Assembly (NCBI RefSeq): GCF_030161095.1
Contig: NZ_BSPP01000007.1
Span: 124,001-188,000, forward strand
Length of the DNA stretch: 64,000 bases
DNA from: Cypionkella aquatica
GTDB taxonomy: Bacteria; Pseudomonadota; Alphaproteobacteria; Rhodobacterales; Rhodobacteraceae
Direction of reading: 5' to 3'
The translations under genes were made by a program, and so were the position numbers. This document shows, piece by piece, positions 1 to 64,000 of this stretch (position 1 is its first letter; every line of letters starts with the position of its first letter). The notes below the pieces were generated by a model. That model made no database searches and was not told the DNA's origin. It worked only from the letters and a program-made list of their open reading frames with translations.

Positions 1-1
1 C

Positions 2-379
2 GAAATTTATGGCCAAGAAACCTTGGCCGATGTGGTGGCGCAACTGACCGCTTTGGCGCCGGAACTGGGGCTGAGCGTCGAGGCGATGCAATCCAACCAC
101 GAAGGCCAATTGGTCGATTGGATTCAAGACGCGCGCGGCGTTGCGGCTGGCATTATCATCAATCCGGGGGCTTATTCGCACACCTCGGTGGCGATTCTGG
201 ATGCGCTGAACCTGTTTGAAGGCGTGGTGCTTGAGGTGCATATATCAAACATCCACAAGCGCGAGGCGTTCCGGCATCATTCTTTTGTTTCGAGCCGCGC
301 CGAGGGGGTGATCGCGGGCTTCGGCACTGAAGGTTATCTGCTGGCGCTGCGGCGGATGGCGACTTTGCTGACACGCTAA
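2..379 (+). CDS. aroQ: 3-dehydroquinate dehydratase type II (5'-truncated by window edge)
   Basis: This is the C-terminal part of the type II dehydroquinase that converts 3-dehydroquinate to 3-dehydroshikimate in the shikimate pathway (cytosol). The open frame continues to the left edge and reads [10 protein letters not shown], which matches the family's region just after the N-terminal NLNLLG motif, so about 20 residues are missing. The family signatures [15 protein letters not shown] and [17 protein letters not shown] are intact; they hold the catalytic-loop Asn/His and the substrate-binding His/Arg. The normal length is about 145-150 aa. The TTG at 23 is internal and should not be taken as the start. 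The next gene follows after a short gap holding a repeat element. The identification is safe. Confidence 0.95.
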
Positions 380-399
380 GCATGGTTCAGCTGTGGAAG

Positions 400-429
400 C
401 CTCCGGCGGGGATATTTGGACGAGTATGA
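400..429 (+). repeat. Dispersed intergenic repeat, cggggatattt family, plus orientation
   Basis: The core cctccggcggggatattt (400-417) is followed by a tail ending in tATGAAA. The same core or close variants recur at 4714, 7644, 17503, 20302 and 60630, and a related form occurs at five more places. In fuller copies the tail reads ccaatgtgaaa. Here the tail supplies the ATG (426-428) proposed as the start of the next gene. Confidence 0.75.
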
Positions 430-1508
430 AATGGTTTCAGTGGCATCCAAAGGCGCGTGTCGTAGGTGATGATCGGGCTTTGCGCGCGGCCTTGGCAGTG
501 CCGGGGCGTCCGTTTCGGATTGGCGGGGGTGGGCCGCAGCCGCGTGGCGAGGGGATGTTTGAGACGCTGACCTCTGGCTCATCCGGAGCACCACGACGGA
601 TTTTGCGCAGCATGGCCTCGTGGACGCACAGCTTTGCGATCAATGCCGGGTTGTTTGGCGTGGGGCCGGGTTGTCGCGTGGCCGTGCTGGGGGATCTGGT
701 TCACTCGCTGGCGCTTTATGGCGCTCTGGAGGCGCTGCATCTGGGCGCAGAGTTGTCTTTGCTGGGTGGGATGCGGCCGGATCGGCAGGTGCGCGCGCTG
801 CGGGGGGCTTCGGTGATTTATGCAACGCCTGCACAGTTGCGCCTGCTGATCGAGGCTGGTTGGCAGGCGTCTGGCTTGATCTTAGTTGGCGGATCAAAGC
901 TGGATGCGGGCTTGCGGGCCGCTATGGCGGGGGCGCGGATCACCGAATTCTACGGTGCCGCCGAGGCAAGTTTCATCACGCTGGCAGGGCCGGATGCGCC
1001 TGCGAATTCGGTCGGATCGACCTATCCCGGGGTCGAGATTGAAGTGCGGGCAGGGCTGATTTGGGTGCGCTCGCCCTATCTGTTTCAGGGCTATGCCGGT
1101 CAGGATTTGGGGGCGGATGTGGGGGGGGCTATCTGGGATCAGGGCTGGTTGTCGGTGGGCGAAATGGGGAGGCTGGACGGCGGGTATCTCTATCTGTCTG
1201 GACGGGCAGGGCGGATGGTGACGGTTGCTGATCAAAATGTGTTTCCTGAGCAAATTGAAGAGTTTATCGGCGGGCTGCCGGGGGTAACCCGCGTTGCGAT
1301 ACTGCCGCGCCGGGATGCTTTGCGCGGTGCGGTCATGGTTGCGGTGATCCGCGGTGATACCAGTGCCGAGGCCGCAATACTGGCGGCGTGCCGGGCGCGC
1401 TTGGGGCCATTGATTGCCCCGCGCGCAGTCATCTGGGTGTTGGATTGGCCGGTGTTGGCCTCTGGTAAAACCGATCTTGTCGCGCTTGCGCATCAGGTCG
1501 GGCTATGA
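426..1508 (+). CDS. Compact AMP-binding acyl-CoA synthetase/ligase
   Basis: This is an adenylate-forming (ANL superfamily) enzyme, predicted to activate a carboxylic acid as acyl-AMP and then acyl-CoA in the cytosol. Visible motifs in the 360-aa product are the phosphate loop TSGSSG (about 49-54), EFYGAAE (174-180, the usual YGxTE), SVGEMG (243-248, the usual TGD.G), the hinge SGR (258-260) and the catalytic Lys in ASGKTD (Lys349). About 150 N-terminal residues of a usual 500-aa synthetase are missing, so it is a short form. I chose the ATG at 426 rather than the in-frame GTG at 393, because 393 would place the repeat element inside the protein. It overlaps the thiolase start by 4 nt (ATGA), so the two are translationally coupled. 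The substrate is unknown. Confidence 0.8.
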   Translation: MKWFQWHPKARVVGDDRALRAALAVPGRPFRIGGGGPQPRGEGMFETLTSGSSGAPRRILRSMASWTHSFAINAGLFGVGPGCRVAVLGDLVHSLALYGALEALHLGAELSLLGGMRPDRQVRALRGASVIYATPAQLRLLIEAGWQASGLILVGGSKLDAGLRAAMAGARITEFYGAAEASFITLAGPDAPANSVGSTYPGVEIEVRAGLIWVRSPYLFQGYAGQDLGADVGGAIWDQGWLSVGEMGRLDGGYLYLSGRAGRMVTVADQNVFPEQIEEFIGGLPGVTRVAILPRRDALRGAVMVAVIRGDTSAEAAILAACRARLGPLIAPRAVIWVLDWPVLASGKTDLVALAHQVGL

Positions 1509-2605
1509 GCGTTATTGTGGCTGCCAAACGCACAGCCGTTGTGCCGCGCGGCGGCGCTTTTGCACGGTTGGAGATTGAATATCTGGCCGCTCCCGTTGTG
1601 CAGGCTCTGCTGGAGGCGGCAGGGATTGCAGGGCAGCAGGTTGATGAATTGATCTGCGCCAATGCCTTGGGGGCTGGGGGCAATCCGGCGCGGCGCGTTG
1701 CGCTGGCCGCAGGTTTGCCCGAACGGGTGGCCGGATTGTCGGTCGATCGGCAATGCGCGGGGGGCTTGGATGCGATCCTGCTGGCGCGGGCTTTGGTGGA
1801 CAGCGGTGCAGCCGAAGCGGTCATCGCGGGCGGGGTGGAAAGCTATTCGCGCAGGCCCTTGCGGCTGCGCACCGACCCGGATGGCGGCGCGGCGGTCGCC
1901 TATGATCAGGCGCGGTTCACGCCTTGGGCGGACCGCGATCCGGCGATGGCGGATGCAGCATCGGCTTTGGCCGTGCGCTTAGGTATTTCAAGAGCGGCGC
2001 AGGATGCGTGGGCGGTGCAAAGTCATGCGAAAGCAAGGGTTTGCCCGGGTGAGATCGTCCTTTTGGCTGGGCAGGACCGTGACGTTTTCGCCCGCGATCT
2101 AAGCCTTGCAGTGGCCGCGCGGGCGCAGGTGATCGCAGGCTCGATCACGACGGCGAACACAGCTGTTGCGGCGGATGCAGCGGCATTTGTCCTGGTGGTT
2201 TCCGACAAGGTTGCAGTGCATTTTCCGACCGGACGCGGGTTGCGGATTTTGGGCGGGATCACGCTTGGTGCAGATCCAGTTGAGCCGGGTCTGGCCCCCG
2301 TTGCCGCGATTGCGGCGGTGCTCGCCCGCGCGGGGCTTGCGGCGACCCAGATCGCCATGGCCGAGATTATGGAGGCCTATGCCGTGCAGGCAATAGCCTG
2401 TGTCAGCGGGGCGGGCCTGAATACGGCGCGGGTCAATCTGGGCGGCGGCGCATTGGCGCGCGGGCATCCGATTGGGGCCTCTGGCGCGATATTGGCGGTG
2501 CGGTTGTTCTACGAGCTAAAGGCGGGGTTTGGGCTTGCGGCCATTGCGGCGGCGGGGGGGATTGGCTCTGCAATATTGGTGCAGCGATCAGTCGTGGGCC
2601 AGTGA
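1505..2605 (+). CDS. Thiolase-family protein with altered active site
   Basis: This is a thiolase-fold protein of 366 aa (usual length about 390). The nucleophilic Cys84 is present in VDRQCAGGLDA, and the general-base His321 is present in ARGHPIGASGA. Two standard motifs are changed: the NEAF motif reads MEAY (289-292), and the C-terminal CxGGGxG motif reads AAAGGIG (348-354), so the second catalytic Cys is absent. Normal reversible thiolysis or Claisen condensation is therefore doubtful. It may be a degradative-type variant, an SCP2-like thiolase or a non-canonical condensing enzyme. It is coupled to the upstream ligase by a 4-nt overlap, suggesting a two-step acyl-CoA conversion. The family call is firm and the activity is unknown. 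Confidence 0.8.
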   Translation: MSVIVAAKRTAVVPRGGAFARLEIEYLAAPVVQALLEAAGIAGQQVDELICANALGAGGNPARRVALAAGLPERVAGLSVDRQCAGGLDAILLARALVDSGAAEAVIAGGVESYSRRPLRLRTDPDGGAAVAYDQARFTPWADRDPAMADAASALAVRLGISRAAQDAWAVQSHAKARVCPGEIVLLAGQDRDVFARDLSLAVAARAQVIAGSITTANTAVAADAAAFVLVVSDKVAVHFPTGRGLRILGGITLGADPVEPGLAPVAAIAAVLARAGLAATQIAMAEIMEAYAVQAIACVSGAGLNTARVNLGGGALARGHPIGASGAILAVRLFYELKAGFGLAAIAAAGGIGSAILVQRSVVGQ

Positions 2606-2662
2606 CTGCCGGGGCGTGCATCCGCGATATAATACCAATAAAGTCAATAGCCTGACGCGAAG

Positions 2663-2694
2663 AAGCCGCCCCGCAGACTTGGGGGCGGCTTTGG
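2663..2694. terminator. Bidirectional terminator between the thiolase gene and bioY
   Basis: A 10-bp stem (aagccgcccc at 2663-2672 with ggggcggctt at 2682-2691) has an A-rich and a T-rich end and lies exactly between two convergent genes. Confidence 0.75.
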
Positions 2695-2703
2695 TCCGAA
2701 AAT

Positions 2704-3246
2704 TTAGCCGCGTGACAGCAACGCGTCGGGGCGCATTTGGCCAATCGCTTGGGTGACAAGGCCTGCAAGCACGGCCTTGATGGTGTCGCCGATCATATAG
2801 GGGGCGGCAAGCAAGGTGGCCTCGGGCAGGGTTTTGCCCAGCATGAAGGCCATGCCCACAATCCCGATCAGGTTCAGAACCACGAGCCCGCCCACAAAGG
2901 CTGCGACGATGGCCACAGGCAGGATCGGCGCGCGCCAGCTTTGCACGATCAGGCCGGTGACAAAGGCGGCGATTGGGAAGCCAATGATATAGCCCACGGT
3001 TGGTGAGGCCAGCACACCCAAGCCGCCGCGTCCGCCTGACAGCAATGGCAAACCTGCCAAGGTCAATGCCAAGAACAACAGCACGGCCAACGCGCCGCGC
3101 TTAGCGCCAAGCACGGTGCCGCACAGCATTATGCCCAAGGATTGCGCGGTGATCGGCACGCCCGAGGCCAAGTCAATCTTGGGCACAAGGCCCAACACTG
3201 CGATCAAGGCAGCGAATAGTGCGATATAGGTTAGGTTTTTTTCCAA
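2704..3246 (-). CDS. bioY: Biotin transporter S component BioY
   Basis: This is the substrate-binding membrane subunit of an energy-coupling-factor biotin importer in the inner membrane. The 180-aa product is strongly hydrophobic, with about six membrane segments, and carries BioY features: the N-terminal PITAQSLGIML region, a glycine-rich GLPLLSGGRGGLG loop and PTVGYIIGFP. The start is a TTG (frame MEKNLTYIALF) preceded by gggag at a good spacing; no ATG is available nearby. It is the last gene of the minus-strand order bioM-bioN-bioY, about 80 nt after bioN. I looked for a BioR-type TTATnnATAA box upstream and saw no clear match. Confidence 0.93.
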   Translation of the reverse strand: MEKNLTYIALFAALIAVLGLVPKIDLASGVPITAQSLGIMLCGTVLGAKRGALAVLLFLALTLAGLPLLSGGRGGLGVLASPTVGYIIGFPIAAFVTGLIVQSWRAPILPVAIVAAFVGGLVVLNLIGIVGMAFMLGKTLPEATLLAAPYMIGDTIKAVLAGLVTQAIGQMRPDALLSRG

Positions 3247-3326
3247 AGTGCTCTCCCTGTTTGACGCAGACCTATCTCGACTTTCTGCGCTGCGGCAAGA
3301 GTTTTTTGCGTTCGAGCCTGCGCGTC

Positions 3327-3920
3327 TCAGGCGCTGCCGCCACGCGCCCTTATCGCCTCGGCCACCCGGTCAGCATCATCCAAAGCCGCCAGCGTAGTGG
3401 GCAGCAGGATGCGCCAGCCGGGGCGTTTGGGCGACCGCGCACGCCAGGCTTCGGCAATCTCGGCAGCGCGGGCCAGCAGCGTTGGGGTGAAACGCACGGT
3501 CAGTGCCATCGCCAGCGCCAGCGCCTTGGGCGGCAGAATCGGCGCAAGCGGGCGGGCGAGACGCTCTATCACTGCGATCATGTCGGAAAGCCGCGTGGTC
3601 ATGGTTACAAAGTTCGCAGCCGCCACCGCAGTAATCATGCGTATCAGGATCGGCAGGCCAAACGGGTCTTTGGTGATCAGGTGCCAGAGTGCGACGATTA
3701 CCACAAACGGCAACAGTGGCCGCAGCATGCGGACCGAGCTTGTCGCAAAGCTGCGCCCGGCTGCGGCTATGCCCACAATCAGGGGCAGCGCTGCGCACAG
3801 CAGCGCCAGCGGTGATTTCAGCGCGAACAGCAGCACGGTAAAGCCGCAAAGCAGCACCAGCTTCAGCCCTGCAGGCAGGCGGTGGGCATAGGTTTCAATT
3901 GGTGAGGTCAGTGTCAGCAT
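3327..3920 (-). CDS. bioN: ECF transporter T component (BioN/CbiQ family)
   Basis: This is the transmembrane coupling subunit of the ECF biotin transporter, linking the BioM ATPase to BioY. The 197-aa product has four or so hydrophobic segments. Near the C-terminus it has the two short Ala-Arg motifs typical of T components, EAWRARSPKRPGW and EAIRARGG, which form the coupling helices contacting the ATPase. Its start lies inside the end of bioM (26-nt overlap), so the two are translationally coupled. CbiQ of a cobalt transporter is the nearest alternative, but the adjacent bioY makes BioN the better call. Confidence 0.9.
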   Translation of the reverse strand: MLTLTSPIETYAHRLPAGLKLVLLCGFTVLLFALKSPLALLCAALPLIVGIAAAGRSFATSSVRMLRPLLPFVVIVALWHLITKDPFGLPILIRMITAVAAANFVTMTTRLSDMIAVIERLARPLAPILPPKALALAMALTVRFTPTLLARAAEIAEAWRARSPKRPGWRILLPTTLAALDDADRVAEAIRARGGSA

Positions 3921-4620
3921 CTTGCTCTCCTAACCGTGCCATTTCGGCTTTGAAGGCATGCAGGACAACATCAGGCGGGCCATCCGCACGGATCTGACCC
4001 TGCTCCAACCACAACACGCGGTCGCAGTTAGCGACGGCGGAAGGGTCATGGCTGATGGTGATCAGCCGTTGTGGCAGTGCCGCCAAGCGGCGGGCAAGCC
4101 GGATCTGGGTTGGCAAATCAAGCCCGGCAAAGGGTTCATCCAGCAAGATGGTTTGCGGCTGCATCAGCAGGATCGACAGCAGGCATAGATAATGGCGCTG
4201 GCCTTGCGACAGCGTGTGCGTCAGCGCCTTCGCCCAATGCCCCCGCGACTCGCGTATCAGCAAAGCCGTGACGGCTGCATCTGCCGCGGCTTGGCTTTGG
4301 CCTTGCTGGCGCAGACCAAAGGCCAGCTCCTCGGCCACGGTGGGAAACAGGATCTGGTGGTCGGGGTTTTGAAACAGGATGCCAAGGCGCGGCAAAATCG
4401 CTTTGCGGTCTGTGGGCGCAATGCCGTCAATCGTGGCCGATCCCGTGGTGGCCGGGATCAGCCCTGCCATCAGCCGCAGCAATGTGGTCTTGCCCGAGCC
4501 GTTGCGGCCAATGATGCCGATACGCCGTTCGGTCAGATGCAGGGTCAGATTGGACAAAATGCGCGTGCCGCCAAGCGTGACCGAGGCATTTTCCAAACTG
4601 ATCCCGTTTCGCGTGGCCAT
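3895..4620 (-). CDS. bioM: ECF transporter ATP-binding subunit (BioM/CbiO family)
   Basis: This is the cytosolic ATPase that energises biotin uptake through BioN and BioY. The 241-aa product has Walker A (GRNGSGKTT), a Q-loop in ILFQNPDHQI, the signature THTLSQGQRHYLCL (an LSQGQ variant), Walker B ILLDEPFAGLD and a switch His in TISHDP. I chose the ATG at 4620 (MATRNGIS), which has a strong ggggg ribosome site just upstream; the reading frame stays open further upstream but has no homologous content there. It is the first gene of bioM-bioN-bioY and overlaps bioN by 26 nt. The 262-nt gap to gabT holds one repeat copy and no other gene that I can see. Confidence 0.9.
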   Translation of the reverse strand: MATRNGISLENASVTLGGTRILSNLTLHLTERRIGIIGRNGSGKTTLLRLMAGLIPATTGSATIDGIAPTDRKAILPRLGILFQNPDHQILFPTVAEELAFGLRQQGQSQAAADAAVTALLIRESRGHWAKALTHTLSQGQRHYLCLLSILLMQPQTILLDEPFAGLDLPTQIRLARRLAALPQRLITISHDPSAVANCDRVLWLEQGQIRADGPPDVVLHAFKAEMARLGEQDADTDLTN

Positions 4621-4713
4621 AAATTCCCCCATGCATCGCCTGATAGCGCGACGGCGTGTAGGGGGGAAGGCCGCTTGCAAAAGCTTTCTCCGGCTTTTGG
4701 CGTTGCTCTTTTT

Positions 4714-4733
4714 AAAATACTCCCGCCGGAGGC
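4714..4733 (-). repeat. Dispersed intergenic repeat, cggggatattt family, minus orientation
   Basis: Read on the minus strand this is gcctccggcgggagtatttt, a close copy of the element at 400 and 7644. It lies in the gap between the start of bioM and the end of gabT. Confidence 0.65.
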
Positions 4734-4882
4734 ATCCGACTGCTGCGGCAGGCACTAAACCTTTGCCATTTGAGCGCTCTGGCTTCGGAAGATTGCCGCC
4801 AACACCGAGGGCAGAGGCCACAAATGGCAACGGGCCAGAACGCATCAGCGCCCCGGCCCGTTCCAAGCGTTCAATCTGATGC

Positions 4883-6172
4883 TCAGCCTTGGCGTGCGGC
4901 TGCCACTGCGGCTTCCAGAATATCCATCGCTTCGGCGAAATGCGCGTCTGGAATGGTGATTGGTGCAAGGAAGCGCACCACATTGCCATAAACACCGCAA
5001 GTCAGCAGGATCAGCCCGCGCTTTTGCGCCTCAACGCGGACGCGGGTGGTGAAGCCTGCATCGGGTTCGTGGTTGGCCGGATTGGCGAATTCGACCGCAA
5101 CCATAAAGCCCGGGCCACGAATGTCGGTGATCTCGGGGGTAACCGAACGGATGGCTTCCAGCCGTTGTTTCAGGCGGCCACCGAGTTCGTTGGCGCGGGC
5201 GCAAAGCTGCTCTTCCTCGATCACATCAAGAACCGCATTGGCGGCGGCAATGCCGATCGGGTTGCCGCCATAGGTGCCACCCAAACCGCCCGGATGCGCT
5301 GCATCCATCAGGCTGGCCTTACCGGTCAGCGCGGCCAGCGGAAGACCGCCTGCCAGACCTTTGGCCATGGTGGTGATGTCGGCGCTTACGCCCGATTGTT
5401 CCATGGCGAACATGGTGCCGGTGCGGGCAAAGCCGGTTTGCACCTCATCCGCGATCATGACGATGCCGTGGTCGTCGCACAGCTTGCGCACGGCGCGCAG
5501 CAGATCCTTTGGCGCAGGATAGAAGCCGCCTTCGCCCTGCACGGGTTCCAGAATGATCGCGGCGACGCGGGTGGGGTCAAGATCGGCCTTAAACAATTTG
5601 GTGATGCCGGCCATCGCGTCTTCGGTGGTGATGTCGTGGATTTCTTGCGGGAACGGCACATGGTAGACATCGGGCATCATCGCGCCGAAGCCTTTCTTGT
5701 AGGGATCCACCTTGCCGGTCAGCGACATGCCCAAAAGCGTGCGGCCGTGGAAGGCACCGCCAAAAGCGATGATGGCGTTGCGCCCCGTGGCGATGCGCGC
5801 GACTTTCACCGCATTTTCAACAGCTTCGGCGCCGGTGGTCACGAAGACGGTTTTCTTCGGGAAATCGCCGGGGACGAGGGCGTTCAGACGCTCGGCCAAG
5901 CGCACATAGTTCTCATAAGGCAGAACCTGATGGCAGGTATGAGTGAATTTCGACAACTGTGCGGTAACAGCCGCCATGACTTTCGGGTGGCAATGGCCGG
6001 TGTTCACCACGGCAATGCCTGCGGCGAAGTCGATATAGCGGTTGCCTTCGATATCCCAAACTTCGGAATTCAGCGCGCGATCAACGTAGATCTCGGTCTG
6101 CACCCCCACCCCGCGAGAGATGCTATCCGTGCGGCGGCGTGCGATTTCGGCATTTTTCAGGGTGGTGGTCAT
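4883..6172 (-). CDS. gabT: 4-aminobutyrate aminotransferase
   Basis: This is a class III pyridoxal-phosphate aminotransferase that moves the amino group of GABA to 2-oxoglutarate, giving succinate semialdehyde (cytosol). The 429-aa product has the full family length. Visible features are the PLP phosphate site TTGAEAVENAVKVAR, AFHGRTLLGMSLTG, IILEPVQGEGGF, IADEVQTGFARTG and the Schiff-base lysine in TTMAKGLAGGLPL. No succinate-semialdehyde dehydrogenase is adjacent. The gene is divergent from dprA. A related omega-aminotransferase (for example 5-aminovalerate) cannot be excluded, but GabT fits best. Confidence 0.9.
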   Translation of the reverse strand: MTTTLKNAEIARRRTDSISRGVGVQTEIYVDRALNSEVWDIEGNRYIDFAAGIAVVNTGHCHPKVMAAVTAQLSKFTHTCHQVLPYENYVRLAERLNALVPGDFPKKTVFVTTGAEAVENAVKVARIATGRNAIIAFGGAFHGRTLLGMSLTGKVDPYKKGFGAMMPDVYHVPFPQEIHDITTEDAMAGITKLFKADLDPTRVAAIILEPVQGEGGFYPAPKDLLRAVRKLCDDHGIVMIADEVQTGFARTGTMFAMEQSGVSADITTMAKGLAGGLPLAALTGKASLMDAAHPGGLGGTYGGNPIGIAAANAVLDVIEEEQLCARANELGGRLKQRLEAIRSVTPEITDIRGPGFMVAVEFANPANHEPDAGFTTRVRVEAQKRGLILLTCGVYGNVVRFLAPITIPDAHFAEAMDILEAAVAAARQG

Positions 6173-6329
6173 GGCGTTTTCCTTAGCTCAGGGGCCGCGT
6201 AAGCGGGCGACGTTCTTGCCGTGCATATGATCAAAATTCGACAGATCCGGCAATCCACCCAGAACTGGTTTCGATAAGGCCAGATTTGGGGGTGGGTCAG
6301 TCCAGTCTGGCTTGGGGTCTGGCGCAGAG

Positions 6330-6355
6330 TTAAGGGCGATTCATCTGTTGTTAAC
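6330..6355 (+). repeat. Partial copy of the TTAA/TTGTTAA repeat (no palindrome)
   Basis: The stretch from ttaagggcgattcatc to tgttgttaac matches the 3' half of the elements at 17335 and 33012 (TTA...GATTCAyCT.TTGTTAA). The TGTCCACGCGTGGACA palindrome present there is missing here. It lies in the divergent gabT/dprA promoter region. Confidence 0.45.
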
Positions 6356-6398
6356 CTCGGCCGGCGCAGACTGCGAATCGTCAATGAGGCTAGCGCAA

Positions 6399-7577
6399 AT
6401 GGCAACGGGTCTGAACACATCCCAAACCCCAACTTCCCGTTCCCGCAGCATGGCTGCCCCGGACGCGGACCCGCTGCTTTGGCTTCGCCTTATTCGCTCG
6501 CGTCGCGTCGGGGCGGTGACATTTCACCGCTTGGTGGCCGATCACGGCGGGATCGAGGCCGCTTTGGCAGAATTGCCCGGCATTGCCCGTGCCGCCGGGG
6601 TGCAAGATTACAGCCTCTGCCCGATTGAGGTGGTAAAAGCCGAGGCTGCGCAAGCGCGGCTGGCATCTGCGCGGCTGCTGTTGTGGGGGCGAAAGGGCTA
6701 TCCGCAAGCGCTGATGGATCTGCCCGATGCGCCGCCCGTGCTGTGGGCGCAGGGTGACATCGATTTGTTGGCGCGCCCGATGGTGGCGCTGGTCGGCGCA
6801 CGTAACGCGTCGTCTCTGGGGTTGCGGATGACGCGCCGCTTGGTCGAAGGGTTGGCACTGGCTGGGCAGGTGGTGGTTTCGGGCCTTGCGCGCGGTATTG
6901 ATGCTGAAGCGCATCAGGCGGCATTGGACAGCGGCACGGTGGCGGTGCAGGCGGGTGGGGTGGATGTGATCTATCCCATCGAAAACAAGGAATTGGCGAT
7001 GGCAATTGCGGCACGCGGGTGTCGGGTTTCGGAACAACCGATGGGGCTGGTGCCCCAAGCGCGGCATTTTCCGCAAAGAAACCGCATCGTCTCGGGGCTT
7101 TCACGCGCCGTAGTGGTGGTTGAGGCCGCAGCCCGATCTGGCAGCCTGATCACCGCGAAAAACGCGCTTGATCAGGGGCGCGAGGTTCTTGCGGTGCCGG
7201 GGCATCCCTTTGATGCAAGGGCTGCGGGCTGCAATATACTGCTGCGCGACGGCGCTGTGTTGGTCCGATCGGCGCAGGATATCCTTGAGGCGATCGGGGT
7301 GCACGGGCATTTTGCCGTGCAAGAACAGTTGCCGATTGAGCCTGTTGCAGTGCCAGATCCGCTGCCCGGCCCTGTTCCGCAACGTCGCCCGCTGTCCGAA
7401 AGCGCCGCCTTGCACAGCCAGATCCTCGCCCGCCTTGGCCCCAGCCCTTTGGCCGAAGATCAACTGATCCGCGATCTGGCCTTGCCACCCGGTACCTTGT
7501 CCCCGGCCTTGATCTCGTTAGAGCTTGAAGGTCGAATTTTGCGCCAATCCGGTGGCCTGCTCAGCCGGGTGGATTGA
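6399..7577 (+). CDS. dprA: DNA-processing protein DprA
   Basis: DprA binds incoming single-stranded DNA and loads RecA during natural transformation. The 392-aa product has a short N-terminal helical region (LLWLRLIRSRRVGAVTFHRL), the Rossmann-like DprA domain (ALVGARNASSLGLRMTRRL, VSGLARGIDAEAHQAAL, GGVDVIYPIEN, PQRNRIVSGLS, EVLAVPGHPFD) and a C-terminal winged-helix domain (QILARLGPSPLAEDQLIRDL). I prefer the ATG at 6399, which has tgagg upstream; the ATGs at 6384 and 6450 are alternatives. It lies upstream of topA in the same direction, separated by an inverted pair of repeat elements. Confidence 0.93.
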   Translation: MATGLNTSQTPTSRSRSMAAPDADPLLWLRLIRSRRVGAVTFHRLVADHGGIEAALAELPGIARAAGVQDYSLCPIEVVKAEAAQARLASARLLLWGRKGYPQALMDLPDAPPVLWAQGDIDLLARPMVALVGARNASSLGLRMTRRLVEGLALAGQVVVSGLARGIDAEAHQAALDSGTVAVQAGGVDVIYPIENKELAMAIAARGCRVSEQPMGLVPQARHFPQRNRIVSGLSRAVVVVEAAARSGSLITAKNALDQGREVLAVPGHPFDARAAGCNILLRDGAVLVRSAQDILEAIGVHGHFAVQEQLPIEPVAVPDPLPGPVPQRRPLSESAALHSQILARLGPSPLAEDQLIRDLALPPGTLSPALISLELEGRILRQSGGLLSRVD

Positions 7578-7590
7578 AAGCGCCCAGAGC

Positions 7591-7672
7591 TTCACAATGG
7601 CTTAAATATCTGCACCGGAGGCATCTGCGATGTGCCAAAGGAGCCTCCGGCGGGGATATTTAGACCAATGTG
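7591..7672. repeat. Head-to-head inverted pair of cggggatattt repeats (possible terminator hairpin)
   Basis: The left arm is a minus-oriented copy (ttcacaatgg at 7591, aaatatc at 7604, ccggaggc at 7615). The right arm is a plus-oriented copy (gcctccgg at 7643, gatattt at 7655, ccaatgtgaaa ending about 7675). The arms could form a long interrupted hairpin around a 20-nt centre between dprA and topA. Confidence 0.7.
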
Positions 7673-7709
7673 AAACCACGAACTTCCAAGTAGGCAACGG
7701 GTATTGCCA

Positions 7710-7734
7710 TAGGCGCGGTTGACAACGGCGCCTA
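7710..7734. promoter_or_regulatory. Palindrome around a candidate -35 element upstream of topA
   Basis: The perfect 7-bp inverted repeat TAGGCGC (7710-7716) and GCGCCTA (7728-7734) encloses TTGACA (7719-7724), about 50 nt before the topA start. It could be an operator or a supercoiling-sensitive hairpin. No convincing -10 box is seen. Confidence 0.35.
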
Positions 7735-7785
7735 ATGCCCCACATGGTGCCTCGCCGCTCATATGCCTGTTTTCAAGGGAATTTC

Positions 7786-10563
7786 ATGCCCGTTGTCGTT
7801 GTAGAATCGCCCGCTAAGGCCAAGACAATCAACAAATATCTTGGCTCGGACTATGTGGTTTTGGCCTCTTACGGCCATGTACGCGATCTGCCGCCAAAGG
7901 ATGGTTCTGTCGATACCGAGAACGGATTCGACATGCTGTGGGAGGTGGCAGCGGATAGCAAAAAGCACATTCGCGCCATCACCGAAGCCCTGAAAACCGA
8001 CGACACGCTGATCCTTGCAACCGACCCTGATCGTGAGGGCGAGGCGATCTCTTGGCATCTGCAAGAAGCTTTGGCCAGTACGCTGAAGAAGGGCAAGAAG
8101 GTGTCTCGCGTGACCTTCAACGCGATCACCAAAGAGGCGGTGACCGAGGCGATGAAGCATCCGCGTCAGGTCGATCAACCCTTGGTGGATGCTTATCTGG
8201 CGCGCCGGGCGTTGGATTATCTGGTCGGCTTTACGCTGTCGCCAGTGCTGTGGCGCAAGCTGCCGGGTTCGCGTTCGGCCGGGCGGGTGCAGTCGGTTTG
8301 CCTGCGTCTGATCGTTGAGCGTGAGATGGAGGTTGAAGCGTTTCGCGCGCGTGAATTCTGGTCGGTTTCCGCCGTTCTGAACACCCCACGCGGGCAGGAG
8401 TTTGAAGCGCGGCTGACGGTTCTTGGTGGCCGCAAGTTGGACAAGTTCGATATTCCGACCGCCGAGGCCGCCGAATTGGCCGTGCAAGCTGTCACTTCAC
8501 GAACATTGAGCGTGTCGTCTGTCGAAGCGAAGCCTGCCAGCCGCAACCCCTATCCGCCGTTCATGACCTCGACTTTGCAACAAGAGGCCAGCCGCAAGTA
8601 TGGCATGGGGGCCAAGGCCTGTATGTCGGCGGCTCAGCGGTTGTATGAGGCGGGCCACATCACCTATATGCGGACCGACGGCATCGATATGGCACCCGAA
8701 GCGGTGGCGCAGGCGCGGTCAGAAATTGGGAAACGCTTTGGTCCGGCCTATGTGCCGGACGCGCCGCGCATCTATAAGAACAAGGCCAAGAACGCGCAGG
8801 AAGCGCATGAATGTATCCGTCCCACCGATATGGCCGTGGCCCCGGCGGACCTGCGTTTGTCGGAACGCGATCAGCAAAACCTCTATGAGCTGATCTGGAA
8901 GCGCACGATTGCCAGCCAGATGGCAGGCGCGCGGATGGAGCGAACCGTGGTGGAAATCGGCAGCGCCGATGGTCAGGTTGGCCTGCGCGCCAATGGTCAA
9001 GTGGTTTTGTTTGATGGCTTTTTGAAGGTTTACGAGGAAGGCCGCGACGAAGAAGGCGAAGATGAAGGCCGGTTGCCACAGATCATGCAGGGCGAGGCTG
9101 CCGCGCCGAAGAAGGGTGGTTTTGAGGCCGCGTTCAAGAAGCAGTCTGACGCTGCTGGCAAGGATGATTTCGACTTGATCGAGGCGAAGGCCGCGCAGCC
9201 TCAATCCGCATTGCGCCGCTTGCCTTCTGCGGTAATCAGCCCGGATGGCGCGATTCTGGCCAGCCAAAGCCATACCCAACCGCCGCCGCGCTATACCGAG
9301 GCGACTTTGGTGAAGCGGATGGAGGAGTTGGGGATCGGGCGACCCTCGACCTATGCGTCGGTTTTGACGACGATTGTGGACCGCGAATATGTTCGCAAAG
9401 ACAAGAACCGGCTGTTCCCCGAGGATAAGGGGCGGCTGGTCACAGCGTTTCTGACCAACTTTTTCCGCCGCTATGTCGAGTATGATTTCACCGCCGATCT
9501 TGAGTCCCAACTGGACGACGTCTCGGCAGGCGAGCGGGACTACAAGGAAGTGCTGGCGCGGTTCTGGCGCGATTTCTCTGCGGCGATTGCCGAGACAGCA
9601 GATCTGCGCATTGGGGAAGTTCTTGATAAGATTGATGACTTCCTTAGCCCGCATCTGTATCCCCTGCGCGAAGATGGGTCTGATCCACGGGTTTGCACAA
9701 GTTGCGGCACGGGCCGATTGCATCTGAAGACCTCGCGTTCCGGCGGCGCATTTATCGGCTGCGGCAACTATCCTGAATGTCGCTACACCCGCCCGATTTC
9801 GGGTGAAGAGGGTGGCTCGGTTGATGGCCGGGTTTTGGGCGCTGATGCCGAAGGCGTGGAAATCAGCCTGCGCGCCGGGCGGTTTGGCCCCTATGTGCAG
9901 AAAGGTGAGGCGTCGGAGGAGGCTCCAAAACCGCCGCGTGCAAGCCTGCCGAAGGGCTGGGAATCGGGCGCCTTGACGTTGGAGCGGGCGATTGAGTTGC
10001 TGTCGCTGCCGCGCCAGATCGGGCCGCACCCGGAAGATGGCGTGATGGTCGAATCGGCGATTGGGCGATTTGGGCCTTATGTGAAGCACGGCACGGTCTA
10101 CGCAAATATCCCGGATGTTGAGGAAGTCTTTACCATCGGGATGAACCGCGCCGTGGAAGTGCTGGCTTTGAAGGCCGCCGGTCGTCGGGGCGCTGCTGTG
10201 GCAGAGCCGTTGCGTGCCTTGGGCGAGCATCCTGATGGTGGGCCTGTGCAGGTCATGCCTGGCAAATATGGCCCCTATGTCAAATGGGCCAAAGTCAACG
10301 CGACCTTGCCAAAGGAACTTTCGCCCGAAGCTGTGACGCTGGAAGAAGCACTTGTTTTGATTGCAGAAAAGGCCGGAAAATCCGGCAAGAAAGCGCCCGC
10401 CAAGCCTGCGGCTGCAAAGAAGGCAGCTGCCAAGAAGCCAGCAGCTAAGACAGCGGCAGCGAAGGCTCCGGCGAAGGTGGCTGCTAAAGCGCCTGCGAAG
10501 AAGCCTGCTGCAAAGAAAACGGCGGCCAAAGCCGCCGCTTCCGAGGATGCTTCCGACAGTTGA
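7786..10563 (+). CDS. topA: DNA topoisomerase I
   Basis: This type IA topoisomerase relaxes negative supercoils. The 925-aa product begins with a Toprim domain (VVVESPAKAKTINKYLG; TDPDREGE at 79-86). The catalytic Tyr294 lies in HITYMRTDGI. A four-Cys zinc-ribbon module (CTSC...CGNYPEC) sits at about residues 636-666. Three C-terminal GRFGPYV-type repeats follow. The last 65 residues or so form a Lys/Ala/Pro tail that resembles histone H1 and is common in alphaproteobacterial TopA. I chose the ATG at 7786 (MPVVVVESPA) because aaggga precedes it; the upstream in-frame extension has no homology to the family. The stop lies 1 nt from that of the convergent choV. Confidence 0.97.
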   Translation: MPVVVVESPAKAKTINKYLGSDYVVLASYGHVRDLPPKDGSVDTENGFDMLWEVAADSKKHIRAITEALKTDDTLILATDPDREGEAISWHLQEALASTLKKGKKVSRVTFNAITKEAVTEAMKHPRQVDQPLVDAYLARRALDYLVGFTLSPVLWRKLPGSRSAGRVQSVCLRLIVEREMEVEAFRAREFWSVSAVLNTPRGQEFEARLTVLGGRKLDKFDIPTAEAAELAVQAVTSRTLSVSSVEAKPASRNPYPPFMTSTLQQEASRKYGMGAKACMSAAQRLYEAGHITYMRTDGIDMAPEAVAQARSEIGKRFGPAYVPDAPRIYKNKAKNAQEAHECIRPTDMAVAPADLRLSERDQQNLYELIWKRTIASQMAGARMERTVVEIGSADGQVGLRANGQVVLFDGFLKVYEEGRDEEGEDEGRLPQIMQGEAAAPKKGGFEAAFKKQSDAAGKDDFDLIEAKAAQPQSALRRLPSAVISPDGAILASQSHTQPPPRYTEATLVKRMEELGIGRPSTYASVLTTIVDREYVRKDKNRLFPEDKGRLVTAFLTNFFRRYVEYDFTADLESQLDDVSAGERDYKEVLARFWRDFSAAIAETADLRIGEVLDKIDDFLSPHLYPLREDGSDPRVCTSCGTGRLHLKTSRSGGAFIGCGNYPECRYTRPISGEEGGSVDGRVLGADAEGVEISLRAGRFGPYVQKGEASEEAPKPPRASLPKGWESGALTLERAIELLSLPRQIGPHPEDGVMVESAIGRFGPYVKHGTVYANIPDVEEVFTIGMNRAVEVLALKAAGRRGAAVAEPLRALGEHPDGGPVQVMPGKYGPYVKWAKVNATLPKELSPEAVTLEEALVLIAEKAGKSGKKAPAKPAAAKKAAAKKPAAKTAAAKAPAKVAAKAPAKKPAAKKTAAKAAASEDASDS

Positions 10564-10564
10564 T

Positions 10565-11587
10565 CTAGGCGCGTGGGTTGATGAGTTTTGCCATCAACCC
10601 CGCCGCACGGATCACACCGATATGGGTGCCGTTTTCAGTGACGTTCAATTCAGGCTCGTCATTGCACAGCCGGGTCATCACGGATTTGACCGGCATTTCG
10701 CAATCAATCGACGCCCCATCACATGACCCCGCCTGCATCACATCCCGCGCAGTCAGCACGCCCAGCGGGTTCATATGAGCCACGAAATCAGCCACATAAT
10801 CGCTGACCGGGTTGGCGATGATCTCGCGCGCTGTGCCGATTTGCACGATGCGGCCGCCTTCCATCAAGGCAATACGGTTGCCGAGTTTGAACGCCTCATC
10901 CAGATCGTGGCTGACGAAGATGATTGTGCGTTTCAGCTTGGCTTGCAAATCGAGCAACTCATCCTGCAAACGGGCGCGGATCAGCGGGTCAAGCGCCGAG
11001 AACGGCTCGTCCATCAACAGGATCGGGGCTTCGGTGGCAAAGGCGCGGGCAAGGCCGACGCGCTGTTGCATACCGCCGGAAAGCTCTCCAACTTTGCGGT
11101 CGGCCCATTGGCTTAGGTTCACCAATGCAAGTTGCTGATCGACCTTTGCACGGCGGGCCTCGGGAGATTGTCCGGCAAGTTCAAGACCTAAGCCCACGTT
11201 GTCGCGCACGCTTCGCCACGGCAGCAGGCCAAATTGCTGGAACACCATCGCTACTTTTGACAGCCGCAAACCGCGCAGGGATTCGCCCTTGGCCTTGGTC
11301 ACAGAGACCATTTGCGCGCCGTCCCACACCCTGACCTCGCCGCGCACAACGGGGTTCAGCGCGTTGACGCCGCGCAGAAGTGTGGACTTTCCAGACCCGG
11401 AAAGCCCCATCAAAACAAGGATTTCACCCTCGGCCACCGACAGCGAGCAGTCATGCACACCCAGGATTTGTCCGGTTTGCGCCTGAATGTCACTGCGCGA
11501 CATGCCTTGATCCATCAGGGGCAGGGCACGGTCGGGATGGTCCCCGAACACGATAGAGACGCGGTCAAATTCTACTGCATTTACCAT
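10565..11587 (-). CDS. choV: Choline ABC transporter ATP-binding protein
   Basis: This is the ATPase subunit of a ProU/ChoXWV-type quaternary-amine importer. The 340-aa product has the long N-terminus typical of the ProV/ChoV family, Walker A (GLSGSGKST), Q-loop MVFQQFGLLP, signature LSGGMQQRVGLARAF, Walker B ILLMDEPFSALDP and switch FVSHDLDEA. The C-terminal 60 residues hold only a degenerate CBS-like segment. It is the third gene of the minus-strand order choX-choW-choV, 3 nt from choW. The adjacent betIBA genes argue for choline rather than betaine or proline as the substrate. Confidence 0.92.
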   Translation of the reverse strand: MVNAVEFDRVSIVFGDHPDRALPLMDQGMSRSDIQAQTGQILGVHDCSLSVAEGEILVLMGLSGSGKSTLLRGVNALNPVVRGEVRVWDGAQMVSVTKAKGESLRGLRLSKVAMVFQQFGLLPWRSVRDNVGLGLELAGQSPEARRAKVDQQLALVNLSQWADRKVGELSGGMQQRVGLARAFATEAPILLMDEPFSALDPLIRARLQDELLDLQAKLKRTIIFVSHDLDEAFKLGNRIALMEGGRIVQIGTAREIIANPVSDYVADFVAHMNPLGVLTARDVMQAGSCDGASIDCEMPVKSVMTRLCNDEPELNVTENGTHIGVIRAAGLMAKLINPRA

Positions 11588-11590
11588 GGC

Positions 11591-12421
11591 TTACACCTTG
11601 CGTTGGAAGGTGGCGCGCAACGCAATGGCGACCACGACGATGACAAAACCGCTTTCAAAGCCCTTGGCTGCGTTCACGCTTGCCAAGGCGCGCATGACGG
11701 GCACGCCCAGACCATTCGCACCAACCATCGAAGCGATCACCACCATCGACAGCGACAGCATGATGGTTTGGTTCAGACCCACCATGATTTGCGGCAGCGC
11801 CCACGGCAATTCGACCTTCACAAGCCGCTGACGCGGGGTCGCGCCGAAGGCAGTCGCGGCTTCCAGCAAAGCAGTGGGGGTGGACGAGACGCCAAGCTGT
11901 GTCAGCCGGATCGGCGCGGGCAGCACGAAGATCACCGTGGCGATCAGCCCCGGCACCATGCCGATGCCAAAGAAAATGATCGCGGGGATGAGGTAAACGA
12001 AGGTCGGCAGGGTTTGCATCAGATCCATGATCGGCGACAGCGCTTGGTTCAATTTGGCGTTATGGGCGCAGGCTATGCCAATGGGCACCCCGATGGCCAT
12101 GCAAACGGCGCAGGACGACAGGATCAGCGTCAAACTTTCAGTCGTTTCTTTCCAGTAGCCTTGGTTGACGACGAACAGAAATCCAAGCGCAACGCCGACA
12201 CAGATTTTCCAATTGCGTTGCAACACCCACGCAAGCGCCACAAAAATCGTGATGATCACCAGTGGGTTAGGTGCTTGAAGCAGCCACAGAAAGCCGTTGA
12301 TCAACCCCTCAAGCCCATCCGCGATCACGTTGAACAGCGCGCTGAGATTTGTCTTCATCCACACGAAAACAGTGTTCGCCCATGCGCCAATCGGAATTTT
12401 ATACGCCGTCAACCAGTCCAT
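11591..12421 (-). CDS. choW: Choline ABC transporter permease
   Basis: This is the membrane subunit of the choline importer. The 276-aa product has an N-terminal amphipathic segment (MDWLTAYKIPIGAWANTVF) and about six transmembrane helices. The inner-membrane component motif is visible around ATAFGATPRQRLVKVELPWALP (EAA loop), which couples to ChoV. It reads choX-choW-choV on the minus strand, with a hairpin terminator in the choX-choW gap that probably limits permease expression relative to the binding protein. Confidence 0.92.
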   Translation of the reverse strand: MDWLTAYKIPIGAWANTVFVWMKTNLSALFNVIADGLEGLINGFLWLLQAPNPLVIITIFVALAWVLQRNWKICVGVALGFLFVVNQGYWKETTESLTLILSSCAVCMAIGVPIGIACAHNAKLNQALSPIMDLMQTLPTFVYLIPAIIFFGIGMVPGLIATVIFVLPAPIRLTQLGVSSTPTALLEAATAFGATPRQRLVKVELPWALPQIMVGLNQTIMLSLSMVVIASMVGANGLGVPVMRALASVNAAKGFESGFVIVVVAIALRATFQRKV

Positions 12422-12474
12422 TCAATATCCCCGCAGGTGGTGAAAAGGCCCTTTGCGGGCGCTTATTATGATTA

Positions 12475-12505
12475 GCAAAAGGCCCCGGACAGATGCCGGG
12501 GCCTT
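12475..12505 (-). terminator. Attenuating hairpin between choX and choW
   Basis: A perfect 10-bp stem (aaggccccgg 12479-12488 with ccggggcctt 12496-12505) is followed on the minus strand by TTTT. It lies just after the choX stop and before choW, as expected for partial termination that yields excess binding protein. Confidence 0.8.
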
Positions 12506-12513
12506 GGGTTTGG

Positions 12514-13449
12514 TTACTGCAAAGCCGCGGTGACAGCCGCCGCCGCATCGCCACCGTCTTTGGTGGTCACACCGTCCAGCCACGGGCCGATCACATCGGG
12601 ATGCGCTGCCAGCCAGGTTTTTGCGGCTTCGCGCGGGTCGGTGCCGTCGTTCAGGATCGAGCCCATAATCTCGTTTTCCATCGCGAGGCTGAACGAGAGG
12701 TTCGACAGCAATTTGCCGGTGTTCGGGCACTCGGCGACATAGCCTGCGCGGGTGTTGGTGGCGACGGTGGCACCACCGAGGTTCGGCCCAAAGAAATCAT
12801 CGCCGCCGGTCAGATAGGTCATCTTGAAGTTGGCGTTCATCGGATGCGGTTCCCAGCCAAGGAAAACCACCGCTTTGCCTTCGTTGTCGGCGCGGGCCAC
12901 CTGTGCCAACATGCCTTGCTCGGAGGATTCGACCAGTTCAACCCCGCCCGCTTTCAGGCCGAACGCATCTTTGTCCAGCATATCAAGAATCAACTTGTTG
13001 CCGTCATTGCCAGCTTCAATCCCGTAGATTTTGCCATCAAGATCAGCAGCATGCGCGGCGATGTCCTTAAAATCCTTGATGCCAAGCTCGGCCCCTTTGG
13101 CGTTGGTCGCAAGGGTGTATTTCGCACCTTCGAGGTTGGTGCGCACGGTGTCCACGGTTTTGGCATCGCGGTAGGGGGCGATGTTGCTTTCCATCGTCGG
13201 CATCCAGTTGCCAAGGAACACGTCGACGTCGCCCGAGGCGAGGCCTTCATAAGTCACCGGCACCGACAGCACTTTGGTTTCGGTTTCATATCCCAAGGCC
13301 TCCAGCACCAGCGAGGTGGCTGCGGTGGTGGCGGTGATGTCAGTCCAGCCGACGTCCGAGAAGGTAACTTTGTCGCAGCCGGCTGCAAAAGCCGATCCGG
13401 CGAAAGCGAAGCTGATAGCCGAGGCGAGCAGCATTGATTTGAGGGTCAT
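12514..13449 (-). CDS. choX: Choline-binding periplasmic protein
   Basis: This is the substrate-binding protein of the choline importer, of the glycine-betaine/OpuAC fold. The 311-aa product has a Sec signal peptide cut after GSAFA. The mature protein starts GCDKVTFSDVGWTDI, and VFLGNWMPTMES and VFLGWEPHPMNANF hold aromatic residues expected to form the trimethylammonium cage. I chose the ATG at 13449 (MTLKSMLL), preceded by cagggaag on the minus strand; longer frames upstream would run through the BetI-type operator. It is the first gene of choXWV and divergent from betI. Confidence 0.94.
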   Translation of the reverse strand: MTLKSMLLASAISFAFAGSAFAAGCDKVTFSDVGWTDITATTAATSLVLEALGYETETKVLSVPVTYEGLASGDVDVFLGNWMPTMESNIAPYRDAKTVDTVRTNLEGAKYTLATNAKGAELGIKDFKDIAAHAADLDGKIYGIEAGNDGNKLILDMLDKDAFGLKAGGVELVESSEQGMLAQVARADNEGKAVVFLGWEPHPMNANFKMTYLTGGDDFFGPNLGGATVATNTRAGYVAECPNTGKLLSNLSFSLAMENEIMGSILNDGTDPREAAKTWLAAHPDVIGPWLDGVTTKDGGDAAAAVTAALQ

Positions 13450-13468
13450 GTTGGCTTCCCTGTTTTTG

Positions 13469-13489
13469 TTGATTGACGAGTCAATAAAC
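13469..13489. promoter_or_regulatory. BetI operator-like palindrome
   Basis: The sequence ttgattgacgagtcaataaa contains the inverted repeat ATTGA (13472-13476) and TCAAT (13481-13485). It resembles the BetI site I recall from E. coli (TTGATTGG.CGTTCAATA). It is centred between choX and betI, so it could control both the transporter and the betIBA operon and relieve repression when choline binds BetI. Confidence 0.75.
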
Positions 13490-13535
13490 TTCAAGCTAGC
13501 TGCCTTTGGCAAGCATTATTATCAAGGGCCGCATC

Positions 13536-14120
13536 ATGCCGAAGCTTGGAATGGAGCCTATCCGAAAGGCGGCGCTCGTCAAAGCCACGATTGTTGAGAT
13601 CGGGCGGGTGGGCTCGTTGGACGTGACCGTTAGTCAGATCGCCAAGCGTGCGGGCATGTCCTCGGCGCTGGCCCATCACTATTTTGGCAGCAAGGAAGAG
13701 ATGTTTCTGGCGGCGATGCGGCACATTCTGACGTTGTACGGTGCCGAAGTTCGCGGGGCTTTGGCGCTGGCCGAAGGGCCGGAAAGTCGGCTGCGGGCGG
13801 TGCTGGCGGCATCTTTCAGTGCCGCGAATTTCCGGCGCGAGGCGGTGGGAGCTTGGCTGAATTTCTGGGTTTTGGCGCAAACCGTGCCGGAAGCAAAGCG
13901 GCTGCTCAAAGTGTATCAGGGGCGGTTGCGCTCGAACCTTTTGGCGGGTTTGCGGCCCTTGGCGGGGGATCGGGCAGAACCGATCGCCGCCGGATTGGGT
14001 GCGTTGATTGATGGGCTTTACTTGCGCGAAGTGTTGAAATCGGGGCCGCCGGACCGCGAGATGGCGGTAGCTACGGCGTTGAATTATCTGAATTCTAAGT
14101 TGGAAGGGGCGCGCCCATGA
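13536..14120 (+). CDS. betI: Choline-responsive repressor BetI
   Basis: This is a TetR-family regulator of the choline-glycine betaine genes. The 194-aa product has the N-terminal helix-turn-helix ([14 protein letters not shown]...[27 protein letters not shown]) and the BetI-type ligand domain. I chose the ATG at 13536 because aaggg sits 7 nt upstream; a longer in-frame start at 13506 lacks such a site. It overlaps betB by 4 nt (ATGA) and faces a matching palindromic operator about 50 nt upstream, so autoregulation is likely. Confidence 0.94.
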
Positions 14121-15568
14121 TGGCACAGCCAAAGGCCAGTCATTTCGTTGACGGTCAGTATGTTGAAGACAAAGCCGGTCCGGTGATTGAGGTGATTTAC
14201 CCTGCCACGGGCGCTGTGATTGCGGTGCTGCATGAAGCAACAGCGGCGGTGATCGAGCAGGCTTTGGCCAGTGCTGCGCGCGCGCAGGGGCTTTGGGCTG
14301 CGACCCGTCCGGTCGAGCGTGCCCGGATCTTGCGCCGCGCCGCCGATCTGATCCGCGAGCGCAACCCGGAATTGGCGCGGCTGGAAACCTTGGATACCGG
14401 TAAGCCAATTCAGGAAACCTTGGTCGCCGATTGGCCGTCGGGTGCCGATGCTTTGGAATATTTCGGGGGCCTTGCGCCAACGGTTGGCGGCGAAACCATC
14501 CCGCTTGGCCGCGATTTTGCTTACACGATCCGCGAGGCTTTGGGGGTTTGTGTCGGCATTGGCGCGTGGAATTACCCCAGCCAGATCGCCTGCTGGAAAT
14601 CGGCGCCTGCCTTGGCTTTGGGCAATGCGATGATTTTCAAGCCGTCCGAAGTAACGCCCTTGGGCGCGCTGAAACTTGCAGAAATTTTTATCGAGGCGGG
14701 GCTGCCTGCGGGTCTGTTCAATGTGGTGCAAGGCCGCGGCATGGTCGGGTCGGCTTTGGTGTCGGACGCCCGTGTGGCGAAAGTTTCGCTAACCGGATCG
14801 GTGCCGACCGGGCAGAAGGTTTACGCGCTGGCGGCGGCAGGCGTGCGGCATGTGACGATGGAGCTAGGCGGCAAATCCCCAATTCTGGTGTTCGATGATG
14901 CAAGTATCGAGGATGCAGTGGGGGCTGCAATGCTGGGGAATTTCTATTCCGCGGGGCAAGTGTGCAGCAATGGCACGCGGGTGTTTGTGCAAAAGGGCAT
15001 CAAGGCCAAGTTCCTGAAACGGCTTGCAGAACGCACGGCGGCGATCAAATTGGGGGATCCGCTGGACGAGACGACGCAGATGGGGCCGCTGGTTTCGGGT
15101 GCGCAGCTTGCAAAGGTACTCGGGTATATCGAGACCGCCAAAGCTGAGGGGGCGACCTTGGTGTGTGGTGGTGGCCAAGCGGGGGCCGAGGGGGCGTTTG
15201 TGCAGCCGACGGTTTTCGCCGATGTCACCGATGGCATGACGATTGCGCAGGAAGAGGTGTTCGGCCCAGTGATGGCGGTGCTGGATTTCGACACTGAAGA
15301 AGAAGCGGTGGCACGCGCCAATGCCACCGAGTTTGGCCTTGCCGCAGGCGTTTTTACCGCCGACATAACCCGCGCCCATCGGGTGATTTCTAATTTACAA
15401 GCAGGTACTTGCTGGATCAACGCCTATAATCTCACCCCAGTTGAGATGCCGTTCGGCGGATCAAAGCTATCGGGTGTTGGACGTGAAAACGGCCATGCGG
15501 CGGTGGAGCACTACAGCCAAATCAAAAGCGTTTACGTTGGCATGGGGCCGGTGGACGCGCCCTACTAA
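14117..15568 (+). CDS. betB: Betaine-aldehyde dehydrogenase
   Basis: This enzyme oxidises betaine aldehyde to glycine betaine with NAD(P)+, the second step of osmoprotectant synthesis from choline (cytosol). The 483-aa product has the aldehyde dehydrogenase landmarks: [19 protein letters not shown], the Gly-rich cofactor loop [11 protein letters not shown], the general-base Glu in [10 protein letters not shown], the nucleophilic Cys in [14 protein letters not shown] and [10 protein letters not shown]. It is coupled to betI by a 4-nt overlap; an ATG 3 nt further on is also possible. It is followed by betA after 95 nt. Confidence 0.96.
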
Positions 15569-15576
15569 CGCGCCCT

Positions 15577-15616
15577 GACACGCGGCCCGTCCGACCGCCC
15601 CGGCGTGTCGGGCCGC
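15577..15616 (+). other. Overlapping inverted repeats in the betB-betA gap
   Basis: Two mutually exclusive stems can form. One pairs GACACGC (15577-15583) with GCGTGTC (15603-15609). The other pairs GCGGCCCG (15582-15589) with CGGGCCGC (15609-15616). Neither has a T-run, so a processing or stability element within the operon is more likely than a terminator. Confidence 0.45.
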
Positions 15617-15663
15617 AGCGTTGGGACGTTTAAGATAAAAGTCGCCCCAAGCATGGGCAGGAG

Positions 15664-17334
15664 ATGGATATGACGGCGGAATATGTGATCATTGGCTCAG
15701 GCTCGGCGGGATCGGCGATTGCATATCGGCTGGCCGAGGCGGGCAAAAGCGTGGTGGTGATTGAGCAAGGCGGCAGTGATTTTGGCCCGTTCATCCAGAT
15801 GCCGGCGGCTTTGTCTTATCCGATGAACATGTCCGTTTACGACTGGGGCTTTCAGTCGGAACCCGAGCCTTACTTGGATGGTCGTCGCCTGGCGACGCCG
15901 CGCGGCAAGGTGATCGGCGGCTCGTCTTCGATCAACGGCATGGTCTATGTGCGCGGCCATGCCCGCGATTACGACACTTGGGAGGAAATGGGTGCGCAAG
16001 GCTGGTCCTACGCCGATGTGTTGCCATATTTTCAGCGCATGGAAACTTGGCACGGTGAGGCGGATGGTGCGCCCTCGGGCGATCCGGCCTATCGCGGCAA
16101 GGATGGCCCGCTGCATATCAGCCGTGGTCCGCGTAAAAACCCGTTGTTCAACGCTTTTATCAAGGCGGGCCAGCAGGCGGGTTATCCAGTGACAAGCGAC
16201 TACAACGGTCAGGCGCAAGAAGGCTTCGGCGCGATGGAGGCGACGATTTTCAAAGGTGTGCGCTGGTCGGCGGCCAATGCTTACCTGCGTCCGGCGTTGA
16301 AAACCGGGCTTGTGAAGCTGGTGCGCGGCTTTGCGCGCCGTGTGGTGATCGAGGATGGCCAAGCGGTGGGCGTGGAGATTGAGCGTGGCGGTGTGGTTGA
16401 GGTTATCCGCGCCAGCGCCGAGGTGATTGTGGCGGCTTCGTCGATCAACAGCCCGAAAATCCTGATGCTTTCCGGGATCGGCGATGCAGCAGCCTTGCGC
16501 GAGCATGGCATCGAGGTGGTGGCGGATCGGCCCGGCGTGGGGGCGAATTTGCAGGATCACCTTGAGATCTACATGCAGTTTCAGGCCAAGAAGCCGATCA
16601 CTTTGTATAAATATTGGAACCTGTGGGGCAAGGCGCTGATCGGGGCGCAATGGTTGTTCACCGGCAAGGGATTGGGTGCGAGCAATCAGTTTGAGGCTTG
16701 CGCGTTTATCCGCTCCAAGGCCGGGGTGGATTACCCGGATATTGAGTATCATTTCCTCCCGATTGCCGTCCGCTACGATGGCAAGGCAGCGGCGGGGGGG
16801 CATGGGTTTCAGGTGCATGTGGGACCGATGCGCTCGAAGTCGCGGGGGTCTGTCACCTTGCGGTCTGCTGATCCGAAAGATGCGCCGAAAATCCTGTTCA
16901 ATTACATGTCTGACCCCAGCGATTGGGAGGATTTCCGCGCCTGCGTCCGCTTGACCCGCGAGGTGTTCGCGCAGCCCGCGATGAAAGAGCATGTGAAGGC
17001 CGAGATTCAGCCGGGGACCGGGGTGCAATCGGATGCGGAATTGGACGCGTTTTTGAAAGAGCATGTTGAGAGCGCCTATCATCCCTGCGGCACCTGTCGG
17101 ATGGGGCGGGCCGATGATCCGATGGCGGTGGTGGATGAAGAGTGCCGGGTGATCGGGGTCGCGGGGCTGCGGGTGGCGGACAGCTCGATCTTCCCGCAGG
17201 TGACGAATGGGAATTTGAATGGGCCGTCGATCATGACCGGCGAGAAAGCGGCAGATCATATTCTGGGGCGTAGGCTGGCGAAGTCGAATTTGCAGCCGGT
17301 GATCAATGAGAACTGGCGGGTGTCGCAACGCTAG
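15664..17334 (+). CDS. betA: Choline dehydrogenase
   Basis: This GMC-family FAD enzyme, membrane-associated in known cases, oxidises choline to betaine aldehyde. The 556-aa product has the N-terminal FAD fold ([22 protein letters not shown]), GMC signature 1 ([18 protein letters not shown]), signature 2 ([16 protein letters not shown]) and the C-terminal catalytic His region (HPCGTCRMG and [12 protein letters not shown]). The length is normal. It begins at an ATG with an agga-type ribosome site and ends with TAG directly abutting a 16-bp palindrome. It is the last gene of betIBA. Confidence 0.96.
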
Positions 17335-17407
17335 TGTCCACGCGTGGACAGGGTTCTGGGTGTATAAAGATCAACAGGTTACGCGAAGTCATTCATATCT
17401 TGTTAAT
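17335..17407 (+). repeat. TGTCCACGCGTGGACA repeat element, copy A
   Basis: The perfect 16-bp palindrome TGTCCACGCGTGGACA (17335-17350) starts at the base after the betA stop. About 16 nt later come aagatcaacaggtta and then attcatatcttgttaa. The same order and spacing recur at 33012, with a one-base shift. The rest of the 263-nt gap holds an inverted pair of the other repeat family. Confidence 0.7.
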
Positions 17408-17502
17408 CCTTGAAGCCAAGGGCGGTCTTGGCCGCCATCGAGGCGGCACGCGACCGCTGCTGCCGCTGGATGTGCCTGAGGCGGCAGTGCGGTGGTTCGG
17501 TT

Positions 17503-17592
17503 GAACGCTCCGCGGGGAATATTTGAGCCAATGTGAAACGCCAAACCGCGATGATTTCACATTGGGTTGAATATCCCCCGCAGAGCGCTCCG
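17503..17592. repeat. Tail-to-tail inverted pair of cggggatattt repeats between convergent genes
   Basis: The left copy is 17503-17538 (cgctccgcggggaatatttg ending ccaatgtgaaa). The right copy, inverted, is 17555-17592 (tttcacattgg, then gaatatcccccgc). A 16-nt centre separates them. The arms can pair over more than 30 nt with a few mismatches. It ends a few bases before the stop of pccR and could be a bidirectional transcript end for betA and pccR. Confidence 0.7.
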
Positions 17593-17597
17593 ACCCA

Positions 17598-18995
17598 TCA
17601 ATCCACGATGTCATATGGCAGCAGGCCACGGCGGTCCGGATCTACTTTGAGGCGGCGTTCCAAGGGCGGGACCGAGCGTTGGTGGCAGTTTGGACGTTCG
17701 CAGATGCGGCATGAGATGCCGATTGGCTCGAAGCGGCCCTTCAGGTCTAGGCCGTCAGAATACACCAGCTTTGAGGCATGGGTCACTTCGCACCCAAGAC
17801 CGATGGCGTAGCGGCGGATGGGGGCGAGATAGGCGCCACCGGGCTTGGAGACATCGCGCGACAGGCACAAATAGCGCACGCCATCGGGGGTTTCGGCCAG
17901 TTGGCGCAGGAATTGACCGGGGGTTTCAAATGCGCGGTGGACGTTCCACAGCGGGCAAGCGCCGCCAAAGCGGGCGAATTGCAGCCGGGTGGCCGAGTGG
18001 CGTTTGGTGATGGTGCCGGCTTGATCGACACGGACGAAAAAGAATGGCACGCCTTTTGCGCCGGGGCGTTGCAGGGTTGAGAGACGGTGCGCCACCTGTT
18101 CGATGCTGGCACCGAACAGATCGGCGAGGCGTTCGAGGTCGTGGCGGGTGTCTTGGGCGGCTTGCAGGAAAGCGCGATAGGGCATTAAGGCGGCCCCGGC
18201 GAAATAGTTGGCCATGCCGATTTTGGCGATGTCGCGGGCCTCGGGCGTTTGGAAGCGGGCGAGATCCAAGGTGGCTTCCAGCAGGTCATTCTGGGTTTGC
18301 AGCGCGACTTGGTAAAGCAGTTGGAAGCGTTGTGTGGGGGCTGCGGCACGGGCCGAGATCGCGAGCTTGCGATGGGTCGCGTCGAAGTGGCGCAGTGGGG
18401 CAATGTTCGAAAAATCTATACTGATACCGCGGCGTTCTAACGCATTTATGCCGATCATAAGTGCGTCTTTTCCAGTGGTTGCAGAATGTATGAAATGTTC
18501 GGCGGCACGATCGACAGCATCGACGTAATTGTCGCAATAGTGAAAGAAATCCCGGACCTCTTCCCACGGGCTTGCGCGCAGGGCGGTGTCGTCGCGCCCC
18601 AAAGCCTCGTCCAGAGAGGCGAGGCGTTCGTGGCTTTGCCGGTAGGCGCGATGCAGATCCAGAAAGGCGCGCGCCAAGGCTGGCGCGTTCGAGGCGGCAA
18701 GGCGCAGATCGGCCAAGGGCGGTATGGTTTTGACGAAAACCGGATCGGCGAGGGCCTCGCGCATGTCGGATACCAGCCGCTCGCCTTCGCCTGCGTTCAG
18801 TTCGGTGACATCAAGACCAAACTCTTGCGCCAGCGCTAACACCACGGTGGCAGAGACCGGGCGGTGGTTATTCTCCATCTGGTTCAGATAGGGCAGCGAG
18901 ACGCCCAGTTTATCGGCAAAGGCGCGTTGCGTCAGTGTCAGACGGCCGCGCAATTCGCGCAGCTTTGCGCCTGCGTAAAGTTTCTGGATGGCCAT
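17598..18995 (-). CDS. pccR: Short-chain fatty acyl-CoA regulator (PccR/ScfR family)
   Basis: This XRE-type regulator is expected to sense short-chain acyl-CoA and control propionyl-CoA carboxylase genes, as described for Rhodobacter sphaeroides PccR. The 465-aa product has an N-terminal helix-turn-helix (LRGRLTLTQRAFADKLGVSLPYLNQMENN, about residues 14-42), a middle region of the type seen in M78/IrrE-like ScfR proteins, and a C-terminal Cys-rich domain (ISCRICERPNCHQRSVPPL). Two perfect TTTGCAAA boxes lie just upstream of its start, suggesting autoregulation. pccB, pccA and mcm lie within 11 kb. RamB-type regulators are the alternative relatives. Confidence 0.88.
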   Translation of the reverse strand: MAIQKLYAGAKLRELRGRLTLTQRAFADKLGVSLPYLNQMENNHRPVSATVVLALAQEFGLDVTELNAGEGERLVSDMREALADPVFVKTIPPLADLRLAASNAPALARAFLDLHRAYRQSHERLASLDEALGRDDTALRASPWEEVRDFFHYCDNYVDAVDRAAEHFIHSATTGKDALMIGINALERRGISIDFSNIAPLRHFDATHRKLAISARAAAPTQRFQLLYQVALQTQNDLLEATLDLARFQTPEARDIAKIGMANYFAGAALMPYRAFLQAAQDTRHDLERLADLFGASIEQVAHRLSTLQRPGAKGVPFFFVRVDQAGTITKRHSATRLQFARFGGACPLWNVHRAFETPGQFLRQLAETPDGVRYLCLSRDVSKPGGAYLAPIRRYAIGLGCEVTHASKLVYSDGLDLKGRFEPIGISCRICERPNCHQRSVPPLERRLKVDPDRRGLLPYDIVD

Positions 18996-19005
18996 TGCAC
19001 CCTCC

Positions 19006-19034
19006 TTTGCAAAGCGGAAAGTAGACTTTGCAAA
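19006..19034. promoter_or_regulatory. Paired TTTGCAAA operator upstream of pccR
   Basis: TTTGCAAA occurs at 19006-19013 and again at 19027-19034. The start-to-start distance is 21 nt, about two helical turns. The box matches the ScfR/PccR half-site as I recall it from the literature (TTTGCAAA-N4-TTTGCAAA), but the spacer here is 13 nt. The nearer box is 10 nt from the pccR ATG. Confidence 0.75.
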
Positions 19035-19043
19035 CTCGGCTGG

Positions 19044-20261
19044 TCAAGTGGCAATGCCAAGTCGGCGCGCCCGGCGGAGCACGAGCAGAATGCACAAGCT
19101 GGACATCACCGACGAGGCCAGCATCAAAAGCACGAGTGGCATCTCGGTTGATCCGGGGGGCAGCATCGCCCCTGCGAGGGCGGCGAGTGCGGCGCCACCG
19201 CCCACCATGATCGCGCCGCCAAGGCCGGATGCGGTGCCCGCAAGATCAGGGCGCACCGAGAGGATGCCCGCATTGGCCGAGGGCAAGGCGATGCCGTTGC
19301 CAAGGCCCATCGTGATGGTCAGGCTGAAGAAAATCACGGCGCTGGACAGGTTTAGAGCGGATACGATCGCAAGCACAGCCATGCCAACCGTGGTGACGCT
19401 GGTGCCTATCAGCACCATTTTGTTCATCCCCAACCGCACCGAATAGCGGCCGGCAAAGAAGTTTCCGGCCATGTAGCCGACGGCTGTGATGGCAAACAGC
19501 AGCCCGATTTGCGACGAGGTCAGATGATAGACTTGGTTGCCGACATAGGGCGCACCGCCAAGGAAGGCGTAAAAGCAGCCCGAAGCAAAGGCGGCGGCTC
19601 CGCAATAACCCCAGAAGCGTTGCGATTTCAGCAAGGACGGATAGCTGGCCATCTGATCTTTGAACGACATGCGCTGCAGGGTCGCGGTTTCGCCCAGATC
19701 GGCCCAGACGAGGGCCAATACGACGATCCCCAAGCCAAGCAGCAGGCCGAAATTCGCCTGCCAGCCGAAATATTCATCCAAAACGCCGCCGATCACCGGG
19801 CCGATCATCGGCACCAGTGACATGCCCATGGTGACATAGCCGATCATGGAGGCCGCCTCGGCATCAGAGACCATGTCGCGCACCACGGCGCGCGAGAGCA
19901 CAATGCCTGCCGCCACCACGGCTTGCGCCATACGGAAGATCAGAAACACCGTCGCGTTGGGTGCGGTGAGGGTGCCGATGGTGGCGATCAGGAACAGGAT
20001 CAACGCGATCAGAATGGCGTTGCGGCGGCCGTAGCGATCCGAGATTGGCCCGATCACGACTTGCAGCACAGCCGACAGGGCGAGGTAGAGCGCCACCGAC
20101 AGTTGCATCAGCGCATAGGGGGCGTCGAACCACGCCGCCATGCCCGGGAGCGAGGGCAGAAAGATGTTCATTGCCAAGGCCGAAAGCCCGGCGAGCAGGG
20201 TCAGGGTCAGGACTTTCGGCGGGGTCTTGCGGTCAAGGAAGATGGCTTTGCGATGCGGCAT
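19044..20261 (-). CDS. Bcr/CflA-family drug-efflux MFS transporter
   Basis: This is an inner-membrane proton-driven exporter of the major facilitator superfamily, 405 aa, with about 12 hydrophobic segments. Family features are MNIFLPSLPGMAAWF in helix 1, the MFS signature GPISDRYGRRNAIL in the loop between helices 2 and 3, and motif C-like GPVIGGVLDEYFGW in helix 5. The substrate cannot be predicted; Bcr relatives export bicyclomycin, sulfonamides or cysteine. It ends just upstream of the TTTGCAAA sites of pccR, so read-through into pccR is possible. Confidence 0.85.
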   Translation of the reverse strand: MPHRKAIFLDRKTPPKVLTLTLLAGLSALAMNIFLPSLPGMAAWFDAPYALMQLSVALYLALSAVLQVVIGPISDRYGRRNAILIALILFLIATIGTLTAPNATVFLIFRMAQAVVAAGIVLSRAVVRDMVSDAEAASMIGYVTMGMSLVPMIGPVIGGVLDEYFGWQANFGLLLGLGIVVLALVWADLGETATLQRMSFKDQMASYPSLLKSQRFWGYCGAAAFASGCFYAFLGGAPYVGNQVYHLTSSQIGLLFAITAVGYMAGNFFAGRYSVRLGMNKMVLIGTSVTTVGMAVLAIVSALNLSSAVIFFSLTITMGLGNGIALPSANAGILSVRPDLAGTASGLGGAIMVGGGAALAALAGAMLPPGSTEMPLVLLMLASSVMSSLCILLVLRRARRLGIAT

Positions 20262-20301
20262 TGTAAGGCCTTTTGCGGATGCGCTGGCGGATAGCGCGAT
20301 G

Positions 20302-20333
20302 CCTCCGGCGGTGATATTTGGGCACAGAGGAGG
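20302..20333 (+). repeat. Dispersed intergenic repeat, cggggatattt family (mixed form)
   Basis: cctccggcggtgatattt (20302-20319) is followed by gggcacagaggagg. The left half matches the form at 400, and the right half matches the inverse of the catcctctg form at 29869, so this copy links the two sub-families. Confidence 0.6.
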
Positions 20334-20360
20334 GGCCTTGGGCGGCGGCGGGGCTGCTGG

Positions 20361-20714
20361 TCAGCTCCATTTATGGAAAATGAAGAAGGCGCCGAGGGCG
20401 ATGAAGGCGAAGCCGAGCGCGTGGTTCCATGTCAGCGGCTCTTTCAGGTAGAACACTGAAAACACGGCAAAAACCGAAAGGGTGATCACCTCTTGAATGG
20501 TTTTCAGTTGGGCGCCGTTGTAGATCGACGAGCCGATGCGGTTGGCGGGGACCATCAGGCAGTATTCAAAGAATGCGATGCCCCAAGAGATGAAGATCAC
20601 CGTAATCAGGGCGGTGGATTTGTGTTTGAGGTGGCCATACCAAGCGAAAGTCATGAAGACGTTCGACAGGGTCAAGAGGCCAATGGTGACGAAGGGGACG
20701 GGCAGGGTTGGCAT
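20361..20714 (-). CDS. DUF486 (DMT-like) small membrane protein
   Basis: This 117-aa protein has four predicted membrane helices and belongs to the DUF486 family, related in topology to small drug/metabolite transporters. Recognisable segments are NVFMTFAWYGHL, WGIAFFEYCLMVPANRIG, QLKTIQEVITLSVFAVFSV and LGFAFIALGAFFIF. I prefer the ATG at 20714 (MPTLPVPF), which has ggaag five nt upstream; an upstream ATG at 20753 would add 13 residues. It is divergent from pccB. The function is unknown. Confidence 0.85.
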   Translation of the reverse strand: MPTLPVPFVTIGLLTLSNVFMTFAWYGHLKHKSTALITVIFISWGIAFFEYCLMVPANRIGSSIYNGAQLKTIQEVITLSVFAVFSVFYLKEPLTWNHALGFAFIALGAFFIFHKWS

Positions 20715-20847
20715 GACAGCTTCCGCGGTTGGGGCGTTGGCGCTGTATGGCATATCGCTGCGGCGCTGGCCATGATTTCAAGCGGCGGTGCATAGTGATT
20801 GGTGCGTCGCGGGATTGCGGGTTCCGGTTGGGTCTGAATGGCGCTTG

Positions 20848-20893
20848 TTTGCAACTTTGCAGTTTGCAATTTTATGATCCGCAATCATTTGCA
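20848..20893 (+). promoter_or_regulatory. Cluster of TTTGCA half-sites upstream of pccB
   Basis: TTTGCAA (20848), TTTGCA (20856), TTTGCAA (20863) and TTTGCAT (20888) lie 70-120 nt before the pccB start. They resemble degenerate versions of the TTTGCAAA boxes in front of pccR and may be PccR binding sites. Confidence 0.5.
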
Positions 20894-20965
20894 TATTTTC
20901 GAGGTTCTGCTTTGCGCCGCTGCGATGCAGCGCTATGCTGGCTGCGATTTTCAAAGGAATTGCCG

Positions 20966-22492
20966 ATGCGTGACATTCTGCAACAGCTGGAAGACCGCCG
21001 CCTTGTCGCGCGGCAAGGTGGGGGCCAGCGCCGGATTGACGCGCAGCACGCCAAGGGCAAGCTGACCGCGCGCGAGCGGGTGGAATTGCTGCTGGATGAG
21101 GGCTCTTTTGAAGAGTTCGACATGTTCGTGGCCCACCGCTGCACCGATTTCGGGATGGAGGCGGATCGTCCGGCTGGCGACGGCGTGGTCACTGGCTGGG
21201 GCACTGTGAACGGGCGAATGGTTTATGTGTTCAGCCAGGATTTCACCGTGTTTGGCGGGTCTTTGTCGGAAACGCATGCGAAAAAGATCTGCAAGATCAT
21301 GGATATGGCGATGCAGAACGGTGCGCCGGTGATTGGATTGAACGATTCTGGTGGTGCGCGGATTCAGGAAGGTGTGGCCTCACTCGCGGGCTATGCCGAG
21401 GTGTTTCAGCGCAATGTGATGGCATCGGGGGTGGTGCCGCAGATCTCTGTGATCATGGGGCCTTGCGCGGGTGGTGCGGTTTACAGCCCGGCGATGACGG
21501 ACTTTATCTTTATGGTGAAGGACTCCAGCTACATGTTTGTCACCGGCCCCGATGTGGTGAAAACCGTGACGAATGAAGTGGTTACGGCGGAAGAATTGGG
21601 CGGGGCTTCGACCCATACCAAGAAATCCTCGGTCGCAGATGGTGCCTTTGAAAACGATGTCGAGGCTTTGGCCGAAGTGCGTCGGTTGGTGGATTTTCTG
21701 CCGCTGAACAACCGCCAGAAGGCTCCGGTGCGGCCATTTTTTGATGATCCGGCGCGGTTGGAAGCCAGCCTTGATACGCTGATCCCGGAAAACCCGAACC
21801 AGCCCTATGACATGAAAGAGCTGATCGAAAAGCTGGCCGACGAGGGCGATTTCTTTGAAATTCAGGCCGCTTTTGCCGCCAATATCATCACTGGGTTCAT
21901 TCGGATCGAGGGCCAATCGGTCGGCGTTGTCGCCAATCAGCCGATGGTGCTGGCGGGCTGCCTTGACATTGACAGCAGCCGCAAAGCCGCGCGTTTCGTG
22001 CGGTTTTGTGATGCGTTTGAAATTCCGATCCTGACTTTGGTGGATGTGCCGGGGTTCCTTCCCGGGGTGGCGCAGGAACTGGGCGGCGTCATCAAACACG
22101 GTGCTAAGCTGTTGTTTGCATACGGAGAAGCCACGGTGCCAAAGGTCACGGTGATCACCCGCAAGGCCTATGGGGGCGCATATGATGTGATGTCGTCCAA
22201 ACATCTGCGCGGCGATTTCAACTATGCCTGGCCTACGGCGGAAATCGCGGTGATGGGTGCCAAGGGAGCGACTGAAATCATCCATCGCGGCAAATCGCCC
22301 GAAGAAATTGCGCGGCTGACCCAGCATTATGAAGACCGCTTTGCCAATCCGTTTGTCGCTGCCGAAAAGGGCTTTATCGACGAGGTGATCATGCCCCATT
22401 CGACGCGGCGCCGCATTGCGCGGGCATTTGCATCTTTGCGCGGTAAGAAGCTGGCGAACCCGTGGAAAAAGCACGATAACATTCCGCTGTGA
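20966..22492 (+). CDS. pccB: Propionyl-CoA carboxylase beta subunit
   Basis: This is the carboxyltransferase subunit that passes carboxyl-biotin to propionyl-CoA, giving methylmalonyl-CoA (cytosol, with PccA). The 508-aa product has both crotonase-like halves: [16 protein letters not shown] and [17 protein letters not shown] in the N-terminal half, and [37 protein letters not shown] and [12 protein letters not shown] in the C-terminal half. I chose the ATG at 20966 ([12 protein letters not shown]) with aaagga upstream; the frame is open further 5' but carries no homology. Half-sites like those of pccR lie upstream. Confidence 0.96.
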
Positions 22493-22534
22493 CGATAGGA
22501 GAGCGGCAATGTTTGTGGGCGGCGGAAGGCTAGG

Positions 22535-22903
22535 GTGGCGATGACCGATCCAGCGGTGAATGAGGCGGCGCTTGTCGTGCCCTCGGGGCAGGCAGTGCGC
22601 TTTGTCGAAGTGGTGATGAACGCGCCGGGGCCGGAAGGTCTGGTGGCGCGGTTCCGCTTTGTCGCTCCGGCGATTGCCAAGGATGGCGGCGGCATCAGCT
22701 ATGATGTGGCGGCGCTGGATATGGAACATCTGTGCAACAGCTTTGCGTTGCCACGGATCGCATCAACCGGGCCCGTGCCAAGCCAGATCATCATTTCTTT
22801 TGCCGACCGCGACGTGCCGTTCGGCGAGGCTTCTCCTGACGCCACGCAGTTTTTTGAGGCGTATCGCATCGAAGGCGACGCCTGTATATGGGAGGCTTTT
22901 TGA
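22535..22903 (+). CDS. Conserved hypothetical protein (tentatively DUF6497-like)
   Basis: This protein of about 122 aa has no signal peptide in the frame seen. Its core reads LVVPSGQAVRFVEVV, LVARFRFVAPAIA and ALDMEHLCNSFALPR, which I tentatively connect with a Rhodobacterales family of unknown function (DUF6497). The GTG at 22535 has ggaagg 5 nt upstream; the ATG at 22541 is an alternative. An 11-codon frame (22509-22544) with a better ribosome site ends by overlapping that ATG and might couple translation. It lies between pccB and pccA, so it is probably cotranscribed with pccB. The function is unknown. Confidence 0.65.
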   Translation: MAMTDPAVNEAALVVPSGQAVRFVEVVMNAPGPEGLVARFRFVAPAIAKDGGGISYDVAALDMEHLCNSFALPRIASTGPVPSQIIISFADRDVPFGEASPDATQFFEAYRIEGDACIWEAF

Positions 22904-23105
22904 TGAAAGCACAAAATCTAGCGGCCAATGCCATGTCACAACCCTTGGCTGATGTAGCCTTGCCACAGCTTTGGGCATTTGGCGAATTTGCGTGTCAATA
23001 CGGCGGTTTATCCGCTATTGTTCACGTAGGCCGAACCCAAGCGGCCTTTCCCTCGCAGAAGGGGGCGGCACAAAGCACGCCTCCCGCAAATAAATGGAGT
23101 AGAGG

Positions 23106-23246
23106 ATGTCGAGCACTAAATTCACCGTTCTGGCACTGTGCATGGTCGCTTTCGTGGCCGCTTGCGCCAAGAAAGCCGAAGAAGTCGTTTACGTTGACCA
23201 ACCGGCTGTCACCGAAGAGCCCGTTTACACCGGCAAATACAAGTAA
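23106..23246 (+). CDS. Small lipoprotein, TGKYK twin 1
   Basis: This 46-aa protein starts at an ATG with ggag and gagg upstream. It has a lipoprotein signal with lipobox VAAC (Cys at about residue 20), followed directly by AKKAEE and ending in VYTGKYK. It is too small to carry an enzyme domain. The next small gene (23421) encodes a similar protein with the same CAKK start of the mature part and the same TGKYK end, so the pair looks like a tandem duplication. A terminator follows. The 200 nt upstream back to the hypothetical gene hold no convincing gene. The function is unknown; an entericidin-like small membrane lipoprotein is one possibility. Confidence 0.75.
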   Translation: MSSTKFTVLALCMVAFVAACAKKAEEVVYVDQPAVTEEPVYTGKYK

Positions 23247-23253
23247 GACTAAG

Positions 23254-23295
23254 GGGCGGGTGTTCAGGGGCCAAGCGCCTCGGCCCGCCCTTTTT
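23254..23295 (+). terminator. Rho-independent terminator after twin 1
   Basis: The stem gggcggg (23254-23260) with cccgccc (23284-23290) is followed by TTTTT. Confidence 0.8.
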
Positions 23296-23420
23296 ATATC
23301 TGCCGCAACGGCTTGCGGGCGGTCGGCAAAAATACTCTCAGTGACGGGCCTGGGCTTTGCACCTCTGGAGGCACGGGCCTATGGTGCGGCGGTCTACAAC
23401 GCTGCAAACTGGAGTATCCC

Positions 23421-23552
23421 ATGCGTTCCGCAACTATCCTCGCCTTCATCGCGCTTAGCGCTTTCGCTGCTTGCGCTAAAAAAGAACCACCGATGGAGCC
23501 CGCTCCGATGGATGTCACCGTCGAGCCCGTTCAAACTGGCAAATACAAATAA
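23421..23552 (+). CDS. Small lipoprotein, TGKYK twin 2
   Basis: This 43-aa protein has an ATG with ggag six nt upstream. It has a lipoprotein signal with lipobox FAAC (Cys at about residue 18), then AKKEPPMEPAP, ending VQTGKYK. It shares the CAKK lipobox surroundings and the C-terminal TGKYK with the gene at 23106, but the proline-rich middle differs. It is preceded by the terminator of twin 1, so it may have its own promoter. A GC-rich hairpin (23561-23580) without a T-run follows. The function is unknown. Confidence 0.75.
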   Translation: MRSATILAFIALSAFAACAKKEPPMEPAPMDVTVEPVQTGKYK

Positions 23553-23560
23553 TCCAGCTG

Positions 23561-23580
23561 GGCGGGGTTTTGGCCCCGCC
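23561..23580 (+). terminator. GC hairpin after twin 2
   Basis: ggcgggg (23561-23567) pairs with ccccgcc (23574-23580) around a ttttgg loop. There is no T-run after it, so termination is uncertain. Confidence 0.45.
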
Positions 23581-23612
23581 TCCGGCGCCCGCTCCGTCAT
23601 GGGGGGCGTATC

Positions 23613-24014
23613 ATGCTGAAACATCGCGGTTTTCCCGGTCGCCTGACTGGCACTGATTTCCAATTCGTGATCCGCCGCGCCAATATGAAAGTTGGTGCCG
23701 CCAAGATCATAAGACGCGAGCGCTTTGCCGATCGCAAAAACGCCGATCGCGCCGCTGACAAGGGCTTTATGGCTGCCCTTTGGGCGCAGTTTGGTGAAGA
23801 GGTGTTCGAGCGCGGCAATCTGGATGCGGGCCGCCTGTCATGGCTGTTTGGCCGCGAGGTCGTCGCCGCCGAAGATCCGTTCAATCCAGCCTCGTATGAT
23901 GCGCTGTTGAAGATCAACCTCAAAGTCGCACAAGTGTCCTTCCCCGAGATTTTCGCAGCCGATGCCGAACCTTATGATTTTGGCGATTGGGACGATGACG
24001 AGGATCAGGGCTAG
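23613..24014 (+). CDS. Hypothetical protein with acidic C-terminus
   Basis: This 133-aa protein is of no family I recognise. The first half is basic (RLTGTDFQFVIRR, KIIRRERFADRKNADRAADKGF). The middle is helical (ALWAQFGEEVFERGNLDAGRLSWLFGREV). The last residues are strongly acidic (FGDWDDDEDQG). There is no signal peptide or membrane segment, so it is probably cytosolic. The ATG at 23613 has a G-rich site upstream; the ATG at 23685 is an alternative. It lies in the pccB-pccA interval, after the twin lipoproteins. The coding call rests on its length and plausible composition; the function is unknown. Confidence 0.6.
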   Translation: MLKHRGFPGRLTGTDFQFVIRRANMKVGAAKIIRRERFADRKNADRAADKGFMAALWAQFGEEVFERGNLDAGRLSWLFGREVVAAEDPFNPASYDALLKINLKVAQVSFPEIFAADAEPYDFGDWDDDEDQG

Positions 24015-24374
24015 GTATGGGGCAGGTCTGAGCATGATTCCGCGCAAGCCCTTGGCCAACTGGCAGCAATTCGCGCAGGGCTTTGCGCTGCCTGAATTGG
24101 GCTTTGCGCGGGCGCGTGGCTTCGGCGATGATCCATCTGTGCGCGGGATGTGGCTTGCACCGCAGCGTTTCGCGCAAGACTGTTACCCTTTCCCTACCCT
24201 TTGGCCTGACTCTTCTGGGGTCGGGCCATTTTTTTCCGCACAGTGGAGGGCAGCCAAGGCAGCCTGTTGGCGGCTTGTCGCCTTCTTGTGCAGTTTGCGT
24301 TTTTTTCGGTTTGCTTTGTCGCCAGATTCGGTAGAATCTGTTGCTAGAACAACAAACAAAAGAGGCAGTTCAAA
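24015..24374 (+). other. Non-coding stretch with a terminator before the glycine-rich lipoprotein gene
   Basis: These 360 bases hold a clear terminator at 24203-24235: stem ggcctgac with gtcgggcc, then a run of seven T. An open frame starting at 24034 (MIPRKPLANWQQF) runs through that terminator without a stop, and I do not accept it as a gene. A promoter for the lipoprotein at 24375 should lie after 24235; I see no strong consensus boxes. Confidence 0.6.
24203..24235 (+). terminator. Rho-independent terminator
   Basis: The stem is 24203-24210 with 24220-24227 (one G-T pair), followed by ATTTTTTT. It ends transcription from the hypothetical gene at 23613. Confidence 0.85.
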
Positions 24375-24584
24375 ATGCGGAAATCCCTTCTTCTTCTCGC
24401 GATTCTCACCATGCCATTGGCTGGCTGTCTGCAAGACCCGGCTTCGCGCGGGCTGGCTGGCGCTGCGGCGGGCGCGGCAATTGCCGATGTCACCGACAAC
24501 AATGCGGTTACTGGCGCGGTCATTGGTGGCCTTGCAGGTGCAGCAACCTGCGGCGTCAACATCGGCCTGCCGCCCTGCTACTGA
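24375..24584 (+). CDS. Glycine-rich small lipoprotein
   Basis: This 69-aa protein has a lipoprotein signal peptide (MRKSLLLLAILTMPLAGC, lipobox LAGC, Cys18). A Gly/Ala-rich stretch follows (RGLAGAAAGAAIADV and AVTGAVIGGLAGAATCG) that looks like the glycine-zipper segment of 17-kDa surface-antigen or OmpA-associated small lipoproteins. Two more Cys near the C-terminus could form a disulfide. It has terminators on both sides, so it is a single-gene transcript just before pccA. It probably resides in the outer membrane. The function is unknown. Confidence 0.8.
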   Translation: MRKSLLLLAILTMPLAGCLQDPASRGLAGAAAGAAIADVTDNNAVTGAVIGGLAGAATCGVNIGLPPCY

Positions 24585-24616
24585 TCTAACCGCCGCAATC
24601 GCGGCGTACCATTTTG

Positions 24617-24652
24617 ACGGCCAGTCGGGGCACTCCCCGGCTGGCCGTTTTG
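24617..24652 (+). terminator. Rho-independent terminator
   Basis: A long near-perfect stem from acggccag (24617) to ctggccgt (24641-24648), with a cgggg/ccccg inner part, is followed by TTTT. It lies between the glycine-rich lipoprotein gene and pccA. Confidence 0.85.
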
Positions 24653-24701
24653 CATTGCTGCCCCGGTTTTTGGCCAGACCTGGGCGGGGAGGGAGAGAGC
24701 T

Positions 24702-26705
24702 ATGTTCAAGAAAATCCTGATCGCCAATCGTGGCGAAATCGCCTGCCGGGTGATCAAGACCGCGCGAAAAATGGGCATCAAGACGGTGGCGGTCTATTCG
24801 GATGCCGACCGCGGTGCCCTGCATGTGAAAATGGCCGATGAGGCCATTCACATCGGCGCGTCCCCCGCCGCGCAATCTTATATCGTGATCGACAAGATCA
24901 TGGCGGCAATCAAAGCCTCGGGCGCCGAGGCGGTGCATCCGGGCTATGGTTTCCTAAGTGAAAACATGAATTTCGCGGCGGCTTTGGAGGCTGCGGGCGT
25001 TGTTTTCATCGGCCCGCCCAGCCCGGCGATTGAAGCGATGGGCGACAAGATCACCTCAAAAAAGCTGGCGATGGCGGCCGGAGTCTCGACCGTGCCGGGC
25101 CATATGGGGCTGATTGATGATGCCGAACATGCGGTGAAAATCGCCCGCGTGATTGGTTATCCGGTGATGATCAAGGCTTCTGCGGGCGGTGGCGGCAAGG
25201 GTATGCGGATCGCTTGGGATGATGCCGAGGCGCGCGAAGGCTTCCAATCGTCCAAGAACGAAGCCGCCGCCAGCTTTGGTGATGACCGGATTTTCATTGA
25301 AAAATTCGTCACCCAGCCGCGTCACATCGAAATTCAGGTGCTGGCTGATAAACACGGCAACACCGTCTATCTGCACGAGCGTGAATGTTCGATCCAGCGC
25401 CGCAATCAAAAGGTGATCGAAGAGGCGCCGTCGCCGTTCCTTGATCCTGAAACCCGCAAAGCAATGGGCGAGCAAGCCTGCGCCTTGGCCCGCGCCGTTG
25501 GCTATACAAGTGCTGGCACGGTCGAATTCATCGTAGACGGCAGCCTCAATTTCTATTTCCTCGAAATGAACACCCGCCTGCAAGTCGAGCATCCCGTCAC
25601 CGAACTGATCACTGGCGTCGATCTGGTCGAACAGATGATCCGGGTGGCTTACGGCGAAAAATTGCCCTTTGCCCAAGCTGATCTGAAGATCAACGGCTGG
25701 GCGATGGAAAGCCGGCTTTACGCCGAAGACCCTTATCGCAACTTTTTGCCCTCGATTGGTCGGCTGACCCGCTACCGCCCCCCCGTTGAAGGCGAAACGC
25801 CACGCGGCGGTGTTGTGCGCAATGATACCGGGGTGTTTGAGGGCGGCGAAATCAGCATGTTCTACGACCCGATGATTGCGAAACTCTGCACTTGGGGGCC
25901 GACGCGCGCTGATGCGATTGAGGAAATGCGCCTCGCCTTGGACACGTTCGAGGTCGAAGGCATCGGCCACAACCTGCCCTTCGTCAGCGCGGTGATGGAG
26001 CATCCGCGCTTTCAATCAGGCAATATCACCACGGCGTTCATTGCCGAAGAATACCCCGAAGGCTTCCAAGGGGCTAGCTTGGATGCCGATACTTTGGCCC
26101 GCGTTGCAGCCGCCGCTGCGGCCATGAACCGCGTCGCAGAAATTCGGCGCACCCGCATCAGCGGCACGATGGACAACCACAGCCGCCGTGTCGGTGATGA
26201 TTGGGTTGTGTCGCTGCAAGGCATTGAATATGCTGTGACAATAGCGGCAGACCCCGCAGGGTCGACGGTGAGTTTCGCGGGTGGCCAAAGCCTGCGCGTC
26301 ACCTCGGACTGGACGCCGGGGCAGACATTGGCGCGGCTGATCGTGGACGACGCGGCGCTGGTGATGAAGGTTGGCAAAATTTCGGGCGGCTTCCGGTTGC
26401 GCCTGCGCGGGGCGGATCTGAAATGTTTCGTGCGCAGCCCGCGGCAGGCGGAACTCGCCAAGCTAATGATCGAAAAGCTGCCGCCCGATACGTCGAAATT
26501 CCTGCTGTGCCCGATGCCGGGGCTGGTTGCCCGCATCATGGTCGCGGTCGGCGACGAGGTGCAGGAAGGCCAGGCGCTTGCCACGGTCGAGGCGATGAAG
26601 ATGGAAAACATCCTGAAAGCCGAACGTCGCGGCGTGGTCAAAGCGGTCAAGGCCGTGGCGGGCAGCAGTCTGAAGGTTGATGAAGTGATCATGGAGTTTG
26701 AATGA
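24702..26705 (+). CDS. pccA: Propionyl-CoA carboxylase alpha subunit (biotin carboxylase plus carrier)
   Basis: This subunit carboxylates its own biotin with ATP and bicarbonate and presents it to PccB. The 667-aa product has a biotin carboxylase N-domain (KILIANRGEIACRVIKTA), an ATP-grasp region (KASAGGGGKGMRIAWDD; EMNTRLQVEHPVTE), the C-domain (ESRLYAEDPYRNFLPS), a bridging region and a C-terminal biotinyl domain with the biotin Lys in VEAMKMENIL. The start ATG follows ggagggagag. It is separated from pccB by five small genes, unlike a compact pccBA operon. The local bioMNY importer could help supply its cofactor. Confidence 0.96.
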   Translation: MFKKILIANRGEIACRVIKTARKMGIKTVAVYSDADRGALHVKMADEAIHIGASPAAQSYIVIDKIMAAIKASGAEAVHPGYGFLSENMNFAAALEAAGVVFIGPPSPAIEAMGDKITSKKLAMAAGVSTVPGHMGLIDDAEHAVKIARVIGYPVMIKASAGGGGKGMRIAWDDAEAREGFQSSKNEAAASFGDDRIFIEKFVTQPRHIEIQVLADKHGNTVYLHERECSIQRRNQKVIEEAPSPFLDPETRKAMGEQACALARAVGYTSAGTVEFIVDGSLNFYFLEMNTRLQVEHPVTELITGVDLVEQMIRVAYGEKLPFAQADLKINGWAMESRLYAEDPYRNFLPSIGRLTRYRPPVEGETPRGGVVRNDTGVFEGGEISMFYDPMIAKLCTWGPTRADAIEEMRLALDTFEVEGIGHNLPFVSAVMEHPRFQSGNITTAFIAEEYPEGFQGASLDADTLARVAAAAAAMNRVAEIRRTRISGTMDNHSRRVGDDWVVSLQGIEYAVTIAADPAGSTVSFAGGQSLRVTSDWTPGQTLARLIVDDAALVMKVGKISGGFRLRLRGADLKCFVRSPRQAELAKLMIEKLPPDTSKFLLCPMPGLVARIMVAVGDEVQEGQALATVEAMKMENILKAERRGVVKAVKAVAGSSLKVDEVIMEFE

Positions 26706-26717
26706 ACTGCACGGGTT

Positions 26718-26769
26718 CATCCACTCTGCACAAATATCCCACGGGGGTCCGGGGGTGTGAAACCCCCGG
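26718..26769 (-). repeat. aaatatccc repeat with GC hairpin between pccA and mcm
   Basis: catccactctgcacaaatat (26718-26737) continues into cccacggggg and is one of the catcctctg-type copies (compare 29869, 46153, 55856, 58379). It ends in a perfect 8-bp stem, ccgggggt (26749-26756) with acccccgg (26762-26769). The hairpin may attenuate mcm transcription. Confidence 0.65.
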
Positions 26770-26811
26770 CGCTTGGCGCAAACCGGACACTTCTCGTTTG
26801 AGGAACACGCT

Positions 26812-28938
26812 ATGACCGATCTGAATGCATGGAAATCGCTTGCCGCGAAAGAAATGAAGGGCGGCGATCCGGCCAGCCTGAACTGGCAAACGCTGGAGGG
26901 GATCACCGTCAAGCCGCTCTACACTGCCGCTGATACCGCCAACTTGCCGCAGATGGGCGAACTGCCCGGCTTTGCGCCGTTCACCCGTGGCGTCAAGGCC
27001 ACGATGTATGCGGGTCGCCCGTGGACGATCCGGCAATATGCCGGGTTTTCCACCGCCGAGGCCAGCAACGCGTTTTACCGCAAAAACCTCGCCGCAGGGC
27101 AGCAAGGCGTGTCGGTCGCCTTCGATCTGGCCACCCATCGCGGCTATGATTCAGACCATCCCCGCGTGGAAGGCGATGTCGGCAAAGCCGGGGTGGCGAT
27201 TGATAGTGTTGAGGATATGAAGATCCTGTTTGACGGTATCCCGCTGGATAAAGTCAGCGTTTCCATGACGATGAATGGTGCGGTCATCCCGATCCTTGCC
27301 AGTTTCATCGTCGCCGGGGAAGAACAGGGCGTCGATCGCGCAGACCTCTCTGGCACCATTCAGAATGATATTCTGAAGGAATTCATGGTGCGCAACACCT
27401 ATGTCTATCCGCCGGAACCGTCGATGCGGATCATTGCGGATATCATCGAATACACCAGCGCGCAGATGCCGAAATTCAATTCGATCTCGATCTCCGGCTA
27501 TCATATGCAGGAAGCCGGGGCCAATCTGGTGCAGGAACTGGCCTATACTTTGGCCGATGGCCGCGAATATGTGCGCGCGGCGATTGCGCGCGGGATGAAT
27601 GTCGATGACTTCGCTGGGCGGCTGTCGTTCTTTTTTGCCATCGGGATGAATTTTTTCATGGAGGCCGCAAAGCTGCGCGCCGCTCGTCTGCTGTGGCACC
27701 GCATTATGTCGGAATTTCAGCCCAAAAAGCCGGGCTCGCTGATGCTGCGCACGCATTGCCAGACAAGCGGAGTGTCCTTGCAAGAGGCAGATCCCTATAA
27801 CAACGTCATCCGCACGGCGTATGAGGCGATGTCGGCGGTGCTCGGCGGCACCCAAAGCCTGCACACCAACGCCTTGGACGAAGCCATGGCGCTGCCGACC
27901 GAGTTTTCCGCCCGCATCGCGCGCAATACGCAGCTGATCTTGCAGGAAGAAACCGGCATTACCCATGTCGTCGACCCTTTGGCGGGGTCGTATTACGTCG
28001 AAAGCCTGACCGCGCAGATGGCGGAACAGGCCTGGGCGCTGATCGAGGAAGTCGAAGCGATGGGCGGCATGACCAAAGCCGTTGCAAGCGGCATGCCCAA
28101 ACTTCGGATCGAGGAATCAGCGGCCAAACGCCAAGCGGCGATTGATCGCGGCGCGGATGTCGTGGTCGGGGTGAACAAATACAAACTCGCGCAGCAAGAC
28201 GCCATCGACATTCTGGATATTGATAACGTCGCGGTGCGCGAGGCGCAGATCGCACGGCTGCACAGCACGCGCGCCGCACGGGACGAGGCGGCTTGTCAGG
28301 CGGCGCTGGATGAATTGACCCGGATCGCGGGCCATGACGGCAATCTGCTCGCAGCGGCGGTCGTGGCGGCACGGGCACGGGCAACGGTCGGAGAGATCAG
28401 CATGGCGATGGAGAAAGTGTTTGGCCGCCACCGGGCCGAGGTCAAAACTCTCGCCGGGGTTTATGGTGCGGCCTACGAGGGCGACGAAGGTTTCGCCACC
28501 ATTCAGGCCGATGTCGAGAAATTTGCCGAAGAAGAGGGCCGCCGCCCGCGGATGCTGGTGGTCAAGATGGGGCAAGATGGCCATGATCGCGGTGCCAAAG
28601 TGATCGCCACCGCCTTTGCCGATATTGGTTTTGATGTCGATGTGGGCCCCCTGTTCCAGACGCCCGCCGAGGCAGCACAGGATGCCATCGACAATGATGT
28701 GCATGTGGTGGGGATTTCGTCACAAGCGGCAGGGCACAAGACCTTGGCACCGAAACTCGTGCAAGCCTTGCGCGATGCGGGCGCGGGTGAGATTTTGGTG
28801 ATCTGTGGCGGCGTTATTCCGCAGCAGGATTACCAGTTTCTCTATGATGCCGGGGTGAAAGCGATCTTCGGGCCGGGGACCAACATTCCAACGGCAGCAA
28901 AGGATATTCTCGATCTGATCCGCAAGGCACGCGCTTAG
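26812..28938 (+). CDS. mcm: Methylmalonyl-CoA mutase
   Basis: This adenosylcobalamin-dependent enzyme isomerises (R)-methylmalonyl-CoA to succinyl-CoA, completing propionyl-CoA assimilation into the TCA cycle. The 708-aa product has the substrate-binding TIM barrel (about residues 1-550: [61 protein letters not shown]) and the C-terminal B12 domain with the cobalt-ligand motif [11 protein letters not shown], followed by the [12 protein letters not shown] and [11 protein letters not shown] regions. I chose the ATG at 26812 (MTDLNAW) behind gaggaa. It is the full-length single-chain form. No epimerase or MeaB is seen in the window. Confidence 0.96.
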
Positions 28939-28986
28939 GGCCAAGTCCCGCCGCCCCAAGCGTGATCCGGTGCGGCAGGCCTTGGG

Positions 28987-29205
28987 TTATGCGGATTTGC
29001 CCTTCAAAAGCGCAACGATCGCCATGGCGTGGCCGTGGCCAAGGCCGAAATCCGCTTTCAGCCAATCTGTGATCTGGGTGGCTTTGACACCCGGCGCGAG
29101 TCCATCCGCTGTGGCAAAGCCCTTTGCCAGCGCCAGCGCTTTGAAATCTGTGGGCGTTTTGCCGGTTTTGGCTTGGATATTGTCCAAATAGGCTTGGAAA
29201 GACAT
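28987..29205 (-). CDS. DUF4287 domain protein
   Basis: This 72-aa cytosolic protein starts MSFQAYLDNIQAKTGKTP, then has ITDWLKADFGLGHGHAMAIVALLK. This is the pattern of the DUF4287 family, small helical proteins sometimes fused to DUF5655. Its ATG directly follows the stop of the ThuA-like gene (TGAATG), so the two are translationally coupled. The function is unknown. Confidence 0.85.
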   Translation of the reverse strand: MSFQAYLDNIQAKTGKTPTDFKALALAKGFATADGLAPGVKATQITDWLKADFGLGHGHAMAIVALLKGKSA

Positions 29206-29871
29206 TCAGCCCTCCTGTTTGGCGGCCCAAGTCATTCCGCGCCGCAGCAACTCCAGCGGAGCGCCGTGGTCGATCACATCGGCATGATGGCCCAAGGCGT
29301 TGTAATAAACCCGGCCCTGTCCCCACATCTTGGAAAACACAACCGGCATCGCAACTGGCCCGTTCGCGCTGTGCGGGCCTTCCGCCACCGGGAAATCGCA
29401 AACCGCATGCACGCGCACGGCTGGGTCGGTATGCAGGTAATATTGTTCAGTTTTCACGTCGAAATCGCTGATCCCGGCCACCAGTGGATCATCCGAAACC
29501 ATCCGCACCCGATATTCCACGCCATCATTGCCCGGATGCGCCACCCATTGCGCCCCGGTCATGAACTGCCACAGCACATCGGCTCGAAAGGCGTCGCACA
29601 TCCCGCCATGACAGCCCGCAAGTCCCACACCGGCGGCCACCGCCGCCGCGACATTCTCAGATTGGGTCTGGCTGATGCTGCTCATCGTCCAGACCGGCAC
29701 GATCAGCGCCAGATCGGCCAGTCGCGCCGGATCATCGAAACAGGCAAGAGTGTCGAAAACCTCAACCTGCATCCCCAGCGCGCTCAGCTCACGCGCGAAC
29801 AGCGCCGCGACCTTATCCGGCTGATGCCCGTCCCAGCCGCCCCAAGTGATCAATGCTTTGGTCATGGTCAT
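29206..29871 (-). CDS. ThuA-like domain protein
   Basis: This is a 221-aa protein of the ThuA/trehalose-utilisation fold, a class I glutamine-amidotransferase-like fold without the full triad. Typical segments are ALITWGGWDGHQPDKVA, LIVPVWTMSSI, AGVGLAGCHGGMCDAFR and VVFSKMWGQGRVYYNALGHHADV. The role in known cases concerns sugar uptake or modification, but no sugar genes lie nearby. The start ATG at 29871 sits at the edge of a repeat copy, which provides the agagg ribosome site. It is coupled to the DUF4287 gene downstream. Confidence 0.85.
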   Translation of the reverse strand: MTMTKALITWGGWDGHQPDKVAALFARELSALGMQVEVFDTLACFDDPARLADLALIVPVWTMSSISQTQSENVAAAVAAGVGLAGCHGGMCDAFRADVLWQFMTGAQWVAHPGNDGVEYRVRMVSDDPLVAGISDFDVKTEQYYLHTDPAVRVHAVCDFPVAEGPHSANGPVAMPVVFSKMWGQGRVYYNALGHHADVIDHGAPLELLRRGMTWAAKQEG

Positions 29872-29894
29872 CCTCTGTGCGCAAATATCCCGGG
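29869..29894 (-). repeat. Dispersed repeat overlapping the thuA-like start codon
   Basis: On the minus strand the copy reads cccgggatatttgcgcacag and then aggATG. The element thus carries the ribosome site and start codon of the ThuA-like gene. Similar copies lie at 26718, 46153, 55856 and 58379. Confidence 0.65.
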
Positions 29895-29952
29895 TCGTTC
29901 AGGGAGGCTGGCCCCCCGCGCAACCTCACCCAAGAGCACTGTATTGGTCAAC

Positions 29953-30945
29953 TTAGAACCGTTGTGGCGCGGCCGGTTTGTTTGCCATGATCGTCTCTAT
30001 CTCGGCGATCACCTCGGGCGTCAGCTTGGCCTTGGATTGCAAGGCGGCAAGATTATCGCTCAGTTGGCTGGCACGCGACGCGCCCAGAATAACCGTCGAG
30101 ACGCGCGGATTGGTCAGGCACCACAGCAGCGCCAGATGCGCCAACGGCAGCCCAGCCCGATCAGCCAGATCACCCAAAGCCTTGGCTTTGCTTAACTTTT
30201 CTTGGCCCGCGTCTGATGCCAACATATCACGCAGCCATTCATAGCCGGGCAGGTTCATCCGGCTGTCGTTCGGAATCGCCGCATTATATTTGCCGGTCAG
30301 AATACCCGAGGCCAGCGGCGACCAGATCGTGGTGCCAAGACCCAGCGTGTCATACAGTGGCGCATAATCCGCCTCGACCTTCTGACGCTCAAACAGATTA
30401 TACTGCGGCTGCTCCATCACCGGGGGCGTGAGGCCAGCGGCGCGGGCGACCATATGCGCCTCGGTGATCTGCTGCGCCGACCATTCCGAAGTACCCCAAT
30501 ACAGCACCTTACCCTGCACAATCAGATTGTGCATCGCCCGCACGGTTTCCTCGATCGGCGTGTCGATATCGGGGCGGTGGCAGAAATAGAGATCAAGGTA
30601 ATCGACCTGCAACCGCCGCAGCGCCGCATGGGCGGCTTCGATCACATGCTTGGCCGACAGCCCGCGCTGGGTGGGTTTTTCACCCCCCCAGAACACTTTC
30701 GATGACACGATATAGCTATCACGGCTCCAGCCAAGACTGTGCAGGGCCTGCCCCATCACCAGCTCGGAATTGCCGGCCTCATAGCCTTCGGCGTTGTCAA
30801 AAAAGTTCACCCCGGCATCATAGGCCAAGGTCATCATGGATTTGGCGTCATTGCCATCGACCTGTTTGCCGAAAGTCACCCAAGAGCCAAAGGAAAACTC
30901 GGAAACCTTCAGGCCGGATTTGCCCAAGCGACGATAATCCATCAT
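29953..30945 (-). CDS. Aldo/keto reductase (Kv-beta/YghZ-like)
   Basis: This is an NADPH-dependent aldo/keto reductase of 330 aa with the (beta/alpha)8 fold. The catalytic tetrad is visible: Asp and Tyr in FFDNAEGYEAGNSE, Lys in YIVSSKVFWGG and His in DLYFCHRPD. The SEFSFGSWVTFG start, ERQKVEADYAPLYDTLGLGTTIWSPLASGILTGKY and the cofactor-binding ILGASRASQLSDNL region place it with the potassium-channel beta-subunit-like group. The physiological substrate is unknown. Two Met codons start the frame; either may be used. Confidence 0.9.
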   Translation of the reverse strand: MMDYRRLGKSGLKVSEFSFGSWVTFGKQVDGNDAKSMMTLAYDAGVNFFDNAEGYEAGNSELVMGQALHSLGWSRDSYIVSSKVFWGGEKPTQRGLSAKHVIEAAHAALRRLQVDYLDLYFCHRPDIDTPIEETVRAMHNLIVQGKVLYWGTSEWSAQQITEAHMVARAAGLTPPVMEQPQYNLFERQKVEADYAPLYDTLGLGTTIWSPLASGILTGKYNAAIPNDSRMNLPGYEWLRDMLASDAGQEKLSKAKALGDLADRAGLPLAHLALLWCLTNPRVSTVILGASRASQLSDNLAALQSKAKLTPEVIAEIETIMANKPAAPQRF

Positions 30946-31008
30946 GCGATCCTTTCGGGGGAAGAGGGCGCTGCGCCGCAGTCGCCTTTGGCGTAAAGGT
31001 AGTGCGCG

Positions 31009-31593
31009 CTACAGCGGCGGCAAGGTCAGTGATGCGGTCAGAAACCAAAGCGCGGTGGCATAAAGGAACAACCGCTCGGCTATGCCAAAAAAGCGCCGCA
31101 GCGGCGCCGAGATCGTCAGGGTGACGGCGATAAAACCAAGGCTGATCAGATGTTTCAGGCCGGACAGCAGCGATGCGGGAAAATCGGCCACGCTTGCGGC
31201 CAGCAGCGGCGTGGCTTCAGCGACCGCCATGAAGGCGCAGGTGAAGGCCAGCAGCGTTGCGGCATGGTGGATCTGGCCTGTCTGGGTGCGCACCGCACCG
31301 CGCGGATCATTGGGAAACAGCCCCAGACCCAAACGGCCCAGGGCAACCAACATCAGGTAAAATGGAACACTGGCGGGATAGCTGGGCGATTGCGCTTGCC
31401 AGAATTGCCACGCCAACAAAGGTGCCGCCAGCGCGCCCGCGATGACATAGGCTTTGAACAGCCCTGCGGTTTTCTTGCCCACGCCATAATCACTTATGGC
31501 ATGGGCGAATTGTGGTGCGTCCCGGTTCAGCACTTGAAACGAGATCAGCATAAGAATGTCGCAGCTGAACAGGGCGGCGGCGACAATTTCCAT
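31009..31593 (-). CDS. Membrane protein, DUF998-like
   Basis: This 194-aa polytopic protein has about six hydrophobic segments ([100 protein letters not shown]). The HAISDYGVG motif after helix 1 suggests DUF998. I chose the ATG at 31593, whose A is shared with the last base of the proS stop (TGATG), so it is coupled to proS. The function is unknown. Confidence 0.75.
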   Translation of the reverse strand: MEIVAAALFSCDILMLISFQVLNRDAPQFAHAISDYGVGKKTAGLFKAYVIAGALAAPLLAWQFWQAQSPSYPASVPFYLMLVALGRLGLGLFPNDPRGAVRTQTGQIHHAATLLAFTCAFMAVAEATPLLAASVADFPASLLSGLKHLISLGFIAVTLTISAPLRRFFGIAERLFLYATALWFLTASLTLPPL

Positions 31594-32930
31594 CAGATGC
31601 CTGCGTAAATCTCGGCGATACGGGCGACGGCGGCTTCGGGGGCCATTTCCTCGGAAACTCCGGTGCGGCGGCTGGTCAGCTCGACCACGCCATTCGCCAA
31701 TCCGCGGGGGCCGACCGTGATGCGCCAAGGCAGACCGATCAGATCCATCGTGGCGAATTTCGCGCCTGCACGTTCCTCGCGGTCATCATAGAGCGCTTCC
31801 AGACTCTTGGCTTTCAGGGCTTTATACAGCCCCTCGCAAGCCGCATCGGCGGCGGCATCGCCTTGTTTGAGGTTGACGATGCCGACCGGGAACGGGGTGA
31901 CGCCTTCGGGCCAGATGATGCCTTTGTCGTCGTGGCTGGCCTCGATGATCGCGCCCAGCAGACGGCTGACGCCGATGCCGTGGCTGCCCATTTCGACCGG
32001 AACTTTGCTGCCGTCAGCGGTGACGACGGTGGCGCCCATGCTTTCCGAATACTTGGTGCCGAAGTAGAAAATCTGTCCCACTTCGATGCCGCGCGCGACT
32101 TTGCGGCGCTCTTCCGGGATCGCGTCGAACAAGGCCTGATCGTGGGTCTCGTCAGTGCGGGCGTAAAGCGTGGTGAATTCTTTGCAGACAGCGGCGACGT
32201 CTTCGCGGTTGTCGTAATCGACCTCGCGGCTGCCAAGGCGCAGGTCGGTTACGGCGCTGTCGAAGAACACTTCCGACTCGCCTGTCGCCGCCAGCACGAG
32301 GAATTCATGGGTATCCTCGCCGCCAATCGGGCCGCTATCGGCGCGCATCGGAATTGCGGTCAGGCCCATGCGTTCATAGGTGCGCAGGTAGCTGACCATA
32401 TGACGGTTGTAGGCATGCAGGGCGGCGGCCTTGTCGACGTCAAAGTTGTAGCCGTCTTTCATCAGGAACTCGCGGCCGCGCATCACGCCGAAACGGGGGC
32501 GCATCTCGTCGCGGAATTTCCACTGGATGTGATACAGCGTCAGCGGCAGGTCTTTATAGCTGCCGACATGGGCGCGGAAGATGTCGGTGATCATCTCTTC
32601 ATTCGTGGGGCCATACAGCATCTCACGATCCTGACGATCCTTGATGCGCAGCATTTCCTGGCCGTAGTCATCATAGCGGCCACTTTCGCGCCACAGGTCG
32701 GCGGGTTGCAGCGTGGGCATCAGCAACGGGATGTGGCCCGCGCGGACCTGTTCTTCATGCACGATCTGTTGGATGCGGTTCAGCACCCGCAGGCCCAAGG
32801 GCAGCCACGAATAGATCCCCGCCGCCTGCTGTTTGATCATGCCTGCGCGCAGCATGTAGCGGTGCGAGACGATCTGCGCCTCGGCGGGGTTTTCCTTGAG
32901 AACAGGCATAAAGTAACGGGAAACGCGCAT
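31593..32930 (-). CDS. proS: Prolyl-tRNA synthetase (short alphaproteobacterial type)
   Basis: This enzyme charges tRNA-Pro in the cytosol. The 445-aa product is the short bacterial form without the roughly 180-residue INS editing domain. Class II motifs are visible: motif 1 around [16 protein letters not shown], motif 2 ([21 protein letters not shown]) and motif 3 ([14 protein letters not shown]). The anticodon-binding domain follows to the C-terminus. I chose the ATG at 32930 ([10 protein letters not shown]) with agagg on the minus strand. It is translationally coupled to the downstream DUF998-like gene. A TGTCCACG repeat lies about 80 nt upstream. Confidence 0.96.
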
Positions 32931-33011
32931 CGCGGCCTCTTGGATTGGGGTTTGGGCTTTCCTAGCGGGTTGAGATTGGTCAAGCAAGCGCAGGCTTTCG
33001 GCGCAGGGCAG

Positions 33012-33085
33012 TGTCCACGCGTGGACAAGACCTGCGCGCATGCAAAATCAACGGCTTAACCGGGGGGGATTCACCTCTTGTTAAG
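33012..33085 (+). repeat. TGTCCACGCGTGGACA repeat element, copy B
   Basis: The palindrome TGTCCACGCGTGGACA (33012-33027) is followed by aaaatcaacggctta and then gattcacctcttgttaa, in the same order as the copy at 17335. It lies in the gap between the LuxR-type gene and proS, with the palindrome nearer proS. Confidence 0.7.
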
Positions 33086-33102
33086 AATTGCCCGCACATC
33101 AT

Positions 33103-33624
33103 TCATAGGCTTTGATCCCCCGGCAAGCCTTCGGCCAGCAAATCCTCGACGAAATGCGCGGCGAATTGGGCGCGGCCACTGATCCCGGCCTTGGCGTAGA
33201 TTGCCGATAACTGCGCGCGCACCGTGCCCGGAGCGGCTTGGCGGGCTTGGGCGATCTCGGCGACATCAAGGCCCTTCAGCGCCAGATAGGCCACGTCCCG
33301 CTCGGCGCGGCTCAGCGCCCAAGCGTCGAATTGGCGCTGGATCACGCTGTGCATTTCGCCGCTGGCCTTGGCGATGGTGGCATCTTGGTCCTGTTGATGG
33401 TCAAGCGCGCGGCGCAATTCCATCGCGCCCAAAATCACCCCCAGGATCAGCGCCAGAGTCACCAGAGTTTGCATCCACAACTGCGCGCCGGGGCCATCTT
33501 CGGACCATTCATTCAAAATATTGGCGACAAAGAACACTGCAGCCGAAGCTTGCAGCAGCAATACCAACGCAAGGACAGCGGGGCGGCCACCCTTGCTTTG
33601 CTTCAATCCGGTCAGAAACTTCAT
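33103..33624 (-). CDS. Membrane-anchored LuxR-type HTH protein
   Basis: This 173-aa protein has two N-terminal membrane helices (VLALVLLLQASAAVFFVAN and LWMQTLVTLALILGVILGA), a short linker and a C-terminal LuxR/GerE helix-turn-helix (ALSRAERDVAYLALKGLDVAEIAQARQAAPGTVRAQLSAIYAKAGISGR, about residues 102-150). There is no receiver or ligand domain, so signalling would pass through the membrane region. It lies 6 nt downstream of the cytochrome b gene, in the order PepSY-cytochrome b-LuxR. The target is unknown. Confidence 0.85.
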   Translation of the reverse strand: MKFLTGLKQSKGGRPAVLALVLLLQASAAVFFVANILNEWSEDGPGAQLWMQTLVTLALILGVILGAMELRRALDHQQDQDATIAKASGEMHSVIQRQFDAWALSRAERDVAYLALKGLDVAEIAQARQAAPGTVRAQLSAIYAKAGISGRAQFAAHFVEDLLAEGLPGDQSL

Positions 33625-33630
33625 CGACGG

Positions 33631-34272
33631 CTATTTTCCCAGCTTGGCTGCTTTGACCTTCCTGCGGCCCAGCAGCATCGGTGCGAGCAGATTATGCCGC
33701 ATCGCAACACTTTCCACGATCACGCCGCCGACATGCAGGGCCACCAGCAACCAGATCAGATTGGCAGTGATTTCATGCACATCTTTCACCCAACCGTCGC
33801 CTTCATCCTCACCCGCTGCTTCGGTTTGCGCAAGCTGCGACCAGTCGCCACCATCCACAATCGCCTGCCGCTGGGCCACTGAAAACGGGTTTGCGCCCGA
33901 CATGGTCAGCCCAGTGGACACCATCACCGCGATGCAGGCCCACAAAGCATAGGCCATCATCGCCCCGGCAGGATTGTGCGAGCGATAGCTGGCAGGCTTG
34001 CCGATCATCAGCTGTTTCATATGGCGCCGAGCGGCCAAAGCATTGGGCGGAAACGCAGAAAACCGTGCCTCTTGGGTGCCGATCACGCCCCAAAGCATGC
34101 GGATCGCCAGCAAAACCAAGCCGCCCCAGCCGAACCAGACATGCGTGGGGCTGCCGCCTCTGGTGAAAATCTCATTGGCAAGGATGACAATGACGATGCC
34201 CCAATGGCTGATGCGCACGATGCGATCCCACAGGGCAGGGGGGCGCGCGGCCCCCGTGTCCGTTTGTGCCAT
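33631..34272 (-). CDS. Cytochrome b561-type membrane haem protein
   Basis: This 213-aa inner-membrane protein is of the cytochrome b561/Ni-Fe hydrogenase cytochrome b type. It has four to five helices and candidate haem ligands in RISHWGIVIVI, RSHNPAGAMMAYALW and VHEITANLIWLLVALHVGG. It is expected to pass electrons between quinone and a periplasmic partner. I chose the ATG at 34272 (MAQTDTG), which overlaps the PepSY gene stop by one base. The adjacent PepSY protein suggests a small periplasmic partner, as in YceI/PepSY-cytochrome pairs. Confidence 0.88.
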   Translation of the reverse strand: MAQTDTGAARPPALWDRIVRISHWGIVIVILANEIFTRGGSPTHVWFGWGGLVLLAIRMLWGVIGTQEARFSAFPPNALAARRHMKQLMIGKPASYRSHNPAGAMMAYALWACIAVMVSTGLTMSGANPFSVAQRQAIVDGGDWSQLAQTEAAGEDEGDGWVKDVHEITANLIWLLVALHVGGVIVESVAMRHNLLAPMLLGRRKVKAAKLGK

Positions 34273-34538
34273 CAATCGTTGCTTTCCTTGATCGACAGAA
34301 CCGCGCCCGACGCCGGGTCGATCATGACATCCATCTTCTTCATGCTTGCAGCATCGGTGCAGACGGCTTCGATCTTGCCATCTTCGGCCTCGAACATCTC
34401 GACCGGGCATCCGGCGGTTTTCAGTGCGGCTTTGGCGGCATCGGCGTTCGAGCCGACAATATCACCAACCGCAGGCATAGCCGAGGCGGCAAACGGCGTG
34501 GCAAGCAAAGCAAGCGTCAAAAGCAAAGTGCGGGTCAT
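34272..34538 (-). CDS. Small periplasmic PepSY-domain protein
   Basis: This 88-aa protein has a Sec signal peptide (MTRTLLLTLALLATPFAASA), followed by a PepSY-type domain (AAKAALKTAGCPVEMFEAEDGKIEAVCTD and VMIDPASGAVLSIKE). Two Cys in the mature part could form a disulfide. It is the first gene of the PepSY-cytochrome b-LuxR order. PepSY domains are proposed to bind or inhibit partners in the periplasm; the partner here is probably the cytochrome b. Confidence 0.85.
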   Translation of the reverse strand: MTRTLLLTLALLATPFAASAMPAVGDIVGSNADAAKAALKTAGCPVEMFEAEDGKIEAVCTDAASMKKMDVMIDPASGAVLSIKESND

Positions 34539-34819
34539 GTCAGTTTCCTTCGATAGGGGGCCTTGGGATCAAAGCCTTGATTTGCGGGTTCAGCCCACTG
34601 CCGCGCCTCTGGCCGTGGTGGGCTTGCTGCGAAATGGCAGGCTTTTGCGCAGCCATCTATTGATCTGCGGCTTAGTTTTGCGGGCATAAGCGGCTGCTTA
34701 TGGTGATTTTCAGGGCTCTGGCGCAGGCCCGCACCGCTAAACTTTGCCGGACCACGCCGCCCCCTTGCAACCAAGCCCCCCAAAGGCGATATGTCTGGGG
34801 CAGAAAAAGGGGCGTAGTC

Positions 34820-35905
34820 ATGGCATTGCCGGTGCGTGAGCAGGTGAAATATTGGTGTATCGCCTTGGCGGTGCTGTTCCTGCTGCTGATGCTTTTGGGC
34901 TCGGTGATCTTGCCGTTTCTGGTCGGCGGCGCGATGGCGTATTTCCTTGATCCGGTGGCAGACCGGCTGCAACGTCTGGGCCTAAGCCGGGTGGCGGCGA
35001 CCACGGTGATCACGCTGATCGGCCTGCTTTTGATGGTGCTGATCGTGCTGTCGGTGATTCCAACGCTGATTTCGCAGACCTCTGCCCTGATCAATGCAGC
35101 GCCCGAGATTGCCAAGCGTCTGCAAGGGTTTATGATCGAGAAATTCCCCGAGCTGACCGACAGCACCTCGACCATCCGCACCACTTTGGCCGAAATCGGC
35201 GCGGCCATTCAGGCCAAGGGCGCAACTTTGGCGCAGGGTGTGCTGACCTCGGCGCTCAGCCTGTTGTCTGCGGTGGTGTTCATCGTTGTGGTGCCGGTGG
35301 TGACGTTTTACATGCTGTTGGATTGGGATCACATGGTGGCGCGGATTGATGCGATGCTGCCGCGCGATCATGCCCCGGTGGTGCGGCGTCTGGCGGGCGA
35401 GATCAATGATGCGCTGTCGGCGTTTGTGCGCGGCCAGCTGACGGTTTGTGTGGCGTTGGGCACCTTTTACGCCACAACGCTGATGCTGGTCGGCTTGCAA
35501 TTCGGGCTTGTGGTGGGGGCGATTGCCGGGGCGATCACCTTCATTCCCTACATTGGCGCGCTGGTCGGCGGGGCCTTGGCAATTGGTCTGGCCTTGTTCC
35601 AGTTCTGGGGCGATTGGGTGTCGATCGGGCTGGTGGCCGGGATATTTGCCATCGGTCAGTTCCTTGAAGGCAACGTGCTGACGCCGAAACTGGTCGGCAA
35701 ATCGGTCGGCTTGCACCCGGTCTGGCTGATGTTCGCGCTGTCTGTGTTCGGCTCGTTGTTCGGCTTTGTCGGCATGCTGGTCGCGGTTCCGGTTGCCGCC
35801 GCGATGGGGGTGCTGATCCGCTTTGCCATCGCGCAATATCAGGCCAGCACCTTGTATCAAGGCGTCAGCGGTCAAGACTCTGCCCCCCCCGAGGACGTTC
35901 GGTGA
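34820..35905 (+). CDS. perM: AI-2E/PerM-family transporter
   Basis: This 361-aa inner-membrane protein has seven to eight predicted helices. PerM features are the N-terminal pair (LFLLLMLLGSVILPFLVGGAMAYFLDPV), FYMLLDWDHMVARID and the C-terminal AGAITFIPYIGALVGGALAIG and FLEGNVLTPKLVGKSVGLHPVW. Relatives are described as exporters or Na+/H+ antiporters, and the substrate is uncertain. I chose the ATG at 34820 (MALPVREQ) behind aaaagggg. It overlaps hdaA by 4 nt, an arrangement familiar from alphaproteobacteria. The 281-nt region upstream is divergent from PepSY. Confidence 0.9.
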   Translation: MALPVREQVKYWCIALAVLFLLLMLLGSVILPFLVGGAMAYFLDPVADRLQRLGLSRVAATTVITLIGLLLMVLIVLSVIPTLISQTSALINAAPEIAKRLQGFMIEKFPELTDSTSTIRTTLAEIGAAIQAKGATLAQGVLTSALSLLSAVVFIVVVPVVTFYMLLDWDHMVARIDAMLPRDHAPVVRRLAGEINDALSAFVRGQLTVCVALGTFYATTLMLVGLQFGLVVGAIAGAITFIPYIGALVGGALAIGLALFQFWGDWVSIGLVAGIFAIGQFLEGNVLTPKLVGKSVGLHPVWLMFALSVFGSLFGFVGMLVAVPVAAAMGVLIRFAIAQYQASTLYQGVSGQDSAPPEDVR

Positions 35906-36573
35906 GCCTGCAACTTGCCTTCGACCTGCCCAGCCGCGAGGCCTTCCGGCGTGCCGATTTCTTCGTCTCGGCTGCCAATGCACAGGCTTTGGCGCAGATT
36001 GAGGGCTGGCGCGATTGGCCGGATGGCAAGCTGCTGCTGATCGGCCCCGAAGGGTCGGGCAAGACCCATCTGACGCATATCTGGTCCGATCTTGCCGGGG
36101 CCGAGGTGATTTCGGCGGCGAAACTGGTCGACACCGACCTGCATGATCTGGCGCAAAACCCGGTTGCGGTCGAAAACGCCGACCGCATTGCAGGCGACCC
36201 CGAGGCCGAGACCGCGCTGTTTCATCTGCACAATCTGCTGGCCGGGCGCGGGCTCTTGATCACGGCCGCGAGCCCTGCGCGCGATTGGCGCTTGCGGCTT
36301 GCCGATCTGCTCAGCCGGATGCAGGCGGCTTCGGTGGCGCAGCTGAACGCGCCCGATGACATGCTGCTGTCGGCAGTGCTTCTTAAGCTGTTCGCGGATC
36401 GTCAGATCGTGGTTGCGCCCAATCTGATCCCCTATCTGGTGTCGCGGATGGATCGCTCGATTGCGGCTGCGTGCGAATGGGTCAAGTTTCTCGACACAAG
36501 GGCGCTGGCTTTGGGCCGCCCGATCACCCGCGCTTTGGCCGCCGAGGTGCTGGACTTGGCCGGGGTGAGGTGA
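35902..36573 (+). CDS. hdaA: DnaA-related regulatory protein HdaA
   Basis: This is a DnaA-like AAA+ ATPase without the DNA-binding domain IV. With the sliding clamp it stimulates DnaA-ATP hydrolysis and so limits replication initiation. The 223-aa product starts LQLAFDLP, which resembles the clamp-binding QL.F/LP motif, and has Walker A GPEGSGKTHL. The Walker B region is degenerate (AVENADRIAGD). It starts at GTG with a GTGA overlap with perM. The neighbours perM and ppk support the call. Confidence 0.9.
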   Translation: MSLQLAFDLPSREAFRRADFFVSAANAQALAQIEGWRDWPDGKLLLIGPEGSGKTHLTHIWSDLAGAEVISAAKLVDTDLHDLAQNPVAVENADRIAGDPEAETALFHLHNLLAGRGLLITAASPARDWRLRLADLLSRMQAASVAQLNAPDDMLLSAVLLKLFADRQIVVAPNLIPYLVSRMDRSIAAACEWVKFLDTRALALGRPITRALAAEVLDLAGVR

Positions 36574-36618
36574 AACAATGTCACCGTGCTGTTACGCCAA
36601 AAGTTGCATGAAGGCCCG

Positions 36619-38781
36619 ATGACCCAATCCGACTTTCTCAAATCGCCGTTTCCCGCACCGATTGAGGTGCCCGAGGCTGAAATCACCGGTCCGCGTCGGT
36701 TTTTTAACCGTGAACTCAGTTGGTTGGCCTTCAACTGGCGGGTGCTGGACGAGGCTTCAAACCCCGCCGTGCCGCTGCTGGAACGCCTGCGGTTCTTGTC
36801 GATTTCGGCCACCAATCTCGATGAGTTTTACACCGTTCGCGTCGCTGGCTTGCGCGCATTGGTGCGGGCCAAAAACGCGACGTTATCCGAAGATGGCCGC
36901 TCGGCTGCCGAGCAATTGGTGCTGATCCACGCCAATGCCCGCCGCTTGATGCATACCCAGCAAGCGGTGTTCAACAAGCTGAAAAAGCAGATGGAGGTGC
37001 AGGGCATCACGCTGCTGACGCGCTCCAAGCTGACGATGCGCGATCTGAAGTTTCTGGAAGATCATTTTCTGAACAAGGTGTTCCCGGTTTTGTCGCCCTT
37101 GGCGATTGATCCCGCGCATCCGTTTCCCTTCATCCCAAACGCCGGATTCTCGCTGGCTTTGCAGCTGGAACGCGAAAGCGATCAACGCAGCCTGCAGGCG
37201 CTCTTGCCGATCCCGCAGCAAATCGCCCGCTTTGTGCGGCTGCCCGACAAGGATGGCGAATACCGTTTCCTGCCGCTGGAAGAGCTGCTGCTGATCCATC
37301 TGGATATGCTGTTTCCCGGCTATAAGGACCGTGGCCATTGCCTGTTCCGGGTGCTGCGCGACAGCGATCTGGAGGTCGAGGACGAGGCCGAAGATCTGGT
37401 GCGCGAGTTTGAAACCGCGCTGAAACGCCGTCGCCGCGGCGAGGTGATCCGGCTGAAGCTGTCCTCGGGGGCACCGCCCGAATTGCGCGCGCTGATCATG
37501 GAAGAACTGGGTGTCACGCCCGATGAAATGGTCGAAGTGCGCGGGCTTTTGGGCGTCGCCGATCTGAAGGAACTGGTGCTGTCGCAGCGCCCCGATCTGC
37601 TGTGGCCGCCATTCAGCCCGCGGGTGCCAGAGCGGGTGCAGGACCACGATGGTGATCTGTTTTCGGCGATCAAGCAGAAGGATATTCTGCTGCATCATCC
37701 CTATGAAACCTTTGATCTGGTTATCAATTATCTGGAACAAGCCGCGCGCGACCCGAATGTGCTGGCGATCAAGCAGACGCTGTATCGCACCTCTTGGGAC
37801 AGCCCGATTGTCGCGGCTTTGTGCGAAGCCGCCGAGGCCGGCAAGTCGGTCACAGCGCTGGTCGAGCTGAAAGCCCGCTTTGACGAAGCTGCCAATATCC
37901 GCCAATCCCGCCGGTTGGAACGTGCAGGGGCGCATGTGGTTTATGGTTTCATGAACTATAAAACCCACGCCAAAATCAGCACCGTGGTGCGCCGCGAGGG
38001 CGAAAATCTGGTGACTTACACCCATTACGGCACTGGAAATTATCACCCGATCACCGCCAAAGTGTATACCGACCTTAGCTTTTTCACCTGCGATGCGGCC
38101 TTGGGGCGCGATGCCACGCGGGTCTTTAACTATCTGTCGGGCTATGTAGAACCGCAAGGCCTTGAAAACCTTGCAATCTCTCCGTTCACGCTGAAATCGC
38201 GCCTGCTTGAGATGATCGCCGCCGAGGCCATGCACGCCCGCGCTGGTCGCCCTGCTGAAATCTGGGGCAAGGTCAATTCGCTGATTGATCCCGATGTGAT
38301 CGACGCGTTTTATGCCGCCTCGGCGGCTGGGGTGCAGATCAATCTGGTCGTGCGCGGCATTTGCGGCGTGCGCCCCGGAATCAAGGGCTTGTCTGAGAAT
38401 ATTCGGGTGAAATCCATCGTCGGACGCTTTTTGGAACACAGCCGGATCATCTGCTTTGGCAATGGCCATGGTCTGCCATCGAAACAGGCGCGGGTGTTCA
38501 TTTCCTCGGCGGATTGGATGGGCCGCAACCTGACGCGGCGGGTCGAAACGCTGGTTGAAATCCACAATCCGACCGTGCAGGCCCAGATTGTCGGGCAGAT
38601 CATGGCAGCAAATCTGGCTGATGAGACCCAATCCTGGGTGCTGCAACCCGGCGGCACCTACAAGCGCGAGCAGACGCCTATGGACGGGCAGGCGTTCAAC
38701 TGTCATCGGTTCTTTATGGAGAATCCCTCGCTTTCCGGTCGTGGCACGGCTGGGGCGAAGGATGTGCGAAAGCCTGCCTAA
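36619..38781 (+). CDS. ppk: Polyphosphate kinase 1
   Basis: This enzyme reversibly transfers the ATP gamma-phosphate to polyphosphate (inner membrane or cytosol). The 720-aa product has the four PPK1 parts: the N-domain ([19 protein letters not shown]), the head domain, and two PLD-like C-domains with the autophosphorylated His in the [12 protein letters not shown] region and the second set around [20 protein letters not shown] chose the ATG at 36619 (MTQSDFLKS) with gaagg upstream. ppx follows after 39 nt, so synthesis and hydrolysis of polyphosphate are probably expressed together. Confidence 0.96.
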
Positions 38782-38820
38782 GCAGCGGTTATTGCTGCAA
38801 AATACCGGAACGGAATACCA

Positions 38821-40368
38821 ATGACCGAAGATCATGATGACGACCACGGCCCGTTTGGCCGCCCTTTGTTTGACGATCCGTCAGCGCGCGCGCTTAGCCG
38901 CGTCGGCGTGGTTGATGTCGGCTCGAACTCGGTTCGGATGGTGGTGTTTGATGGTGCCGCCCGTGCGCCCGCGTATTTCTACAACGAAAAACTGATGTGC
39001 GGTCTGGGCAAGGGGCTTGCCGAAACCGGACGGCTGAACCCGGAAGGCCGCCGCCGCGCTTTGGTGGCGTTGAAAAGATTCTCGTTACTGGCCAAGGGCA
39101 TGGGCATTGATACCCTGACCGTTGTTGGCACCGCAGCCGCGCGCGAGGCCGCCGATGGCCCGGCATTTCAGGCCGAGGTGCTGGAGCAGACGGGCCTGAA
39201 AATCTGGGTGGTCGATGGCGACGAAGAGGCGCGTCTGTCGGCGCAAGGCGTGCTGGTCGGCTGGCCGGATGCCAAGGGCATCGTCTGCGACATCGGCGGC
39301 AACTCGATGGAACTGGCGCGGATCGGCAACGGCACCGTGGGCCAGCGCGTCTCGACGCCTCTGGGGCCGTTTCGTTTGCAGCAGGTCGCCGACACCCCGA
39401 AAAAGCGCGCCGCCCATATTGATCGCATCCTGAAGGACTGTCAGGCCCAGCTTGGCTCGGAAGGCGAACGCATCTATCTGGTGGGCGGTTCATGGCGGGT
39501 GATCGCGCGGCTGGATATGGAACGGCGCAATTATCCGCTGACGGTTTTGCACGAATATCGTATGCAGCCCAAGGACTTGCTGGAAACACTCGATTGGATC
39601 GCCGCCAGTGATCTGGCCGCGTTGCGCAGCAAGACCGGCACGTCGAGCGAGCGGATGGAACTGGTGCCGCTGGCTTGCGAAGTGCTGCGCGAGTTGATCA
39701 AGATGCTGAAACCCTCCGAAATCGACATCTCGGCCTTCGGCATCCGCGAGGGGCTTTTGTATGAACAGATGCCGGAAAAGTTGCGCGCGCGTGACCCGCT
39801 GATCGAAGCGGCGCGGATGGCCGAGAAAATCTCGTCGCGCATCCCCGGCTTTGGCAAAAAGCTGTATGAATTCCTGCTGCCGCTGTTCCCCGAGGCCAGT
39901 GCAGAGCGTTTGCGTCTGATCAAGGCGGCCTGTCTTTTGCACGACACCACTTGGCGCGCGCACCCCGATTACCGCGCCGAGGCCTGTTTTGACAATGCGA
40001 CGCGGGCGAATTTGGGCGGGTTGGATCATCCGGGCCGGGTGTTTTTGGGGCTGGCGCTGCTGCACCGCTATAAAAACAGCCGCGCCGGGTCGCGGATGGA
40101 GCCGCTGTTTCGGCTGCTGAATGAAGAAGAGCTGCTTGATGCCGAGATTCTGGGCAAGGCGATGCGGTTCGGGGCGACATTCTCGGTTGGCGATCCGCAG
40201 CGGGCAGGGCGTCTGGTCTGGCAACCGAAGAAAAGGCAGCTGGATCTAGAGCTTACCGAAGAAGGCCGGGGTCTTTATGGCGAGGTCGTCGAGGCGCGCT
40301 TTGCCGCTTTGGCGCAGGTTCTGAAGGCGCAAACCAGTCTGGGAGTGATGGATGATGCTGCGGTTTGA
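38821..40368 (+). CDS. ppx: Exopolyphosphatase (Ppx/GppA family)
   Basis: This enzyme removes terminal phosphate from polyphosphate, or acts on pppGpp in GppA relatives. The 515-aa product has the ASKHA phosphate-1 motif VVDVGSNSVRMVVFDG and phosphate-2 motif CDIGGNSMELA, followed by an extra C-terminal helical/HD-like region (LLHDTTWRAHPDY). The N-terminus has an acidic, His-rich lead (MTEDHDDDHG). It lies directly after ppk, and its last codons overlap the start of the VOC gene by 17 nt. Confidence 0.95.
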   Translation: MTEDHDDDHGPFGRPLFDDPSARALSRVGVVDVGSNSVRMVVFDGAARAPAYFYNEKLMCGLGKGLAETGRLNPEGRRRALVALKRFSLLAKGMGIDTLTVVGTAAAREAADGPAFQAEVLEQTGLKIWVVDGDEEARLSAQGVLVGWPDAKGIVCDIGGNSMELARIGNGTVGQRVSTPLGPFRLQQVADTPKKRAAHIDRILKDCQAQLGSEGERIYLVGGSWRVIARLDMERRNYPLTVLHEYRMQPKDLLETLDWIAASDLAALRSKTGTSSERMELVPLACEVLRELIKMLKPSEIDISAFGIREGLLYEQMPEKLRARDPLIEAARMAEKISSRIPGFGKKLYEFLLPLFPEASAERLRLIKAACLLHDTTWRAHPDYRAEACFDNATRANLGGLDHPGRVFLGLALLHRYKNSRAGSRMEPLFRLLNEEELLDAEILGKAMRFGATFSVGDPQRAGRLVWQPKKRQLDLELTEEGRGLYGEVVEARFAALAQVLKAQTSLGVMDDAAV

Positions 40369-40969
40369 CCATATCGCGATCTCTGCCGTGGATCTTGCCG
40401 AGGGCGTTGCGGCGGTCGAGGAGGCCTTGGGCGTGGCGCTGGCGGGTGGCGGTCAGCATCCGCATATGGCGACGCATAATCGGCTTTTGGGCTTGGGGGA
40501 TCTCTATCTTGAAGTCATCGCGGCAGACCCTGATCAAACCGCACCCAATTGGCCGCGATGGTTCGATTTAGACAATTTTCAGGGCCGCCCGAGGCTAACA
40601 AACTGGGTTGCATGTTGCGATAGTATAAGTGCAGCAGTCGCTGCCAGCCCGGCTGGGACGGGGATTCCGGTGGCTTTGCAGCGCGGCGACTACCGCTGGC
40701 AGATGGCCGTGCCCGCCGATGGAAAGCTGCCATTTGACGGCTTCTTTCCCGCACTGATCGAATGGGCGGGCAGCCTGCATCCTGCCAAGGCGCTGCCCGA
40801 AAGCCATGTGCGGTTGCACCAGCTAGAACTTGCGCATCCTGACGCGGACGAACTGATTGCTGCACTTGCGCCCTTGTTCCGCGATCCGCGCGTGGTGATC
40901 CTGCCCGGCCCCGAAAAGGCGATGCGCGCGACCTTTACCACGCCGCAGGGCTTGCGCGTGTTGGAATGA
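40352..40969 (+). CDS. Glyoxalase-like (VOC) domain protein
   Basis: This 205-aa protein has a glyoxalase-like domain. The N-terminal half reads RFDHIAISAVDLAEGVAAVEEALG and HNRLLGLGDLYLEVIA, the usual first VOC module with possible metal ligands His and Glu. The C-terminal module is diverged. The substrate is unknown. It starts at ATGATG within the end of ppx, with gggag upstream, and overlaps the next gene by 4 nt, so it is in the ppk-ppx transcription unit. Confidence 0.85.
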   Translation: MMLRFDHIAISAVDLAEGVAAVEEALGVALAGGGQHPHMATHNRLLGLGDLYLEVIAADPDQTAPNWPRWFDLDNFQGRPRLTNWVACCDSISAAVAASPAGTGIPVALQRGDYRWQMAVPADGKLPFDGFFPALIEWAGSLHPAKALPESHVRLHQLELAHPDADELIAALAPLFRDPRVVILPGPEKAMRATFTTPQGLRVLE

Positions 40970-41439
40970 TCCGGCCCGCACGCCCCGAAGATGCCCGTGA
41001 TTTGGCGGCTTTGTGGAACCCGTGGATCCGCGATACCGCGATCACTTTCGCCGCTGCTGAAAAGTCACAGGCAGATGTTGCAGCCCTGATCGCGGCGCGC
41101 GATTGCTTTCTGGTTTACATCAATAATGGCCTGCAAGGCTTTGCGACATATAGCCAATTTCGCAACGGGAATGGCTATGCGACCTGCATGGAACACACGA
41201 TCATCCTGTCACCCACAGCGCGCGGCTTGGGCGCGGGTCGGGCGCTGATGGGGGCGGTCGAGGCGCATGCCAAAGCGGCTGGCGCGCATCAGATGATTGG
41301 GGCAATTTCCGCCGAAAACCCTGCGGGCCACGCCTTTCACGCCGCCGTGGGCTATCACGAAATCGCTATCATCCGCGATGCGGGCTTTAAATTTGGCCGG
41401 TTTATCGATCTTGTGCTGATGCAGAAATTCCTGTCCTGA
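40966..41439 (+). CDS. GNAT-family N-acetyltransferase (Pat/Bar-like)
   Basis: This 157-aa acetyltransferase resembles the phosphinothricin/methionine-sulfoximine acetyltransferase group. It has IRPARPEDARDLAALWNPWI at the N-terminus, the acetyl-CoA pyrophosphate loop in LSPTARGLGAGRALMGAVE, then ISAENPAGHAFHAAVGYHEI. The real substrate cannot be told from sequence. It overlaps the VOC gene by 4 nt (ATGA). Confidence 0.88.
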   Translation: MIRPARPEDARDLAALWNPWIRDTAITFAAAEKSQADVAALIAARDCFLVYINNGLQGFATYSQFRNGNGYATCMEHTIILSPTARGLGAGRALMGAVEAHAKAAGAHQMIGAISAENPAGHAFHAAVGYHEIAIIRDAGFKFGRFIDLVLMQKFLS

Positions 41440-41470
41440 CAGGCCGCCCTGAAACCGTTAGACTGAGCCC

Positions 41471-42184
41471 ATGTCGATCTGGAACCGCATCATCGAAGCT
41501 ATTGCCGCCTTGGCTTCGGGTGAGGGGCTGGGGGCTGTTTTCGACCGCCTGCGCGGCGGGGCGGTGCCGGAACGCTCGGTTGGGTTTACCATTGCGGTGA
41601 TCGCTTTGGGGGCCAAGATGGCCAAGGCGGATGGCGAGGTGACGCGGGACGAGGTGGCGACGTTCCGGCGCATCTTCTCGATCTCAAAATCCGAAGAAGC
41701 CAATGCTGCACATGTGTACAACTTGGCGCGACAGGATGTGGCGGGCTTTGACACTTACGCCCGTAAGATCGCGGTTTTGTTCAACAAACCTGGATTGCCG
41801 CTTTGTGCGGATGATCGCAATGTGCTGATTGATATTCTTGAGGGCCTGTTTCAGATCGCAATGTCGGACGGCCATTATCATCCGGCAGAGGATCAGTTTC
41901 TGCGCGAAGTGGCGCAGATTTTCGGGCTGGATGACCGCTGTTTCCGCGTGCTGCGTGGGCGTTTTGTCGACGGTGCGCCGCGCGATCCCTATGATGTTCT
42001 TGGCATCTCGCAGCAGGCCAGCCTTGCCGATGCGCGCCTCGCCTGGCGCGCGGCGGTGAAGGACAGCCACCCCGATGTGATGATGGCGCGCGGCGTTCCG
42101 GCCGAGGCTGTGCAGCTGGCAACCCGACGTCTGATCGCGATCAACGCCGCTTGGGACGAGATTCAGGCCAAGGTCGCGGCATGA
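41471..42184 (+). CDS. TerB plus J-domain protein (DjlA-like)
   Basis: This 237-aa protein combines a TerB-like domain (about 35-165: FTIAVIALGAKMAKADGEVTRDEVATFRRIF and GLFQIAMSDGHYHPAEDQFLREVAQIFG) with a C-terminal J domain (about 170-235: DPYDVLGISQQASLADARLAW, HPD tripeptide in KDSHPDVMM). It is expected to act as a DnaK co-chaperone. Unlike E. coli DjlA it shows only a weak N-terminal hydrophobic stretch, so membrane anchoring is doubtful. It is coupled by a 4-nt overlap to the next gene. Confidence 0.9.
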   Translation: MSIWNRIIEAIAALASGEGLGAVFDRLRGGAVPERSVGFTIAVIALGAKMAKADGEVTRDEVATFRRIFSISKSEEANAAHVYNLARQDVAGFDTYARKIAVLFNKPGLPLCADDRNVLIDILEGLFQIAMSDGHYHPAEDQFLREVAQIFGLDDRCFRVLRGRFVDGAPRDPYDVLGISQQASLADARLAWRAAVKDSHPDVMMARGVPAEAVQLATRRLIAINAAWDEIQAKVAA

Positions 42185-43218
42185 CCGAACGGCTGCGCTT
42201 GGCCAGCTATAACGTCGAATGGTTCAACGCGCTGTTTGATGATCAGGGCCGCGTGTTGGACGATACCGAAGCCTCGGCGCGGTTTCAGATCAATCGCGGC
42301 GCGCAATTGGCAGCTTTGGGGTCCGTTTTCACCGCGCTGAACGCCGATGCGGTGATGATCATTGAGGCGCCAGATACCAACTCTCGCCGTTCCACCGTGA
42401 CAGCGCTTGAGAATTTTGCCCGCCGCTATCACTTGCGCACGCGGCGGGCGGTGATCGGCTATATCTCTGACACAGAACAGGAAATCGCGTTTCTCTATGA
42501 CCCGGATCGGTTGGACGTGCGCCACGATCCGCAAGGAGATCCCGCCCCCAGCCACGGTGCGCCGGGTGCGCCGCGCTTTGACAGCCAGCTGCGGCTGGAC
42601 ATCAACGGCGATGGCATCGACGATCTTGTGCGGTTTTCAAAACCGCCGTTAGAGCTGGCGGTGCGGACCAAGGCCGGACGGCATCTGCGGTTGATCGGCG
42701 TGCATGCCAAGTCGAAAGCCCCGCATGGGGCCGCCGATGATGCCGCCTTTAAACGCATCTCGATTGAGAACCGCCGCAAGCAGTTGGCCGAATGTCTGTG
42801 GCTGCGCGCCCGCGTGGATCGGGTGCTGGCGGCGGGCGAAAGTCTGATCGTGCTGGGCGATTTCAACGATGGTCCGGGTCTGGACGAGTTTGAAAAGCTG
42901 TTTGGCCATTCTGGCATCGAGGTTGTGCTGGGGCAGGGCGGCCAGACCCGTTTGTTTGATCCGCATGCCCAGATGGCGCTGACCGAAAACAACGCGCTCG
43001 CCCCCAGCTCGGCGCGGTTCTGGCTGCCGCCGCAACAGCGGTTTTTTGAGGCTTTGCTGGATTTCATCATGGTCTCGGCCGATCTCGCGGCGACCAAACC
43101 CGCGTGGCGGATCTGGCACCCGTTCAACGACCCCGGCGTTTTGGCGGAGCCGGGGCTGGCGGATGCGCTGCTTTCCGCCTCGGACCACTTTCCAGTGACG
43201 ATTGATCTGGCTTTGTGA
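42181..43218 (+). CDS. Endonuclease/exonuclease/phosphatase-family protein
   Basis: This 345-aa protein of the EEP fold starts MTERLRLASYNVEWFNALF and contains ADAVMIIEAPDTNSR (metal-ligand Glu), LIGVHAKSK, LIVLGDFNDGPGLDEFEKLF (catalytic Asp/Asn) and SDHFPVTIDL at the C-terminus (catalytic Asp-His). The substrate may be DNA or a phosphodiester/phosphoinositide-like compound. There is no signal peptide. I chose the ATG at 42181, which overlaps the TerB/J gene stop (ATGA). Confidence 0.88.
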   Translation: MTERLRLASYNVEWFNALFDDQGRVLDDTEASARFQINRGAQLAALGSVFTALNADAVMIIEAPDTNSRRSTVTALENFARRYHLRTRRAVIGYISDTEQEIAFLYDPDRLDVRHDPQGDPAPSHGAPGAPRFDSQLRLDINGDGIDDLVRFSKPPLELAVRTKAGRHLRLIGVHAKSKAPHGAADDAAFKRISIENRRKQLAECLWLRARVDRVLAAGESLIVLGDFNDGPGLDEFEKLFGHSGIEVVLGQGGQTRLFDPHAQMALTENNALAPSSARFWLPPQQRFFEALLDFIMVSADLAATKPAWRIWHPFNDPGVLAEPGLADALLSASDHFPVTIDLAL

Positions 43219-43253
43219 TTGGAAATTCAGCGGTTTTGCCGCATATTGGTGGG

Positions 43254-43589
43254 ATGAAACACGCAGCTCTGACCCTGCTTTTGCTTGCCGCGCCCGCCAT
43301 GGCGCAGACCGCGCCGCCATCGGATGCGGATAAGGGCCTAAGCCTGATGCAGCAAGGCGCAGAGCTGCTGTTCAACCACATGATGGGGCAGGTGGAACCT
43401 AGCCTTCAAGATATGGCACAGGCGCTGAAAGACGCGCAGCCGAAGATTATGGAAATTCTGGCGATGGTGGATGATCTGACCAATTACCACGCGCCGGAAA
43501 AGCTGCCCAATGGCGACATCATCCTGCGCCGCAAAACCCCGGCAGAGTTGAAACCGGACGCCTTGCCGGGGCCTGAGACAGAGCTTTAG
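43254..43589 (+). CDS. Exported hypothetical protein
   Basis: This 111-aa protein has a Sec signal peptide (MKHAALTLLLLAAPAMAQ, cleavage after AMA). The mature part is helical and amphipathic (LSLMQQGAELLFNHMM, LQDMAQALKDAQPKIMEILAMVDDL) and ends with a charged, proline-rich segment. It is probably periplasmic. I recognise similar short proteins from Rhodobacterales but no characterised family. It lies between the EEP gene and lolC, in the same direction. The function is unknown. Confidence 0.75.
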   Translation: MKHAALTLLLLAAPAMAQTAPPSDADKGLSLMQQGAELLFNHMMGQVEPSLQDMAQALKDAQPKIMEILAMVDDLTNYHAPEKLPNGDIILRRKTPAELKPDALPGPETEL

Positions 43590-43679
43590 GCCAAAGCGCC
43601 CGTCCCGCCTCTCACACAAGCGTTGCTTGACCCTGCCGGCTGGACGTTGCACTTTGCTGCAAAAAGAAAGAGCAGCATC

Positions 43680-44966
43680 TTGGCCTCCACCCGCCCGTTT
43701 TCGCGCTTTGAATTCATGATCGCCTGGCGCTATCTGCGCGCCAAACGTGCCGAAGGGGGCGTGTCGGTGATGACATGGATCAGCCTGATCGGCATCACTT
43801 TGGCGGTGTTTGCGCTGATCGTGACGCTGGCGGTGCGATCAGGCTTTCGCACCGAACTGGTCTCGACCTTCCTTGGATCGAACGCGCATGTCACGGTCTA
43901 TTCGGCGGGGCATCTCGACGCGTCGGGCCAGATGGTCAAGGGATTTGCCGATTACGACGCGGTGGCGGCCAAACTGGCGGCGATCCCCGGCGTGATTGAG
44001 GCCGCACCGCAAATCAAAGGTCAGGTGATGGTGACGGCCATCGGCGATGGATCAAGCGGGTCAGAGGTGTTCGGGCTGCGCTTGGCAGATCTGCGCCGGA
44101 TCCCGCGCATTGGCGACGGTGCCGATGCCTATGGAAACCTTGATGATTTCGACAGCGGCATTGCGATTGGCTCGGGCCTTGCGCGGACGTTGGGCGTGAC
44201 GGTGGGCGATAAAGTGCGGGTGATTTCACCCTCGGGGGTCAAAAGCCCGATGGGGTTCAGCCCCCGGATCAACGCCTATAGCGTGGTTTATATCTTCACT
44301 TCGGGCAATTACCTGATCGACCAAAGCCGGATGTATATGCCCTTTGCCGAGGCGCAAAGCTATTTCAACCGTGAGAATTTGGTCGATGAATTCGCTGTGA
44401 TGGTCAAAGACCCCGAAGCAATCGACGCCTACCGCGATCAAGTCATGGCGGCGGCGGGGCAGGATGCGCTGCTGTGGACATGGATGGATAGCGCCGGAAG
44501 CTATCTTAACGCGTTGAAAATAGAAGACAATGTGATGTTCCTGATCATGTCGATTCTGGTGCTGATCTCAACCCTGAACATCATTTCCGGGCTGATCATG
44601 CTGGTGAAAAACAAGGGCCGCGACATCGGGATTTTGCGCACCATGGGGCTGACCGAAGGCGCGATCCTGCGGATTTTCTTCATCTGCGGCGCGTTCACCG
44701 GGGTGGTTGGCACGCTGCTGGGGGTGGTGATCGGGTGTCTGTTTGCCACTTATATTGATGACGTGGTGGCGTTGATCAATTTGGTGACGGGCGGCGATGT
44801 CTGGGATCCGTCCATTCGCGGCATCTACGCTTTGCCTGCCGAGCTGAAGCTGCGTGATGTGGCTTCGGCGATGGCTTTGTCTTTGGGGCTGTCTTTCATC
44901 GTTACGATTTTCCCGGCACGCCGCGCGGCCCGGATGAACCCAGTAGAGGCGTTGCGCTATGAGTGA
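43680..44966 (+). CDS. lolC: Lipoprotein-releasing ABC transporter permease LolC/E
   Basis: This is the membrane subunit of the complex that extracts lipoproteins from the inner membrane for LolA. The 428-aa product has an N-terminal helix ([27 protein letters not shown]), a large periplasmic domain (about residues 50-280), three C-terminal helices ([21 protein letters not shown] and others) and the FtsX-type cytoplasmic loop ([20 protein letters not shown]). The probable start is a TTG at 43680 (frame [18 protein letters not shown]); the ATG at 43716 is the alternative. One lolC gene pairs with one lolD here, so the complex is probably a homodimer. It overlaps lolD by 8 nt. Confidence 0.93.
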
Positions 44967-45642
44967 TTTTGCGCTGGAACTCGCAGGGCTTGAAAAGGGC
45001 TACAACCGGGGCAAGCCGTCCGAAGTCATCGTGCTGCATGGGGCAACGCTAGAGGTCAAGCGTGGCGAAGTGGTGGCTTTGGTGGCCCCCTCGGGGGCTG
45101 GCAAATCGACGTTGCTGCATATTGCCGGGCTTTTGGACACACCAGATGAAGGCTCGGTTGCCTTGGGTGGCCGCAATATGGTGGGGTTGGGTGACCGCGC
45201 CCGCACGGAAGCCCGTCGCAATGACGTGGGCTTCATCTATCAGTTTCATCACCTGTTGCCGGAATTTACAGCGCTTGAAAACGTGGTGATCCCGCAGCTG
45301 GCCAATGGCGTGGCCAAAGCAGAGGCCGAGGCCCGCGCGCGTGAATTGCTGGCCCATGTCGGCGTGCTGCCCCGCGCCGACCACCGCCCCGCAGCACTTT
45401 CGGGTGGCGAGCAACAGCGCGTCGCCTTCTGCCGTGCGCTTGCGAATAAGCCAAAACTGTTGCTGGCCGATGAACCCACCGGCAACCTTGACCCGACCAC
45501 CTCGGATCAGGTTTTCGCGGCGCTGATGTCTTTGGTGCGCGAAACCGGGCTTTCGGCGCTGATCGCCACGCATAATCTGGAACTGGCGGCGCGGATGGAC
45601 CGTGTGGTGCGGCTGGACAAGGGCCGCGTTGTAACGTCCTGA
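44959..45642 (+). CDS. lolD: Lipoprotein-releasing ABC transporter ATPase LolD
   Basis: This is the cytosolic ATPase powering lipoprotein release with LolC. The 227-aa product has Walker [10 protein letters not shown], the Q-loop in [19 protein letters not shown] (the LolD-type QFHHLLPEF), signature [16 protein letters not shown], Walker [14 protein letters not shown] and switch ATHNLEL. It overlaps lolC by 8 nt. Its stop codon lies inside an FNR-type box serving the next gene. Several lipoproteins encoded in this window would be clients. Confidence 0.95.
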
Positions 45643-45652
45643 TCTAGATCAA
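45639..45652 (+). promoter_or_regulatory. FNR/FnrL-type box upstream of the cytochrome c gene
   Basis: CTGAT-CTAG-ATCAA matches the TTGAT-N4-ATCAA consensus in 9 of 10 positions and is palindromic in the middle. It overlaps the lolD stop and lies 54 nt before the cytochrome c start. A TTGACG -35-like element (45655-45660) follows directly. This suggests oxygen-dependent control. Confidence 0.65.
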
Positions 45653-45705
45653 GGTTGACGCTGTGCATCTGTGCAATAAAGCGTCCCACTGATCAGGAGA
45701 TCGCC

Positions 45706-46119
45706 ATGCGCATTGCGCCAACTGCCGCCGCCATCGGGCTTTCTGCGTTGCTGTTTGCCTGCGTCGAATATGGCAAGCCAAGCGAGAAAACCAGCGGCGC
45801 AGAAGACTACAATTCCTATTGCGCGGCCTGTCACGGCCCTACCGGCAAGGGCGATGGTGAGGCCGCAACCGGGCTTGGCAAAAAGCCCGCGGATCTGAGC
45901 ACACTCGCCGCCCGCAACAAGGGCGCGTTTCCGACCACCAAAGTGATGGCGCAGATTTGGGGCTATGCGGGCAAGAAGGGCAAAGGTGTGATGCCCGATT
46001 TCGCACCGCTGTTGGCAGGCGAAACCATGCCCTATGACGGCGGCGACGGTATTGCCACGCCGACGCCGATCCGACTGGTGGAACTCGCGGAATATCTGAA
46101 GACGCTACAGGTCAAGTAG
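45706..46119 (+). CDS. Small class I cytochrome c, probable lipoprotein
   Basis: This 137-aa periplasmic monohaem cytochrome c carries the haem motif CAACH in YNSYCAACHGPTGKGDGEAA and a probable distal Met in KGVMPDFAPLLAGETMPYDGG. The signal peptide ends LLFACVEYGK, which fits a lipobox (LFAC), so it is probably membrane-tethered by lipid. The ATG at 45706 has aggaga upstream. An FNR-type box lies in front. It may deliver electrons to an oxidase or reductase not in this window. Confidence 0.88.
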   Translation: MRIAPTAAAIGLSALLFACVEYGKPSEKTSGAEDYNSYCAACHGPTGKGDGEAATGLGKKPADLSTLAARNKGAFPTTKVMAQIWGYAGKKGKGVMPDFAPLLAGETMPYDGGDGIATPTPIRLVELAEYLKTLQVK

Positions 46120-46152
46120 CGCTATTGATCCGGTTGATTTGACGAAAATCGT

Positions 46153-46205
46153 CATCCTCTGCACGCAAGTGACCCGCCGGCGTCCGGGGGGTGCGATCCC
46201 CCGGC
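46153..46205 (-). repeat. catcctctg-type repeat with GC hairpin
   Basis: catcctctgcacgcaagtga (46153-46172) is a variant of the copies at 29869 and 58379. A 7-bp stem follows, ccggggg (46184-46190) with cccccgg (46198-46204), like the copy at 26718. It lies between the convergent cytochrome c and aminopeptidase genes and may end both transcripts. Confidence 0.6.
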
Positions 46206-46227
46206 GACTGGCCTCAACCGCCCCGCC

Positions 46228-47463
46228 TCAAGCCCATTCGCCGCGCCGGAACACCGGCTCGGCACTGCCATCGGCCCCAATGCCGTCAATATCGACCAGA
46301 CCCGAGCCGATCATCCAGTCGACATGGATCATGCTTGCATTGCCGCCCTGCGCTGCGATCTGCGCAGGTGTCAAATCCGCGCCGCCCAAGAAACATTTCG
46401 CATAGCATTGGCCCAAAGCGATGTGGCAGGCGGCGTTTTCGTCAAACAACGTGTTGTAAAACAACAGCCCCGATTGCGAGATCGGCGAGCCATGCGGCAC
46501 CAACGCCACTTCGCCCAACCGACGCGCGCCCTCATCTGAATCGATCAGCTTTTGCAGCACAGCCTCGCCTTTGGTGGCCTTGGCCTCGACAATCCGGCCC
46601 GCCTCAAACCGCACCTGAATCCCATCAATCAACGTGCCCTGATGCGCCAAGGGTTTGGTGGCGCTGACAAATCCTTCCACCCGCAAGGCGTGCGGCGTGG
46701 TGAAGACTTCTTCTGTCGGGATATTGGCGTTGCAGGTGACGCCATTCTTCGCGGTTGATGCGCCGCCTTGCCATTCATGGCCATCGGCCAGCCCCACCGT
46801 CAAATCTGTCCCCGGCCCGGTGAAATGCAAGGCTGCAAACCGCTTGCCGTTCAGCCACTGCGTTCGGGCGCGCAGGGCCGCATTATGCGCCGCCCAAGCC
46901 GCAACAGGGTCGGCCTGATCGACGCGCGAGGCGGCAAAGATCGCCTCGGCCAGCTGATGCACCGCCGCATCCGCGTCCAAATCCGGGAAAATCTGCTGTG
47001 CCCAAGCCTCGCCGGGGTAAGAACAAATCGACCAGTTGATGTCGAACCCGGCGATCTTCGCCAGTGCGGGTTGATAGGCCAAGGAATTGGCCTTGCCAGC
47101 CCGCGCCACCTTGCCGGGGTCTTGCGATGCCAAAAGCATCGGGTTGTCGCCCACAATCGCCATCCGCGCGGCACCGTTGGCAAAAGCCTCGGCCATGCCG
47201 TTGTAAAGCCAGTTCGGGGCGGTATCAAAGCTGGCATCCTGCCCATGCTGATAGCGCGCCAAGGCAATCGCCTCATCCGCGAAAATCGGCGTCACCACGC
47301 CCGCACCCGCCCGATAGGCCGCCGCCGCAATCAGCCGCACCAAGGGCAGCGCCGTCATCGGTGCTGTCAGGATCAAATCCTGCCCGGGCTGCAACCCCAC
47401 CCCGACATTGACAGCCACCTCGGCGAGTTTTGCCAGTTTCACCGGATCAATCGGGCTGCTCAT
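46228..47463 (-). CDS. M29-family metallo-aminopeptidase
   Basis: This 411-aa cytosolic aminopeptidase belongs to the thermophilic M29 family (AmpS/PepS/aminopeptidase T). Likely metal ligands are visible: Glu in NIPTEEVFTTP, Glu in GEVALVPHGSPIS, His in DENAACHIALGQCY, and His plus Asp in MIHVDWMIGSG. I chose the ATG at 47463 (MSSPIDPVK) with aaggaa upstream. It follows dadA on the same strand after about 50 nt, so peptide breakdown and D-amino-acid oxidation may be co-expressed. Confidence 0.92.
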   Translation of the reverse strand: MSSPIDPVKLAKLAEVAVNVGVGLQPGQDLILTAPMTALPLVRLIAAAAYRAGAGVVTPIFADEAIALARYQHGQDASFDTAPNWLYNGMAEAFANGAARMAIVGDNPMLLASQDPGKVARAGKANSLAYQPALAKIAGFDINWSICSYPGEAWAQQIFPDLDADAAVHQLAEAIFAASRVDQADPVAAWAAHNAALRARTQWLNGKRFAALHFTGPGTDLTVGLADGHEWQGGASTAKNGVTCNANIPTEEVFTTPHALRVEGFVSATKPLAHQGTLIDGIQVRFEAGRIVEAKATKGEAVLQKLIDSDEGARRLGEVALVPHGSPISQSGLLFYNTLFDENAACHIALGQCYAKCFLGGADLTPAQIAAQGGNASMIHVDWMIGSGLVDIDGIGADGSAEPVFRRGEWA

Positions 47464-47515
47464 CTTTATGTTCCTTCGCCTGCTTGGCCAGACCATAGCG
47501 GCCAGCAGGGCAGGG

Positions 47516-48778
47516 TCAACCTAAGCGCTGGTAGCGCGCATAGCCCAAATCGCCGGTCTCAATCTCGGCAGCGCGCCCCGAGATCAGATCGGCCAGCACC
47601 CGCCCTGAACCCGCCGCCATCGTCCAGCCCAATGTGCCATGCCCGGTGTTCAGATACAGGTTGGAAATTGGCGAGCGGCCCAGCACCGGCGTGCCATCCG
47701 GCGTCATCGGGCGCAAACCGCACCAGAAGGTCGCGCGGCTTTGATCGCCCGCACCGCCGAACAGATCTTCCACCGAATGGACCAAAGTATCGCGGCGCTT
47801 TTGGTGGAGCGTCATGTCAAACCCGGCAATCTCGGCCATGCCACCCACCCGAATCCGATCCCCCAACCGCGTGATCGCGATTTTGTAGGTCTCATCCATC
47901 ACGGTTGATTCGGGCGCACGCTGCGCATCGACGATGGGCACTGTGATCGAATAGCCCTTCACCGGGTAGATCGGCAGTTTGATCCCCAAAGGCCGCGCCA
48001 GCAGCGGCGAGAACGACCCCAAAGCCAGCACATAGGCATCCGCCACAAACCGCCCGGCCGAGGTTTGCACGCCAGAAATCTTGCCGCCCTCAGCCTCCAG
48101 CCGTTCAATCTTGACGCCATAGCGAAAGGTGACCCCCGCCGCGATTGCCATATCTTGCAGGCTGTTGGTGAATTTGAAGCAATCGCCGGTCTCATCGCCG
48201 GGCAGCAGCAAGCCCCCCTTGATCGCATCGCGGCGATGGGCAAGACCCGGCTCGGCTTTGATGCAGCCATCGGCGTCCAGCACCTCAAACGGCACACCGT
48301 CGGCCTTCAACACCTTGATATCCTTATAGGCTCCGTCGACCTGCTTTTGCGTGCGGAACAATTGCAGCGTGCCCTGCATCCGCTCGTCATAGGTGATTCC
48401 GGTGTCGGCGCGCAGGGCCATCAGGCAATCGCGGCTGTATTCGGCCAGACGCACCATGCGGCTTTTGTTCACCGTATAGGCGGCGCTGGTGCAATTCATC
48501 AGCATCCGCATCACCCACGAGACCTTGGCCAAATCGGGTGCAGGTTGAATGATCAACGGCGCGTGCCGCATGAACAGCCATTTCATTGCCTTGGCGGGAA
48601 TACCGGGGGCGGCCCAAGGGCTGGCATAGCCGGGGCTGATTTCGCCCGCATTGCCGAACGAGGTTTCCAGCGCCGGGCCGGATTGGCGGTCGATCACCGT
48701 CACCTCATGCCCGGCTTTCGCCAGATACCAAGCCGAGGTGACACCAATGACGCCCGCGCCGAGAATGACGATCTTCAT
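47516..48778 (-). CDS. dadA: D-amino-acid dehydrogenase
   Basis: This FAD-dependent enzyme, peripheral on the inner membrane in known cases, oxidises D-alanine and other D-amino acids to 2-oxo acids and passes electrons to quinone. The 420-aa product starts [32 protein letters not shown] (FAD fold). It has [31 protein letters not shown] and a C-terminal [18 protein letters not shown] and [15 protein letters not shown], all typical of DadA. The length is normal. It is divergent from a polyamine-type ABC operon; no racemase gene (dadX) is adjacent. Confidence 0.93.
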
Positions 48779-49265
48779 ATGCAACCCCTTCGTGTGCCGA
48801 CCTTGGCTATTTGCCGCAGCATAGCGCAAAGCGATGAAAGGAGTTTGGAAAGGTGCCGCAACAATGCGCTGATATTCGAAGATTCTTCCAAGCTTGGATC
48901 AAAAGCTGAAATCTTGGGCGTATTAAGAACGCAAGTGCCGCATAAGACACCTTTCGGCAATCAGGGATCTCCGCCAGCGATGCGGGAAAATTCTTGCTGC
49001 ACTGCAGCGCCAAGCAGCGCAGGCCCGCTGCCCGGATGCCTGATTTACACGCATTTGCCTAAGCCAACCGCAGGGCGCGCGGATTATTGATTGGTGGATC
49101 AACAACTCTTGTTGACACAATCCCCCTGCTGAGGAGTAGGCTTCGCGGATGGCTTTGGCGATGGGTGTCATAAAACTGTCATCATGCGTCAAGGTTACTC
49201 AAACAAGATGCGCAAAGCATCTGCTGCCATCCGCGAAAAAGCGGACCAACACCAGGGAGACTTTT
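48779..49265. other. Divergent regulatory region between dadA and the polyamine-type ABC operon
   Basis: These 487 bases hold no convincing gene. The main signal is the inverted repeat TCAACAA (49099-49105) and TTGTTGA (49109-49115), overlapping a TTGACA -35-like box (49112-49117). A strong gggag ribosome site precedes the GTG at 49266. Short frames here on both strands lack ribosome sites or homology. Confidence 0.6.
49099..49117. promoter_or_regulatory. Candidate operator over a -35 box
   Basis: The perfect 7-bp arms TCAACAA-ctc-TTGTTGA overlap TTGACA. Binding there could block transcription of the ABC operon. The protein is unknown. Confidence 0.45.
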
Positions 49266-50390
49266 GTGAAAAAAGACATCGCATTGAACCGCCGCAGCTT
49301 TCTAAAGTCGTCGGCCGTCGGCGTGGGCGCACTTGCGGCCCCCGCGATCATTTCCTCCAAGGCGCTCGCCTCGTCGGGCGAGCTGAACTTCACCGGCTGG
49401 GCTGGCTATGACAAGCTGTCCGCCGAAGTGATTCCCGCGTTCACCGCCGCGACCGGCATCAAGGTGAACTTCAAAGAACTTCCCGATCAGGACACCATGT
49501 TTGGTGAAGCCAAAGTCGCGCTGGAAGCCGGCGGCATGGATATGACCGAACCGACGATCGAGCGTGTCGGCGCGTGGAACTCCAACGGCCTGCTCGGCGC
49601 TTGGGATCCGGCGAAACTGGCGATGGACAACTATTTGCCCGGTCTGGCCGATGGCTCGGCAGGCGAGCGGTCGCGCATCGACGGCAACCTGATGTATGTG
49701 CCGTCGAACTGGGGCACAGAATCGCTGGTCTATAACAAAGAATCCGCAAAACTGGGCGAGCCTCCGTCCTTGGGCGCTTTGTTCGACCCGGCCAACCAGG
49801 TTGTTCTGCGTCCTCATTCGGCACTGGCAGCCATGGGCCGTTGGCTGGATGCGCAAGGCAAACTGCCGTTCCCATGGACCGATGGCTATTCCGACATGGG
49901 CAAGATGACCCAGTTGTGGGACATCGCTTTGGCCGAAGCCATCAAGGCCAAAGGCAACGTGGTGCAGTGGTGGTCGGGCGAAAACGAAGCCAATGCAGGC
50001 TTCACCGCCAACGGCGCAACCGTCGGCCTTTGCTGGGATTCGACCGGCTTTAACCTGCGCAACGATGGCTACGGCTATATGGCTCCGGTGGAAGGCGCGT
50101 TTGCGTGGCATCAGGGCTTCGTGCTGCTGAAAAACGCCGTCAACGTCGATCAGGCGCATGAATTCGCCAAATGGGTCTCGACCCCGGAAGGTGCGTCGAT
50201 GTGGGCAACCGCCTTCTCGTCGAACCCGGTGGGCAAGGGCGCGTCCGAGCTGATGGATCCCGATGTTGCGACCTACTACAACGGCACCTTCAACGATGAA
50301 GCGCTGGCGAAACTGTGGTGGTGGCCGACGCAATCGGCAGAATTCCTGACCAAACGGGCGGAATATGCTGACAAGTTCAAGGCCGCGTAA
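49266..50390 (+). CDS. Periplasmic spermidine/putrescine-type binding protein (Tat signal)
   Basis: This is the substrate-binding protein of a polyamine-type ABC importer. The 374-aa product starts at GTG with gggag upstream and carries a twin-arginine signal (NRRSFLKSSAVGVGALAAPA). The mature domain is of the PotD/PotF type (LNFTGWAGYDKL, TAATGIKVNF, YVPSNWGTESLVYN, FVLLKNAVNVDQAHEFAKWV). Polyamines are the default substrate, but related systems carry other compounds. It heads an operon with an ATPase and two permeases, with a hairpin in between. Confidence 0.9.
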   Translation: MKKDIALNRRSFLKSSAVGVGALAAPAIISSKALASSGELNFTGWAGYDKLSAEVIPAFTAATGIKVNFKELPDQDTMFGEAKVALEAGGMDMTEPTIERVGAWNSNGLLGAWDPAKLAMDNYLPGLADGSAGERSRIDGNLMYVPSNWGTESLVYNKESAKLGEPPSLGALFDPANQVVLRPHSALAAMGRWLDAQGKLPFPWTDGYSDMGKMTQLWDIALAEAIKAKGNVVQWWSGENEANAGFTANGATVGLCWDSTGFNLRNDGYGYMAPVEGAFAWHQGFVLLKNAVNVDQAHEFAKWVSTPEGASMWATAFSSNPVGKGASELMDPDVATYYNGTFNDEALAKLWWWPTQSAEFLTKRAEYADKFKAA

Positions 50391-50408
50391 GCGATCAGCC
50401 TGACACCG

Positions 50409-50434
50409 ACGCCGGGTCCGAAGGGGCCCGGCGT
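50409..50434 (+). terminator. Attenuating hairpin after the binding-protein gene
   Basis: The 8-bp stem acgccggg (50409-50416) with cccggcgt (50427-50434) is followed by tgatatttt. It probably lowers expression of the downstream ATPase and permeases relative to the binding protein. Confidence 0.65.
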
Positions 50435-50516
50435 TGATATTTTCTATGCTGCCCAATGGTCCCGCGATCAACCGCAGGGGCCTCATAACAAAAACATATC
50501 AGGGGAATGACGGTCC

Positions 50517-51599
50517 ATGAGTGCTGGGATTGATCTTCAAAATGTAAGCTGCGATTTCGGCAATTTTCGCGCCGTCGATAACGCCACTGTGGCGATCAAA
50601 CCCGGCGAGTTTTTCTCGTTTCTTGGGCCATCCGGTTGCGGCAAGACCACGATTTTGCGGATGATTTCCGGCTTTATCGAGCCGACCGCCGGCACGATCA
50701 AAATCGGCGACAAGGATATGAAGGGCCAACGCCCGAACCAGCGCCCCACCGCGCTGATTTTCCAGAACCTTGCGCTGTTCCCGCTGATGTCGATTTGGGA
50801 GAATATCTCGTTCGGCCTTGAAGTCCGCGGCGTTGACAAAGCCACCCGCCGCGCCAAAGCCCAAGCGCTGCTGGAAATGGTCGATCTGCCCGGTGCCGCC
50901 GATAAAATGGTCAGCCAGCTTTCGGGCGGCCAGAAACAGCGCGTCGCCATCGCCCGCGCTTTGGCGGTCGAACCTGCGGTGATGCTGCTGGATGAACCGC
51001 TCTCGGCGCTTGATCTGAAGCTGCGCCAACACATGCGGGCAGAGTTGCGCGCCATCCAGAAACGCACCGGTGTGACCTTTATCTACATCACCCACGATCA
51101 GGGCGAAGCGCTGGCGATGTCGGACCGCGTCGGCGTGATGAGCCAAGGCCGCATCCAGCAAGTCGCCAATCCGCGCGACATTTACAACAACCCGGTCAAC
51201 GGCTTTGTGGCGTCTTTTGTGGGTGAAAACAACATCTTCACCGGCACCGTCACCAATCCCGCGGGTGGGATGGCAGGCTTTGACACTGCCTTTGGCATGT
51301 TCCGCGCCCGTCTGGGCGAGCAAGCCAAAAGCGGCAATATCAAGCTTTACGTCCGCCCCGAACACACCATCCTGTCCGAAACCGCAGCCGCCGAAAACGC
51401 AGTGCCGGTGACGGTATCGGAAGTCTCGTTTGAAGGTGCGTTCATCGCTGTGCACGGCAAAACTGCCAGCGGCCAAACCATCGTGGCCGAGGTGCGCAAC
51501 GACGGCTCTGCCACCGTGCCAGAGATCGGCGCCGCCCGTTTCGCGCATTTCAACGCCGCACATGCCTCGATCCTGCCCGACACCACGGCGGTGGCATAA
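50517..51599 (+). CDS. Polyamine-type ABC transporter ATP-binding protein (PotA-like)
   Basis: This is the ATPase of the importer, 360 aa. It has Walker A GPSGCGKTT, the Q-loop in LIFQNLALFPLM, signature LSGGQKQRVAIARALA, Walker B VMLLDEPLSALDL and switch ITHDQGEAL. The C-terminal TOBE domain (NIKLYVRPEHTIL) is as in PotA. It is preceded by agggga and its stop overlaps the next ATG by one base. Confidence 0.93.
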   Translation: MSAGIDLQNVSCDFGNFRAVDNATVAIKPGEFFSFLGPSGCGKTTILRMISGFIEPTAGTIKIGDKDMKGQRPNQRPTALIFQNLALFPLMSIWENISFGLEVRGVDKATRRAKAQALLEMVDLPGAADKMVSQLSGGQKQRVAIARALAVEPAVMLLDEPLSALDLKLRQHMRAELRAIQKRTGVTFIYITHDQGEALAMSDRVGVMSQGRIQQVANPRDIYNNPVNGFVASFVGENNIFTGTVTNPAGGMAGFDTAFGMFRARLGEQAKSGNIKLYVRPEHTILSETAAAENAVPVTVSEVSFEGAFIAVHGKTASGQTIVAEVRNDGSATVPEIGAARFAHFNAAHASILPDTTAVA

Positions 51600-52522
51600 T
51601 GGGTAATATGATCCGCCGCTACGGCACAAGTCTGACCCTGCTGATCTGCCTGCTCACCGCGTTCTGGCTGGTGATGCTGGTGATCGTGCCGAACATCACG
51701 CTTTTGGAAAGCTCGTTCCGCCCCTACCTGCCCGTCACTGAAATCGGCGGCCCGAAAGACGTCTACACCGCCGCCAACTACATGAAAGTGTTCAACGGCG
51801 CGATTGAGATTTCACCCTTTGGCTTCTCATTCCAAATACCAGTGCATGTGCTGACGTTTTCGCTGACCATTTTCTACTCGGTCATCGTCACGCTGATCTG
51901 CTTTGCCTTGGCCTATCCTTTGGCCTATTTCATGGCAAAAATCCTGCATCCGCGCTCACTTCCCACCATGTTCCTGCTGCTGTTCGTGCCGCTGTGGGTG
52001 TCCGAGGTGCTGCGCGCCTTTGCCTGGTGGATCATCCTTGCGCTGAAAGGTCCTCTGTCGTGGATCTTGATGCAACTGCACCTGATCGACCACGAGGTGC
52101 GTTGGATCGTCGGCTATAACGGTGTGATGATCGGGCTGGTTTACACCTATGTTCTGTTCATGATCTTCCCGGTGTTCAACGCGATTTCCTCATTGGATTC
52201 CAACCAGATAGAGGCTGCCGAAGACCTCGGCGCGCCGTGGTGGCGCATCCATTGGCGCATCGTGCTGCCCCATGCCAAGCCGGGTATCGCCTCTGGGGCG
52301 GTCATGGTTTTCATGCTGTCGGCAGGCTCGCTTCTGGTTCCGTCGATCCTTGGATCGACCACATCCCAATGGTTCACCCAGACGGTGCAGCAATGGATGC
52401 TGGATGCGCTGGATTGGAACACCGCCGCCGCCTACGCCTTCATTCTGCTGCTGATGTGCACTTTGTTCGTCAGCCTTGTGATGCGGGTCTTCCGCGTCAA
52501 ACTTTCTGACATCGCGAATTAA
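51599..52522 (+). CDS. Polyamine-type ABC transporter permease 1 (PotB-like)
   Basis: This is a membrane subunit of 307 aa with six predicted helices. The inner-membrane coupling loop is visible as EAAEDLGAPWWRIHWRIVLPHAKPG. PotB-type features include the long periplasmic loop after helix 1 (LLESSFRPYLPVTEIGGPKD). It starts on the last base of the ATPase stop (TAATG) and is followed after 10 nt by permease 2. Confidence 0.93.
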   Translation: MGNMIRRYGTSLTLLICLLTAFWLVMLVIVPNITLLESSFRPYLPVTEIGGPKDVYTAANYMKVFNGAIEISPFGFSFQIPVHVLTFSLTIFYSVIVTLICFALAYPLAYFMAKILHPRSLPTMFLLLFVPLWVSEVLRAFAWWIILALKGPLSWILMQLHLIDHEVRWIVGYNGVMIGLVYTYVLFMIFPVFNAISSLDSNQIEAAEDLGAPWWRIHWRIVLPHAKPGIASGAVMVFMLSAGSLLVPSILGSTTSQWFTQTVQQWMLDALDWNTAAAYAFILLLMCTLFVSLVMRVFRVKLSDIAN

Positions 52523-52532
52523 GGGGGACGCC

Positions 52533-53402
52533 ATGCACGCCATTCGCCAAACCCTTGCCCGCGTCTATGCCGGGGCCTTCATTTTCTACATGCTGATCCC
52601 GCTGGTCATCATGTCGGCCGCCGCGTTCAACGACAACAAAACCCCCTCCATCGTGCCGTGGAAGGGCTTCACATGGAAATGGTTCTCGGCACTTTGGGCC
52701 GATGACCGGATGTGGCATGCCTTTCAGAACACCATCTTTGTCGCCATCGCCGTCAGTTTGATTTCGGTGATCATCGGCACCGCAGCGGCCATCCTGATCA
52801 ACTCGGTGTCCGGCAATCTGCGCGCGGTGCTGTACAGCACGATGATCTCGACCATCCTGATCCCCGGCGCGGTGATCGGGATTTCCACCATGATCATGTG
52901 GACCAAGATGGGCAACGCCTTGGATACCGAGTTTATTCTGTTCAAACCCGGCCTGCATTTGTCGGTGCTAGGGCAGGTCAGCTATATCGCGTCCATCGTG
53001 ATGTTGCTGGTGCTGGCCCGCCTGCAAAGCTTTGATCAGGGGCTGGAAGAGGCTGCGTTGGATCTGGGCGCGACCCATGCCCAAGTGATGAAGCGTATCC
53101 TGCTGCCGCATCTTTATCCGGCGATCGGGGCAGGGGCGGCGGTGGCGTTCTTTCAGTCGATTGAGAACTTCAACGTCACGCAATTCACCCGTGGCGGGGC
53201 CGATACGCTGACGGTCTATGTGTTTTCAAAGGTCCGCTCTGGCATCACGCCGACGATCAACGCTTTGGCTTTGCTGCTGATCGGTGTGACCCTGTTGCTG
53301 GCCGTGCTTTACGAGATCAAACGCCGTCGCAGCGCGAATATCGAAGCCGCACGCGAGGCTGAAGCCCGCCGCGCCGCAGCTTTGGAAGAGGCGATCATCT
53401 GA
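52533..53402 (+). CDS. Polyamine-type ABC transporter permease 2 (PotC-like)
   Basis: This is the second membrane subunit, 289 aa, with six helices. It has the PotC-type signature FNDNKTPSIVPWKGFTWKWF after helix 1, the coupling loop EEAALDLGATHAQVMKRILLPHLYP, and ENFNVTQFTRGGADTLTVYVF near the end. The C-terminus is a charged Ala/Arg helix (RRRSANIEAAREAEARRAAA). It is the last gene of the operon and is followed by a strong terminator. Confidence 0.93.
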   Translation: MHAIRQTLARVYAGAFIFYMLIPLVIMSAAAFNDNKTPSIVPWKGFTWKWFSALWADDRMWHAFQNTIFVAIAVSLISVIIGTAAAILINSVSGNLRAVLYSTMISTILIPGAVIGISTMIMWTKMGNALDTEFILFKPGLHLSVLGQVSYIASIVMLLVLARLQSFDQGLEEAALDLGATHAQVMKRILLPHLYPAIGAGAAVAFFQSIENFNVTQFTRGGADTLTVYVFSKVRSGITPTINALALLLIGVTLLLAVLYEIKRRRSANIEAAREAEARRAAALEEAII

Positions 53403-53406
53403 CAGC

Positions 53407-53434
53407 AAAAGGCCCGGAGCAATCCGGGCCTTTT
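53407..53434 (+). terminator. Terminator after the polyamine-type ABC operon
   Basis: aaaaggcccgg (53407-53417) pairs perfectly with ccgggcctttt (53424-53434) around a 6-nt loop. It has T and A runs on both sides and so may work in both directions. The remaining 200 nt to gcdH show nothing else. Confidence 0.9.
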
Positions 53435-53638
53435 GTCACCAACCGATTCGCAAACATGGTTAGGACGGTGAAAGCCGGCCGTTACTCTGGCCGTTTTCCG
53501 TATCAAATATGGCCGCTTTCTGGGTCGTAAATCTTTTGGTAAGCCAAGAGATTAACGCAGCGATCCCAATACTTTAGCTCATCGAACAAGGCTTCAGATC
53601 GGGATGGTGTAGGGTGCGTGCTTGCACGCACCTTCCAC

Positions 53639-54859
53639 TCAAAAGAACGCCTGCAACCCGGTGACTGCCCGCCCCAAAATCAGCGCATGCACATCATGCG
53701 TGCCCTCATAGGTGTTGACCGTCTCAAGGTTCACCATGTGGCGCATGATCTGATAATCCTCTTGGATACCGTTGCCGCCATGCATATCCCGCGCCCAACG
53801 TGCCGCATCCAAAGCCTTGCCGCAGTTGTTGCGCTTGACGATCGAGATCATTTCAGGCGCGGCATTGGCCTCATCCAGCAACCGCCCAACCCGCAACGAC
53901 GCCTGCATCCCCAGCGAAATCTCGGTCAGCATATTCGCCAGCTTCAGCTGATAAAGCTGAGTCTGCGCCAGCGGCTTGCCGAACTGCTTGCGATCCAAGC
54001 CATATTGACGCGCAGCCCCCATGCAGAACTCGGCAGCCCCCAGCACACCCCAGGAAATGCCATAACGCGCCCGGTTCAAGCAGCCAAACGGCCCTTTCAG
54101 CCCCTCGACATGCGGCAGCAAAGCGTCCTCGCCGACTTCCACATCCTTCAAAACGATCTCGCCAGTGATCGAGGCCCGCAACGACAGCTTGCCGCCGATC
54201 TTCGGCGCAGTCAGCCCTTTGGTGCCCTTATCCAGCACAAAACCCTTGATTTTGCCGCCATGTGCCTCGGATTTCGCCCAAACCACGAAAACATCGGCAA
54301 TCGGCGCATTGGAAATCCACATCTTCGCGCCGTTCAAAACGTAACCATTGGCAGTTTTCTTCGCCACGGTTTTCATCCCGGCAGGATCGCTGCCCGCATC
54401 CGGCTCGGTCAAACCAAAGCAGCCAATCCATTCACCCGAAGACAGCTTTGGCAGATATTTCATCCGCTGCGCCTCGGTGCCGTAGGCATAAATCGGATAC
54501 ATCACCAATGACGATTGCACCGACATCATCGACCGATAGCCGCTGTCGACGCGCTCGACTTCCCGCGCGATCAAACCGTAAGCCACGTAAGACGCGCCCA
54601 AACCGCCGTATTGCTCGGGCACAGTGACGCCCAACAGCCCCATCTCGCCCATCTCGCGGAAGATCTCCGGGTCAGTCGACTCGTCGCGGTACGCCGCAAT
54701 CACCCGAGGTTGCAGCTTTTCCTGCGCATAGGCCCGCGCCCCGTCGCGCAGCATCCGCTCTTCCTCGGTCAACTGATCTTCCATGCGGAACGGGTCTTGC
54801 CAATCAAACCGCCCCAAATCGGGTGCATCTTTGGCTTTCAACTTCGGCTTATCGGTCAT
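53639..54859 (-). CDS. gcdH: Glutaryl-CoA dehydrogenase
   Basis: This acyl-CoA-dehydrogenase-fold flavoenzyme converts glutaryl-CoA to crotonyl-CoA and CO2 in lysine/tryptophan breakdown. The 406-aa product has [18 protein letters not shown] at the N-terminus, typical of GcdH, and the substrate-binding Arg in [12 protein letters not shown]. It also has the FAD region [13 protein letters not shown] and [16 protein letters not shown], and the catalytic Glu in [19 protein letters not shown] chose the ATG at 54859 ([10 protein letters not shown]), preceded by aggaga on the minus strand. The divergent LysR gene is its likely regulator. Confidence 0.94.
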
Positions 54860-54869
54860 GGCGCAATCT

Positions 54870-54899
54870 CCTATGGCTTTGCCGATTATATTGCATAGG
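54870..54899. promoter_or_regulatory. Inverted repeat in the gcdH/LysR divergent promoter
   Basis: CCTATG (54870-54875) and CATAGG (54894-54899) flank an AT-rich centre (gattatattg). It is suitably placed between the divergent genes to be a LysR-type binding site, though the aggag ribosome site of gcdH overlaps its left arm. Confidence 0.4.
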
Positions 54900-54936
54900 C
54901 CGCGCAAAAAGCCTAACGAGGTTCTGGCAACACAGC

Positions 54937-55836
54937 ATGAGCAAACCTCATATGATCTCGCGCCGCTACCTGCCGTCATTGCCATCCCTGCTGGCCCTGG
55001 AAGCCGTAGAGCGCCTAGGCTCCGCCTCCGCCGCGGCTGAAGAGCTGAACCTGACCCAAGGCGCTATTTCAAAGCAACTTCAAGTGCTTGAAGGCCAACT
55101 GGGTCTGCCCATGCTGATCCGCGACAAACAGCGTCTGCGCTTGACCCCGGCAGCCCAAGATTACTGCCGTGAAATCCGCCGTGCATTACAATCGCTCTCG
55201 CAAGCCAGCTTGACCCTGCGCGCCAATCCCAACGGCGGTGCGCTCAATCTCGCCATCCTGCCCGCCTTCGGCATGCACTGGCTTGCCCCGCGGCTTGCCC
55301 GGTTCGCGGCCCAACATCCCGAGGTGACGATCAACCTGTCCACCCGCCTGCAACCGTTTGAATTCACCAACAGCCATTTCGATGCCGCCATCCACTACGG
55401 CCGCCAAGACTGGCCCGGCGTCGATTACCTGCCGCTGATGGAAGAAGAGTTGCTCGCGGTCTGTAGCCCCGGTTTGCTGAAGTCACCGCTTGCGGCGGCG
55501 CATGACATTCTCTCATACCCGCTGTTGCAACTTGAAAGCCGAACGGGCGATTGGGGCCGCTGGCTTGCCCATCACGATCACCCCAACCAACGCCCGCCTG
55601 CCATGCTGTTCGACCAATTTGCCACCATGACCCAAGCCGCGATCCACGGTCTTGGCCTTGCCCTGCTGCCGCTGTTTCTGATCGAACGCGAACTGCAGGA
55701 AAATCGCCTGATCCCCGCCTTCGGCCAACCCCTGAAATCCTTGGGCAGCTATTATCTGGTCTGGCCAAAAGACGCCCCGCCACGTGCGCCACTCACCTCG
55801 TTCCGCAACTGGCTTACCATCGAACAAAACGCCTGA
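54937..55836 (+). CDS. LysR-family regulator (GcvA-like), probable gcdH regulator
   Basis: This is a LysR-type transcription factor of 299 aa. The winged helix is at residues 12-70 ([42 protein letters not shown]). The ligand-binding domain begins around [21 protein letters not shown], typical of the GcvA/AmpR branch. The ATG at 54937 (MSKPHMIS) is chosen; 54952 is possible. It is divergent from gcdH with a 77-nt gap. A repeat copy follows its stop. Confidence 0.88.
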
Positions 55837-55855
55837 TATCTGGTTAACTGGTCGG

Positions 55856-55881
55856 CCTCTGCAAAAAAAAATATCCTCGGG
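55856..55881 (-). repeat. catcctctg-type repeat, diverged copy
   Basis: cctctgc, then a run of nine A, then tatcctcggg. It matches the copies at 29869 and 58379 in the cctctg.....aaatatcc..ggg frame. It lies between the LysR gene and the oxidase gene. Confidence 0.45.
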
Positions 55882-55967
55882 ATAGGGCCGCAGGCCGGGG
55901 GGCGAGCCGCCTCCTCTTGCGTTTGATCAAATCGCCCGCCATCTTGCGTAAAAAGAAAGGCCCGCCC

Positions 55968-57353
55968 ATGCAACCCAACCACATCGGAGACGTGTCTTTC
56001 TGGTATGCTGACATTGGCCTGCCGCAAACCCGTCGCGCCAGCCTGACCCAGAACACCACAGCCGATGTCGCAATCATCGGCGCGGGTTTCACGGGCCTGT
56101 GGACCGCCTATTATCTGAAAAAGACAAATCCTGGCCTGAATGTGCTGGTGATTGAGAAAGAATTCGCAGGTTTTGGTGCATCGGGCCGAAATGGCGGCTG
56201 GTGCATGGGCACCTTTGCCTGGAACCATGAAGCCTATGCGAAGGCCACTTCGCGCGATGCGGTGCTGGAAATGGTGCGCGAGCTGGAAGCCACCGTGCCC
56301 GAAATCACCCGCATTTGCGCCGAAGAGGGCATTGATGCCGACATCATCCCCTCTGAAGAACTGATGATCGCCACCAACCCCGCGCAACTGACGCGGATGC
56401 ACGAGGCGATTGCGCATCACAAACACTGGGGCAATGCCCACCGCGTCCGCGAACTGTCGCCAGCCGAGGTTAAGCAGCGCATCACCGCCCCGAATGTTTT
56501 GGGTGCGATGGTGGTCTCTGGTATGGCCCGCATCCAGCCAGCCAAACTGGTGCGCGGTCTGGCCGATGCTTGCGAGCGGATGGGCGTGCGCATAGCCGAG
56601 GCGACCGAGGTTCTCAGCTACGACCAAGGCGAAGTGATCACTGCCAAAGCCGTGGTCAAAGCCCCGATCATCCTGCGCTGCACCGAAGGCTTCACCGCGA
56701 CGCTTCCGGGCCACAAACGCGAATGGTTGCCGCTGAACTCGGCGCAGATCGCGACCGTGCCGCTGCCGCCCGAGGTTTGGGAGAAAATCGGCTGGGACGG
56801 GCACGAGTTGATCGGCGACATGAACAATGCCTATTGCTACTGCCAGCGCACGTGCGAGGGCCGCATCACCGTGGGCGCGCGTGGGGTGCCATATAAGTAT
56901 GCGTCACAAATGGATAAAAACGGCGAACCAGATGCGGAAACCATTCGCCGGCTGACCGAAGTGCTTCACACGCATTTCCCCGAAGCAGCCGCTTATCCCA
57001 TCGACCATGCGTGGTGCGGTGTCATCGCCGTGCCGCGTGATTGGTGCGCGACCGTCGGGCTAGATCGCAAAACTGGCCTCGGCTGGGCCGGTGGCTATGT
57101 TGGCACGGGTGTTTCAACCGCCAATCTTGCGGGCCGCACCCTCGCTGACCTTGCGCTGAACCGCGACAGCAAAATCGCCAAATTTCCATGGGTCAACCGC
57201 CGCGTGCGCCAATGGGAGCCCGAACCCTTCCGCTGGTTTGGCGTGCATCTGATGTACAAATTGCTGCGCATCGCCGATCAGCGAGAGGCCAAACTTGGCA
57301 TCCCGCCATCGAAATTTGCAGCCTTCGGCAATTGGTTAACCGGGCGTCATTAA
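55968..57353 (+). CDS. FAD-dependent amine/amino-acid oxidoreductase (DAO family)
   Basis: This 461-aa flavoenzyme is of the D-amino-acid-oxidase/GlpO-like family. The FAD fold is at VAIIGAGFTGLWTAYYLKK (about 34-52), and FGASGRNGGWCMGTFAW is the usual G.S.RNGG segment that may hold a covalently bound or closely packed flavin. The C-terminus has HAWCGVIAVPRDWCATVGLD and GWAGGYVGTGVSTANLAGRTLADL. Close relatives include gamma-glutamylputrescine oxidase (PuuB), which fits the nearby polyamine-type importer, but the substrate is not proven. The ATG at 55968 is preceded by gaaagg. Confidence 0.85.
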   Translation: MQPNHIGDVSFWYADIGLPQTRRASLTQNTTADVAIIGAGFTGLWTAYYLKKTNPGLNVLVIEKEFAGFGASGRNGGWCMGTFAWNHEAYAKATSRDAVLEMVRELEATVPEITRICAEEGIDADIIPSEELMIATNPAQLTRMHEAIAHHKHWGNAHRVRELSPAEVKQRITAPNVLGAMVVSGMARIQPAKLVRGLADACERMGVRIAEATEVLSYDQGEVITAKAVVKAPIILRCTEGFTATLPGHKREWLPLNSAQIATVPLPPEVWEKIGWDGHELIGDMNNAYCYCQRTCEGRITVGARGVPYKYASQMDKNGEPDAETIRRLTEVLHTHFPEAAAYPIDHAWCGVIAVPRDWCATVGLDRKTGLGWAGGYVGTGVSTANLAGRTLADLALNRDSKIAKFPWVNRRVRQWEPEPFRWFGVHLMYKLLRIADQREAKLGIPPSKFAAFGNWLTGRH

Positions 57354-57375
57354 CACGCTGATACGTCAGATTGGC

Positions 57376-58263
57376 TCACGCCAGATTGGCGCGGAAGAAC
57401 GCCAAAGTCCGATCCCAAGCCAACTCGGCTGCAGCCTCATCATAGCGCGGTGTCGAATCATTGTGAAAACCATGGTTGACGCCGTCATAGATGAACGCCT
57501 CATACTTGGTCCCCGCCGCCTTCAGCGCGGACTCATAGGCAGGCCAGCCTTCATTCACCCGTGTGTCCAGCGCCGCATAATGCAGCAATAACGGGCATTT
57601 GATCTTGGCCACATCCTCGGATTTCGGCTGCATCCCGTAGAACGGCACCGCCCCGCCCAGCTCTGGATAGGCCACCGCCGCCGCGTTCGACACCCCGCCG
57701 CCATAGCAAAACCCGGTGATGCCAACGCGCCCGGTAGAGCCCTCATGCGCCATCATCCACTCAATCGCGGCAAAGAAATCGTTCATCAGCTTGGCAGGAT
57801 CAACCTTGGCCTGCAGCGCTTTGCCTTCCTCGTCATTACCCGGATAGCCGCCCTGACTGGTCAGCCCGTCCGGGGCCAAAGCCAGAAACCCGGCCTTTGC
57901 CAAACGCCGCGCCACATCCTCGATATAGGGGTTCAGCCCACGGTTTTCATGCACCACCACCACAGCGGGCAGCTTGGCCGCAGCCCCCGCAGGCTTGACC
58001 AGATAGCCGCGAACGTCGCCATTGCCATTGGGCGAGGGATAGGTGACGTAGTCGGCCAAAATCTCAGGATCATTAAAGCTGACCTGCTCGGCAAAGGCAT
58101 AATTCGGCGACATCACCCCCATCAGCGCCGCCGCCGTCAGCCCGCCCACGGTAAACTTGGCAGCCCTGTCCAAAAACTCGCGCTTCGAGATCTGGCCATG
58201 CGCATAGAAATCATAAAGCTCCAGCAGTTGTGGGCTGAAATCCTTTGCCGTCATCCGGGTCAT
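57376..58263 (-). CDS. Dienelactone-hydrolase-family protein with export-like N-terminus
   Basis: This 295-aa alpha/beta hydrolase is of the dienelactone hydrolase family. It has the nucleophile Cys in [14 protein letters not shown], the Asp in [15 protein letters not shown] and the His in [37 protein letters not shown] is the oxyanion-hole region. The N-terminus ([25 protein letters not shown], ending YAFAE) looks like a twin-arginine-type signal with Lys-Arg in place of Arg-Arg, so it may be periplasmic. I chose the ATG at 58263 with ggag upstream; 58275 is possible. The substrate is unknown. Confidence 0.88.
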
Positions 58264-58378
58264 CGCGCTCTCCATCCTTGTGAAGGCTAAAAGCTAATTC
58301 AGAGTGAACGCACGCCAACTCACGCTTGCGTGACCGCAGCACAGATCAGCCATCTCTCGCCAATTTAGCTAAAATTTG

Positions 58379-58405
58379 CATCCTTTGTACGCAAATATCC
58401 CGGGG
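58379..58405 (-). repeat. catcctctg-type repeat
   Basis: catcctttgtacgcaaatat (58379-58398) followed by cccgggg. It is close to the copy at 29869 but no gene starts from it here. It lies in the 220-nt gap between the divergent hydrolase and DCC genes. Confidence 0.6.
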
Positions 58406-58483
58406 TAAGGGGCTCGCCCTCTCTGCGACATCTCACCCCCTCACCCCCTCGCCATCGCGCAAAATCTGCAGCAATCTGCCCGC

Positions 58484-58930
58484 ATGCGCACCGCCGATCT
58501 GCCAAAATCCTTGAACGCGCGGCTGTCAGGCAAAAACCTGATCGTGTTCGACGGTGCTTGCGTGTTTTGTTCGGCCTTTTTCCGCTTCATGCAGCGCCAC
58601 GATACCGCCGAAAAGTTCCACTACGCCACAGCCCAAAGCGCGCTGGGGCAAGCGCTTTATGCCGCCCTCGATCTGCCGCTGGTCGATTTTGAAACCAATC
58701 TGGTGATCACACAGGGCACAATTCACCAACGCCTTGATGCCTTTGCCGCCGCAATGGCCGAATTGCCGCTGCCGTTTAGCCTTGCCCGCCACATCCGCCT
58801 GCTGCCCAAACCGCTGAAGGATGCGATCTACAAACCCATCGCCCGCAACCGATACCGGATTTTCGGCCGCTATGATGCCTGCCTGATCCCCGATGCCGCG
58901 CTGAAATCCCGGTTTCTGGACCTGACCTGA
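58484..58930 (+). CDS. Thiol-disulfide oxidoreductase DCC family (DUF393) protein
   Basis: This 148-aa protein belongs to the DCC family, named after the Asp-Cys-Cys motif, seen here as VFDGACVFCSAFFRF (Cys-x-x-Cys, about residues 28-31). The thioredoxin-like fold continues with KFHYATAQSALGQAL and GRYDACLIPD. It has no signal peptide and is probably cytosolic. The role is unknown; a redox or disulfide role is inferred from the CxxC. Confidence 0.88.
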   Translation: MRTADLPKSLNARLSGKNLIVFDGACVFCSAFFRFMQRHDTAEKFHYATAQSALGQALYAALDLPLVDFETNLVITQGTIHQRLDAFAAAMAELPLPFSLARHIRLLPKPLKDAIYKPIARNRYRIFGRYDACLIPDAALKSRFLDLT

Positions 58931-59078
58931 GTCTTACCCGCCACAGTCCGCGCCCCATATGCAGTATCCCGCATCTGGCCCCTATGCGAAGGCTAGCGAA
59001 TGGCGCTAGGCTCTGTGGATAACTCGGCAAGATAGCCGGGACAGAGGCAGTCACAAATAACAAGCAAGGAGGGAGCCT

Positions 59079-59546
59079 ATGCGCTGCCCATTCTGCGGTA
59101 ACGTCGATACGCAAGTCAAAGACTCACGCCCCGCCGAGGATCACGTCTCGATCCGGCGGCGTCGGTTCTGTCCGGCCTGCGGAGGTCGCTTTACCACCTA
59201 TGAACGCGTCCAGCTGCGCGATCTTGTCGTGGTCAAAACCTCTGGCAAGCGCGAGGATTTCGATCGCACCAAACTGGAACGCTCGATCCGCATTGCCATG
59301 CAAAAACGCCCGATTGATCCTGAACGGATTGATCAGATGATCTCGGGAATCGTGCGCCGCTTGGAATCTTTGGGCGATACCGACATATCTTCCAAGGTGA
59401 TCGGCGAGATCGTGATGGAATCGCTCGCCCGCATCGACACCGTGGCATATGTGCGGTTTGCCAGCGTTTACAAGAACTTCCAGGCCGCTGATGATTTCGA
59501 CCGCTTCGTGTCCGAACTTCGCCCCGGCAGCCTGACCGAAGAGTGA
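59079..59546 (+). CDS. nrdR: Transcriptional repressor NrdR
   Basis: This is the zinc-ribbon/ATP-cone repressor of ribonucleotide reductase genes. The 155-aa product has the zinc ribbon [17 protein letters not shown] and [14 protein letters not shown] (four Cys), then the ATP-cone domain ([21 protein letters not shown]), which senses dATP/ATP. It starts at an ATG with gggagg upstream. It overlaps ribD by 4 nt (GTGA), a common bacterial pairing. Confidence 0.97.
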
Positions 59547-60628
59547 GCGATACTGAACACATGGCCCATGCCCTGCGCATCGCTGCGCGGGGCTTGGGTC
59601 GCACTTGGCCCAATCCGGCGGTCGGCTGTGTGATCGTCAAGGCAGGCGTGATCGTCGGGCGCGGCTGGACGCAACCCGGCGGGCGTCCGCATGCCGAGGT
59701 GATGGCGCTGGCCCAAGCCGGGGCCAATGCGCAGGGCGCGACGGCCTATGTCACGCTGGAACCCTGCGCCCATCATGGCAAAACCGGTCCTTGTGCTTTG
59801 GCTTTGGTGGCGGCAGGCGTGGCCCGGGTGGTCTCGGCGCTGCAAGATCCGGACCCGCGCGTCAGCGGTCAGGGTCATGCGATCCTGCGCGGGGCGGGGG
59901 TCGAAGTCATTGAAAATGTTATGCACGCCGAAGCCATCCGCGCCAATGCGGGCTTTCTGAAGCGCGTGCGCGCAGGTCTGCCCTTTGTCACGCTGAAACT
60001 CGCCACCACGCTGGATGGCCGGATCGCCACCGCCAGCGGCGAATCGCGTTGGATCACCGGGGCCAGCGCACGCCGCGCCACCCATGCGATGCGGTTGAAC
60101 CATGATGCGGTGATGATCGGCTCAGGCACCGCGCGCGCCGATGACCCCGATCTGACGGTGCGTGATCTGGGGGCGGGCCACCAACCGCTGCGCATCGTGA
60201 TGGACACCCATCTCTCACACAACCCCGACAGCCGCTTGGGGCGCAGTGCCAAAACCCATCCGATATGGCTGATCCATGGCCCCGATGCCCCGGCGCAGGC
60301 CCGCGACGCATGGGCAGGGCAGGGCGCGATCCTTCTGGAATCGGCCTGCGAAAACAATCACCTAGATCCGCGCGCTGCGCTGCAGAGGCTTGCCGCGCAA
60401 GGCCTGACCCGGATTTTCTGCGAAGGTGGCGGCACTTTGGCGGCCAGCCTGATCCGCGCCAAACTGGTCGATGATCTGGCATTGTTCACAGCTGGCGCGC
60501 TGATCGGTGCTGACGGTCAGGCCAGTCTTGCCGCCCTGAACCTTGCCGCCCTGAAAGACGCCCCGCGCCTGACCCTGCGCGAGACCAAAATCTTTGGACC
60601 AGACGCCTACAGTCTTTGGTCTGTGTAA
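59543..60628 (+). CDS. ribD: Bifunctional riboflavin biosynthesis deaminase/reductase
   Basis: This enzyme performs the second and third steps of riboflavin synthesis. The 361-aa product has an N-terminal cytidine-deaminase-like domain with zinc ligands in [11 protein letters not shown] and [14 protein letters not shown], and a C-terminal reductase domain ([25 protein letters not shown] and [23 protein letters not shown]). It starts at GTG overlapping the nrdR stop. A repeat copy begins just after its stop. Other rib genes are not in the window. Confidence 0.96.
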
Positions 60629-60629
60629 A

Positions 60630-60661
60630 TTCACACTGGTCTCAATATCCCCGCCAGAGGC
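60630..60661 (-). repeat. Dispersed intergenic repeat, cggggatattt family, minus orientation
   Basis: On the minus strand it reads cctctggcggggatattg and then agaccagtgtgaa, matching both the core and the ccaatgtgaaa tail of other copies. It starts one base after the ribD stop and lies between convergent ribD and the glyoxalase gene. Confidence 0.7.
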
Positions 60662-60706
60662 GCAGATATAAACCCGCGCCCCCATCCGAGGTTTATCGCC
60701 CGGATC

Positions 60707-61135
60707 TTACCAGCTGCCGGTGTTGCCCATGCTCGCCCAAGGCTCGGCAGGCGCCAGCGCAGCGCCCTTTTGCAAAATCTCGATCGAGATATTGTCGGGT
60801 GAACGTACAAACGCCATATGGCCATCGCGCGGCGGCCGGTTGATCAGCACGCCCTTGGCCTGCAACGCGGCGCAGGTGGCGTAAATATCATCAACCTCAT
60901 AGGCCAGATGCCCGAAATGCCGCGAATCCGATGGCAGACCGGTATCGCCATCCCAGTTATAGGTCAGCTCAACCGGACATTCCGGCTGCCCCGGAGGTGC
61001 CAGAAAGATCAGCGAAAACCGCCCCTTATCATTGTCGATCCGCCGCGTTTCCTCTAGCCCCAGCAGCTTGTAGAACGCCAAAGAGGCGTCCAGATCCAGC
61101 ACCCGGACCATGGTGTGCAAATACCGAATTGTCAT
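60707..61135 (-). CDS. gloA: Lactoylglutathione lyase (glyoxalase I, VOC family)
   Basis: This enzyme isomerises the methylglyoxal-glutathione hemithioacetal to S-lactoylglutathione (cytosol). The 142-aa product has two VOC modules with the metal ligands His in RYLHTMVRV, Glu in CPVELTYNW, His in HFGHLAYEVDD and Glu in ISIEILQKG, all as in GloA. It is the normal length with a short C-terminal tail. It is convergent with ribD and preceded by agga on the minus strand. Confidence 0.93.
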   Translation of the reverse strand: MTIRYLHTMVRVLDLDASLAFYKLLGLEETRRIDNDKGRFSLIFLAPPGQPECPVELTYNWDGDTGLPSDSRHFGHLAYEVDDIYATCAALQAKGVLINRPPRDGHMAFVRSPDNISIEILQKGAALAPAEPWASMGNTGSW

Positions 61136-61203
61136 CGCAGTCTCCTTTTTCCTGCTGGCGAACTTAGCAGGCGATTGCGAAAAGGCGAGGGGGCGCGGTC
61201 ACT

Positions 61204-62595
61204 TCAGAACGATGAGCGGATGCCGACAGACAAGCCCAAATTCATCGAATCGCGGATCACCAAATCGGAAACAGAGCGCGTTGCCGACACGGTGGCGGTG
61301 GGGCGAAAGCCCAAAAGCGACATATTGCTAAAGCTGGCCGTGGCCCCGGCCTCAAGCACCAGATCAGGGTTATCCAATTGGGCCTTCCAGTAATCCTTGG
61401 CCTCGACCGATGCGAAAAACTGCAGATCCAGACCTTGCACTAAGTCGGCTGGCTGTGCCTCTAGCCCAAGGGAAATTCCGCGATAAGGCAGCCCCGGCGC
61501 TGCGGCATCCAACTGCGAAAGCCCGATAATTCCCGTCAGCCGCCCTTTGCCCAGTGCCATGCCCAAAGAGGCCTCTGCCGCCAGCCGGACCGAATTGTTG
61601 CGCGGTGTCGCAGGCGATTGCACCGCCTCGGCGGTCAGATCCAACCGCGCTACTTGCTGCGGCGAGATCAGTTTTGCCAGCCCGAATTGCAGGCGCTGCA
61701 CCTCGCTTTGCCGCCCAAAGCTATACCATTGCCGCCCAACCTGCGCCGCATAGGTCAGTCCAAGCGTTTGCGAGGTCCGCACTTGCCCAGAGATGCCAAG
61801 ATCGAGGCCATTGTTCGAGTAATCCGACGCATTCGCCAAGGGTTGCAGCTTGCGGGCTTTGTGCGACAGCCAAACTTCACGCCGCCGCAGTTTGACAAAG
61901 CCATTGACGGTGGATGTCGCATTGTTCTGCAATCGGTAGGACAAAGTGCCAGCGGCGACGGCTGTATAACCCGGCAAGGCCTGCTCAATTGGGATCGGGA
62001 TGCCGTAGAAATCAAATGACTCGTGCAGACTGCCGCCGTTGACGTTGTTGCTTGGCCCGGCAGCCAGACTCACGCTGAATTTCAGCGGCATGCGCTGCTC
62101 CAATGTCGCGAAGCCGCGCCGCAGCAAGTCCATGTCCGTTGGGGCTGTCCGGTAGCTGTCGGCCCGGCGCAACCACCATTTCGCGGCAATAAGGCGATCC
62201 TGCGATGCCAACGCCTCGGCGGTCAGAAATGCGGCCTGAAATTTCCACGGCCGATCTTTGGTGGCACGGAACGCGCGCTTGCCCGTGGTTTCTGCAAGGG
62301 CAGTTTGGCCCGACCGCGACAGTGCCGCTGCCAGCAGCACCTGCGCTTCGATATCATTCGGATTGGCCGCCAACACTTGCCGCGCAATACGCACCGCAAG
62401 TTCTGGATTGCCGCGCGAGATTGCCTGCGCCACCAGCACCCGTGCAGCCCGTGGCGTCACTTGCATGGTCACATCACCGCCCGGCTCCGCTTTGGCACCT
62501 TCGCCAAGCCACGCGCCCAGCAAGGCAATCCAAACCGCGCCGACCCAAGCAGCCCTTCGTGGCCACATGGTCAAGGCACGACTCGTCAGGGACAC
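61204..62595 (-). CDS. Slam-like outer-membrane protein (TPR plus beta-barrel)
   Basis: This 463-aa protein has a Sec signal (hydrophobic AAWVGAVWIALLGAWL, ending AKAE). A helical TPR-like domain covers about residues 45-165 (AVRIARQVLAANPNDIEAQVLLAAALSRSG). From FSVSLAAGPSNNVNGGS onward come alternating beta-strand segments to a C-terminal Phe, typical of an outer-membrane barrel. This order matches the surface lipoprotein assembly modifier (Slam) family, which helps move lipoproteins to the cell surface. The GTG at 62595 overlaps the lipoprotein gene by 10 nt; the ATG at 62568 is an alternative. The family call is by architecture. Confidence 0.78.
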   Translation of the reverse strand: MSLTSRALTMWPRRAAWVGAVWIALLGAWLGEGAKAEPGGDVTMQVTPRAARVLVAQAISRGNPELAVRIARQVLAANPNDIEAQVLLAAALSRSGQTALAETTGKRAFRATKDRPWKFQAAFLTAEALASQDRLIAAKWWLRRADSYRTAPTDMDLLRRGFATLEQRMPLKFSVSLAAGPSNNVNGGSLHESFDFYGIPIPIEQALPGYTAVAAGTLSYRLQNNATSTVNGFVKLRRREVWLSHKARKLQPLANASDYSNNGLDLGISGQVRTSQTLGLTYAAQVGRQWYSFGRQSEVQRLQFGLAKLISPQQVARLDLTAEAVQSPATPRNNSVRLAAEASLGMALGKGRLTGIIGLSQLDAAAPGLPYRGISLGLEAQPADLVQGLDLQFFASVEAKDYWKAQLDNPDLVLEAGATASFSNMSLLGFRPTATVSATRSVSDLVIRDSMNLGLSVGIRSSF

Positions 62596-63533
62596 GCCGG
62601 CCCACCAACCAGTTCGCAGTTTGATGACACGAACAGCCCGTGTTCCATCGCCTCGGCACTATCGCTTATCGGCTGGAATACCAGAAGCATCGCAATTTCT
62701 GACGCATCAGTGCCCGAGAACGTGCCCGCATAGCTGCCGGAATCCGAAAGCGTGCCTTGCAGCGTATCGGGGTCAACGTCCAACCGCTGGGTTCTGCCAT
62801 TAAAGTTACCAGCCGAGTCGATCAGATTTGACTCGAACAGGAACTGTGTCGCCAAGGCTGTATTGGTATCGACGATCCGGCGTTGATCAACACCCCCCGA
62901 AACCGTCATTTCGTTGAAATCCGCGGTGACCAGCATGCGGCCCGTGGTGCGATAGGACCGTACCGGGTCAAGGTCGCCGCCCGGCCCCGATCCTGGGTTT
63001 TGCCCAAAGTTCAAAAGCCCGGCATAAGTGCCAGAATAATTGAACTTGTTCTGCGCCCCGACATCGCCCACCGGCACCGTAAACACATCCGCGCGCGAGA
63101 AAATGCCGCCACCGTGATAATTGGCAAACTGCCCAGCCTCGACGGCAATCAAACCTCTTGCATCGCCCGCAGTGGCAACCAGTGCCACAACATAGCGGTT
63201 CGAGGTGGTTTCCTGATAGGTATAGGCTTGATAGCCGCCAACATCAAAAGCCGCGTTGCGCTGGTAAGTCGCGCGCAAAGCCGCCGCATCTTGCGCGCTC
63301 ATTTGCACATTGATCGTCGCATCGCCCGGCGCATAAGTCGAAAGGCTGGCCGACTGCATGTTCTTTTTCACCGAGGCTGGCACGATAACGCCGGTGCCCG
63401 GATCTGGCGTATCAACGGGAACCTCTGGATCAACAGGTGGATCAACAGGCACTTCGGGATCGGCCAAAAACGGATTTCCACCACAAGCAGCCAAGGTCAG
63501 CGCGGCCGCCAACAGGATAAAATACGGTTTCAT
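62586..63533 (-). CDS. TbpB-like surface lipoprotein candidate
   Basis: This 315-aa lipoprotein has a signal peptide with lipobox LAAC (Cys17), followed by GGNPF. A Pro/Asp/Val linker of tandem PEVPVDP-type repeats covers about residues 25-48. The C-terminal part carries a glycine-rich beta-barrel-like pattern (NYSGTYAGLLNF, TADFNEMTVSGGV, GSYAGTFSGTDASEIAMLLVF), resembling the barrel domains of transferrin-binding-protein-B-like lipoproteins. Two Cys close to the end (SSNCELVGGPACP) could form a disulfide. It is directly upstream of the Slam-like gene, which fits a client-secretor pair. The ligand is unknown. The ATG at 63533 has agggtgg upstream. Confidence 0.78.
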   Translation of the reverse strand: MKPYFILLAAALTLAACGGNPFLADPEVPVDPPVDPEVPVDTPDPGTGVIVPASVKKNMQSASLSTYAPGDATINVQMSAQDAAALRATYQRNAAFDVGGYQAYTYQETTSNRYVVALVATAGDARGLIAVEAGQFANYHGGGIFSRADVFTVPVGDVGAQNKFNYSGTYAGLLNFGQNPGSGPGGDLDPVRSYRTTGRMLVTADFNEMTVSGGVDQRRIVDTNTALATQFLFESNLIDSAGNFNGRTQRLDVDPDTLQGTLSDSGSYAGTFSGTDASEIAMLLVFQPISDSAEAMEHGLFVSSNCELVGGPACP

Positions 63534-63698
63534 ATGCTGGACCACCCTAAGTAAAATCACATCAACTTTGCGTGCAAAACCCTTGAAAGTCAAAGCGGAT
63601 TCGTTTTCCTGCTTTGATCTTTCAGCCCTGTGTTCGCCTCGCATCACCCCCATTTGGGGCAAGCGCACAGCTTCGGCCTTGGCGCGGCAGGGTGAACC

Positions 63699-63744
63699 TG
63701 TCTATATGTAGACAATCAAATCAGGGCGCCGACAATGGGTTGTC
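63699..63744. promoter_or_regulatory. Two inverted repeats upstream of thyA
   Basis: TGTCTA (63699-63704) pairs with TAGACA (63709-63714), and GACAA (63731-63735) pairs with TTGTC (63740-63744). They lie in the 255-nt divergent gap between the lipoprotein gene and thyA. They could be operators; no regulator is suggested. Confidence 0.35.
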
Positions 63745-63788
63745 ATCGGTGGCGCAAATCCTGAATTTTCAGCTGGCGGAGCCCCGAC

Positions 63789-64000
63789 GTGCAGACCTAC
63801 CTTGACGCATTGCGCACCGTGCTGGCCGAGGGCCAGAGCTCGACCGATCGCACCGGCACGGGCACGATTTCGCATTTTGGCCTGCAAAGCCGCTATGATC
63901 TGTCGATGGGTTTTCCCTTGGTCACCACCAAGAAACTGCATCTGAAATCCATCATCCACGAGCTTCTTTGGTTCCTGAACGGCGACACAAATATCGGCTA
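63789..64000 (+). CDS. thyA: Thymidylate synthase (3'-truncated by window edge)
   Basis: This enzyme methylates dUMP to dTMP with methylene-tetrahydrofolate. The visible 70 residues read [15 protein letters not shown], then the ThyA signature region [14 protein letters not shown] (conserved Arg in SSTDRTGTG), [29 protein letters not shown], all diagnostic. The catalytic Cys lies beyond the right edge. The start is a GTG at 63789 with ggag 8 nt upstream; no ATG is available. Confidence 0.95.

Follow-up and report, generated by a model that had tools for sequence, protein, structure and literature searches.

A predicted Slam/T11SS lipoprotein-exporter pair in Cypionkella aquatica and its apparent exchange as a unit at the thyA/thyX-gloA site

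What brings together a gene for a lipoprotein and a gene for a TPR-plus-barrel protein, overlapping each other beside genes for thymidylate synthase and lactoylglutathione lyase, in an alphaproteobacterium such as Cypionkella aquatica, and how firmly are they tied to that place in the genome? The 64,000-nt stretch of contig NZ_BSPP01000007.1 that was analysed (the window) carries such a pair on its minus strand, and we will refer to the two products as “client” and “exporter”. In characterised Slams, the lipoprotein undergoes Sec export, lipidation and delivery to the outer membrane, is captured by the TPR domain of its exporter, passes the membrane with the aid of the barrel and is displayed on its lipid anchor. 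The two overlapping genes of the window most likely code for a comparable system, i.e., a surface-anchored lipoprotein and the outer-membrane channel displaying it. More broadly, we give a probability of roughly 0.87 to the reading that they form a self-contained Slam/T11SS surface-display module, usually found at a thyA/thyX-gloA site and gained, lost and exchanged as a unit. The direct evidence for this module consists of its genes, their homology, their linkage, their shared presence or absence and their co-divergence.

The overlapping gene pair of the window

The client gene (62586..63533, minus strand, by ORF call) lies where an earlier note on this DNA had announced a lipoprotein ORF with a LAAC lipobox, and codes for 315 residues comprising this lipobox, a Pro/Val/Asp linker and a C-terminal barrel region of the TbpB/LbpB/fHbp type. 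The N-terminus reads MKPYFILLAAALTLAAC, followed by GGNPF and then by the linker PEVPVDPPVDPEVPVDT; the lipid-bearing residue is Cys17, with which the mature client begins (C-GGNPF), and it is invariant in 37/37 aligned clients, the rows of which had been chosen by their lipobox. Two further features of the client sequence can be mentioned. Residues 18-22 (window 63468-63482, minus strand) contain NP followed by one of F, W, L, I or V, a motif found no more than 12 residues past the lipid Cys in 23/37 clients (a count that has no background of other lipoproteins) and that may act as a sorting or exporter signal. Near the C-terminus, two Cys (residues 306 and 314; window 62592-62618, minus strand) are nearly invariant among the closest relatives of the window client and absent from most other aligned clients, and represent a possible disulfide.

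The exporter gene (61204..62595, minus strand; GTG start at 62595, ATG alternative at 62568) begins within the client gene, the client stop and the exporter GTG overlapping by 10 nt. Its 463-residue product has a signal-like start and TPRs and ends in RSSF, which bears out the description of a TPR-plus-barrel ORF that overlaps the lipoprotein stop and finishes in Phe. TPR_19 is recognised in the single sequence at 27.4 bits (Pfam cut-off, 25), and the TPR domain is predicted to be periplasmic. The barrel entry shows GPSNNVNGGS, the window version of a PSSNVNNGS-like block of the family, and a crude count gives 13 amphipathic 10-mers, a number reached in 16/1000 shuffles. The aromatic end of the barrel is a trait of the family: Phe closes it in 44/47 loci and Tyr in 1/47, the other two being a contig-cut barrel and one with an internal stop. 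G005, the nearest relative, has kept both genes (83% identity for the client, 67% for the exporter), which thus amount to more than a chance pair of ORFs.

Taken singly, neither protein declares its kind to profile searches. SlipAM does not match the window exporter alone, whose other matches are to generic TPR families, together with sub-threshold PEP-CTERM PrsT and T3SS SctY; the client alone does not reach the cut-offs of TbpB_B_D or FHBP_C (sub-threshold values, 0.041 for FHBP_C and 0.0016 for NF041636 slam_lipo), and a single-sequence search of solved structures with the window proteins returned nothing useful. Such generic exporter matches would also suit some other TPR-plus-barrel outer-membrane protein, e.g., a polysaccharide exporter of the PgaA kind, with the lipoprotein as its periplasmic partner; in fact, PgaA proteins had to leave a published DUF560 set (PMC8406197).

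Assignment to the Slam/T11SS kind through relatives

A search of 147 related genomes gave a barrel match in 48 and a client match in 20; client and barrel adjoin on one contig in 19/20 client-matching genomes, and in the other one (G012) the contig ends beside the client. One barrel genome (G127, E 4e-4) was dropped, leaving 47 loci, from which 42 barrels were aligned (G074 and G064, with over-long frames, G052, with an internal stop, the contig-cut G046 and the short G007 were left out) along with 37 of the 39 called clients (G052 and G004 left out, no start found). SlipAM matches 28/42 aligned barrels at E≤0.01 (best, 1.9e-10), TPR_Slam matches one of the 42, and a separate SlipAM search placed several of the loci found with the window barrel above the curated cut-off of that profile. 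Compared by hhalign with ten T11SS proteins, the barrel family aligns at 100% and E 2.6e-49 over 411 columns, TPR and barrel both being covered; these ten were drawn from twelve proteins of SlipAM-passing loci, L054 and L059 being discarded for a wrong-strand frame and one start being trimmed. On the side of structures, the best 60 of 136 PDB matches of the barrel profile are TPR or similar helical proteins only, at positions 1-139. Among the 37 clients, slam_lipo matches 15, TbpB_B_D 5 and FHBP_C 4 at E≤0.01, and the client-family profile finds LbpB (lactoferrin-binding protein B) as its best PDB match (E 6.8e-5), with several fHbp chains following weakly (0.07 to 0.7).

At family level, the proposal of a Slam exporter with a surface lipoprotein is supported by these SlipAM, hhalign and LbpB matches. 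The exporter shares with Slams the DUF560 (SlipAM) barrel homology, seen through the family, the N-terminal TPR domain (TPR_19), the adjoining lipoprotein client (in the window and in 45/47 barrel loci) and the aromatic C-terminal end; the client, for its part, has the lipobox signal peptide (LAAC) and, at family level, a C-terminal barrel of the TbpB_B_D/fHbp type that its own sequence reaches only below threshold. The expectation that profiles would place both proteins with Slam (DUF560) and TbpB therefore failed on the single sequences and held only through relatives. Likewise, “TbpB-like” is apt for the C-terminal barrel region and for nothing beyond it, since TbpB proper has two lobes and a TbpA (TonB) partner and the client has one such region in its 315 residues. 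The full-length profile match to T11SS proteins, the presence of SlipAM in 28/42 barrels and the LbpB/fHbp-type lipoprotein adjoining the barrel all argue against an exporter of the PgaA kind, which we hold to be very improbable. As judged from sequence, the window pair is a divergent Slam/T11SS pair of a published locus type, and a Pfam-based set would miss its barrel because the latter has no SlipAM match.

For the surface-display module, we infer the transport steps and the surface location from characterised Slams. By that analogy, the client would be exported by Sec, lipidated at Cys17 and delivered to the outer membrane; the periplasmic TPR domain of the exporter would hold it, and the C-terminal barrel would move it across the outer membrane, with the client's own C-terminal barrel domain as the putative handle recognised by the exporter. 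The client would finally sit on the cell surface by its lipid, its N-terminal part pointing outward for the putative binding of a ligand, at which we can only guess.

Slams have been described in all clades of the Proteobacteria, free-living species included (Hooda 2017, PMC5449769), and the present locus type was described in Rhodobacteraceae in 2025 (PMC12282271); the idea that such a pair is unexpected in a non-pathogenic alphaproteobacterium finds no support. The Neisseria systems, Slam1 and Slam2 with TbpB, LbpB, HpuA and fHbp, also combine TPRs and a DUF560-type barrel with a neighbouring lipoprotein, the C-terminal barrel region of which is, in the window, related to LbpB/fHbp; on the other hand, the window has one small client and no adjoining TonB receptor. 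No host transferrin or factor H would be expected as ligand of the window client. Xenorhabdus NilB/NilC is likewise described as an exporter-lipoprotein gene pair (PMC5449769), although a host-colonisation role is known for that one.

The thyA/thyX-gloA site

Downstream of the exporter, at 68 nt, follows a gloA-like lactoylglutathione lyase gene (60707..61135, minus strand; TIGR00068, E 4.8e-26, below the cut-off of the model), and the start of thyA (thymidylate synthase; 63789..64000, plus strand; PF00303, E 2e-25) diverges from the client, its start codon being probably GTG and the rest of the gene lying beyond the window. At a distance of a few genes, a YghX family hydrolase is encoded (57376-58275, minus strand; 556 bits, cut-off 460). 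The gloA gene marks one border of a conserved site and thyA the other; gloA itself is probably outside the export mechanism.

The same arrangement recurs in the relatives. By HMM, a same-strand client accompanies 45/47 barrels, a count that is partly circular because the 37 aligned clients are among the 45; the HMM recovers a client in six of the eight loci that had none by the first rule, and the client profile finds none in G074 and G075. The gap between client and barrel, for starts chosen by our own rule, has a median of 5 nt and is ≤20 nt in 36/39 measured loci, 14 of them overlaps. A same-strand gloA lies downstream in 43/47 barrel loci, within 350 nt in 41 of those 43, and three of the 47 barrels (G051, G086, G029) sit elsewhere in the genome, away from gloA.

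A survey anchored on gloA covered 44 loci of the bacterial family; in 40 of these, the genome has gloA and gives no window-barrel match. Upstream DNA was too little in G013, and 38 of the remaining 39 have neither client nor barrel beside gloA, a “no pair” class that rests on profiles of our own families and could therefore hide pairs of a strongly deviating sequence. The other one (G081) has a shortened barrel only, lacking TPR domain and client, seemingly either the residue of a deletion or a form consisting of the barrel alone; it reads between thyX and gloA (L128, 2684-3730) with an in-frame signal-like start. Neither gene was found at 11 gloA loci from other families of the class. Of 35 scannable loci among the 44, the divergent ORF of at least 200 residues near gloA is Thy1 (ThyX) in 25 and ThyA in 3, i.e., a thymidylate synthase remains beside gloA at pair-less loci (28/35 divergent neighbours). 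The survey therefore describes the site as thyA/thyX - [client - exporter] - gloA, where client and exporter either occur together or are both missing.

This locus type has been published as “cluster 3” of the T11SS loci in Roseobacteraceae/Rhodobacteraceae, with thymidylate synthase, T11SS and glyoxalase (Grossman 2025, PMC12282271), where DUF1194 was counted in 102 of 145 loci, glyoxalase in 89, thymidylate synthase in 77 and TbpBBD in 8. The window thus adds a member rather than a new kind. It resembles cluster 3, as described there, in its thymidylate synthase, T11SS barrel and glyoxalase, in a lipoprotein of the 282-375-residue type with a C-terminal barrel, and in the rarity of TonB receptors; it differs in that thyA takes the place of thyX, in lacking DUF1194 genome-wide and in a barrel without SlipAM match, and it was placed beside cluster 3 by locus content.

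The near-constant company of gloA, together with the published frequencies of glyoxalase (89/145) and DUF1194 (102/145), invites the proposal that the module serves a pathway of gloA, DUF1194 and thymidylate synthase, be it in the detoxification of aldehydes or in nickel or one-carbon metabolism, a possibility that PMC12282271 discusses. Against it, gloA loci with the pair do not have DUF1194 more often (21/42) than those without it (24/41; Fisher p 0.51). This table takes a DUF1194 more than 800 nt from gloA as absent, and other cut-offs give p 0.38 to 0.83; without the genus of the window, the comparison is 21/32 vs 24/38 (p 1.0). It leaves out G033 and G013, which lack room downstream and upstream, respectively, G046, where the contig breaks, and G081 with its barrel remnant; with G013 counted, the pair-less figure becomes 24/42 (p 0.66). 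DUF1194 finds no match in the window genome or in 14/15 genomes of its genus (G006 has a weak one), and this absence, with the equal frequency at both kinds of loci, rules it out as a necessary partner. The published association of DUF1194 with gloA looks positional and need not reflect function, since it is about equally common where the pair is missing. As thymidylate synthase also keeps its place at pair-less loci (28/35) and the pair changes independently of gloA (see below), a service to this pathway appears improbable.

That no TonB receptor adjoins the pair, as remarked in the earlier note, holds for the whole contig: PF00593 has no match there, its three matches in the genome being on another contig, which rules out an uptake of iron or heme through a neighbouring TonB receptor. 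Given this absence and the strong variability of the pair, we consider that the client more likely binds something at the surface, or serves as a decoy, than takes part in iron uptake.

Apparent movement of the client-exporter pair INDEPENDENTLY of its neighbour gloA

Client and exporter diverge together, independently of gloA. Within the genus of the window, the gloA genes of G009, G006 and G001 are 88-92% identical to that of the window and their clients and barrels only 26-30%, whereas G005, with a similar gloA (91%), retains the 83% and 67% given above. Over 32 of 35 loci (three lacked gloA in the stretch), client distances follow barrel distances with rho 0.52 (partial, 0.51 given gloA; reached by 0/999 Mantel permutations), as against 0.08 for client vs gloA and 0.17 for barrel vs gloA. 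Clients were also labelled by us as type A (similar to the window client) or B, with G001 and G006 put in type B for a match to the window client that comes largely from the first residues; on 34 rows, the type changes 2 times on the barrel tree vs 13 times on the gloA tree, with no advantage over shuffled labels (mean, 11.3) in the latter case. Branch support in the gloA tree is poor (7/40 inner branches starred, 22/40 open), and its starred branches alone force 4 changes of client type.

Trees and distances suggest exchange between species of a linked client-exporter pair. Nonetheless, the types could be old paralogues with differential loss, or products of very fast divergence in place; many client or barrel pairs stand at only 25-30% identity, few branches of the gloA tree are starred (7/40), and some genomes (e.g., G016, G066, G056) have, by SlipAM, a second and more typical T11SS protein. 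These points have to be set against the finding that no genome has more than one window-barrel match at E≤0.001 (48 of 147 genomes have one), the rejection of same-genus barrels as one clade (p-AU 6.6e-12, 9 rows) where same-genus gloA is not rejected (p-AU 0.39, 10 rows), the starred branches that place some same-genus barrels with those of another genus (G001 and G009 beside G048, G004 beside G042), and the 4 type changes forced by starred gloA branches. Paralogy or in-place divergence is thus, in our judgement, unlikely, and exchange of the linked pair remains the preferred reading. The window barrel itself is separated by a long branch from the remaining barrels of type A, a single type A clade not being rejected (p-AU 0.149).

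The DNA before the client gene suggests where the exchanged segment may end. A promoter-like 37-bp element, TTTGACTTTCAAGGGTTTTGCACGCAAAGTTGATGTG (63558..63594, minus strand), precedes the client gene without a single difference in five genomes of the window's genus (G000, G005, G001, G006 and G009), which carry two client types, and the window genome has no other copy with up to 3 mismatches allowed. The signal peptides of the type B clients of G001 and G006 resemble that of the window client. This shared element and the window-like signal peptides suggest that the exchange border may lie inside the start of the client gene. Among the relatives, TTGAC stands upstream of the called client start, at a distance of 57-81 nt, in 29/39 loci (counted by eye), and TTGACTTTC occurs within 300 nt before the client in 16/39 loci vs 0.054 per kb over all loci. 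A sigma-70 consensus scan of the coding strand upstream of the client was negative, terminator-like sites are fewer than in shuffles, and a known structured RNA in 60500-64000 was discarded, none reaching the Rfam gathering score.

The site could be a variable surface locus, at which complete modules, with each exporter matched to its own client, pass from genus to genus while the promoter is kept. Attack on the cell surface, e.g., by phages or protists, and not nutrient uptake, would be the selective force; we propose this tentatively, at somewhat less than even odds. It would include at least two same-genus cases in which the client keeps its signal peptide while mature client and exporter change.

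Spread of the window pair by plasmids was considered and set aside: tblastn found one relative per protein, both on the same Pseudorhodobacter turbinis replicon, at 31-35% identity. This related pair lies at 445223-447995 of NZ_CP039965.1 (a 1.58-Mb replicon in the plasmid collection), with an adjoining gloA match. A DNA search of 60000-64000 in plasmids gave 47 records, each with less than 80% coverage of the query; the 20 plasmid records listed match over the gloA portion, and two of them match at the thyA end as well. A client scan of a species-genome collection, which finds close relatives only, gave one locus.

Besides the exchange, the family bears on a question of the 2025 survey, namely whether marine T11SS seldom have a cargo, have one below threshold or have lost it; in that work, cargo is rare in cluster 3 (0.21 per exporter), with a syntenic locus carrying a cargo lipoprotein in 10/11 strains (PMC12282271). 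In the loci covered here, cargo is nearly always present and mostly below profile thresholds, an addition to that survey with which the second of its three options fits. No mention of module exchange at the thyA/thyX-gloA site was found in the literature as far as it could be searched, most subscription journals lying outside the search. The novelty is thus modest, and consists of the linked client-exporter exchange and an explanation for the apparent lack of cargo.

For these bacteria, the analysis means that the pair of a Pseudorhodobacter relative can be assigned to the Slam kind even though single-sequence profiles miss it. Related bacteria seem to acquire, discard and exchange the pair as a whole at a constant position of the genome, and the naturally swapped pairs at this one site offer matched and mismatched combinations for testing the specificity between exporter and client.
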